Source: an uncultured archaeon (GTDB lineage Archaea; Micrarchaeota; Micrarchaeia; CABMEP01). From it: DNA of 37,050 nt. The position numbers were made by a program, and so were the translations under genes. The DNA lies in the NCBI GenBank assembly GCA_902385155.1, contig CABMEP010000042.1, forward strand, positions 1 to 37,050. The letters are read 5' to 3'. The notes under the pieces were generated by a model that saw only the letters and a list, made by a program, of their open reading frames with translations, was not told the DNA's origin and made no database searches. This document shows, one piece after another, positions 1-37,050 of the stretch. Within the stretch, counting starts at the first letter, position 1, and every line of letters starts with the position of its first letter.

Positions 1-1
1 C

Positions 2-949
2 TCCAACGGCGGGACCATCAATTCCTATGTTTCATGGTATGGCACGAACTGCCCGGGCAGCGGGGGCATCAGCTGCGGCAGCTGCGCGATCGGCGCGACA
101 AGCTGCAGCGTGGCGTTCAACAACGGCAACTGCACCGATCCTTGCGTCGGGACGCTCAAGTACAGCGACCTGAACATCACGTGCTCCGGCCCGACCTTGG
201 CGTCCAGCATCATCGGCTGTCCGCTCACGCTCTCCGCCGGTTCGTCGCAGAACGTCACATTCCGCTTCAATGCGTCCGGCTGGCCGACTGGACTGCAGGT
301 CGTCCTGCTCAACTTCACCAGCCATAACGCCACGCAGGGCGCGATAGCCAACATAATGATCGAGTTCGTTCCGGTGAATGCGACGCTGTCGGCCGACAAG
401 ACGGACTACGAGGCCTGCGGGACTGTGTTTTATTCCGTGCAGACGATCGACGGCAACAGGGCGAACGTCGACTCCCCGCTGGACATCAACATCACGGACT
501 CGTTGGGCGCGTTACAGTCCCACATCACTCCAACAGCCATGGCCGGGTTCTACTTCGGCAGCCTCACGCTCGACCAGGCGGCCAGCATCGGCACATGGGT
601 CATACGTGCCCTCGCCCAGAACGTCCTCGGGACGGCGGATTTCATAGTCGGGACGGGCACCAGCGCCGCGATCTGGAAGATAGACATCGCGTTCTCCCCC
701 GACCAGATCACATACGTGGGTCCGACCACCATAACGATGAACTTCACGCCGTACAACCAGCTCGGCAGCAAGATGACGGGCCTCTTGCCCGCAAACATCA
801 CGATCAGCATCGACAGCACCAATGTCACCGGCTCCGTGACCGAGAGCGCGGGCGTCTACCAGTACGCCTATCCGACATCCGCGGGCAGCCATGTCGCGAG
901 CGCGACCGTCGACGGCGTGTCGTCGTCCCGCTCTTTCGTGGTGCAATGA
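2..949 (+). CDS. Secreted/surface protein, C-terminal part (5' truncated by window); Cys-containing region followed by Ig-like beta-sandwich repeats
   Basis: Frame 2 is open from base 2 (SNGGTINSYVSWYGTNCPGSGG...) through the listed ORF 110..949; many N-x-S/T sequons; ends 1 bp before the next gene's ATG. Confidence 0.7.
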   Translation, partial: SNGGTINSYVSWYGTNCPGSGGISCGSCAIGATSCSVAFNNGNCTDPCVGTLKYSDLNITCSGPTLASSIIGCPLTLSAGSSQNVTFRFNASGWPTGLQVVLLNFTSHNATQGAIANIMIEFVPVNATLSADKTDYEACGTVFYSVQTIDGNRANVDSPLDINITDSLGALQSHITPTAMAGFYFGSLTLDQAASIGTWVIRALAQNVLGTADFIVGTGTSAAIWKIDIAFSPDQITYVGPTTITMNFTPYNQLGSKMTGLLPANITISIDSTNVTGSVTESAGVYQYAYPTSAGSHVASATVDGVSSSRSFVVQ

Positions 950-950
950 T

Positions 951-1346
951 ATGGCGTCTCTCGTCAGAGGCCAGATGTCGGTGGAATTCTTCCTCCTGTT
1001 CTCAGTCATACTCCTGGTGTTCGGGCTGTTCTTCTTCTTCTCGAACGAGGTGCAGCGGTACACCACGTACGTCTCCGCCTCCGGCACGTCGGCCACGGTC
1101 GCATACTCCGTCGCCCATTCCATAAACAACGTCTTCCTTGGCGCGGGCGGGCTGTCCACGTCCATCGATGTGCCAGCCGGATACAGCATCGCAGTCCAGC
1201 CTCATTCGATCGTGGTGTCGGACAGCGAGAACCGTTCCGGTTCCTTCCCCATGCTGCCGGCGGCCGCGGATGTTTCGGTTCCAGCCAATTCATCCATCAT
1301 CACGATAACCAATCTCAACGGCACGATCTCGGTGACAGGCGAATGA
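951..1346 (+). CDS. Archaeal class III signal peptide (pilin-like) protein
   Basis: Internal start MASLVRGQMSVEFFLLFSVILLVFGLFFFF; GQMSVEFFLL matches the class III motif (G|QxSxExxxL). ORF track start 891 lies inside the upstream gene. Confidence 0.75.
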   Translation: MASLVRGQMSVEFFLLFSVILLVFGLFFFFSNEVQRYTTYVSASGTSATVAYSVAHSINNVFLGAGGLSTSIDVPAGYSIAVQPHSIVVSDSENRSGSFPMLPAAADVSVPANSSIITITNLNGTISVTGE

Positions 1347-1879
1347 AGCGCATCAATAGGAATCATCCGATACTTCCCGCGTTCCGCGGTTCCGGCAGCG
1401 CGGGCCGTGCGCCCCGCAGCTCCAGGGGGCAGGCATATGTGATCGAGATGTTCACTGTGATCATCACGGCGCTCGTGATCCTCGGCGCGTCGGTCATGCT
1501 GCTCGGCAGCGTGAACACCTATCGGTTGAATACGGACAGGACAATGCTCGCGGCGCAGGACGCCGCCAACGCGCTCATGCTCACGTCCGGATCGCCTTCC
1601 GATTGGGAGCAGGATCCCTCGAATGTTTCGGTGGTGGGTCTTGCGAACGGGCGCAATGTCGTAGATCCGGCCAAGCTCGCGGCGCTGAACCAGACCAGCT
1701 ATCCCGCCCTCATGGGATTGGAGAGATTCAACGTCTCGATCAACATCACCAGCGAGGGGAACGTGATATATCAGACCGGCTTAGTCAGCAATGACAACGA
1801 CATCTTCATCATAGACCGCACGTGCGTGCTCATGAACGGCACGCCATGCACGTTGCGGCTGGTGGTCTCGGGAGGATGA
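1343..1879 (+). CDS. Pilin-like secreted protein with N-terminal hydrophobic helix
   Basis: ATGA overlap with previous gene; N-terminus ...SSRGQAYVIEMFTVIITALVILGASVMLLG resembles a degenerate class III/pilin signal. Confidence 0.6.
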   Translation: MKRINRNHPILPAFRGSGSAGRAPRSSRGQAYVIEMFTVIITALVILGASVMLLGSVNTYRLNTDRTMLAAQDAANALMLTSGSPSDWEQDPSNVSVVGLANGRNVVDPAKLAALNQTSYPALMGLERFNVSINITSEGNVIYQTGLVSNDNDIFIIDRTCVLMNGTPCTLRLVVSGG

Positions 1880-1880
1880 C

Positions 1881-2303
1881 ATGGGTATCCCATTCCCTCC
1901 CCGCAAGCCGTCCGCGTCCCCGATGCGGAAAGGGTTCGTCGCGCTGCTGGACGCGATCACGGCGCTCTTCGTGCTGATGATGTTCAGCGCCATGATTACA
2001 AACACGCTGCAGCAGAGGATCCTCGACCCCCAGGCGCAGCTGCAGCGCCAGGGGATGGACGTGCTCACGGCGCTGGAGCGGTCGGGGGCGTTCTATTCGC
2101 CGAGCGCCGTCCTGTCCGAGACGGGCGATTCGGTATGCATGAGGCTCGAGATATACAACGGGACATCGACAGCCGTCGATTCCACTTCAACGAAGTCGGG
2201 ATGCCCGTCGTCGAACAGCAACGAGCGGGTGGTCTGGCGCTCTTTCGTGGCGAACGGCCAGTTCAAGACGGCAAGACTGGCGATCTGGGTGAAGACGCAA
2301 TGA
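1881..2303 (+). CDS. Pilin-like/secreted protein with single N-terminal TM helix
   Basis: MRKGFVALLDAITALFVLMMFSAMITNTL; 1 bp from upstream stop; same operon. Confidence 0.55.
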   Translation: MGIPFPPRKPSASPMRKGFVALLDAITALFVLMMFSAMITNTLQQRILDPQAQLQRQGMDVLTALERSGAFYSPSAVLSETGDSVCMRLEIYNGTSTAVDSTSTKSGCPSSNSNERVVWRSFVANGQFKTARLAIWVKTQ

Positions 2304-3148
2304 GATCACACGGCAAGGGACGGACCGACGGCAGGATGAAAGGCTACATCCTCTCGCTAATGATGCTGATGCTCATGTCGGTGATTTCGATCTACGCCGC
2401 CGATGCGGTCGCCCAGAAGCAGCAGGCCCATTCGCTGCTGCAGAAGCAGTTCTACACCGAGAAGACAGCGTATTTCCTCGATGACATGGCGCAGGACGTC
2501 CGGTACGTCCTCCGTCTCGACTATCCGTCCAACTCCGCCCAGCTCGTCTTCCGCGAGAACCTGGCCGTGAACAAGTCCCAGTTCCTGGCGAACTATTCGT
2601 CGTTCCTCGGCAATTTCTCGCAGACCACCAACACCAACGTCTCGTTCGCCTATTCCGATCCGCTGGGCATCGAGGTGTCCAACGGCCTGACATACCTGTC
2701 TAACTTCACCAACCAGCGGGTCGACCTCTACAACATGACCGGCGGGCCTGCCGCGGTGGCTGCGTACTATATCTCGATCAATTCGAGCCAGGAGCGGAGC
2801 GCCGTCCTGCCGATATCGTTCGTGGGCAGCGGGACGTATGTCTGGATAAACTACACCGATCTGGCCAAGCCCGCGAAGAGCTTCGTCGATTCTGGATTCG
2901 TGGATCCTACGGCCCTCAGCACCTACGAGATAAAATACGGGGCCGGCAGGAGCGTCTTCCTGAGTCTGGGCCTCGTCGACGGGAGGCAGAACGCCTACCG
3001 ATTGGAGCAGTCCGGGATACTGGCTGTCGCGGGCCATTCGCTCGAGGTCAACTGCACCGCCCCAGGCAGCCTCTATGCGTTCTACACCCTTCCGCTGAAC
3101 ATCACGCTGCCCGGCTCCGGCTTCACCGGCCGCCTTCCGGCCCGCTGA
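2300..3148 (+). CDS. Membrane-anchored secreted protein, pilin-like operon
   Basis: Start ATG 2300 (MRSHGKGRTDGRMKGYILSLMMLMLMSVISIYAADAVAQ) overlaps the TGA of the previous gene (ATGA); the 2135 start in the track is out of frame within the upstream gene. Confidence 0.6.
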   Translation: MRSHGKGRTDGRMKGYILSLMMLMLMSVISIYAADAVAQKQQAHSLLQKQFYTEKTAYFLDDMAQDVRYVLRLDYPSNSAQLVFRENLAVNKSQFLANYSSFLGNFSQTTNTNVSFAYSDPLGIEVSNGLTYLSNFTNQRVDLYNMTGGPAAVAAYYISINSSQERSAVLPISFVGSGTYVWINYTDLAKPAKSFVDSGFVDPTALSTYEIKYGAGRSVFLSLGLVDGRQNAYRLEQSGILAVAGHSLEVNCTAPGSLYAFYTLPLNITLPGSGFTGRLPAR

Positions 3149-3234
3149 CCCGTATGTTCGGGCGTCGAACCCTTCCGGGACCAGGCAACGTTTGCCGAGA
3201 GAATAGGCAAAATCGCCCGCCGGAACGGGCAACG

Positions 3235-3242
3235 TTTATAAA
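3235..3242 (+). promoter_or_regulatory. TATA box of the EF-1alpha transcript
   Basis: TTTATAAA, predicting a TSS near 3260-3265 and a leader of about 70 nt. Confidence 0.6.
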
Positions 3243-3332
3243 TCTTAATACAGTAATAGGGATGCTCTTTTTCTGAGAGCAGTTTGCGTTATTGCAAATC
3301 CAGAATTAGGAGGAATACTTAGGAGGGATATT

Positions 3333-4604
3333 ATGGCAGCGAAAGAACACATGAATCTGATCTTCATCGGTCACGTCGACCACGGCAAATCCACGTCGGT
3401 CGGACGAGTCCTCTACGACACAGGCGCGCTCACCGAGCAGGAGCTCAAGAAGCTCAAGGAGGAGGCGGCCAAGGTCGGGAAGGCGACATTCGAGTTCGCG
3501 TTCGCCATGGACAAGCTGAAGGAGGAGCGGGAGAGAGGAGTCACCATCGACATCGCCCACAGGGAATTCAGCACCCCGAAGTACTATTTCACGATCATCG
3601 ACGCCCCCGGGCACAAGGACTTCGTCAAGAACATGATCACGGGAGCATCCCAGGCGGACGCCGCGGTGCTCGTGTGCTCAGTGAAGGACGGGATCCAGCA
3701 GCAGACCAGGGAGCACGCCTTCCTCGCGAAGGTGCTCGGAATCGGCCAGGTCATCGTCGCGGTCAACAAGATGGACACAGTAGCGTACGACCGCGTGAAG
3801 TTCGAGGACCTCAAGAAGCAGATGCAGACATTCCTGCAGACCATCGGCTTCAAGCCGGAGACCGTGCAGTACATACCTATGTCCGCTTATGAAGGAGAGA
3901 ACGTCGGGAAGAAGGCCACCAAGATGGAGTGGTACACCGGCGACACGCTCGTAGGCGCGTTCGACAAGCTCGTCCCGCCCAAGAAGCTCACCGACAAGCC
4001 GCTCAGGCTGCCTGTCCAGGAAGTCTTCTCAATCACCGGATTCGGCACAGTGCCAGTGGGCCGTGTCGAGACCGGTGTCATGAAGCCGGGCGACAAGGTC
4101 ATCTTCATGCCGTCCAACGTGACAGCCGAAGTGAAGTCAATCGAGATGCACCACCAGATGCTGCAGCAGGCAGTGCCTGGCGACAACGTCGGCTTCAACG
4201 TCAAGGGTGTGGACAAGACCCAGATCAGCCGTGGTGACGTAGTTGGTCCAGTTTCCAGCCCACCGACAGTGGTGGACACGTTCACTGCGCAGATCGTGGT
4301 CCTGAACCACCCGACGGCGATCGCGATAAACTACACTCCGGTCTTCCACGCGCACACCGTGCAGTTCGCGGGCAACTTCGTGGAGCTGGTGGAGAAGAAG
4401 GACCCGAAGACAGGCCAGACGATGCAGAAGAATCCGGACTTCCTGAAGGCCGGTGACGTCGCCATCGTCAAGGTCAAGCCGCTCAAGAACGTCTCGCTCG
4501 AGAAGTACCAGGAATTCCCGCAGCTCGGAAGGTTCGCGCTGCGTGACATGGGCCAGACTGTGGCGGCAGGAGTCATCCTCGACATAGTGCCGAAGAAGCT
4601 CTGA
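3333..4604 (+). CDS. tuf: Translation elongation factor 1-alpha (EF-Tu family)
   Basis: MNLIFIGHVDHGKSTSVGRVLYD, DAPGHKDF, NKMD G-motifs; tandem Shine-Dalgarno sequences upstream. Confidence 0.97.
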   Translation: MAAKEHMNLIFIGHVDHGKSTSVGRVLYDTGALTEQELKKLKEEAAKVGKATFEFAFAMDKLKEERERGVTIDIAHREFSTPKYYFTIIDAPGHKDFVKNMITGASQADAAVLVCSVKDGIQQQTREHAFLAKVLGIGQVIVAVNKMDTVAYDRVKFEDLKKQMQTFLQTIGFKPETVQYIPMSAYEGENVGKKATKMEWYTGDTLVGAFDKLVPPKKLTDKPLRLPVQEVFSITGFGTVPVGRVETGVMKPGDKVIFMPSNVTAEVKSIEMHHQMLQQAVPGDNVGFNVKGVDKTQISRGDVVGPVSSPPTVVDTFTAQIVVLNHPTAIAINYTPVFHAHTVQFAGNFVELVEKKDPKTGQTMQKNPDFLKAGDVAIVKVKPLKNVSLEKYQEFPQLGRFALRDMGQTVAAGVILDIVPKKL

Positions 4605-4641
4605 GCTGTCGCAATAACGCTGAATGATTTCGTGATCGGAT

Positions 4642-4947
4642 ATGGGAAAAGCAAGAATCAAGCTGGTGGGCCGTGACCCGAAGGAGCTCGAGGATGTCTC
4701 CAAGCAGATCGTGGAGATAGCCAAGGGCGCGGGCGTGCCTGTCAGCGGGCCGATCCCGCTTCCGACCAAGAAGCTCGTAGTCGCGACCCGCAGGACGCCC
4801 TGCGGCGACGGCTCCGACACCTATGAGAGGTGGCACATGCGCATCTACAAGCGCCTCATCGAGGTCGCTGGAGACGAGCGCACGCTGCGATCGATCATGC
4901 GTGTGCGGGTCCCGGACACGGTCAGGATCGAGATCACGATCAGCTAA
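4642..4947 (+). CDS. rps10: 30S ribosomal protein S10 (uS10)
   Basis: ARIKLVGRDPKELEDVSKQI...VSGPIPLPTKKLVVATRRTPCGDGSDTYERWHMRIYKRLI; canonical EF1A-uS10 gene order. Confidence 0.97.
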   Translation: MGKARIKLVGRDPKELEDVSKQIVEIAKGAGVPVSGPIPLPTKKLVVATRRTPCGDGSDTYERWHMRIYKRLIEVAGDERTLRSIMRVRVPDTVRIEITIS

Positions 4948-4951
4948 GCGG

Positions 4952-4989
4952 TCTATTTCTCCTTTCTTTTTCCTTTCCTTTTAATTTTC
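4952..4989 (+). terminator. Pyrimidine/T-rich archaeal-type terminator after rps10
   Basis: tctatttctcctttctttttcctttccttttaatttt directly after the uS10 stop. Confidence 0.5.
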
Positions 4990-5044
4990 GTCCGCCTAGC
5001 ATCCGCTCAGGTTTAAAACACGTCGCTGTATATTGTAATCGCAT

Positions 5045-5129
5045 GCGGGGTTCGCATAATCTGGTATTGCGCTGGTCTTGAAAACCAGTGTGGCTTCGCC
5101 ACGTATGGGTTCAAATCCCATACCCCGCG
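5045..5129 (+). tRNA. tRNA-Ser (anticodon UGA)
   Basis: Acceptor GCGGGGT/ACCCCGC, anticodon arm CTGGT-CTTGAAA-ACCAG, long variable arm GTGGC-TTC-GCCAC, T-arm ATGGG-TTCAAAT-CCCAT, discriminator G; CCA not encoded. Confidence 0.93.
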
Positions 5130-5193
5130 CTTTCTGCCGATTTTTCAAGCCAGCGCCAGCAACGGTTAAATACTCCCGGCGAGCTATCGTCGC

Positions 5194-5790
5194 ATGGAAC
5201 CGAAGTATCTTCCAGCAGATCTTCTCATCCGGAAGATAGACGAACCGAACCGATCGGCGCTGATGAAGCTGATGTCGGACAACCTCCAGTTGTTCAGCGC
5301 AGCCAGGGGGTCGTCGAACAACCACCAGGCATGGGCCGGCGGGTATCTCGACCACGTCAAGGAGACGATGAACACGGCCGCCGTCCTGTACGAGCAGCTA
5401 AACGGCATTCGCCCGCTGCCGTTCTCCCTGTCCGACGCGCTCCTAGTCATGTTCCTCCACGATGTCGAGAAGCCGTGGAAGTATGAGCTCAAATCCGACG
5501 GGGCGCTCGCGATCGTAGAATCGCTGACCGCGAAGGATGCCCAGCATGAATTCAGGCGCAAGAAATTCGACGAGTACGGGATCACGTTTACTCGGGAGCA
5601 GGCCAATGCGCTCAGATATGTCGAGGGCGAAGGGAAGGATTATTCCCCCTCTCGCCGAGCGATGGGCCCGCTTGCGGCGTTCTGCCATATCTGCGACATG
5701 GCGAGCGCCAGGATGTGGTTCGATTATCCGATGGAGAACTGCGATCCATGGGCCGGCGCGGAAAGGACTCTAACTGATGATAAACAGTAA
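5194..5790 (+). CDS. HD-superfamily metal-dependent phosphohydrolase-like protein
   Basis: NHQAWAGGYLDH ... MFLHDVEKPW ... FCHICDMASARMW gives an H...HD...D pattern; TATA-like ttaaatac about 25 nt upstream. Confidence 0.55.
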   Translation: MEPKYLPADLLIRKIDEPNRSALMKLMSDNLQLFSAARGSSNNHQAWAGGYLDHVKETMNTAAVLYEQLNGIRPLPFSLSDALLVMFLHDVEKPWKYELKSDGALAIVESLTAKDAQHEFRRKKFDEYGITFTREQANALRYVEGEGKDYSPSRRAMGPLAAFCHICDMASARMWFDYPMENCDPWAGAERTLTDDKQ

Positions 5791-5807
5791 TCTATTCTGC
5801 CATTCAA

Positions 5808-5978
5808 TCAGATTCTCTTAGCTACTACTATCGGTCGTTTCAGCTTCTTCTTAGGCGGGCTCAATCTCAGGAAAAGAATACCTAGTTCATACTCAAAAGC
5901 CAGCTTCTTGTTGAGGAGTATCCGCGCTGCGGATTTGTCGATTTCGCCTATGCATTTTCCTTTGTAGAAGAGCCTCAC
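5808..5978 (-). CDS. Small (56 aa) basic protein, unlisted in ORF track, GTG start
   Basis: Reverse strand reads V/M-RLFYKGKCIGEIDKSAARILLNKKLAFEYELGILFLRLSPPKKKLKRPIVVAKRI*; AT-rich TATA-like tattaaaaa about 25 nt upstream of GTG. Confidence 0.45.
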   Translation of the reverse strand: MRLFYKGKCIGEIDKSAARILLNKKLAFEYELGILFLRLSPPKKKLKRPIVVAKRI

Positions 5979-6081
5979 TATCCAGTTTCGCTGGCATGGT
6001 TTTTAATACTTTATTAATCAGTTCATAACTTACCATTTTAGTTCGGAAAAGATATTCAACGCAATCCTTCAAGACCGGTCC

Positions 6082-6372
6082 ATGAAGAAGAAGGAAAAGG
6101 ACGTCCTGAACCTCTTATCAAAGATGTACTCCTACCAACTGCTGCAGAGCATGGACCGGGGTCCGCGGAGGTTCAAGGACCTGTCCGAAGCCTGCCAGAA
6201 TGAGAAGATGAGGACCCAGCGCCTGAGAGAGTTCGAGAGCTTCAGCCTGATAAAGGTCCATCCAAAGCGCATAGAAGGCCGCGCCGTTTCATTGTATGAA
6301 CTTTCAGAGACGGGCAGGTCTACATTGAAGTTCGCAGAGGACATAAAAAGACTGCAAAAATCCAAACAGTGA
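6082..6372 (+). CDS. Winged-helix/HTH transcriptional regulator (HxlR/ArsR-like)
   Basis: YQLLQSMDRGPRRFKDLSEACQNEKMRTQRLREFESFSLIKVHPKRIEGRAVSLYELSETGRSTL. Confidence 0.65.
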   Translation: MKKKEKDVLNLLSKMYSYQLLQSMDRGPRRFKDLSEACQNEKMRTQRLREFESFSLIKVHPKRIEGRAVSLYELSETGRSTLKFAEDIKRLQKSKQ

Positions 6373-6377
6373 CGGAA

Positions 6378-7070
6378 CTAGCAGAGCCCCTCTTCTTTGA
6401 GACTTACGTATCGGCCGTCTCCGATGATGATATGGTCCAGGAGTTCTATCCCCAACAGATCGCCCGCCTTGCTTAAGCGGGATGTCATCGTTATATCGAG
6501 CCCGCTCGGCGTCGGATCGCCGCTTGGATGATTGTGGACAAGGATTATCGCCGCCGCATTCTCTTCAATCGCGAGCTGGAACACCTCCCGCGGATGGACG
6601 CTGTTCGTGTTGAGGCCCCCGATCGCCACAGTGGCATGCTTTAGGACACGCGCCTTTGCATCCAGGCAGACGCATTTGAGCATCTCCCGCTTGGACCTGC
6701 GCATGATCGGCATCAACTGGCGGGCGATGTCCGCCGGGTTCGTAATGCTAAGCTTGGTCCGTGCGTCCGATCCGATGCTCGCGCGCCTTCCGAGTTCGAA
6801 GGCGGCAACGAGAGCGCTTGCCTTGGCATGGCTGACTCCAAATGTCTTCATCAGCTCGGACGGGGGAAGCGCGGAGAGCTTCGCCACGTCGTATCTGGCG
6901 AGCAGCCGGTTCGCGAGCGCGAGGACGCTCTCCTTCCGGCTTCCAGTTCCCAACAGGAGCGCGAGAAGTTCGGCGCTGCTCAGCCCCTCCGGACCAAGCC
7001 GCATGAGCCGCTCTCTCGGCCGTTCCATCGAAGGCAGATCCTTGAGTCTTACTTTGAGATTGCGGGGCAT
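6378..7070 (-). CDS. radC: RadC-family JAB/MPN protein (UPF0758)
   Basis: RPRERLMRLGPEGLSSAELLALLLGTG...; VHPREVFQLAIEENAAAIILVHNHPSGDPTPSGLD (JAMM HxH...D). Confidence 0.92.
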   Translation of the reverse strand: MPRNLKVRLKDLPSMERPRERLMRLGPEGLSSAELLALLLGTGSRKESVLALANRLLARYDVAKLSALPPSELMKTFGVSHAKASALVAAFELGRRASIGSDARTKLSITNPADIARQLMPIMRRSKREMLKCVCLDAKARVLKHATVAIGGLNTNSVHPREVFQLAIEENAAAIILVHNHPSGDPTPSGLDITMTSRLSKAGDLLGIELLDHIIIGDGRYVSLKEEGLC

Positions 7071-7127
7071 TCTTTAGGATCAAAATACTGCGGTTATAAC
7101 TGCTGTGGGGGTGGATTTCGTGTGATT

Positions 7128-8498
7128 TCACTTCTTCTCCTTTATCTTCTTGAGAACCAGTTCCCGCACCAGCTTGGAGTCCGCTCTTCCTTTCAGCAGC
7201 TTGATCGCGTTGCCGACGACGAAGTTCAGCGCCTTCTCGTTGCCTGCCTTGTAGTCGGCTATCGACTTCGGATTTCCCTCGACGACGGTGTCTATGATGC
7301 GGCCTATCTCCTTGGTGTCCTTGGTCATGAGCAGATCCATCTCGGTGGCTATGGTCTTCGGCGATTTCTTCTTCTCGAACAGCGCGATCAGCGTCTGCTC
7401 CATTCCTTTGTCGCTGACCTCTCCGGCCTCGAACATGCCGAACAGCTCGCTGAGCCATTCCTCCTTCAGTCCGGATCTCTTCAGCGTGAGCTCCCTGTAG
7501 TTCAGCTGCTTCTTCAGCGGCCCGCGGATCCATAGCGCGATCTTCTGCGGTATGGCCCTCTTCGCCATCCTCTCGAAGAGGTTCGCGATCTCCACCTCGG
7601 CGACGAGTATCCATGCGTCTTCCGGCCTGATGCCGAAGTCCTTGCTCAGCCTCGCGGCCTTCGCCCTCGGCAGCTCGGGCATCTTCCTGCCCAGCTCGGC
7701 CACGTGGGCCCGGTTGACGGATATCGGGGGCACGTCCGGATCCGGCAGGTACCTGTAATCCTCCTCGGTCTCCTTCTTCCTGAGCGTGGTCGTGCTGTTC
7801 GACGCCTCCTCGAAATGCCGCGTCTCCATGATGACTTTTCCTCCGCGCCTGACGACGTTCTGCTGGCGGATTATCTCGTAAGCGAGCGCAGCGACCACTC
7901 CGCTGAATGAGTTGATGTTCTTGACTTCGACGCGTGTGCCTCCGTCTATGCTGACATTGGCGTCAGCCCTCATGCTTCCGGGCTCGTCCCTCGCGACGTC
8001 GAGGTATCCGAGTATCGCGGAGAGCTCGTCCAGGAACTCTCTCGCATCCTCCGGCGACCTCATGTCCGGTTCCGTGACAATCTCGATGAGCGGGATCCCC
8101 GCCCTGTTGTAGTCCACCGTGCCTTCCCTCAGCTCGTAACGGCCGGGATCCTCCTCGATATGCACTTCGCGGATGCGTATCGTTCCGAGGTTGCCTTCCG
8201 CTCCGATCGGCTTGGACGTCCTCTGGTATCCGGACGGGTTGTCCGGGTAGAGGTAATGTTTCCTCTGCATGATGCTGGAGTCCCTGATCCTGCAATTGAG
8301 CGCGAGCGCTATCTTCAGCAGGTTGTCCAGCGCCGTCTTGTTCAGTCCGAACGGCTTGGAACCGGGCTGCGCTGCGCACGTCGGACACAGGTTCTCGTTT
8401 GGCTCGACGTCCCTGTAGTTGGTCGGGCAACTGCAGAATATCTTGCTCTTGGTCTTCAGCTGCACGTGGATCTCCAATCCGATTATGACGTTCACCAT
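7128..8498 (-). CDS. gatB: Asp/Glu-tRNA(Asn/Gln) amidotransferase subunit B
   Basis: MVNVIIGLEIHVQLKTKSKIFCSCPTNYRDVEPNENLCPTC...; start reassigned from 8576 to 8498. Confidence 0.95.
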   Translation of the reverse strand: MVNVIIGLEIHVQLKTKSKIFCSCPTNYRDVEPNENLCPTCAAQPGSKPFGLNKTALDNLLKIALALNCRIRDSSIMQRKHYLYPDNPSGYQRTSKPIGAEGNLGTIRIREVHIEEDPGRYELREGTVDYNRAGIPLIEIVTEPDMRSPEDAREFLDELSAILGYLDVARDEPGSMRADANVSIDGGTRVEVKNINSFSGVVAALAYEIIRQQNVVRRGGKVIMETRHFEEASNSTTTLRKKETEEDYRYLPDPDVPPISVNRAHVAELGRKMPELPRAKAARLSKDFGIRPEDAWILVAEVEIANLFERMAKRAIPQKIALWIRGPLKKQLNYRELTLKRSGLKEEWLSELFGMFEAGEVSDKGMEQTLIALFEKKKSPKTIATEMDLLMTKDTKEIGRIIDTVVEGNPKSIADYKAGNEKALNFVVGNAIKLLKGRADSKLVRELVLKKIKEKK

Positions 8499-8514
8499 GA
8501 GTATCACAATTGAT

Positions 8515-9873
8515 TCAGCCAATGCCGAACAGCACATCATCCTCGAAGTGCCGGCCGTAGAACTGTATCGCGCCATCCTTGAAGTCGGATGACAGCGGCT
8601 CGACTATCGCCGGGGTCCCTGTCAGGTTGGCCGCTATGGTCAGCATGTCTGCCGCGTACATCTCCAGCGGGGTCATCTTCTCCCCGAATTTCCATGGGCC
8701 GGTAGGCATGGCTGGCCCGGCGAGCACATCGACATCCTTCATGACGGACGCGAACTCCTCCTTCATGACCTCGCGCGCCTTCAGCGCCTGCGAGTACCAC
8801 GCGTCCTTGAATTCCTTCATGGTGATGTACGTTCCGATCATGATCCTGCGCTTGATTTCCTTCCCGAGGGCGGCGTCTCTCGCCTTGGAGAAGGAGGAAT
8901 ATAGCTCCTCGTTCCTGTCGCCCGTGAATCCGTATCTCAGCCCGTCGTACTTGTTCATGGCGGACGAGAATTCCGCCGCCATGGTGAGCTGGTAAATTGG
9001 AACGGTATATTTCAGCGTCGGGATGGAGACCTCGCGTACCTCGTAATGTTTCTCAAGCTCTTTGACCTTCTTCTTCACTCCCGCCGCGATGTGCTTGTCC
9101 ACGCCTTCGAAGAACTCCTTCGGAACTCCGATGACTTTGGCTTCGGCCGGCTTCTTCCTCAGCATCGCGTCCGCTAGTTGCGTGGTCTGGTCGCGCGGAT
9201 CAGTTCCTCTGATCGCGTCAAAGACGCGCTTCATCACGGCCTTGTCCTTGGATATTACTCCGATCTGGTCCAGCGACATGGCGAGATCTGATAATCCGTA
9301 CCTTGATATCGCCCCGTAAGTGGGCTTGAATCCGAATGCGTTGCAGAATGCGGCCGGGCATCTTACCGATCCGCCCGTGTCGCTCCCGAGCGCCGCGTCG
9401 CACATGCCCGCGGCGACAGACGCGCCGCTTCCCGCGGACGATCCGCCTGGGACGCGCTCAAGGTCCAATGGGTTCTTCGTCCTCTGGAGAGTGCTATAAG
9501 TGCCGTCAACTCCGCACGCGAACTCGTCCAGGTTGACCGAGCCGACGATTATCGCGTCCGCGGCGATCAGCTTCTCGACGACCGCGGCGTTGTAGACCGC
9601 GCGGTGGGTCTCCAGCATCTTGGATGAGCACGTGAGCCTCTTGCCTTTCACCGCGATGTTGTTCTTCACGGCTACGACAAGTCCCGCGAGAGGGCCGGCC
9701 TTCCCTTCCCTGATGCGGTTGTCCACCGCTTTCGCCCTCTTCAGGGCATCCTCGCGGTAGACCTCTATGAATGCCTTGACCTCTTTGTCCCACTTGTCCA
9801 CGGCGCTCAGTTTCCTGTGGAGGTTCTCCTCCGCGGAGACTATCGGCTGGTGGGTCGGATTCTTCATGATCAT
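8515..9873 (-). CDS. gatA: Asp/Glu-tRNA(Asn/Gln) amidotransferase subunit A (amidase)
   Basis: GPLAGLVVAVKNNIAVKGKRLTCSSKML...PGGSSAGSGASVAAGMCDAALGSDTGGSVRCPAAFC; start at MIMKNPTHQP overlapping gatC stop (TGATG). Confidence 0.95.
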   Translation of the reverse strand: MIMKNPTHQPIVSAEENLHRKLSAVDKWDKEVKAFIEVYREDALKRAKAVDNRIREGKAGPLAGLVVAVKNNIAVKGKRLTCSSKMLETHRAVYNAAVVEKLIAADAIIVGSVNLDEFACGVDGTYSTLQRTKNPLDLERVPGGSSAGSGASVAAGMCDAALGSDTGGSVRCPAAFCNAFGFKPTYGAISRYGLSDLAMSLDQIGVISKDKAVMKRVFDAIRGTDPRDQTTQLADAMLRKKPAEAKVIGVPKEFFEGVDKHIAAGVKKKVKELEKHYEVREVSIPTLKYTVPIYQLTMAAEFSSAMNKYDGLRYGFTGDRNEELYSSFSKARDAALGKEIKRRIMIGTYITMKEFKDAWYSQALKAREVMKEEFASVMKDVDVLAGPAMPTGPWKFGEKMTPLEMYAADMLTIAANLTGTPAIVEPLSSDFKDGAIQFYGRHFEDDVLFGIG

Positions 9874-10178
9874 CACTTGATCGACTTCGGGGCCGTGAGA
9901 TACCTGCCGTCCCTCTTGGTGAACTCGTTTCGTATGGCTTCGGCCTGCTCCGGATCGCACGCCACGACGCTGTCGTCGCGCATGGCGTTCTTCAGGTCGT
10001 GCATGTAGTGCGATTCCTTCGCATGGCCGGGCTTGGACGGCTTGATGTCCTGCACCGACTTGAAGTGGCCGAGCAGTTCGTCCATCTCGGACGTGAGCTG
10101 CTCCAGCTCGTCCTCCGTCAAGTGGAGCCTCGCCACTTCGGAAATCTTCCTCACAGTCTCGATGTCCATGCGTTTCAC
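9873..10178 (-). CDS. gatC: Asp/Glu-tRNA(Asn/Gln) amidotransferase subunit C
   Basis: MDIETVRKISEVARLHLTEDELEQLTSEMDELLGHFKSVQDI; adjacent to gatA. Confidence 0.93.
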   Translation of the reverse strand: MKRMDIETVRKISEVARLHLTEDELEQLTSEMDELLGHFKSVQDIKPSKPGHAKESHYMHDLKNAMRDDSVVACDPEQAEAIRNEFTKRDGRYLTAPKSIK

Positions 10179-10218
10179 TCCGCGATGATCGCAAAAAGCC
10201 CGCCCGCGATTCGGAAAA

Positions 10219-11583
10219 TCAAGGGACGTTTCTCTTCTTCAGGTAGGCGAAAAGGAACTCCGGATACCTCTTTGCGATGTCTGATACAGTAAGCATCTTC
10301 GATGTTTTAATTACTTTCTTGACGTCTGGCGGGACGCCGTACGCCGCCGGCCTGGCGAGCACGTCCTTCACCACCTTGTCGGCGGTGCTGAACTTCCTCT
10401 TCCCGACAGCGAGTATGCGGTCGTTCTCGAACCATATGGGCTCCGTGACGTCGTGCTCCCTGATGAACGTCTCCACGTCCTCTTCGCACCAGAGCGGCGG
10501 GCCCACGATCTTCCTCATCTCAGGGAGGTGATGCACGGACAGCTCGAACATGATCATGCACTTGCCGTTGGCGCAGACATCGGAGTCGAACACCTCGAAT
10601 CCGTTGTCCCTGAGGCGCTCGGCGGTCTTCGCGGCGAACTTGTAGAGCTGCGGCCAGAGGATGTCCTCCACGAGGTCCTTCGGCCTCGCGAACTCCACCC
10701 CGAATACCATGGAGTCCCTCATCTTCAGCTGCTTCGCCATCCACTTGGCGTCGAACTTCGCCCGGTCCGGGAAGAACGCCCTGATTCCCGGCTTTCTTAG
10801 GAACATCTTGGCGGAGTGCATGAGCATCGATATCGATGTCTTGGAGACCGCGGCGGCCACGTTTCTGTCCGGGTCGACCGGATCGATGAATACCATCGCT
10901 GCGTCCTTGAACCTGCCCTTTGTCTCCTCGCTCTCCGGTCCCGTCAGGTTGAATACCGGCACTCCGCGCCATCTCGTCGCTTCGTCGAGCAGCTCGGTGA
11001 ACGACCCGTGCCTCAGTATGAGCAGCTCGCACATGTATCCGCTGAATCCCCTGATCTTCCCTTCGGCGCCGTACACCCCGATCGCCTTCATGAATCTCTT
11101 CAGCAGCCGGACGTCGTCCCTCTGGGCGTCGGTAATCCTGCTGTTCACGTACTTGGTGTGAAGCGGCGAGCGGTCCACCGAAGTCATCCGCTCGGAGATG
11201 TCCTCTATCTTGTAGGAGGGGACGATGTCTACCTCGCTGCCCTCCACCCATACGCGCAGGTAAGGGTGCTCGGCGTACGCCACCTCGTGCCTGTGGCCTT
11301 TCGCGAACTCCTTCGCGTATTTCATGCCGAGGGTCATGAGATCCTTGACGGAATAGTTCTTGGAGAAAAGCATGAAGATGTCGAAGTCCCTGTCGCCGCG
11401 GAGGTTCGTTCCCTTGGCGGTCGAGCCGGCGAGCTCTATCCTGACGTCCTCCGGGGTGATCTTGTCCAGCTTGGCGACGATCTTGCCGATGAATATCCTT
11501 TCCTTCGCCGTCTCGTTCGCTGAGGGCTTGACCTCCTTCAGGACGGCGTCGAAAACCTTCTGGTAGTTCCTTCCGGTTATCAT
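10219..11583 (-). CDS. cca: CCA-adding enzyme, archaeal class I tRNA nucleotidyltransferase
   Basis: IELAGSTAKGTNLRGDRDFDIFMLF nucleotidyltransferase motif, VEGSEVDIVPSY, archaeal-type C-terminal region. Confidence 0.93.
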   Translation of the reverse strand: MITGRNYQKVFDAVLKEVKPSANETAKERIFIGKIVAKLDKITPEDVRIELAGSTAKGTNLRGDRDFDIFMLFSKNYSVKDLMTLGMKYAKEFAKGHRHEVAYAEHPYLRVWVEGSEVDIVPSYKIEDISERMTSVDRSPLHTKYVNSRITDAQRDDVRLLKRFMKAIGVYGAEGKIRGFSGYMCELLILRHGSFTELLDEATRWRGVPVFNLTGPESEETKGRFKDAAMVFIDPVDPDRNVAAAVSKTSISMLMHSAKMFLRKPGIRAFFPDRAKFDAKWMAKQLKMRDSMVFGVEFARPKDLVEDILWPQLYKFAAKTAERLRDNGFEVFDSDVCANGKCMIMFELSVHHLPEMRKIVGPPLWCEEDVETFIREHDVTEPIWFENDRILAVGKRKFSTADKVVKDVLARPAAYGVPPDVKKVIKTSKMLTVSDIAKRYPEFLFAYLKKRNVP

Positions 11584-11623
11584 TGGCTCACTTCAGGTCA
11601 GCGTAGATGAGATCTGTCACGGA

Positions 11624-12325
11624 TCATCTTGAAAGCTTCTCCAGCCTCGACGTCACGTTCTCGAGATATGAGTTACAGATGTCGGATGCCGCCACCTTCA
11701 TGATCATCTGGCCTGTGCCCGGCAGCGTGTACGAGAGCGAGAGATTCCTGTCATCCGACAGCTCGCTCGTGTTGACTGTCACCGTGCCGAACACGGTCAG
11801 GGTGCCGTTCCATGGGATTCCGATCGGGTAGTTGTATCCTGGCAGTATCACGTTGATCGTGCCGCTGCCTTCTATCTCCTGCGGCGGGACGGGCAGGCTG
11901 AACGGGGAGATCGTCTCCTTCAGCGGGACTGATGACTCTATGGTGTGCGACGCGTCCAGGCTGGTGCTCAGTTCCAGGTCCGATTGGCTGAAGCTGCGGA
12001 GGTCCGCCGCTATGGACTTCAGGTCGCTCTTCATGGATGCGATGGAGCCCATCGTCAATATGCCGATGATTATCGCTATGATCGAAAGTATGCCGACGCC
12101 TATGATGAGCGCCCCTTGCCTTCCGTTGGCGAGCTGTATCGGCGGCGCGACCGGCTTGAGGACCTCCCCCCTCCTCTGCTCGTCGCGCTTGGCCGCCTCC
12201 CCGGGATTCTGCTCCATGCGCCTTTCCTCGCGCATGCGCTCCGGGGGGAGTATGACGACCCCTCTTCCAAGCTCCACCTCTTTCTTGCGCGGAGCGCTGG
12301 GTGTCATCTCTTCATCGTTCGCCAT
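11624..12325 (-). CDS. Membrane protein: charged cytosolic N-terminus, single TM, extracellular beta-rich domain
   Basis: Start reassigned to MANDEEMTPSAPRKK (12325), about 25 nt from the TATA box; TM GALIIGVGILSIIAIIIGILTMG. Confidence 0.6.
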   Translation of the reverse strand: MANDEEMTPSAPRKKEVELGRGVVILPPERMREERRMEQNPGEAAKRDEQRRGEVLKPVAPPIQLANGRQGALIIGVGILSIIAIIIGILTMGSIASMKSDLKSIAADLRSFSQSDLELSTSLDASHTIESSVPLKETISPFSLPVPPQEIEGSGTINVILPGYNYPIGIPWNGTLTVFGTVTVNTSELSDDRNLSLSYTLPGTGQMIMKVAASDICNSYLENVTSRLEKLSR

Positions 12326-12345
12326 ATGCCGGTCTTGGCGAAACA

Positions 12346-12355
12346 TCTTTAAAAT
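12346..12355. promoter_or_regulatory. Shared, near-palindromic TATA box of two divergent leaderless genes
   Basis: TCTTTAAAAT centred about 12350; ATG (+) at 12374 and ATG (-) at 12325, each 24-26 nt away. Confidence 0.6.
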
Positions 12356-12373
12356 GCTTCTCGATATGTCCAC

Positions 12374-12781
12374 ATGGCATTTCCTCTCATCTCATGGATA
12401 CGCAAGAATGCCCTGCTTTCCTGCGCGATAGCCGTGGCGATCGTAGGACTGATAGTCCTGGCGCTCGGAGCGAGGGCAGTCCAGCCCGCCCCGACTTCGA
12501 TCGCGAACCTGTCGTCCGTCAAGGAGGGCGAGTTCGTGTCCTTCCTGGGGTTGGTGCAGTCGATCAGCCCGCGCGACCACAACTACAACGTCATGGTCTG
12601 CGACTCCAACTTCAGCACGAACTGCGCGCAGGTGCTCATGGCGAATTCGGTCATACCTCCGATGCTCCTTCCTGGCGACTACGTGACCGTCCGAGGGTGC
12701 CTAAAGACGTACTTGGGCCACCAGTTCGTGGTGCCGAGCCAGTCGTCCGATGTCACGATAGTGAACCTGCCCTCGCGATGA
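12374..12781 (+). CDS. Membrane-anchored OB-fold-like protein
   Basis: N-terminal TM ALLSCAIAVAIVGLIVLALGA followed by VKEGEFVSFLGLVQSISPRDHNYNVMVCDS...LLPGDYVTVRGCLKTYLGHQFVV. Confidence 0.55.
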   Translation: MAFPLISWIRKNALLSCAIAVAIVGLIVLALGARAVQPAPTSIANLSSVKEGEFVSFLGLVQSISPRDHNYNVMVCDSNFSTNCAQVLMANSVIPPMLLPGDYVTVRGCLKTYLGHQFVVPSQSSDVTIVNLPSR

Positions 12782-12835
12782 ATTCGCGCCTTTCGCGATT
12801 ATCCCTCGTTCCACGCCAGTCCCTGATGTGATGGA

Positions 12836-14023
12836 ATGCTGATACCCCTCTTGGTCGGCATACTGCTCGGCATCGTCGCAGGCCTGCTGCCGGGCGTGCA
12901 TCCGAACGCCATCTCCTATCTTCTCGGTTACATGCCGGCCGATGCGATGGACCTCTCGATCGCGATCATCGCCTCCGCTGCCGCCAACAACATACTGTCG
13001 CTGATCCCGGCGATATTCCTGTTCGTCCCTGACACAGAGACGGTACTTTCCGTCCTTCCAGGCCATAACATGGTGCAGCTGGGATTGGGCAGGAAGGCGA
13101 TAGTGGTCTGCGGCTGGGCCGCCCTCCTTTCGCTGCTCTTCCTGTTGATCATACTCCCCGTGTCGTTCGCCGCGCTGCCTTCGGCATACTCCGCGATCAG
13201 GCCTGTCCTAGGACCTCTGCTCGCAGCGCTCGCGCTCTTTTTCCTATTCGAGGAGCGATCGAAAGGGATCGGCGGCCTCGCGAAAGGGGCGTTCGTGTTC
13301 CTGCTGGCCGGGGCGCTGGGCGTCGTGGTACTGGATTCTCCCCTGCTGGCCGAGCCGCTGTTCCCCGCCTTCACGGGATTCTTCGCGTTCAGCAGCCTCC
13401 TGCTGTCCTCAGGGAACGCATCGATACCGAAACAGGAGAGCTGGCCTTCCGCAGTCCCCGATAAAATGAGGGCGCTGGCGACGGTCGTCCTCTTCGGCTC
13501 ACTGCTCGGCGTCGCCGCGGACCTGCTTCCTGCCCTCGGCTCGCCCGCCCAGCTCGCGACGTTCGGCTCCCCCCTGATGGCGGGCAGCCCGTCCATGTTC
13601 CTCGCCCTCACCACCTCGATCACGGTGGGGCATTCGGCGAACTCCCTCGTCGCGCTGCAGACGATAGGGAAAGGCAGGATAGGCGCGACCGCGATGGTCA
13701 ACGACCTCATCGGCCAGCCGAGCACCGGCACCACCCTCGTGCTGCTCGCGGCGTTCTTCATCGCGACCGCGGTCTCCATCGCGCTGCTGTTCGTCCTGTC
13801 GGACCTGTTCATCAGGTTCATCGGGAAAGTCGATCTCAGGAAAGTGAATGTCCTGCTGTTCATCTACCTGCTCGCGGCCGTGCTGTACACGGGAGGGGTC
13901 GCAGGAATCCTTGTCGCCGCGACCGCAACGGCGATGGGAACGCTCCCCCCTCTCCTTGGCGTCAGGCGCACGCATCTGATGGGTTTCCTGATCGTGCCCA
14001 CGATCTTGGTCCTGATCGTTTAA
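12836..14023 (+). CDS. TctA-like (DUF112-type) polytopic membrane protein
   Basis: MLIPLLVGILLGIVAGLLPGVHPNAISYLLG...; about 10 hydrophobic segments; second-half GHSANSLVALQTIGKG / GQPSTGTT. Confidence 0.75.
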   Translation: MLIPLLVGILLGIVAGLLPGVHPNAISYLLGYMPADAMDLSIAIIASAAANNILSLIPAIFLFVPDTETVLSVLPGHNMVQLGLGRKAIVVCGWAALLSLLFLLIILPVSFAALPSAYSAIRPVLGPLLAALALFFLFEERSKGIGGLAKGAFVFLLAGALGVVVLDSPLLAEPLFPAFTGFFAFSSLLLSSGNASIPKQESWPSAVPDKMRALATVVLFGSLLGVAADLLPALGSPAQLATFGSPLMAGSPSMFLALTTSITVGHSANSLVALQTIGKGRIGATAMVNDLIGQPSTGTTLVLLAAFFIATAVSIALLFVLSDLFIRFIGKVDLRKVNVLLFIYLLAAVLYTGGVAGILVAATATAMGTLPPLLGVRRTHLMGFLIVPTILVLIV

Positions 14024-14034
14024 AACTAATGGTA

Positions 14035-14081
14035 AACAGCGCAAATCTCATGACTTTAGTCATGAGATGAATTGCGCTGTT
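14035..14081. repeat. Long imperfect palindrome (candidate left-end hairpin)
   Basis: AACAGCGCAA-a-TCTCATGAC-TTTA-GTCATGAGA-tga-TTGCGCTGTT. Confidence 0.8.
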
Positions 14082-14125
14082 CAGAACCTCCGACGTTAAA
14101 TCACCCGAAATCTACTTTGGACGCG

Positions 14126-14133
14126 TTTATATA
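14126..14133 (+). promoter_or_regulatory. TATA box of tnpB, leaderless geometry
   Basis: TTTATATA, 26 nt upstream of ATG 14156. Confidence 0.55.
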
Positions 14134-14155
14134 GGCCTATTTTCGACGTAAGGAT

Positions 14156-15325
14156 ATGCAGAGGACATTCAAGTTCCGTCTGTATCCCTCGAGAAGTCAG
14201 GAGAAGCAGATGAAGGAGCATCTGCGGATGGCAAAAGATCTCCAGAACAAACTTCTCACTTATTCGATAGAGAACTACAGCAAGACAGGCAAGTTTCCGA
14301 GCAAGTTTGATCTTCAGAGACTGGCGAAAGGAGAAGGATTGTATTCACAGACACAACAGACAATTGCGCATAAAGTCTCAGATTCCATATTCAGAGTATT
14401 CAAGCTGAGGAAGAAGGGGATAAAATGCGGATTTCCACGCTTCAAATCGATAGACAGGGTGAAATCACTGCTTTATCCGCAGTTTGGATTCAAACTCGGC
14501 AATAAATTGAAAGTCACTCCTTTCGGAGAGATCTCAATCAAGCAGCACAGAAATATCGAAGGGAAGGTAAAGACGCTGACCCTCAAGAGAGAACCATCAG
14601 GAAAGTGGTTTGCAATCTTTTGCGTCGAACCGGAAAGGAAAGAGCCAAAGACTAATCATAGAGAGAAGATTGGACTAGATTTAGGTCTGAAAACATTTGC
14701 AACTCTTTCAAATGGAGATAGAATAGGCAACCCACGACATCTGAAGAGATACGAAAACAGACTTGCATCATATCAACAGATTCTTTCCAAGAAGAAGAAA
14801 GGAAGCAACAACAGAAATAAGGCAAAGCTGAACGTTGCAAGAATCTATGAGAAAATTTCAAATGCACGATCTGATTTCCTCCATAAGGTTTCAACACAGT
14901 TAGTCAATGATTATTCCTTCATAGCACTTGAGAAGCTTGCCTCAAGAGAAATGTCAAAGAAAAGGTTCGGCAAGCAAATCAATGATGCCGGATGGAATAT
15001 GTTCGCGAATATGCTTCGCTACAAAGCGGAAGAAGCTGGTTGTAAAGTGATATTCGTAGACCCAAAGAACACAACCCAGATGTGTAGCTGCTGTCATCAG
15101 ATGGTCGAGAAGGATCTGTTAGATAGAATACATGACTGTCCTTCTTGCGGCCTTGTAATTGACCGAGACCATAACGCGGCCATAAATATACTCAATCGAG
15201 GATTGAGACAAATAGGGCAGGAACTGCCCGAATTCAAGCCTCTTAGAGAGGGAACCGATACTGATAAAAAGTTATGTCAGCAAGTTCCTTTAATGAAAGA
15301 GGAAGCTACTTGCCTTAGCTGGTAG
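14156..15325 (+). CDS. tnpB: TnpB RNA-guided nuclease (RuvC-like, OrfB family)
   Basis: MQRTFKFRLYPSRSQEKQM; RuvC GLDLGLKTFA (D), ALEKLAS (E), DRDHNAAINILNRG (D); zinc ribbon CSCC-17-CPSC; C-terminus MKEEATCLSW. Confidence 0.95.
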   Translation: MQRTFKFRLYPSRSQEKQMKEHLRMAKDLQNKLLTYSIENYSKTGKFPSKFDLQRLAKGEGLYSQTQQTIAHKVSDSIFRVFKLRKKGIKCGFPRFKSIDRVKSLLYPQFGFKLGNKLKVTPFGEISIKQHRNIEGKVKTLTLKREPSGKWFAIFCVEPERKEPKTNHREKIGLDLGLKTFATLSNGDRIGNPRHLKRYENRLASYQQILSKKKKGSNNRNKAKLNVARIYEKISNARSDFLHKVSTQLVNDYSFIALEKLASREMSKKRFGKQINDAGWNMFANMLRYKAEEAGCKVIFVDPKNTTQMCSCCHQMVEKDLLDRIHDCPSCGLVIDRDHNAAINILNRGLRQIGQELPEFKPLREGTDTDKKLCQQVPLMKEEATCLSW

Positions 15326-15333
15326 TGGTTCAC
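15240..15333 (+). ncRNA. Candidate TnpB-associated omegaRNA/reRNA scaffold (3' end of tnpB and right end)
   Basis: Nested complementary segments GCAAGT...ACTTGC and CTACTTGC-CTTA-GCTGGTAG at the end of the element; extent inferred from known TnpB biology. Confidence 0.4.
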
Positions 15334-15386
15334 TCTTTTATTTTGTCCTGTCCAAGCATGGTACAGGCGAAACTGAGGCGAATGAG

Positions 15387-16004
15387 ATGAAAAGAGCGTT
15401 ACTTCTTGCTGCGATAGTGCTCATCGGATTCGTCGTATTCGGCTGCACCCAGCAGCAGAAACAGGCGACATTCAGCGAGAAGGACGCCAGGACGTTCGTC
15501 AACGACGACCTGAACGCCAAGTTCGCGGACGCCGAGATCAAGGGGATCACAGAGATCACGCCTTCCGCCACCAATGACAGCTGGCAGATAAAGGCGCGCG
15601 TCACATTCAACTATTCCAGCCCCTGTCCGGTGAGGATGAATGTCTACTACGACTACCCGAGGAAGGGATTCGTCGCGACCCCGCCAGAATACGTCACGCG
15701 CGACTGCTTCGTCTGCAGGAACACCGCGACATGCATCATCGGCACCCCCGAGGAGGCGATCATCGCCTCGCACACCATGAACGGCTCGACCGCGGTGACG
15801 AACTACATCACTGCCCACAGCAACGCGGTGCCTGACGCCAAGTTCTACACGGAGTACGTGGACACCGACAACAAGACACGGCACAAGGACGTCTGGCTCG
15901 TCAAGTGGCTCTCCCCGACCACCAACTTCGGCCTGCTCACTCTGATCTCCGACAACGGCGAGATCATCAAGAGCTGGGAAGTCGCGAGAAGCGACTTCGT
16001 CTGA
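15387..16004 (+). CDS. Secreted lipoprotein of unknown function
   Basis: MKRALLLAAIVLIGFVVFGCTQQQ: signal peptide with lipobox-like VFGC. Confidence 0.65.
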   Translation: MKRALLLAAIVLIGFVVFGCTQQQKQATFSEKDARTFVNDDLNAKFADAEIKGITEITPSATNDSWQIKARVTFNYSSPCPVRMNVYYDYPRKGFVATPPEYVTRDCFVCRNTATCIIGTPEEAIIASHTMNGSTAVTNYITAHSNAVPDAKFYTEYVDTDNKTRHKDVWLVKWLSPTTNFGLLTLISDNGEIIKSWEVARSDFV

Positions 16005-16071
16005 CCTCGTTTCTTTCCTTTTAGTCAAACAAGGATCAGCGTCAGCTCCGCTTTCTTTCCGATGCGCTCGT

Positions 16072-17307
16072 TCAGAGCTTCCCGAACTTCGCCTTCTTCC
16101 CGAGGCCCTCCTCGATTCGGAGGAGCTGGTTGTACTTCGCGGTGCGTTCGCCCCTGCACGGCGCGCCGGTCTTTATCTGTCCGCATTCAAGCGCGACCGC
16201 AAGGTCCGCGATGAACGTGTCTTCCGTCTCCCCGCTGCGGTGGCTGACTATGACGTTCCATCCGCTGCGCTTGGCGAGTTCCGCGGCCGCGATCGCCTCC
16301 GAGAGCGTGCCTATCTGGTTGACCTTCAGTATCATGGCGTTGCCCGCCTTCCTCTGGACCGCCCTGCTGACGAGCCTGGCGTTGGAGACGAAGTAGTCGT
16401 CGCCGACCACCTGGATGTGGCTCTCCCTTGTGAACTGCGCGAGGCTGGCCAGGTCGTTCTCCTCGAACGGGTCCTCTATGGACACGATCGGATACCGTCC
16501 GATCAGGTCCTGGTATTTCCTCATGAGTTCCAGTGCCGTGATCGTCTGGCCGTCTATCCTGTAGTGGCCCAATGAATGGAATGACGAGGCGGCCGCATCG
16601 AGGCCGATCGATATCCTGTTCTCATATCCGGCCTCGCTGATCGCTTCCATCATCGCGTCGAGCGCGCCGTCTGTCGTCTTCAGCGGCGGGGCGTATCCTC
16701 CCTCGTCGCCGACGTTGATCGCATGCTTTCCGTACTCCTTCTCCAGTATGTTCCCGAGGATGTGGTATGTCTCCGTCCCCGCCCCGAGCGCTTCGCTGAA
16801 CGACTTGAACTTGTGGGGGATCAGCATGAATTCCTGCACCGCGAGCTGCCCTCCCGCGTGCTTCCCTCCGTTGATGACGTTCATCAGCGGGACCGGCAGC
16901 TTCCTCGCCTTCGGGTTGAGGTATTCGTACACAGGCAGCCTGCCGCTGTACGCTCCGGCCGCGCACGCCGCCAACGAGAGCGCGACAGAGGCGTTGGCCC
17001 CCGCCAGCTTCTTGCTCTCTCCGCCCGCTTCCCTTATGATCATCTTGTCCATGCCGGTCTGATCCGCGACATCCATCCCGACGAGCTTCTTCCCTATCCT
17101 CTTGGCGTTCGCTACCGCCTTCCTCACTCCCTTGCCGAGAAAACGCTTTCCGCCGTCGCGCAGTTCCAGCGCCTCATTCGTTCCGGTCGAGGCTCCGGAC
17201 GGCGCGGCGGCCCTGCCGAACCCGTGGTCCGTGACTATGTCGACCTCGACGGTGGGATTGCCCCTGGAGTCGAGTATCTCCCGTGCGAGCACCTTGCGGA
17301 TCTTCAT
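16072..17307 (-). CDS. eno: Enolase
   Basis: MKIRKVLAREILDSRGNPTVEVDI ... GDDYFVSNARLV ... VSHRSGETEDTFIADLAV; start reassigned from 17793 to 17307. Confidence 0.97.
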   Translation of the reverse strand: MKIRKVLAREILDSRGNPTVEVDIVTDHGFGRAAAPSGASTGTNEALELRDGGKRFLGKGVRKAVANAKRIGKKLVGMDVADQTGMDKMIIREAGGESKKLAGANASVALSLAACAAGAYSGRLPVYEYLNPKARKLPVPLMNVINGGKHAGGQLAVQEFMLIPHKFKSFSEALGAGTETYHILGNILEKEYGKHAINVGDEGGYAPPLKTTDGALDAMMEAISEAGYENRISIGLDAAASSFHSLGHYRIDGQTITALELMRKYQDLIGRYPIVSIEDPFEENDLASLAQFTRESHIQVVGDDYFVSNARLVSRAVQRKAGNAMILKVNQIGTLSEAIAAAELAKRSGWNVIVSHRSGETEDTFIADLAVALECGQIKTGAPCRGERTAKYNQLLRIEEGLGKKAKFGKL

Positions 17308-17327
17308 CGAACCGAATTGTGCGACGG

Positions 17328-17337
17328 TATTTAAAAT
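17328..17337 (-). promoter_or_regulatory. TATA box for enolase (leaderless)
   Basis: tatttaaaat centred 25 nt upstream of ATG 17307. Confidence 0.5.
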
Positions 17338-17357
17338 TAGTCCTGTGTCCGGCGCTG

Positions 17358-19694
17358 TCAGCTCAGCGAAGGCGTGATCGAAGAGGCCTCGTGCAGCTCC
17401 TCCACCTCGCTGACCTCCGGCTGCGACTCCTTCCTCCTGATGCGGAACATCCTGCCGCTCGCCGCCTCCTTCATGTTCTCCTCGTGGGTGATGACGAACG
17501 TCTGGTCCACGATCCGCGGGATGTGGTCCCTCAGCGTCTCGGCCAATGTCTTCACCGCCTCCTCGTCGAGGTTGTGCGTCGGCTCGTCCAGGATGAGCCA
17601 GCTGAGGTTCGGCGTCAGCACCATGGCGAACGCGACGCGGAGGGCGAGGCACGCGAGCGCCCGTTCGCCTCCCGACGCCACTCCGTCCACGCTGACGAAT
17701 TCGTCGTTGATCTTGAACGCCAGCTCGTAATCCGATTCGGACGGCTGGAGCTTGATGACGCTGTAGTCGGAATACGGGTAGACTGCGGTCCATACTTCGG
17801 ACAGCGCCTGGTTCACCGCGTCGATCAGCTCCTCGCGGAGCGCGAACTGCGTCTCCACCACGGCGTTCGAGAACAACTGCAGCTCCTCTATCGCGGCGGA
17901 GTACCTCTTCACTTCATCGGCGTATCTCTCCGTCTCCTGCAGCCGCGCGGTCTTCTCCTTCACGAGCTCGGCGATGTATTTCTCCCCTTCCGCGACCCTG
18001 TCCTTCCTTCCATTCACTTCCGCCAGCGCGACGGTCGCGTCTTTCAGTCGCCTGTTCATCTCGTCCCAGGCCTTGTCGTCGAATCTCACTTTCGCGAGGT
18101 CCGCCTCGATCGAATGGAGCTTCGCGCTGATCTCGGACATGCGCCTCTTCTTGTTGTCCATTTCTATGATCCGTTCGAATGTCTTCGCGAGCTCCAGGTA
18201 CTCGTTGGCTGCGGAGTTCACCTTCTTCGACAGCTCATCCCTCTTCAGCCTGAGCCCGTCGATCTCCTTCTTCGCCGACGCGGACTTCAGCCCGCTCTCC
18301 CTCAGCTGCTCTTCCACGCCGGAATACTGCTCCAGCAGGTCCTGCACCCGTCGCGCGTTGTCCGCGAGATCCTTCAGCGATTGAATCGCCTTCTTGGACC
18401 GCTTTATCGTCGAGTCCGCCTCTTCCGCATCAGCGTGGGCCCTGTCGATCGCGCTCGTCTTGGCCTTCAGCAGGTCGTTGCGCTTCTGTTCCGTGAGCTC
18501 TGAATCGCAGACGGGGCACTTCGCCGTCCCTTTCATCAGTTCCTTCACTGCGCTCTCGAGCTGGGCCAATTCGGCGGTCCCCTTGGCGAGCGATGCGAGC
18601 GCCTCCGCGCCCTTCCTGTCAAGCTCCGCGAGCTCCTTCTGTATCTCCTCTGCCTTCCTGCTGCCGAGGAGGCTCTTGCCCTTGGCCGCGAGCTCCTCCT
18701 TCTTCTGCAGCTTCCTCTTCGCCTCCTGCTCCTCCGCCTGCAGCTTGCCTGCGGATGACGAGAGGCTCCGGTATGACGAATCAAGGGCATCAAGCTCCTT
18801 CTGCAACGACAGTTTCGAGGACGAGGCCGCATCAAGTTTCGCCTTCATCCCGCTCATGTCGCCTAACACGGGAGAGGACTCCACATCCCTCTTCAGCATG
18901 CCCAGCGTGTGCTGCAGCCCTGCCTTGTCATCGGAAAGCCTGCGGTAGGAATCCCTCTCTTTCGACATCGCGGAGATGCCGGTCTCGAGCTCCTTCTTCC
19001 GCCTGTCCGCCGCGGAGAGGTCCGATTCGATTCCCGTCTTCTCCCTCTTCAGTTCGGAGAGCTTGAGGTTGTGCTCGTCTATCTCTCTCCTTACTTTCGA
19101 CGGATCGGCGGTCCTCATGAACGATTCCTTGTCGGCCTTCATCGTCTTCAGCCTGCTGGCCGCGGTCGTGGCGTTCTTCCTCACAGTCTCGAACTTGTCT
19201 ATCCCGATGAGCTCGTCGATCTGCCTCTTCCTCTCCCCGCTCCTGAGCTGGAGGAAATAATCGATGCGGTTCTGCTCTGAGTATATCGCCCTGGTGAACA
19301 GGTCGTAGTCGATCTCTATCAGGTGGTGGATGTAATCGCTCACGCGCTCCGACTGCGGCCCCTCCATCCTCTTGCCGTCCTTGCGTATCTCCGCTTCCGG
19401 GACGCCCTTTCGCTTGATCTTCCGCGTGATCGTGTATTCGCTGCCCTTGTGATCGAACACGAGAGTGACCTCGGCCTGCGGCTGCTCGTCCGGCCTGTTC
19501 CTGATGAAGTCGGTGGTCTTCAGCCTCCTGCTCTGTACCGCGGGGCACGTGCCGAACAGCGCGAAGCATATCGCGTCTATGACGCTGCTCTTCCCGCCGC
19601 CCATCCTGCCGATGATGATGTTCGTCCCCTTGGCGAACCTGAGGGTGGATGTGCCGTGCGATCTCCAATTATTGAGAGTAATAGACTTCAGCAT
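17358..19694 (-). CDS. rad50: Rad50 DNA double-strand break repair ATPase
   Basis: MLKSITLNNWRSHGTSTLRFAKGTNIIIGRMGGGKSSVIDAICFALFG, zinc hook CPVC, VASGGERALACLALRVAFAM, LILDEPTHNLD. Confidence 0.96.
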   Translation of the reverse strand: MLKSITLNNWRSHGTSTLRFAKGTNIIIGRMGGGKSSVIDAICFALFGTCPAVQSRRLKTTDFIRNRPDEQPQAEVTLVFDHKGSEYTITRKIKRKGVPEAEIRKDGKRMEGPQSERVSDYIHHLIEIDYDLFTRAIYSEQNRIDYFLQLRSGERKRQIDELIGIDKFETVRKNATTAASRLKTMKADKESFMRTADPSKVRREIDEHNLKLSELKREKTGIESDLSAADRRKKELETGISAMSKERDSYRRLSDDKAGLQHTLGMLKRDVESSPVLGDMSGMKAKLDAASSSKLSLQKELDALDSSYRSLSSSAGKLQAEEQEAKRKLQKKEELAAKGKSLLGSRKAEEIQKELAELDRKGAEALASLAKGTAELAQLESAVKELMKGTAKCPVCDSELTEQKRNDLLKAKTSAIDRAHADAEEADSTIKRSKKAIQSLKDLADNARRVQDLLEQYSGVEEQLRESGLKSASAKKEIDGLRLKRDELSKKVNSAANEYLELAKTFERIIEMDNKKRRMSEISAKLHSIEADLAKVRFDDKAWDEMNRRLKDATVALAEVNGRKDRVAEGEKYIAELVKEKTARLQETERYADEVKRYSAAIEELQLFSNAVVETQFALREELIDAVNQALSEVWTAVYPYSDYSVIKLQPSESDYELAFKINDEFVSVDGVASGGERALACLALRVAFAMVLTPNLSWLILDEPTHNLDEEAVKTLAETLRDHIPRIVDQTFVITHEENMKEAASGRMFRIRRKESQPEVSEVEELHEASSITPSLS

Positions 19695-19772
19695 ACCGGC
19701 CCACACCGCTCGCGCGTGTCCTGCTCTTACTCTGATGCGCGAGTTTTATAGTTTTGCCCAGCTCTCGCGCCA

Positions 19773-19783
19773 GTATATATACT
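19773..19783 (+). promoter_or_regulatory. TATA box for the Mut7-C gene
   Basis: GTATATATACT, 25 nt before ATG 19803. Confidence 0.5.
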
Positions 19784-19802
19784 ACTGATGAGTAATGTAT
19801 CC

Positions 19803-20294
19803 ATGTTCCTCACGGATCTCATGCTGATCAAGCTGGGCAGGTGGCTCCGCATCATGGGCATAGCGAGCGAGAGCCCCGCCCCGGACGAGATCGATGACGA
19901 CGTCATAATCTACAAGGCGCTCAAGGAAGGGAAGATACTCCTCACCATGGACAAGGGCATGGCCCAGAACGCGGCCTCCACCGGGGTGAAGACGATACTC
20001 ATCCCGTCGAAGATGATCGATGTGGAGGACCAGCTCACTTACGTGATCAAGGAAGCCGGGATCCCGTCAAGCAAACTGCGTAACAAGGTGTTATGCACCG
20101 AGTGCGGATCGCCCATCCGGGACGCCAGGCGGGAAGAGGTGGAAGGCATCGTCCCCGAAGGCATCCTCGGCACCACGGACCGGTTCTGGAAATGCTCGTC
20201 CTGCAGCCACGTATACTGGGACGGCAGCCACTGGCGAAACATTCAAAAGACGGTAGCGAAAGTGAAGGCATGCATCTCAGAATCAGGAGCCTGA
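19803..20294 (+). CDS. Mut7-C RNase domain protein (PIN-like plus zinc ribbon)
   Basis: MFLTDLMLIKLGRWLRIMGIAS...ILLTMDKGMAQ...; CTECG...CSSCSHVYWDGSHW. Start 19803 favoured over 19788 by TATA spacing. Confidence 0.85.
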   Translation: MFLTDLMLIKLGRWLRIMGIASESPAPDEIDDDVIIYKALKEGKILLTMDKGMAQNAASTGVKTILIPSKMIDVEDQLTYVIKEAGIPSSKLRNKVLCTECGSPIRDARREEVEGIVPEGILGTTDRFWKCSSCSHVYWDGSHWRNIQKTVAKVKACISESGA

Positions 20295-21127
20295 AATCGT
20301 TCGCCGAGCTCGTGCGATTGGAGCACGGGCTGATGTACGGCATCGGGGTGTTCATCGGGGCCATACTGTCCGGATGGAATCTCGCGTTCTCTTCCGCGCT
20401 CCTGGTCGGATTCATCGTCTCAGTCCTGTCGGAGTTCGGGGCGTTCGCGCTCAACGACTATTTCGATGTCAAGGCGGACATCACCAACAGGCGCAGGGAC
20501 AGGCCGATCGTGAGGAAGGAAGTCAGCCCCGACGCGGCCATACTCGTCTCGATCGCGAGCTTCCTGCTCGCCAACGCGCTCGCGTTCTTCTTCCTCAACA
20601 GCGAAGCGTTCTCGGTGGTCTTCCTGCTGTCGATAGTCTCGATGCTCTACAACGTGGCGCTGAAGAACCTGCCGCTCGTCGGCAACCTGTTCATCGCGAT
20701 AACCATGGCGGTCCCGTTCCTTTTCGGCGGCCTCGTGATCGGGGGCATCGGCCAGCCCGCGGTATTCCTCTCCGCGATAGCGTTCTTCGTCGGTGCCGGC
20801 AGGGAAGTAATGAAGGACATCGAGGACGTCCCCGGGGACAGGAAGGTCGGCGCGAAGACCCTTCCCATCGTCATCGGGGCGAAATGGTCCGCCCGGTTCG
20901 CTGTCCTCTGCTACGCGCTCGCGATGTTCCTGTCCAGCGTTCCTTTCTTCACGTTCTTCTCCCAGAAGGCGCTGTACGCCCCGGTGCTCTTCACCGACGT
21001 GATGCTCTTGGAGGTCGCGATCCGCCTATGGGGCAACCAGAGTCCGGGCATCCTGCGATGGGGCAGGAAGCAGACCCTGTACGCGGTCGCGATAGGATTG
21101 GCTTCTTTCCTCCTGGCGTCGTTGTGA
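20270..21127 (+). CDS. UbiA-family prenyltransferase, probable digeranylgeranylglyceryl phosphate synthase
   Basis: VRLEHGLMYGIGVFIGA...NDYFDVKADITNRRRDRPIVRKEVS...GREVMKDIEDVPGDRKVGAKTLPI; start overlaps the Mut7-C gene by 25 bp. Confidence 0.88.
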   Translation: MHLRIRSLKSFAELVRLEHGLMYGIGVFIGAILSGWNLAFSSALLVGFIVSVLSEFGAFALNDYFDVKADITNRRRDRPIVRKEVSPDAAILVSIASFLLANALAFFFLNSEAFSVVFLLSIVSMLYNVALKNLPLVGNLFIAITMAVPFLFGGLVIGGIGQPAVFLSAIAFFVGAGREVMKDIEDVPGDRKVGAKTLPIVIGAKWSARFAVLCYALAMFLSSVPFFTFFSQKALYAPVLFTDVMLLEVAIRLWGNQSPGILRWGRKQTLYAVAIGLASFLLASL

Positions 21128-21144
21128 TTCTCATAAGGCCCAGG

Positions 21145-22872
21145 TCACTTGCGCCAGCGTCTCTTCTTCGTTCCTAATCTAGAATGCATCCAGATGGCGA
21201 TAAGGGTAAGGGCGCCGATCCCCATGATGAGCATGACGGACGCCTGTTCCTCTCCGGGTCGTGGCGCGGCCTGCGCCGCGCTCTCATTCGCCTCTCCCCC
21301 GACGACCAATGTCCGTGTCGTGTTCTCCGACGCGATCGCAGCCACCCTGTTGAAGTAATCGTCCATGTCCGATGCCAGCAGCGCTATCCTCAGCGCGGAG
21401 CTCCTGTCCCCCTCGGCGATCGTCCTCGCGTGGTTGGCCATCGCCTGCGGCCAGATCCTGCTGTAGTTGGCCGACAGCTTCTCCTGCAGCAGCGCCTCGC
21501 TCTCGTTCGCCGTGAGGTTCTCCGTGTCGAGATAGGACTTGACGTACGCGGCATCCACCAGGGACGCGACATACATGCCGGACTGGAAAGACGTCTCGGC
21601 GGATTCGAGATGGAAATCGATATCGGAGTTCACCCCTACGTCGGGGGACATCTCCGTGAGGTTCGTCAGGACCTCGTCCGCGTAATCATGCAGCACCGAT
21701 TCATCGAATGCGGTCTCCTCGTCGGGATAGGTGTATTCGTTCAGGTCGTTCGCCGCCATGCACCACTGCTTGGCGTTGAGCGTGTCGTAGTACGCCTGGA
21801 ACATCGATGACACGAACCCGTTGCCTTCCGGCACCGAGGCCGGGAGCCTCGTCTCCGCCCAGGCGTATCTCGCCTGCGCTGGGCCGATCACCTCGAAATT
21901 CTGCAGAGTGACATTCTTCACCACGAAACCGTTCAGGCAATGTTCGGTCTCACCATAGGACTTCGCTACGTTCTCTTGAGTGAAATCGGCGAACTCCTCG
22001 TCTATCGCGAGGGTGAACGCGGTGTTTGCCGCGGTGTACATCTGCCCTGCGGACAGCGCGCTCTCGGAGTTGATGAGCCTGGATTCGAAGTTGGCGCGGA
22101 ACCCGAGGTCCGATCCGTCGAGATTCGATCTCGCCCTCTGCACCATCCCCTCGGTCATCGCGGAAAAGCGGGAGGAATACCAATGGGTCAGCGATGCGTT
22201 CTCGTACGTCTTCTCCCCTTCCGGACTGAGCACAAGATTCTCCTCCGGCATCGCGGGGGAGGTCGTGAGGGCGAACGCTTCGTCGATGTCCCTGACCTGC
22301 GCCACCGTCAGGTTGTACTCCTTCTTCACCAGCAGCAGGCCTATCTTGTCGCTGCTGAGCAGCTCCGGGGTGATGAACAGCGGGACGCCCGACTTCGCGA
22401 CAGCCTCGGCCTTCAGGGGTATCCCTCCGACCTGGCCGATCGTCCCGTCGCTCTCTATCGTTCCTGTTATCGAGAAGTCGTCCCTCAATCCCTCGCCCGT
22501 GAGCGCGGACAGCAGGAGCACCGTCATCGCCCCTCCCGCGCTGGGCCCGTCTACATGGTTGACCCCGCTCGAAGTCATGAACCTCATTATCACGTCGCAG
22601 TCGTTCCGTCCGACGGTCGCGAACGCTATGGCCGCGGCGGTGCGTTCCGAGCCCTGGGTGTCGTATCCGACCGCGGGGTATATCGATGTGAACGCCTCTC
22701 CGTTGCCCGGCCTCGTCTCCACCCCGATCTGCACCATCTCGCTCATGTTCTCGTTGATGACGGCCGGGACGTAGAGCGTCCGGTTGGAGTTGACGCATTG
22801 CGCCAGCGAGAGCTGCGACATGGCGATGATGACGAACATAAGGATGCAGACATCGGATTTCATCTCACTCAT
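21145..22872 (-). CDS. Secreted/membrane-anchored Lon-like S16 serine protease (no AAA+ domain)
   Basis: N-terminal signal; S16 core VDGPSAGGAMTVLLLSALTG (Ser) and GGIPLKAEAVAKSGVPLFI (Lys); C-terminal TM VMLIMGIGALTLIAIWM. Confidence 0.85.
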   Translation of the reverse strand: MSEMKSDVCILMFVIIAMSQLSLAQCVNSNRTLYVPAVINENMSEMVQIGVETRPGNGEAFTSIYPAVGYDTQGSERTAAAIAFATVGRNDCDVIMRFMTSSGVNHVDGPSAGGAMTVLLLSALTGEGLRDDFSITGTIESDGTIGQVGGIPLKAEAVAKSGVPLFITPELLSSDKIGLLLVKKEYNLTVAQVRDIDEAFALTTSPAMPEENLVLSPEGEKTYENASLTHWYSSRFSAMTEGMVQRARSNLDGSDLGFRANFESRLINSESALSAGQMYTAANTAFTLAIDEEFADFTQENVAKSYGETEHCLNGFVVKNVTLQNFEVIGPAQARYAWAETRLPASVPEGNGFVSSMFQAYYDTLNAKQWCMAANDLNEYTYPDEETAFDESVLHDYADEVLTNLTEMSPDVGVNSDIDFHLESAETSFQSGMYVASLVDAAYVKSYLDTENLTANESEALLQEKLSANYSRIWPQAMANHARTIAEGDRSSALRIALLASDMDDYFNRVAAIASENTTRTLVVGGEANESAAQAAPRPGEEQASVMLIMGIGALTLIAIWMHSRLGTKKRRWRK

Positions 22873-22895
22873 TCCTTGCGCTGGACACTCCTAAG

Positions 22896-22969
22896 TGCGG
22901 CCGCCGGGATTTGAACCCGGGTTACGAGCTTGGAAGGCTCGAGTCCTAACCAGGCTAGACTACAGCCGC
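22896..22969 (-). tRNA. tRNA-Gly (anticodon UCC)
   Basis: Reverse strand gcggctgtagtctagcctggttaggactcgagccttccaagctcgtaacccgggttcaaatcccggcggccgca; anticodon loop CTTCCAA; CCA not encoded. Confidence 0.94.
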
Positions 22970-23027
22970 AGAAGACATCCCTTCTTCGAAGCTCCTTCTT
23001 TTAAATTTTGCCGGCGCATCTCCTGCC

Positions 23028-24110
23028 ATGAGCGGGTTCTTCGATGTGACCATAGTGGGCGGCAGCGCCATCGGCGGAGCGTCAGCCGCGGAATGCGCGA
23101 GGCGCGGCCTGAGCACGGTGATCCTCGAGGAGGATCCGGTCGTCGGGAAGTTCAGGCGATGCACGTCGATCTGCTCCGAGTCCGGTCTCCGTTCCACCGG
23201 CATCCCGTTCTCCGAAGCGACCCTCAACTACATCAACGGCGCGGTCATCCATTCGCAGAACGAGGACCTCACCCTGAAGCTCAGGGAGAAGAAAGCGATC
23301 GTCTTCGACCGCCAGGTCTTCGACGAGAGAAGCGTCTCCCGCGCGGTATCCGCCGGCGCGGAGCTGAGGCTCGGCAGCCGCGTCACGTCGTTCAGGGCCA
23401 ATAACCTGTCGACGTCCGAGGGATCCATCGGCGCGAAGGTCATCGTCGGCGCCGACGGCGTGGCGTCATCGACAGCGGCAGCATACCAGTTCCCGGTCAT
23501 CAAGAGGTTCGTCTACTGCTACGAGGCCGAGATATCGAACGCCGACGTTGCGCACAAGGATCTCGTCGAGGTATTCTTCGACAACAGGATGCTTCCCGGC
23601 TTCTTCGGGTGGATCGTCCCCGTCGACGAGAAGACTGCCCGCGTAGGATTCGGGGTCGACGATCCGTCGAAGATGATGAGGGCGAAGAACGATTTCTTCA
23701 GCCGCAAGGAGGTGTCGCCATACAAATCCGGAGACACGGTGCGGGATTTCCATGCATCGATACCGGCGAGGCCGAGGGCGTCGACGCAGAAAGGCAACGT
23801 GATCCTCGTCGGGGACGCCGCGGGGCAGACCAAATCCACGACGGGCGGAGGGCTGGTGTTCGGATCGCTCTGCGCCAAGGAAGCCGGAGCGAGCATCGCG
23901 GGACATCTCTCCGACGGCAAGGAGCTCGATTACGAGAAGCGATGGCGCAGCAAGTACGGGCTGACCCTCTCGCTGCACAGGAATCTCCGACGTCTGGCTG
24001 ACAGGATGGACGACTCGCTCATCGACGCCGCGCTGTCGCTCAACAGGAACCCGCTGTCGCTCAGCCTGCTGTCGAGGTTCGGCGACATGGACTTCCTGTT
24101 CAGGTTCTGA
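23028..24110 (+). CDS. Geranylgeranyl reductase family FAD-dependent oxidoreductase
   Basis: FFDVTIVGGSAIGGASAAECARRGLSTVILEED; VIVGADGVAS; NVILVGDAAGQTKSTTGGGLVFGSLCA. Confidence 0.88.
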   Translation: MSGFFDVTIVGGSAIGGASAAECARRGLSTVILEEDPVVGKFRRCTSICSESGLRSTGIPFSEATLNYINGAVIHSQNEDLTLKLREKKAIVFDRQVFDERSVSRAVSAGAELRLGSRVTSFRANNLSTSEGSIGAKVIVGADGVASSTAAAYQFPVIKRFVYCYEAEISNADVAHKDLVEVFFDNRMLPGFFGWIVPVDEKTARVGFGVDDPSKMMRAKNDFFSRKEVSPYKSGDTVRDFHASIPARPRASTQKGNVILVGDAAGQTKSTTGGGLVFGSLCAKEAGASIAGHLSDGKELDYEKRWRSKYGLTLSLHRNLRRLADRMDDSLIDAALSLNRNPLSLSLLSRFGDMDFLFRF

Positions 24111-24148
24111 ATCCTGGACGGATCATCGGTCTCTCGTCGCGTTCAGGA

Positions 24149-25717
24149 TCAGTCTCTTCTCTTTTTCCGACGTAGAATCAACGATCGTCCTGTCATCGCT
24201 TTCGGCTTGCGGATGCCCAGCAGTTCCAGCACCGTCGGAGCGATGTCCGTGAGGTCTCCCTTCCTTAGTTTTGCATTCCTGAATCCCGGATCCTCCGTCA
24301 CGAGGATGAACGGCACGTCGTTCGCGGTGTGCGCTGTGAGCGTCTCGTTCTTCTTGCCGAGTTTCAGTTCCGCGTTTCCGTGATCGGCGGTGATGATCGC
24401 CGCCCCTCCGGCGCCGATGGCTGCTGTCGCGATCTCGCCTATGCATTGGTCTACGACTTTCACCGCCTTTACCGTCGCAGGCAGAACGCCGGTGTGGCCG
24501 ACCATGTCGCAGTTGACGAGATTGCAGACGATGACGCCGTACTTGCCCTTCCCGATCTCGGATACGAGCCTGTCGCTGATCTCATGCGCCCTCATCTCTG
24601 GCTTCAGGTCATACGTCGGCACCTTCAGGCTCGGGATCAGTATCCGGTCCTCTCCCTTGTTCGGGGCCTCCACCTGTCCGTTGAAGAAGAACGTGACGTG
24701 CGCGTATTTCTCCGTCTCCGATATCCTCAGCTGCCTGATGCCCTTCCGCGATACGATCTCTCCGAGGAGATCGCGCATGAACGTCGGCTTGAATGCGACA
24801 TGGGCCGGCATCCCCTTGTAGTATTCGCTCATTGCGACGTAGTATATCTCCTTCATCCGTTTCCGTTCGAATCCCTTGAACCTCTTCTCGACGAACGCCT
24901 TGGTGATCTGCCTCGCCCTGTCGAGGCGGTAGTTGAAGAATATGACCGAGTCGCCGTCCTTTATCCCGTCGAAATCCCCGATCGCGGTCGGCCGTATGAA
25001 CTCGTCCGTTTCGCCCAGCCTGTACGCCTGCGATATCGCATCGCGCGCGGTCGGCGCCCTGCGCTCCGGATTTCCGGCGAGCTCGGAGTACGCCAATCGC
25101 GTCCGTTCCCATCTGTTGTCCCTGTCCATCGCGTAATAGCGTCCGATCACCGTCGAGATCCTTCCCACTCCCGTCCTGCGGATCACGCTTTCGAGCTTAG
25201 CAAGGAATCTGAGCGCGCTCTTCGGGGGGGTGTCCCTGCCGTCGGAGATGAAGTGGATGTCCACGTCCCTGAAACGCTCCTTCGCGCACAGTTCGAGCAG
25301 CGCGAACAGGTGGTCCTGGTGTGCGTGCACCCATTGGTCCTGGACAAGCCCCATCAGGTGCAGCCTCGATTTCCTCTTCCTGCAGTGGTCTATCGCGCCG
25401 ACGAATGTCCTGTTCCTGAAGAAGGAGCCGTCCTTGATCGCCTTGTTTATCCTGACGAGAGGGACGTTCGGGATCCTGCCGGACCCGATGTTCAGGTGGC
25501 CTATCTCGCTGTTCCCCTGGATTCCCTTCGGCAATCCGACGAACTCCCCGTGGGCCTTGAGCGTCGCATGCGGATACTCCTTCCACAGCGAGAGGAAATT
25601 CCTCGGCCTCGCCATGGCTATCGCGTTGCCTTTCCTCTCCTTGCGGATCCCCCAGCCGTCCATCACGATCAGGACGACAGGCCGTATCGCATCCTTCATA
25701 ATATCATCATTCCGCAT
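24149..25717 (-). CDS. gpmI: 2,3-bisphosphoglycerate-independent phosphoglycerate mutase (GpmI type)
   Basis: VVLIVMDGWGIRKERKGNAIAMARP...GNSEIGHLNIGSGR...NLVNCDMVGHTG...ADHGNAE. Start could be 25699 (MKDAIRPVV). Confidence 0.95.
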   Translation of the reverse strand: MRNDDIMKDAIRPVVLIVMDGWGIRKERKGNAIAMARPRNFLSLWKEYPHATLKAHGEFVGLPKGIQGNSEIGHLNIGSGRIPNVPLVRINKAIKDGSFFRNRTFVGAIDHCRKRKSRLHLMGLVQDQWVHAHQDHLFALLELCAKERFRDVDIHFISDGRDTPPKSALRFLAKLESVIRRTGVGRISTVIGRYYAMDRDNRWERTRLAYSELAGNPERRAPTARDAISQAYRLGETDEFIRPTAIGDFDGIKDGDSVIFFNYRLDRARQITKAFVEKRFKGFERKRMKEIYYVAMSEYYKGMPAHVAFKPTFMRDLLGEIVSRKGIRQLRISETEKYAHVTFFFNGQVEAPNKGEDRILIPSLKVPTYDLKPEMRAHEISDRLVSEIGKGKYGVIVCNLVNCDMVGHTGVLPATVKAVKVVDQCIGEIATAAIGAGGAAIITADHGNAELKLGKKNETLTAHTANDVPFILVTEDPGFRNAKLRKGDLTDIAPTVLELLGIRKPKAMTGRSLILRRKKRRD

Positions 25718-25854
25718 TCCCGGATCAAGCGTCCGTTGTCCGATTCAGCCTTCCAACCGGCCGGTGTCTTGCGCTCCACGGGTGATAACTAATCTACATA
25801 TCTATATTGCGCGCCCGCTTCCTTATCGGAACCTTGGCCATACTAGAAATAGAT

Positions 25855-25866
25855 AATATTTAAAAG
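25855..25866 (+). promoter_or_regulatory. TATA box for the giant surface protein gene (leaderless)
   Basis: aatatttaaaag centred about 24-25 nt upstream of ATG 25885. Confidence 0.6.
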
Positions 25867-25884
25867 CACGTTTGAGTTATCATA

Positions 25885-28800
25885 ATGATGTCCTTAGCGC
25901 CAGGTCAGATACGAGGGCCGCAGCGGCCCCAATGCCAGACTGTTCCATACGTTATTTCATTGGCGCTATCGTTTCTATTCCTTTTCGGGACAGTCTCCGC
26001 TTTAACGTGGACATCTGAAAATTTAGGCAATACCGGAGGATTCACGTATGGGACATCTATAGCCACAGATAGTAGCGGCGTTCCCCATATCGCTTACTGC
26101 GCCGGCAACGGTCTTCACTATGCCAATAAGTCCGGTGGTTCCTGGTCCGACGCTCTAATCGATTCATATTGCCGTGGCACCGAGATCGCGGTCAATTCTA
26201 CGGGCGACGTCAGTATCATATATGGGAATTCCACCGCAGTGAAATACGCGTACAAGCCGAGCGGCGGATCCTGGACCAAGGAAGTGATTGAGAATTCGGA
26301 CGATATCACATACAACACCGATGCAGGTAACTCGATCCAGCTTGATTCCAACGGCGTGCCGCACGTATGTTACTCGAACTCGAGTTGGTCCGTGAAATAT
26401 GCAAATCGTACAGGCGGATCCTGGTCATCGGAAGTGATAGAATCATCGGCCAATCGTCTTGTGAAATGTCATATCGCATTGGACAACTCCAATGTGCCTC
26501 ATGTCGTGTACGGGGATTTCTCCACAGGGCAGCTGAAATACGCCAACAAGTCCGGCGGCTCCTGGTCGTACATGGTCCTCAACTCAAGTTCAGGCGCGCA
26601 AAACAGGCCGACCATAGCGATAGGCGGCGACAATGTCCCGCGTGTCGGATTTTACATCAATAACGACGGAATCAAGTATGCGGCACGGAGCGGGGGCACC
26701 TGGTCGTTCGCCTCGGTTTATAGCGCCGGATCCGGTCTGAGCGACGCGTCCATCGCGGTTGATTCCTACGGCATACCTCACATGAGCTTCAAGTACTACA
26801 ATGGGACCAACCAGTATCTCTGGTATGGGAACGGAACTCCGAATTCCTGGGGGCCGCAATGGACTGCCCAGCTAGTGGACCCATTGGCCGGCGCAGGATC
26901 CACTGATTCGATCGCAATCGATTCGTCCAATTATGTCCATATCATCCACGCGTATTACAATTCAACCTCCGGCACGAATTTCATAATTTACGATAAGTCC
27001 ACCACACCTGCCGTAGCTCCGTCGCCGATGTGCACCGATATCACTACTCCGAACACCGTCTATAACATGACGGGAAACATAACTGTGGCAGACATCCCAT
27101 GCTGTTCCGCCAAGAATTGCTTCAACATCATGGCGAACAACGTCACATTAGATTGCAAAGGCTACACGATAACCTACGCCCAAAACTCCAACAACCTACG
27201 CGCGATCGGTTCCGGGTATAACTACACCACGATAAAGAACTGCAACCTCGTCCAGAACACTGCCAACGGCGGCGGCAACTATGCCATCATATTGTCTGGA
27301 TCCAACAGCAACCTGATCAAGGACACTAACGTTTCGGTTGCGTCCTCCTCAACGTACGGAGTGCAGCTTTCGTCAGTATCTAACACTACATTCTCAAACT
27401 TAATTGTTAACACTACAGGCGGGGGAAATTATCCGTACGGATCGAGCGCATTCTATCTTTCCGGCTGTTCCAATGTAACGATAACAAACAGCAGCATGAA
27501 CGCATCAGGGGGCAACAGCAACGCAATCTATCTAATATCGTCATCCAACAATGTCAACATTACGAAATGCAATATGAACGCAGGTTCATTCGGAATTTAT
27601 TTCGAGGCAAGCTCAGATAATGTGTTCATCAATGCAAGCAACATAACCGCTTCCAATGGGTTGTACATCACCGCGAGCAAGAACAGCACGGTGATGAACA
27701 GCAACATCTCGACTTCCGGGGGAGGCTATGGCGGCATCTACCTCTCTCCAACCTCATCCAGCAACACGGACAACCACACGTTCATGAACAATACGATCTC
27801 GGTGACAGGTAACGGCCGCGCGATTCAAGTTGCGTCTTATTCGTATGGCGTCAACAACATGACCATCGCATATAACAACATATCGATAACGAACGGCTCC
27901 TCCAGCAGCTACTCCGCTCTCTATTTCTACTACTCCAACTCCACCAATATCTCCGGGAACCGCATATTCGCCATAGGGAACGGATCCGGCATAAAGCTCG
28001 ACACCTATTCCACCAACAACTTGATATACAACAACTACATCTACGGCGATCCGCCTGCGACAATCACCGATACTTCTTTGAACCGCTGGAACACCACGTT
28101 CACCTGCGGCGCGGGCATCCGGAACATCGTCGGGGGCAACTGCACTGGCGGGAATTACTATGCGAATCCGACGGGTACTGGGTTCTCTGAGGCGTGCACC
28201 GTTAACATGACGACCGGCCTATGCACGAGCACGTACCCAATCGCCACGAACAACATCGACTACGCACCCGTGACGATCATACCGCCGACCTGCGGGGTGT
28301 TCGACGCCTCCGGCACCTACACCATGAGGAGCGACCTCGCGAGCAACGGGACATGCATCAACATCACTGCGAGCGACGTCGTCTTCGATTGCAACGGCTA
28401 CACGATCAATTACTCGCAGAACGGCACAGGATACGGGATATACGCCAACGGCGTCAACGGCACCGTCATAAAGAACTGCAACATACAGCAGACTAATTCC
28501 AGCAACCCCGATTCCCCTGCGATCTACCTGTCTGGAACCAACGGCGGCGCGATCCAGAACATCAATGCGCTGGCGACAGGTTCGGGCAGCTATGGTTTGT
28601 ACCTGTCCAATACCAACAACAGCAACGTCACGGGCGGATTCTTCGTAAGCTCGAATTCCTTCGGCCTATACATCGATTCGTCCAGCTCAGGCAACCGCAT
28701 ATTCAACAACATCATAACTGGCATCATCGATCCGGTCTCTCTCAACTCGGCCGGGACGAACTACTGGAACAGCGTGCCCACGGCCGGAATCAATATACTC

Positions 28801-31800
28801 AGCGGCCCGTGGATCGCGGGCAACTACTACGCCAATTCAACCAACGGCGGTTTCTCGCAGAACCCGGCGAACTGCACGGATGCCAACGGCGACGGAATCT
28901 GCGATAGCAACTATGTCCTCGATTCCAACAACATCGACTACCTGCCGCTGACCGCATCCGCCTCTCCCGTCCAGCTCACGGGCTGCGGCAACCTCGCTTC
29001 CCCTGGCGTATATGTTCTTTCCAAGGACATCAGCAACGCAGGCACGTGCTTGAATGTCCTGGCGGACAACGTTACGATATACTGCCAGGGACACACGATC
29101 AAATACTCGCAGTCGGCGACAGGATACGGTGTCAATTCGACCAATTACAACAATACGGCGGTCAAGTACTGCACCATCCTCCAGAATTCGACGAGTGGAA
29201 GCGCATATGCGGTATACTTCTCGGGGGTCAATGACGGCGTCATCCTAGGCAACACGATGACCACGTTCGGCGCAAGCAGCTACGGCGTGTACCTGCCTTC
29301 GAATTCGAACAACAACATGCTTTCGGATAACATCATCACGACAGGCACGAACAATTTCGGGTATGGGATCTATCTCGCTTCCAGTTCCAACAACAATACG
29401 ATCGCCAGGAACAGGATAACCACAAACGGTTATGCCAGCTATGGGCTGTACATCTCGTCATGCAGTGCCATCAATACATCAAACAACAACATTTCCGTCA
29501 GCCAGTTCGGAACAGCCGCCATCAACACAGCGTCAACATCATACAGCACCCTGGCGAACAACAACGCGACCGCAGGCGACGGGTACGGCATTGCGGTAGG
29601 GGGAGACGACAACAATATAGTCAACAATTCGGCGGTGATCAGCAGTTCTGTCGGGGGCACCGCGGGAATCGGCGTGAGCGGGAACAGGAATAGCATAATG
29701 AACAACAGGGCGACCGCAAGCGGCACCACAATCTACGGTTTCTCCATCTCATCCGGAACGAACAATACCGTAACGGGCAATACGTTCTCCAGCGCGAGCT
29801 CATTCGGCGCCTATGTGGCCGGAACAGGCAATCTGATATACAACAACCGCATTAACGGCAGCACCCCGGTCTATGTTCCCTCGGGCTCTCAAAACAATTG
29901 GAATTCCACCACGTCTGCCGGAGCCAATATTGTAAATGGACCATACATCGGGGGCAATTACTATGCAAACACAGCAGGCACAGGGTACTCCCAGGGCTCG
30001 TCCTGCACCGATACCAATGGCGACGGCATCTGCGACGCCAGCTACACCATAAACGGGTCGAACAACGTCGATTCATTCCCGCTCAAGATGCCGACGGCGC
30101 TGTCCGGCTGCACCAACATCTCCTACGTAGGCGCCTACTATCTCAATCAGAGCGTCAGCAACTCCAGCACATGCTTCACGATCAAGTCGAACAACGTCAG
30201 CCTGGAATGCGCAGGCAAGACCATCAACTACTCGGCATCCGAGTTCGGCTACGGGATCAACTCCACCGGCTACAACAAGACGCTCGTCGGGGACTGCAAC
30301 ATAGTCCAGTCCAATGCGGGAGTCTCCAGCGCTCATGCGGTGTATCTCGCCAACGCCAACAACAGCGCCATCCAGAACAGCAACGTCTCGGTCAACAGCA
30401 CCAACGCGAATGCGATCTACCTGTCGAATTCCAACAGCAGCAACATCACCGGCAACATGCTCGCCAGCGCGAATTCCTATGGCGCGTATCTCGTCTCCGG
30501 CTCCGGCAACCGAATATTCAACAACCTGTTATACGGGAACAACAGCCCGGTCGGCCTGAGCTCCGCGGGCGCGAACGCATGGAACACGACGATGGCGCTC
30601 GGACCCAACGTCATCGGCGCGCCATACATCGGAGGGAATTTCTATTCCAATTCGAGCGGCACCGGCTTCTCGCAGGCCTGCACCGCGAACGCCTCCAGCG
30701 GGTTCTGCACCGCATCCTACGACCTGGGCGACGGGGTGAACGTCGATTCCCTGCCGTTGACGACGCTGGCCCCCAATTCGCTGGCCTCCTGCACGAACCT
30801 GAACCAATCCAATACAGGATACATCCTGATGAGGGACATCAGTTACGGGGCAGGCACATGCTTCACCGTCACGGCCGACAACATCACGCTGGACTGCATC
30901 GGCCATGCCGTGACGGGCGTCAGCGGCTACGGGGTGAACCTCAACGGCAGGTCGAACATCACGGTATCCAACTGCGCGTTCGCCGGATTCTCCACAGGGA
31001 TATACATGCCGTCCGGTTCGGGCTACAACATAGCCGCGAACAACATCAGCTCCAGCGTCAACGGCATCTACGTCAACGCCAGCGCCAACACGATAGCCGG
31101 CAACAGGCTGGCCTCGAACACGAACGGCATCCTCGTGAACTCGGGCTACAACAACACGATCACTAACAACACGTTCGTCTCGAACACGAACGGCATCTAC
31201 CTCAATGTCACTGCCACGAACACCACTATCGCGAACAACACCGCCAGTTGGAGTACTGCAAGCGGAATCTACCTCCTCTCAAGCTATAACACTATATACA
31301 ACAATACACTCTATAGGAACCTGCTGAATGGAGCGTACTTCTCTGCTTCTTCGAACAACACCATAACAAGCAACAACGTCAGCTGGAATGGCGGCACTTG
31401 TTTCGAGGGCTGCGGCAGCAACAACCCCTACGGCGGTTACGGTGTCTACTTCGATTCAGGTTCCAATAACCTCATCGCCAACAACACTGTCAGCTGGAAC
31501 GGCGGAGGCAACACCAGCGTCTACGCGCAGCCATTCGGTTACGGCCTTTATCTCTTTAACAGCTCCAACAACAATACAATCTTCAACAACAATGTCACCT
31601 ACAACGGCGGCAACACCACCGCCAATTACGCTTCTTGCACCGGCTACGGCATCTACATCAACAACGGTACCAACAACAACGTCTCCAATAACAACGCCAC
31701 TTCGAACCTCAATTGCACAGGCACAAGCAGCAATATGTACGGCCAGGGAATCTATCTCGGCGCCGCCTTCAACACCACTATCGCCAACAACTACATCGGC

Positions 31801-34800
31801 AACCACAGCTATTATGGCATCTACGTCTTCAACTATTACACTGGCTCGAACAACACCATCTTCAACAACACTATAATTACTGGTTCAGGCTTAAACCCAC
31901 GGGGAATATACTCTGTCTACGATTCCAACAGCACAATCTCCAACAACACCATCCAATTCGGTAATGTTGGAATCTCACTTGCCCACACCTCAAACCTCAC
32001 CATCTCAAACAATACCGTCAGCCTTGCCAGCGGCGGCTACAACAAGGGCATCTATTTCGATACCTCCTCTAACAACAGGATATTCAACAACATCTTCAAC
32101 AACAGCGAAAATGCCAATGATTACAGCGGCACCAACAACGTCTGGAACGCCACCCTCGACTGCACCGGTCCGGCCAACATCGTCGGCGGCCCATGCATGG
32201 GCGGCAACTACTGGGCCGCGCCTGCGGGCACTGGCTTCTCAGAGGCACAATCCTCATGCAACTCGAACGGAAGCGGCATATGCACCTATTCGTACGGCGT
32301 ACCGAGCTCCGGAGGCAATGATTACCTTCCATTGACTCTGCTCCCGATCTCGCCAGGCAGCACGTTCAGCGCCCCTGGCTTCGTCTACAACATGACCCAG
32401 AACTTCAGCAGCAACGGCACCGCCTTCACCATAGCGGCGAGCAACGTCACGATCGACTGCTTGGGCAACACCCTCACCGGCAACGGTTCCGGCAATGGCA
32501 TGACGAGCACAGGCAGCTACACGAACCTAACGGTGAAGAACTGCGTCATCAGGAACTTCAGCAATGCGATCTATTTCGGTGCCGGGATCACCTACAGCGC
32601 GATAACGAACAACACCCTCAGCGACAACGGCTTCGGCATCGATCTCAACGGGAGCTTCGGCAACACCAACAACATCGTCATCGCCAACAACACAGCCAGC
32701 AACAACAGCCAGTACGGCATAGGCCTCATCTCGGTGGTATCCGAATACAATTGGGCGAACACCGTAGCGAACAACACCGTCACCTCAAACGGCTATGGTC
32801 TCGGGTTCATCTACAGCTCGTACAGCGGATGGACAAATATCTACAATAATAAATTCAATAATAGTATCAATGCAATCACAGACAGCTACACCGCCCTGTG
32901 GAACACCACGATGAACTGCAGCGGTCCAGCAAACATCATAGGCGGCCCCTGCATGGCCGGCAATTACTGGGCCACCCCGTCCGGCACAGGATTCTCGGAG
33001 AACGCCACCGCGTGCAACGCCAACACCAGCGGAATCTGCACGTCGAACTACGTCATAAACGGCAGCAACATCGACTACCTGCCGCTCACCGCGCCGCTTG
33101 TGCCGTTCAACTGCAACACGCTCAACCAGCCCAACACAACATACACCATGAACCAGAACGTCAGCAGCGCAGGCACATGCTTCACGATCGCGGCGGACAA
33201 CGTGACGCTCGACTGCAATGGATATATGATCAATTACTCGCAGTCCGCGGCGGGATACGGCATCAACATCACAGGATACAATTCCACTACCATACAGAAT
33301 TGCAATGTCATACAAAATTCATCTTATGCATACTCGTACGGAATTTATCTTAAAAATGCGAATAACAGCGTAGTCAAAAACACCAATGTTTCAGTAAACA
33401 GCTCATTCAGCAATGGTGTGCGCCTCGATTCCAACGCTATCAACAACACGTTCACCAATGATATCGTCAACAGCAAGAACGGTTATGGGACATACATCCT
33501 TTCCAACTCCAATAACAACACATTCACCAACAACACCCTAAACGGCTCACTCAGTTGGAGTGGCGTGATAATCCAGTCCAGTGCCAATAATACCATTTAC
33601 AATAATATGATTAGTTCAGTTGGTTTCAGCGGTACGCGATACACAAACAACTGGAACACCACCCTCAACTGCAGCGGCGCAACCAACATCATCGGCGGAC
33701 CATGCATAGGTGGTAACGTCTATATCCCCCCCTCGGGGTATGGGTTTTCGTCGATGTGCCTTGATCTGGACGGCAACGGCGTCTGCGACAGCAGCTATGC
33801 TCTCTTCTCCGGTGATGTGAATAACACCGATTATCTCCCGCTCGCAACTCCGCAGACCCCGATCTCCAGCTGCAGCAACATCTCCTATACAGGCAGGTAC
33901 ATACTCACTCAAAACGTCAGCAACGCGACCACCTGCTTCAACATCCTCTCTGGCAACGTCGACCTGAACTGCAACGGGAGCACGGTCTCGTATGCCACGT
34001 CCGCCGCCGGATACGGGGTTCAGAATCCAGGCAGCCCGAACGTGACCATACGCAACTGCAACATCGTGCAAGGCTCTTCCGTGAGCGGCGCGCACGGCGT
34101 ATACCTCTCCTCTTCGGGCTCCGGGAACAACCTTGTCATGAAGAACAACATCTCCGTGTTCGGGAACAGCGCGTACGGGATCTACTTCAGCGGATCGACC
34201 GAAGGCATGGCGCTGAACGACAACTTCTCAGACAACCGCATCAACACGACTGGGACCAATTCGCACGGATTCAGGCTGGATCGGCTCGCCAACAGCGTCG
34301 TGGCGAGGAACAACGTCACCGTGAACGGGAACTATTCCTACGGCGCCAATGTCTTCAGGTCCGCCAGCAACAACATCACCGGCAACAGGATGGTCTCCAC
34401 CGGTTACGCCCAAACTGCGTGGTACCTCTCCTATTCTACTTCGAACAACTTCATAAATGAGACAATAATCACGAGCGGGAATTACAGCAACGGCCTGAAT
34501 TTCGGGACCAGCTCGAGCAGCAACAGCTTCACGGGCGCCAGCATCACCACGAGCGGCGACGGCGCTGTCGGGATGTACATATGGTCGAGCTCGTCCAACA
34601 ATTTCGCATACAACAACATCACCACGTATGGCGGCGGTTCCCCGGGCGCATACGGCATACAAGTGGAATCGGCCGCCTCGTCCAATAACTTCACGAACAA
34701 CCGTATAATGACGAACGGATCCGGTTCCTACGGCGCGTACATCAGGTATAGCTCCACCACCAGCAACCTCCTGGCGAACAACACAATACTCTCGCCGTAC

Positions 34801-37050
34801 ACCGCAGCCATAGCGATGGACCAGGGGACGACCGGCAACAGCCTGTTCAACAACAACCTCAATTCCACCGACGGGGTCGTGTTCACGAACGGCGCAGCCG
34901 CCAACAACTGGAACACCACGCTCAACTGCGCGGGCCCCGCCAACATCGTCGGCGGCGCCTGCATCGGAGGCAATTTCTACGCGAATCCCGCGGGAACGGC
35001 CTTCTCGCAGAACGACGGCCTCTGCCATGCGAACGCCTCCGGCCTCTGCGCCAGCAACTACACTCTTGCGGCCGGCAACATCGACTACCTGCCGCTGACA
35101 CTCATATCGCCGCCAACGCCGCTCGCAGCGTGCGGGACGATCGACCAGGCCAATACGATCTACATCCTGACGCAGAACGTCTCCAGCCCCGATACCTGCT
35201 TCACGATAGCGGCGAACAATGTCACCCTCGACTGCAACGGATACACGATCACCGGCCCGGGCAGCTCGGGCTACGGGATCAACAACAGCGCCGGCTTCGA
35301 CTACGTCACCGTGCAGAACTGCGCCATCACGAGCTTCAACATAGGCATCAATTTCGCGAACGGAACCCGTTACAGTGCGATCTTCAACAGTAATGTCAGC
35401 TCGAACAGCCAACACGGCATATACCTCTTCTCCAGCCCCGACAACGTCATCACCAACAGCACCTCCAACAACAACTCGGGCACGAGCCACTACGGCATCT
35501 ACGTCATATCCAGCAACAATACCGTCATTTCCAACAGCGCCGCCAACTCGAACTACTGGGGAATCGCCCTCTCCTCCAGCGGGAACAGCACCATCATCAA
35601 CTGCACCGTAAACTCGAACACCAGATACGGCATCCGCATCTCCTCCTCCAATAACAACATGATCTCCAACAATACCGTCAATTCAGACGGCAACGAAGGG
35701 ATCTACCTCTCCTCCAGCTCCAGCAACACAATATACAACAACAATGCCAGCTCGAGCGGAGACGGCATCCGCCTCGAGAACTGCAACGGCAACAACGTCA
35801 CCCGCAACACCGTCAGCTCGAACAGCAACGGAATCTACCTCTATGACAACGCCAACAGCAACACGATCGCCAACAACAACGTCAGCAACAACAGCCAGTA
35901 CGGCATCCGGCTCTACACCAACGCCAACAGCAACACGATCGCCAACAACACATTCATCAACAACAGCGTGCACGGCATCAACCTCGCCTCCAGCTCGAGC
36001 AACGTCTTCTACAACAACTTCCTCAACAACTCCCAGAACGTCCAGAGCGACGGCTCGCTGAACTACTGGAACACCACCATGGCCGCCGGCACCAACATCG
36101 TCAACGGCCCGTACATCGGGGGCAACTTCTGGGCGAACCCGTCCGGCACGGGATACTCCGAGAACCCAGACTACTGCATCGCGAACGGCTCCAGCGGGTT
36201 CTGCACCATACCATACTCCATCGACGGCAGCAACATCGACTACCTGCCCCTGACGCTGCTGCAGCCGCCGGTATCGCTCGCAGCCTGCGGGACGCTCAAT
36301 CAGGCCAATAGGCTGTATATCCTGACGCAGGACGTGAGCTCCAATGCCGGCTGTTTCGTCGTCTCCGCGAACGGCGTGATGCTCGACTGCGCCGGCCACA
36401 CGATCAATTATTCGAGGACTTCGTCCGGATACGCCATAGACTTCTCATCGACGCTTTCGGGCGTCACGGTCAAGAACTGCATCATCACGCAAGGAGGCGC
36501 CTACAGTTACGGATCCGGCGTGAACGTCTACTCTGGCTTTGCTACGGCAGACAACGACCGGTTCATCAACAACACGATAACCACGTCGGGCAACTATTCG
36601 TATGGATTCTCCATCACAACTTCTTCTGTCTACAATTTCAACAATATAACATACTATAACAACAAGATCAATACCAGCGGATACCAGTCTCACGGAATCT
36701 CCCTCAGCAATGCCACTTCCTGCAACTTCACAAACAATAACATCACCACGGCCGCCAACAACTCGCACGGCTTTTTGATGTTTGGCAGCTCTAACAACGC
36801 GTTCTCGGGCAATGTCATACACACTACGGCCCCGCAGGCATATGGCATGACGTTCTATTCGGCGAGCAACGGCAACCTAATCACGAACAACAACATAACC
36901 ACGTACGGCAACATGGCGCGCGGTTTGTATCTCGATACTTTCTCAAACAACACTGTCGCAGGTAACATCATCAATGCGCTCAACGCGACGACCCATGGAA
37001 TCTCCGTCTTCTCAAGCTCCAACAACCTGTTCTACAACAACGTATTCAAC
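25885..37050 (+). CDS. Giant modular surface protein (at least 3722 codons, 3' truncated by window): signal peptide, beta-propeller, ten NosD/PbH1-type beta-helix modules
   Basis: Frame starting at 25885 read codon by codon with no stop to base 37050; signal peptide PYVISLALSFLFLFGTVSA; repeated LDCNGYTI...GYGI...IKNC, NNxxxNN coils, GGNYYANPSGTGFSxxC, NNIDYLPLT. Not in ORF track because it has no stop in the window. Confidence 0.93.
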   Translation, partial: MMSLAPGQIRGPQRPQCQTVPYVISLALSFLFLFGTVSALTWTSENLGNTGGFTYGTSIATDSSGVPHIAYCAGNGLHYANKSGGSWSDALIDSYCRGTEIAVNSTGDVSIIYGNSTAVKYAYKPSGGSWTKEVIENSDDITYNTDAGNSIQLDSNGVPHVCYSNSSWSVKYANRTGGSWSSEVIESSANRLVKCHIALDNSNVPHVVYGDFSTGQLKYANKSGGSWSYMVLNSSSGAQNRPTIAIGGDNVPRVGFYINNDGIKYAARSGGTWSFASVYSAGSGLSDASIAVDSYGIPHMSFKYYNGTNQYLWYGNGTPNSWGPQWTAQLVDPLAGAGSTDSIAIDSSNYVHIIHAYYNSTSGTNFIIYDKSTTPAVAPSPMCTDITTPNTVYNMTGNITVADIPCCSAKNCFNIMANNVTLDCKGYTITYAQNSNNLRAIGSGYNYTTIKNCNLVQNTANGGGNYAIILSGSNSNLIKDTNVSVASSSTYGVQLSSVSNTTFSNLIVNTTGGGNYPYGSSAFYLSGCSNVTITNSSMNASGGNSNAIYLISSSNNVNITKCNMNAGSFGIYFEASSDNVFINASNITASNGLYITASKNSTVMNSNISTSGGGYGGIYLSPTSSSNTDNHTFMNNTISVTGNGRAIQVASYSYGVNNMTIAYNNISITNGSSSSYSALYFYYSNSTNISGNRIFAIGNGSGIKLDTYSTNNLIYNNYIYGDPPATITDTSLNRWNTTFTCGAGIRNIVGGNCTGGNYYANPTGTGFSEACTVNMTTGLCTSTYPIATNNIDYAPVTIIPPTCGVFDASGTYTMRSDLASNGTCINITASDVVFDCNGYTINYSQNGTGYGIYANGVNGTVIKNCNIQQTNSSNPDSPAIYLSGTNGGAIQNINALATGSGSYGLYLSNTNNSNVTGGFFVSSNSFGLYIDSSSSGNRIFNNIITGIIDPVSLNSAGTNYWNSVPTAGINILSGPWIAGNYYANSTNGGFSQNPANCTDANGDGICDSNYVLDSNNIDYLPLTASASPVQLTGCGNLASPGVYVLSKDISNAGTCLNVLADNVTIYCQGHTIKYSQSATGYGVNSTNYNNTAVKYCTILQNSTSGSAYAVYFSGVNDGVILGNTMTTFGASSYGVYLPSNSNNNMLSDNIITTGTNNFGYGIYLASSSNNNTIARNRITTNGYASYGLYISSCSAINTSNNNISVSQFGTAAINTASTSYSTLANNNATAGDGYGIAVGGDDNNIVNNSAVISSSVGGTAGIGVSGNRNSIMNNRATASGTTIYGFSISSGTNNTVTGNTFSSASSFGAYVAGTGNLIYNNRINGSTPVYVPSGSQNNWNSTTSAGANIVNGPYIGGNYYANTAGTGYSQGSSCTDTNGDGICDASYTINGSNNVDSFPLKMPTALSGCTNISYVGAYYLNQSVSNSSTCFTIKSNNVSLECAGKTINYSASEFGYGINSTGYNKTLVGDCNIVQSNAGVSSAHAVYLANANNSAIQNSNVSVNSTNANAIYLSNSNSSNITGNMLASANSYGAYLVSGSGNRIFNNLLYGNNSPVGLSSAGANAWNTTMALGPNVIGAPYIGGNFYSNSSGTGFSQACTANASSGFCTASYDLGDGVNVDSLPLTTLAPNSLASCTNLNQSNTGYILMRDISYGAGTCFTVTADNITLDCIGHAVTGVSGYGVNLNGRSNITVSNCAFAGFSTGIYMPSGSGYNIAANNISSSVNGIYVNASANTIAGNRLASNTNGILVNSGYNNTITNNTFVSNTNGIYLNVTATNTTIANNTASWSTASGIYLLSSYNTIYNNTLYRNLLNGAYFSASSNNTITSNNVSWNGGTCFEGCGSNNPYGGYGVYFDSGSNNLIANNTVSWNGGGNTSVYAQPFGYGLYLFNSSNNNTIFNNNVTYNGGNTTANYASCTGYGIYINNGTNNNVSNNNATSNLNCTGTSSNMYGQGIYLGAAFNTTIANNYIGNHSYYGIYVFNYYTGSNNTIFNNTIITGSGLNPRGIYSVYDSNSTISNNTIQFGNVGISLAHTSNLTISNNTVSLASGGYNKGIYFDTSSNNRIFNNIFNNSENANDYSGTNNVWNATLDCTGPANIVGGPCMGGNYWAAPAGTGFSEAQSSCNSNGSGICTYSYGVPSSGGNDYLPLTLLPISPGSTFSAPGFVYNMTQNFSSNGTAFTIAASNVTIDCLGNTLTGNGSGNGMTSTGSYTNLTVKNCVIRNFSNAIYFGAGITYSAITNNTLSDNGFGIDLNGSFGNTNNIVIANNTASNNSQYGIGLISVVSEYNWANTVANNTVTSNGYGLGFIYSSYSGWTNIYNNKFNNSINAITDSYTALWNTTMNCSGPANIIGGPCMAGNYWATPSGTGFSENATACNANTSGICTSNYVINGSNIDYLPLTAPLVPFNCNTLNQPNTTYTMNQNVSSAGTCFTIAADNVTLDCNGYMINYSQSAAGYGINITGYNSTTIQNCNVIQNSSYAYSYGIYLKNANNSVVKNTNVSVNSSFSNGVRLDSNAINNTFTNDIVNSKNGYGTYILSNSNNNTFTNNTLNGSLSWSGVIIQSSANNTIYNNMISSVGFSGTRYTNNWNTTLNCSGATNIIGGPCIGGNVYIPPSGYGFSSMCLDLDGNGVCDSSYALFSGDVNNTDYLPLATPQTPISSCSNISYTGRYILTQNVSNATTCFNILSGNVDLNCNGSTVSYATSAAGYGVQNPGSPNVTIRNCNIVQGSSVSGAHGVYLSSSGSGNNLVMKNNISVFGNSAYGIYFSGSTEGMALNDNFSDNRINTTGTNSHGFRLDRLANSVVARNNVTVNGNYSYGANVFRSASNNITGNRMVSTGYAQTAWYLSYSTSNNFINETIITSGNYSNGLNFGTSSSSNSFTGASITTSGDGAVGMYIWSSSSNNFAYNNITTYGGGSPGAYGIQVESAASSNNFTNNRIMTNGSGSYGAYIRYSSTTSNLLANNTILSPYTAAIAMDQGTTGNSLFNNNLNSTDGVVFTNGAAANNWNTTLNCAGPANIVGGACIGGNFYANPAGTAFSQNDGLCHANASGLCASNYTLAAGNIDYLPLTLISPPTPLAACGTIDQANTIYILTQNVSSPDTCFTIAANNVTLDCNGYTITGPGSSGYGINNSAGFDYVTVQNCAITSFNIGINFANGTRYSAIFNSNVSSNSQHGIYLFSSPDNVITNSTSNNNSGTSHYGIYVISSNNTVISNSAANSNYWGIALSSSGNSTIINCTVNSNTRYGIRISSSNNNMISNNTVNSDGNEGIYLSSSSSNTIYNNNASSSGDGIRLENCNGNNVTRNTVSSNSNGIYLYDNANSNTIANNNVSNNSQYGIRLYTNANSNTIANNTFINNSVHGINLASSSSNVFYNNFLNNSQNVQSDGSLNYWNTTMAAGTNIVNGPYIGGNFWANPSGTGYSENPDYCIANGSSGFCTIPYSIDGSNIDYLPLTLLQPPVSLAACGTLNQANRLYILTQDVSSNAGCFVVSANGVMLDCAGHTINYSRTSSGYAIDFSSTLSGVTVKNCIITQGGAYSYGSGVNVYSGFATADNDRFINNTITTSGNYSYGFSITTSSVYNFNNITYYNNKINTSGYQSHGISLSNATSCNFTNNNITTAANNSHGFLMFGSSNNAFSGNVIHTTAPQAYGMTFYSASNGNLITNNNITTYGNMARGLYLDTFSNNTVAGNIINALNATTHGISVFSSSNNLFYNNVFN
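26041..27000 (+). other. Predicted 7-bladed beta-propeller domain in the giant protein
   Basis: Seven copies of a (S)IAxDSxGxPHIxY-like motif (near 26056, 26179, 26326, 26467, 26608, 26740, 26911) with interleaved YANKSGGSWSxEV. Confidence 0.6.
27010..37050 (+). repeat. Ten successive Cys-bearing PbH1/NosD modules (nine complete) of roughly 225-530 aa
   Basis: Module starts near 27010, 28262, 28951, 30082, 30751, 32335, 33091, 33841, 35098, 36247; each opens with xxC...TCFxIxANNVTLDCNGxTI and closes with GGNYYANPSGTGFSxxC...C...NNIDYLPLT. Confidence 0.8.
35847..35950 (+). repeat. Near-identical tandem coil unit, 72 bp (24 aa) period
   Basis: caacgccaacagcaacacgatcgccaacaaca occurs at 35847-35878 and 35919-35950. 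Confidence 0.85.

Follow-up and report, generated by a model that had tools for sequence, protein, structure and literature searches.

The window analysed here, a stretch of 37050 bases that makes up the whole of contig C42, ends in an open reading frame of 3722 codons (25885..37050, + strand, found by ORF scan) whose 3' end is lost at the contig end. It is likely that the product of this frame is a giant surface protein, secreted and N-glycosylated, in which a lectin-like propeller is mounted on a beta-helix rod and the head binds glycans of neighbouring cells or of the matrix. The protein is best read as a non-enzymatic adhesin or surface rod resembling the archaeal adhesin-like proteins, and perhaps it is used in host contact. 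At least 11.2 kb of an assembly of 965 kb (67 contigs, 83% complete), or more than 1% of the assembled genome of a small-genome micrarchaeon, would be spent on one surface protein, and the lectin-like head, if true, would be a candidate for how symbionts hold their host.

Extent and integrity of the open frame

A sequence-only reading had proposed that a single gene starts at ATG 25885, has no stop through base 37050 and runs on past the window. The frame was confirmed to be stop-free over its entire length with an open 3' end, and since the window is the complete contig, the gene is truncated at its 3' side. Two shorter ORFs, 29898..31166 (+) and 34228..35490 (-), were rightly taken for shadows, as both lie inside the giant frame, and the giant gene itself was absent from the ORF track because it has no stop codon. 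Where a metagenome contig ends inside such a gene, the gene can vanish from gene lists that require a stop. The probability that so long an open frame arises by chance is about 4e-68 at 54% GC, and GC by codon position is coding-like in all three complete 1000-codon blocks measured (0.38/0.50/0.69, 0.37/0.49/0.78 and 0.36/0.49/0.77 in succession). The visible part of the protein computes to 388.7 kDa, in agreement with the earlier estimate of more than 370 kDa, and has a calculated pI of 4.9.

It was also suggested that misassembly of the repeat region might refute the gene. An assembly artefact, being either a collapsed or expanded repeat or a chimaera of two genes, has in its favour that the end of C42 falls in the repeat region and that three more contigs of the same assembly break in similar genes. 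However, a search for tandem DNA repeats in the giant gene found none, and module copies share DNA identity (65-89%) in short patches only, so that misassembly by repeats is unlikely. The modules are diverged and the codon structure is uniform along the gene, and an independent genome of the same class (G117) encodes an array of nine modules within a single complete ORF (L172, 4554 codons between two stops, with nine each of caps and tails). On these grounds we regard an artefact as extremely improbable.

Signal-like start, predicted propeller head and beta-helix array

Some 24 nt upstream of ATG 25885 lies a TATA-box-like element, TATTTAAAA (25857..25865, + strand, read directly from the sequence), and this spacing is consistent with a leaderless archaeal transcript, if the element functions as such. 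The N-terminus that follows (residues 1-40, 25885..26004, + strand, VPYVISLALSFLFLFGTVSA followed by L) is hydrophobic and signal-like when its translation is judged by eye, as the earlier proposal of a signal peptide would have it.

The next part of the protein (26002..27030, + strand) is predicted to be a seven-bladed beta-propeller head with a PLL-lectin-like fold, as assigned by AlphaFold2, Foldseek and repeats seen by eye. Residues 40-382, folded alone with AlphaFold2, gave an all-beta model of 28 strands (pTM 0.82), and the top Foldseek matches were the Photorhabdus PLL/PHL lectins (E 2e-12, TM up to 0.72-0.73, at 10-15% identity). Seven sequence repeats were counted by eye, and the predicted model has the seven-bladed fold of the PLL-type propeller lectins. 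The head fold is one predicted by model, because the Pfam propeller-repeat match to this region is sub-threshold only. The propeller module proposed earlier is thus borne out by the predicted fold and its PLL/PHL match, and it may be that the head binds glycans, as the fold suggests at 10-15% identity.

From residue 383 on, profile models found ten caps that alternate strictly with nine tails, where the cap consensus TCFxIxAxNVTLDCxGYTI marks the start of a module and the tail consensus WNTT...NI.GGP.IGGN[FY][YW]...C...C...Y...NIDYLPLT marks its end. Module 1, with cap, rungs and tail, spans 27031..28290 (cap/tail HMMs; Pfam NosD/Beta_helix), and the cap/tail HMMs place module 2 at 28291..28977, module 3 at 28978..30105, module 4 at 30106..30786, module 5 at 30787..32352, module 6 at 32353..33111, module 7 at 33112..33867 and module 8 at 33868..35124. 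They are followed by module 9 (35125..36282), assigned by AlphaFold2 model and fold search, and by module 10 (36283..37050, cap HMM), in which the contig end precedes the tail motif; all ten are on the + strand. The Pfam families NosD (E 9.9e-189) and Beta_helix (E 4.6e-113) each matched 14 stretches, and the scores for right-handed parallel beta-helix profiles lie above the curated cut-offs, at 623.5 bits for PF05048 (cut-off 23.6), 374.5 bits for PF13229 (cut-off 25.9) and 81.8 bits for TIGR03804 (cut-off 19.45). For module 9 AlphaFold2 gave a right-handed beta-helix whose rungs are each about 23 residues long (pLDDT 80, pTM 0.81), and this model and its PDB fold matches conform to a parallel beta-helix with rungs of 20-25 residues. 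Its nearest solved folds are AlgG epimerase, AlgE, tailspikes, chondroitinase B and PL6 lyases, with the pneumococcal adhesin PfbA also near. Sequence matches of the beta-helix part in the PDB include AlgG, and the beta-helix modules of the sequence-only reading are therefore supported by Pfam, PDB sequence matches, the AlphaFold2 model and fold search alike. Summed over the modules, the visible rod has about 117 rungs, which at 0.48 nm per rung comes to roughly 56 nm when fully extended.

The missing 3' end and related genes

Beta-helix genes are cut at four contig edges of this genome, C42 and C52 holding 5' parts and C7 and C38 holding 3' parts. A 68-base stretch at the end of C52 recurs at the start of C38 (score 44 versus at most 15 in shuffles), and for this reason the two probably belong to one gene. 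Since C52 and C38 pair and leave C7, the latter is the likely 3' part of the giant gene, given an incomplete genome; C7 thus probably holds the 3' end of the C42 gene by elimination, not by overlap, and the full protein would probably have at least 4137 residues if C7 continues C42. A join of C42 and C7 by sequence overlap was tried and rejected (best score 16 versus 14 in shuffles). The C7 part comprises 415 residues, made up of beta-helix, one tail and a C-terminal domain of 140 residues. The paired C52 and C38 parts (L010 1-3887, - strand, and L027 3-3413, + strand) would thus make up a second large beta-helix gene, about 2,400 residues long, which adjoins a histidyl-tRNA-synthetase-like ORF and ends in a hydrophobic segment.

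The 140-residue domain was found at five places in the genome, also in several other surface-type ORFs. On C23 a secreted-looking protein of 174 residues (L011 1167-1691, + strand) consists almost solely of this domain, at 64-65% identity, and is possibly a surface subunit to which larger proteins attach; the LamG-type ORF that precedes it has the same domain at its end. Two open frames of 741 and 196 codons (L179, C45:8000-13000) carry weaker copies. A BLAST comparison with the C-terminus of the G117 giant found no kinship to the C7 domain (E about 1).

The carrier organism can be placed in the Ca. Micrarchaeum family by its EF-1A, which shares 92% identity with the Ca. Micrarchaeum sp. SulCav protein and 68-69% with those of two other Micrarchaeota. 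Matches at identical coordinates suggest that the SulCav genome is the same-family relative G001. Ten genes of the window were scanned, and they include EF-1A, GatB/E-type and amidase-type subunits, CCA enzyme, TnpB, enolase, SMC/Rad50 and iPGM. The TnpB/IS605 OrfB-type gene (14156-15322, + strand; OrfB_IS605, Cas12f1-like TNB, HTH) lies in a stretch of 41% GC versus mostly 54-64% for the contig outside the giant gene, and a recent acquisition is therefore suggested. In the nearest relative the contig stops inside the neighbouring phosphoglycerate mutase gene. In Ca. Micrarchaeum SulCav another such beta-helix gene (L083 9884-10942, + strand) overruns its contig end, and assemblies appear to break repeatedly in genes of this kind.

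It had been claimed that a protein of this size is exceptional for an archaeon with compact genes, and here the data point the other way. Matches to the NosD-type beta-helix were found in 192 of 223 genomes of the same class, where single open frames with such matches reach 4990, 4554, 4312, 3613, 3521 and 3203 codons; the genome itself has a second large beta-helix gene, and nanohaloarchaeal surface proteins reach 8,880 and 9,409 aa (PMC10266531). Great length and modular build are a recurring trait of the class, and the protein belongs to a known family. Among the other long frames, several have few or no caps and so resemble the giant in size and beta-helix content but not in full architecture. 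The module is spread across archaea, among them Methanosarcina, Methanolobus, Aenigmatarchaeota, Woesearchaeota, Micrarchaeota and Thermoplasmatota. In the Aenigmatarchaeota a complete ORF of 4126 codons (L097) has a signal-like start and the same cap, and in this and another complete relative (L079) the C-terminus consists of a hydrophobic segment and a basic tail. A search of the literature on giant or NosD-type Micrarchaeota proteins found no description of this protein.

Proposed function and comparison with known systems

Asparagine makes up 16.1% of the visible protein, which has 196 N-glycosylation sequons (187 within the helix part) versus a mean of 135 and a maximum of 172 in 500 shuffles that leave uncorrected the beta-helix repeat pattern, which alone favours N-x-T/S. 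The same genome has an STT3-type oligosaccharyltransferase match above cut-off, and the giant protein is probably N-glycosylated. We propose that, after cleavage of the signal peptide, the seven-bladed lectin-like propeller would be presented on an extended, rigid rod. Ten right-handed beta-helix modules in succession would build this rod, every one of them having a cap with cysteines and a tail linker with Trp, Asn and Cys. The rod would be structural and the head would bind glycans of a neighbouring cell or of the biofilm matrix. The lost 3' end is probably like C7, with further beta-helix and then the 140-residue domain, which probably keeps the protein at the surface.

As alginate epimerases, PL6 lyases and chondroitinase B are among the closest solved folds, and the PDB sequence matches extend to AlgG, the protein might instead be a polysaccharide-processing enzyme, a beta-helix epimerase or lyase acting on matrix or host glycans. 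However, no conserved charged column was found in the rungs across nine modules, although one active module among ten could escape such a comparison, and the sole conserved charged column is one Asp in the tail. The lack of a conserved charged position in the rungs argues against an enzyme, and we consider this reading very unlikely. S-layer lattices are usually built from a single abundant protein that is repeated, and this speaks against a structural part of the cell envelope (an S-layer or S-layer-associated rod) in place of an adhesin for another cell, as do the wide differences in size among relatives and the absence of the head from a close relative. An envelope role is nonetheless a lesser possibility that deserves some weight, as micrarchaea possess an S-layer whose anchoring is unknown (PMC8975820), and surface proteins of Mia14 join beta-propeller and adhesion modules in four genes that together occupy almost 2.5% of its genome (PMC5498576).

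An adhesin or surface rod with a glycan-binding head thus stays the preferred reading. Neither the propeller head nor the C7 terminal domain was found in a same-family relative whose genome is nearly complete, and the role is therefore not general for the family; their absence from the nearest relative is what one would expect of lineage-specific surface proteins. The host of cultured Ca. Micrarchaeum harzensis shows galactose and mannose, and filaments bridge both cells (PMC8975820). We put forward tentatively, as a speculation with perhaps a modest chance of being right, that a glycosylated, lectin-headed rod of at least 4100 residues might grip glycans of a Thermoplasmatales-type host and so be a lineage-specific, rapidly changing host-contact fibre.

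Like NosD (TIGR04247/PF05048), the giant protein has the same family of beta-helix repeats, and solved NosD (7o0y) was matched at E 7e-10. An assignment as NosD copper-processing protein was rejected (TIGR04247, 103.7 bits versus a cut-off of 300), and the ten window genes scanned include no nos genes. Like the SPEARE-type proteins of nanohaloarchaea, the protein is giant, acidic and putatively secreted to the surface of a DPANN symbiont; SPEARE-type proteins contain Ig-like domains together with a VirB4/TraG-like ATPase (PMC10266531), and Pfam found neither in the visible part, the 3' end lying beyond the contig. Micrarchaeal surface proteins with propeller domains have been published (PMC5498576), and the archaeal surface proteins of a 2002 work, as far as they are described where that work is cited in PMC5498576, also combine propeller and beta-helix, with modules related to those of the giant occurring in Methanosarcina and other archaea. 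Unlike those proteins as described there, the giant has no PKD match (Pfam, visible part), its propeller is nearest to the PLL lectins and its helix array is much longer. The G117 protein L172 resembles it in having a single-ORF array of caps and tails, with 28-32% identity over long stretches; in L172, unlike the giant, the beta-helix begins soon after the signal-like segment, and at its C-terminus similarity to the C7 domain is not detectable. The ALPs ('Asn/Thr-rich large proteins') of Methanosphaera and Methanobrevibacter have right-handed beta-helix domains, which are often repeated (PMC11532034). A Pfam scan of the visible 3722 residues found neither an archaeal Big domain nor a membrane anchor; the 3' end lies beyond the contig. 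The giant protein shares with ALPs its large size, Asn-rich composition and right-handed beta-helix domains (PMC11532034), and is set apart from them by its propeller head and ten successive helix modules.

What the first reader, a model, noticed from the sequence alone, without database searches (positions are those of the whole stretch)
28090..36180. All-or-none covariation of a cysteine pair across module closing motifs
In the closing motif WNTTxxCxGxxNIVGGxCxGGN, five modules carry both cysteines (28111/28141 area TC..NC; 32158 DC..PC; 32920 NC..PC; 33667 NC..PC; 34924 NC..AC). The other four lack both (SVPTAG..GPW; TTSAG..GPY; TTMAL..APY; TTMAAG..GPY). I found no module with only one. This concerted gain/loss predicts a specific disulfide and two module subtypes. 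When the pair is lost, the second Cys position becomes Tyr or Trp.
Basis: partly seen in the sequence, partly recalled or inferred. Interest (0 to 1): 0.78.

Follow-up and report, generated by a model that had tools for sequence, protein, structure and literature searches.

The report
Paired cysteines in beta-helix cap loop
In a giant surface protein of a tiny archaeon, one loop that ends each repeated module carries either two cysteines or none, and the same all-or-nothing pattern holds with rare exceptions across hundreds of related modules, which points to an ordinary disulfide staple at the base of a loop that varies in length.

Summary
Of nine closing motifs in the 3,722-aa ORF at 25885-37050 (+), modules 1, 5, 6, 7 and 8 carry both cysteines; 2, 3, 4 and 9 carry neither. 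The module is a NosD-like right-handed beta-helix; the motif is its C-terminal cap. In 335 distinct homologous caps, 68 have both cysteines, 261 neither and 6 one. At least ten genes mix both types. C1 is almost always at W+6 and C2 at GGN-2, while their spacing runs from 9 to 18 residues; one homologue has about 150 residues inserted between them. A deep-alignment AlphaFold model of the cap is confident (pLDDT 92) and its secondary structure suits a cross-strand C1-C2 pair, but no coordinates were available, so the distance was not measured. A second pair in the module opening is stricter (235 both, 64 neither, 0 single). Paired gain and loss is how structural disulfides normally evolve. The Cys type looks DPANN-specific: 0 of 80 methanogen-group caps. 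A real, tidy variant of a known fold; modest interest.

The parts
25885..37050 (+). Giant ORF, 3722 aa, open at the contig end: hydrophobic N-terminal segment, about 340 aa resembling propeller repeats, then nine complete NosD-like beta-helix modules and the start of a tenth
28087..28161 (+). Module 1 closing loop, Cys type: WNTTFTCGAGIRNIVGGNCTGGNYY (Cys codons 28105, 28141)
28765..28830 (+). Module 2 closing loop, Cys-less: WNSVPTAGINILSGPWIAGNYY
29899..29964 (+). Module 3 closing loop, Cys-less: WNSTTSAGANIVNGPYIGGNYY
30580..30645 (+). Module 4 closing loop, Cys-less: WNTTMALGPNVIGAPYIGGNFY
32143..32214 (+). Module 5 closing loop, Cys type: WNATLDCTGPANIVGGPCMGGNYW (Cys codons 32161, 32194); target of the deep-alignment model
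32899..32970 (+). Module 6 closing loop, Cys type: WNTTMNCSGPANIIGGPCMAGNYW (Cys codons 32917, 32950)
33652..33723 (+). Module 7 closing loop, Cys type: WNTTLNCSGATNIIGGPCIGGNVY (Cys codons 33670, 33703)
34909..34980 (+). Module 8 closing loop, Cys type: WNTTLNCAGPANIVGGACIGGNFY (Cys codons 34927, 34960)
36067..36132 (+). Module 9 closing loop, Cys-less: WNTTMAAGTNIVNGPYIGGNFW
33091..33303 (+). Opening region of module 7 as example: Cys O1-O2 (residues 2410/2432) and O3-O4 (2444/2473; LDC...NC), the second pair being strictly all-or-none in homologues
32338..32560 (+). Opening region of module 6, which lacks both O1 and O2 cysteines (ISPGST...NGTAFTI) but keeps O3-O4: a second all-or-none pair inside the window

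Best explanation
Each module is an exported NosD-like right-handed parallel beta-helix closed by a conserved C-terminal cap (WN...NIxGGxxxGGN[YF][WY]). The cap loop between the tryptophan and GGN comes in two interchangeable types. In one (Cys-less, typically WNTTKTxGTNIIGGPYIGGN) the loop has a fixed length and most often Tyr at the later position. In the other, C1 (W+6) and C2 (GGN-2) form an intra-loop disulfide that staples the base of the loop, so the residues between them can vary in length. The pair is gained and lost as a unit because a lone cysteine there gives no bridge and leaves a reactive thiol in an exported protein. Shown: the sequence pattern, its recurrence in homologues, the length variation, the confident fold of the cap. 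Inferred: export, the covalent bond, its geometry, and its role in tolerating loop length.
For: Pattern in the window. Homologues: 68 both / 261 neither / 5 C2-only / 1 C1-only among 335 distinct caps; Fisher p about 1e-65 on the set cut to below 85% identity, ignoring relatedness. On a tree built without the loop (an earlier set of 322 caps) C1 changes 44 times and C2 45 times on the best tree; only four independent contrasts lie on well-supported branches and all four agree. At least ten genes contain both 'both' and 'neither' caps. C1 is at W+6 in 65 of 68 and C2 at GGN-2 in all 68, while the spacing between them is 9 to 18; Cys-less loops are 17 long in 201 of 265. L072 keeps WNTSYNC...NIIGGSCIGGN with C1 and C2 157 residues apart. 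L058 has a loop of Cys-type length with Ala at both positions (WNTTFNATDKRNIVGGFAIGGN), L295 another with Gln and Tyr, as expected if both are lost in place. Model of the end of module 5 from a 92-sequence alignment: pLDDT 91.9, pTM 0.89, with isolated bridge residues at D101 and M114, right beside C102 and C113; if 101 pairs with 114, antiparallel register puts 102 opposite 113. The ORF is Cys-rich (2.2%), with an even number of cysteines in 8 of 9 complete modules.
Against: No coordinates were returned, so the Cys-Cys distance is unmeasured and the 101-114 pairing is an inference. True single-Cys caps exist: an Aenigmatarchaeota clade with C2 only (L121, L241, L242, L248), L238 (Tyr at C1) and L157 (C1 only). 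C1 and C2 lie within 10-20 codons and neighbouring residues switch too, so block inheritance of a loop cassette would also give co-occurrence. No VKOR and no DsbA-like Thioredoxin_4 match was found in this 83%-complete genome, so how disulfides would be made is unknown.
Confidence: 0.85

Rival explanations
1. Cassette inheritance: two old loop types are swapped or inherited as short blocks by module duplication and recombination, and the cysteines co-occur only because they sit in the same block; no bond need be inferred from the co-occurrence.
For: C1 and C2 are only 9-13 residues apart in most; loop length and the residues at W+4 (K versus Y/L), W+5 and W+7 change along with them; the modules are tandem duplicates.
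Against: Cys-type loops vary in length and interior sequence, yet both ends stay; L072 keeps both across about 150 inserted residues; loops of Cys-type length lacking both cysteines exist (L058, L295). Block inheritance does not explain why single mutants are so rare.
Confidence: 0.1
2. The two cysteines bind a metal ion or cofactor, perhaps copper as the NosD name suggests, and are not disulfide bonded.
For: NosD is annotated as a periplasmic copper-binding protein.
Against: No conserved His, Met or further Cys accompanies the pair in the loop; spacing from 9 to 157 residues is unlike a metal site; the same modules hold other Cys pairs with their own co-occurrence.
Confidence: 0.03
3. The cysteines bridge different modules or different chains (for example C1 of one module with C2 of the next) instead of each other.
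For: Modules are tandem, and single-Cys modules exist in some proteins.
Against: Mixed proteins keep the within-module all-or-none rule; in the window module 1 is Cys type and its next three neighbours are Cys-less.
Confidence: 0.02

Closest known systems
NosD (PF05048; solved as 7o0y and related entries)
   Same: The ORF matches PF05048 with 14 stretches, E 1e-188; all 25 cap sequences tested match PF05048; a profile of the cap reaches the end part of solved NosD, weakly (E 0.04).
   Different: Many tandem modules in one giant chain; the NCBIfam NosD subfamily model scores 104 against a cut-off of 300; the solved chain matches only the GGN-and-downstream half of the cap, not the C1-C2 loop.
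Methanogen proteins with NosD-like beta-helix modules (Methanosarcina, Methanolobus, Methanospirillum and others)
   Same: Same cap motif, typically WNTTKTxGTNIIGGPYIGGNYW.
   Different: No Cys pair in the cap loop in any of 80 Methanobacteriota caps.
Right-handed parallel beta-helix enzymes and tailspikes (Beta_helix PF13229; alginate epimerases 4ozy/4nk6)
   Same: Coil repeat and fold; PF13229 matches with 14 stretches; weak sequence similarity to alginate epimerase coils; fold search returns tailspikes, GH110 enzymes and AlgG.
   Different: Fold matches are weak (best E 0.07, TM 0.46 by query length); no enzyme residues were examined and no enzyme function is claimed.
Subfamily-specific disulfides that stabilise variable regions (PMC2628669)
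   Same: That survey reports that poorly conserved disulfides tend to constrain structurally variable regions and that one or both cysteines often align with gaps in homologues, as here.
   Different: Here the switch recurs between tandem modules of one protein.

Membership tests
NosD-like beta-helix family (PF05048) | Score above Pfam's gathering threshold | tested here: met
   623 bits against a cut-off of 23.6, 14 stretches
NosD proper (nitrous oxide reductase maturation, TIGR04247) | Score above the NCBIfam cut-off | tested here: not met
   103.7 bits against a cut-off of 300; not filed as NosD
NosD proper (nitrous oxide reductase maturation, TIGR04247) | Gene next to nosZ, nosF, nosY | not tested
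   Neighbouring ORFs were listed but not searched by family
Parallel beta-helix repeat proteins (TIGR03804, PF13229) | Repeat hits above cut-off and a predicted ladder of short strands | tested here: met
   TIGR03804 81.8 bits against 19.45, PF13229 374.5 bits; regular short strands, pLDDT 91.9
Structural disulfide C1-C2 | Co-occurrence of both cysteines across homologues | tested here: met
   68 both, 261 neither, 6 single in 335 caps
Structural disulfide C1-C2 | Sulfur or C-beta distance compatible with a bond | not testable with these tools
   Prediction returns no coordinates; the DSSP string alone is suggestive
Structural disulfide C1-C2 | Exported protein | tested here: inconclusive
   Hydrophobic N-terminal segment and 198 N-x-S/T sequons by inspection; no signal-peptide predictor available
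Structural disulfide C1-C2 | Thiol-oxidising pathway in the genome | tested here: inconclusive
   No VKOR and no Thioredoxin_4 match, genome 83% complete

The most novel reading that the evidence does not exclude
The Cys-stapled cap loop is a DPANN-specific, expandable display site: the disulfide fixes the base of a loop at the end of each beta-helix module so that residues or even a whole domain can be inserted (9 to 157 residues between the cysteines), which would let these archaea diversify giant surface proteins used for attachment.
Probability: 0.12. Interest if true: 0.55.

Novelty: new variant of a known kind. Interest (0 to 1): 0.33.

Why it matters
It gives a sequence rule to read likely disulfides in giant DPANN surface proteins, which are poorly characterised and have no close solved structures. 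The cap loop is also a natural experiment, because tandem modules of one protein carry the same scaffold with and without the staple. It does not change any general view, since paired gain and loss of structural cysteines is expected.

Tried and rejected
Single-sequence AlphaFold of module 7: the closing region came out below pLDDT 50 and was not used. Fold search in the PDB with the good model: only generic beta-helix hits, none with E below 0.001. A profile search of the PDB gave 2kzw and NosD for the half after GGN only, so there is no solved C1-C2 loop to compare. Earlier tallies contained parse artefacts such as duplicate anchors, missed tryptophans and false 'neither' anchors, and three of the four C1-only calls are not at the C1 site (L064, and RIC at W+11 in L242 and L248); the cleaned counts are preferred, with L072 set to 'both' by hand after reading its insert. 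The opening pair O1-O2 looked loose (44 O1-only), partly because in 24 of the 44 a cysteine sits four columns earlier. Literature searches found no description of this cap loop or its Cys pair, but the library is open-access only.

Full report
What was checked. The finding lies in one ORF of 3,722 codons (25885-37050, +), which runs off the end of a 37,050-base contig of an 83%-complete, 0.97 Mb genome. Contigs of same-phylum genomes (134,548, 5,863 and 3,013 bases) match in length records named Candidatus Micrarchaeota, so the window most likely comes from a micrarchaeote; this is an inference from contig lengths.

Observation. The nine closing motifs were extracted directly. Modules 1, 5, 6, 7 and 8 have both cysteines and modules 2, 3, 4 and 9 have neither. 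The window therefore shows two loop types. A tree of the nine modules built without the loop has one supported split, {5, 6, 9} against the rest, with both loop types on both sides, so at least two switches happened in this protein.

What the protein is. It matches NosD (PF05048) and Beta_helix (PF13229) with 14 stretches each and the parallel beta-helix repeat TIGR03804, but falls far short of the NosD subfamily cut-off. The first 378 residues have a hydrophobic segment and repeats with only a sub-threshold propeller match. All 25 cap sequences tested match PF05048, and the one shown in full matches its last 33 positions. The cap is thus the C-terminal end of a NosD-type helix, and each module begins with a conserved opening (C...GTCxxIxAxNVTLDCxG...NC).

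Homologues. Caps were collected from the window's phylum, from a scan of one genome per species, from the genomes of 14 of those hits, and from the phyla of a woesearchaeote, an aenigmatarchaeote and a Helarchaeota bin, with flanks fetched. After cleaning there are 335 distinct caps: 68 both, 261 neither, 5 C2-only, 1 C1-only; cut to below 85% identity, 68, 255, 3 and 1. The scan required C, Y or W at C2 but placed no condition on C1, so it cannot create the association. At least ten genes carry both 'both' and 'neither' caps. A tree from such short sequences (322 caps, loop left out) is weak: 44 changes on the best tree, but only four contrasts on supported branches, all concordant. The Fisher p-value (about 1e-65) ignores relatedness and should not be read as a probability.

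Shape of the two loop types. C1 is at W+6 in 65 of 68 Cys loops and C2 at GGN-2 in all; the distance between them varies (11, 10, 12, 13, 9, 18 and 16, in order of frequency). Cys-less loops are 17 residues from W to GGN in 201 of 265 cases. W+4 is Lys in 117 of 201 Cys-less loops and Tyr or Leu in 52 of 68 Cys loops. At the C2 site Cys-less loops have Y 128, N 21, F 16, W 9 of 201. Two informative cases: L072 has WNTSYNC, then about 150 residues without a Pfam match, then NIIGGSCIGGN, so both cysteines stay while a domain-sized piece lies between them; L058 has a loop of Cys-type length with Ala at both sites.

Exceptions. Four Aenigmatarchaeota sequences of one clade have C2 without C1; L238 has Tyr at C1; L157, from a methanogen relative, has C1 alone. 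They are few, but the rule is not absolute.

Other pairs. The opening cysteines O3 and O4 (LDC...NC, 29 columns apart) are stricter still: 235 both, 64 neither, none single in 299 sequences. Where both are missing, one site is small and the other large in nearly all (G/L 22, L/G 11, G/I 8, F/A 7, G/V 7, G/F 6), which suggests that the two residues touch in the core of neighbouring coils. In the window, module 6 lacks both O1 and O2. The downstream pair C3-C4 is looser: 49 both, 33 single, 254 neither by a rough pattern. Complete modules in the window carry 12, 6, 7, 6, 12, 6, 8, 8 and 8 cysteines, even in eight of nine.

Structure. With 92 aligned relatives the end of module 5 folds with mean pLDDT 91.9 and pTM 0.89. 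DSSP marks isolated bridge residues at 101 and 114; C1 is 102 and C2 is 113. If 101 and 114 are bridge partners in antiparallel register, C1 and C2 face each other. The tool lists no partners and no coordinates, so this remains an inference.

Distribution. In the species scan, Cys-type caps occur in Woesearchaeota, Aenigmatarchaeota, an unnamed archaeon that also turns up in the woesearchaeal phylum sample (G304), and three times on one 4.4-kb contig of a Helarchaeota bin, and in none of 80 Methanobacteriota caps. The other 195 Asgard genomes searched gave only weak matches (at most 33 bits), so the Helarchaeota contig may be a misplaced DPANN contig. With the Micrarchaeota results the Cys type looks DPANN-specific. 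Which type is ancestral is not settled.

Judgement. That subfamily-specific disulfides tend to brace variable regions is reported (PMC2628669), and that structural cysteines come and go in pairs is general knowledge. The finding is a neat, new variant on a known fold in poorly studied proteins, not a new principle.

Noticed in passing
window 33091-33303 and equivalent openings of all modules: Opening cysteines O3-O4 (LDC...NC) are all-or-none in 299 homologues (235/64/0), and where lost the two sites become one small and one large residue (G/L, L/G, F/A), suggesting a core contact between neighbouring coils.
   Followed up: yes
L072 (G115:C9), minus-strand ORF: About 150 residues without a Pfam match are inserted between the two cap cysteines of one module.
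   Followed up: partly
L137 (SUPR01000177.1, Helarchaeota bin): Three Cys-type caps on a 4.4-kb contig in an Asgard bin, while the other Asgard genomes searched have only weak matches: possibly a misbinned DPANN contig.
   Followed up: partly
window 37050 (contig end); G000 contigs C7 and C38 (starts), C52: The giant gene is cut by the contig end, and other contigs of the same genome begin inside ORFs with the same caps, so the assembly probably broke in these repeats and the full protein is longer or there are several.
   Followed up: no
window 25885-27018: The N-terminal 378 residues carry repeats of the type SxGxPHIxY...KYANxSGGSW with only a sub-threshold beta-propeller match; probably a propeller-like domain.
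   Followed up: partly
G000 (whole genome): No VKOR and no DsbA-like Thioredoxin_4 match despite a Cys-rich giant protein that looks exported; the oxidation route is unknown (genome 83% complete).
   Followed up: partly
L121, L241, L242, L248 (Aenigmatarchaeota): A clade with C2 but no C1 in the second cap; three of the four have an extra cysteine 101 residues upstream of C2 (IYCSGG) that might be an alternative partner.
   Followed up: partly
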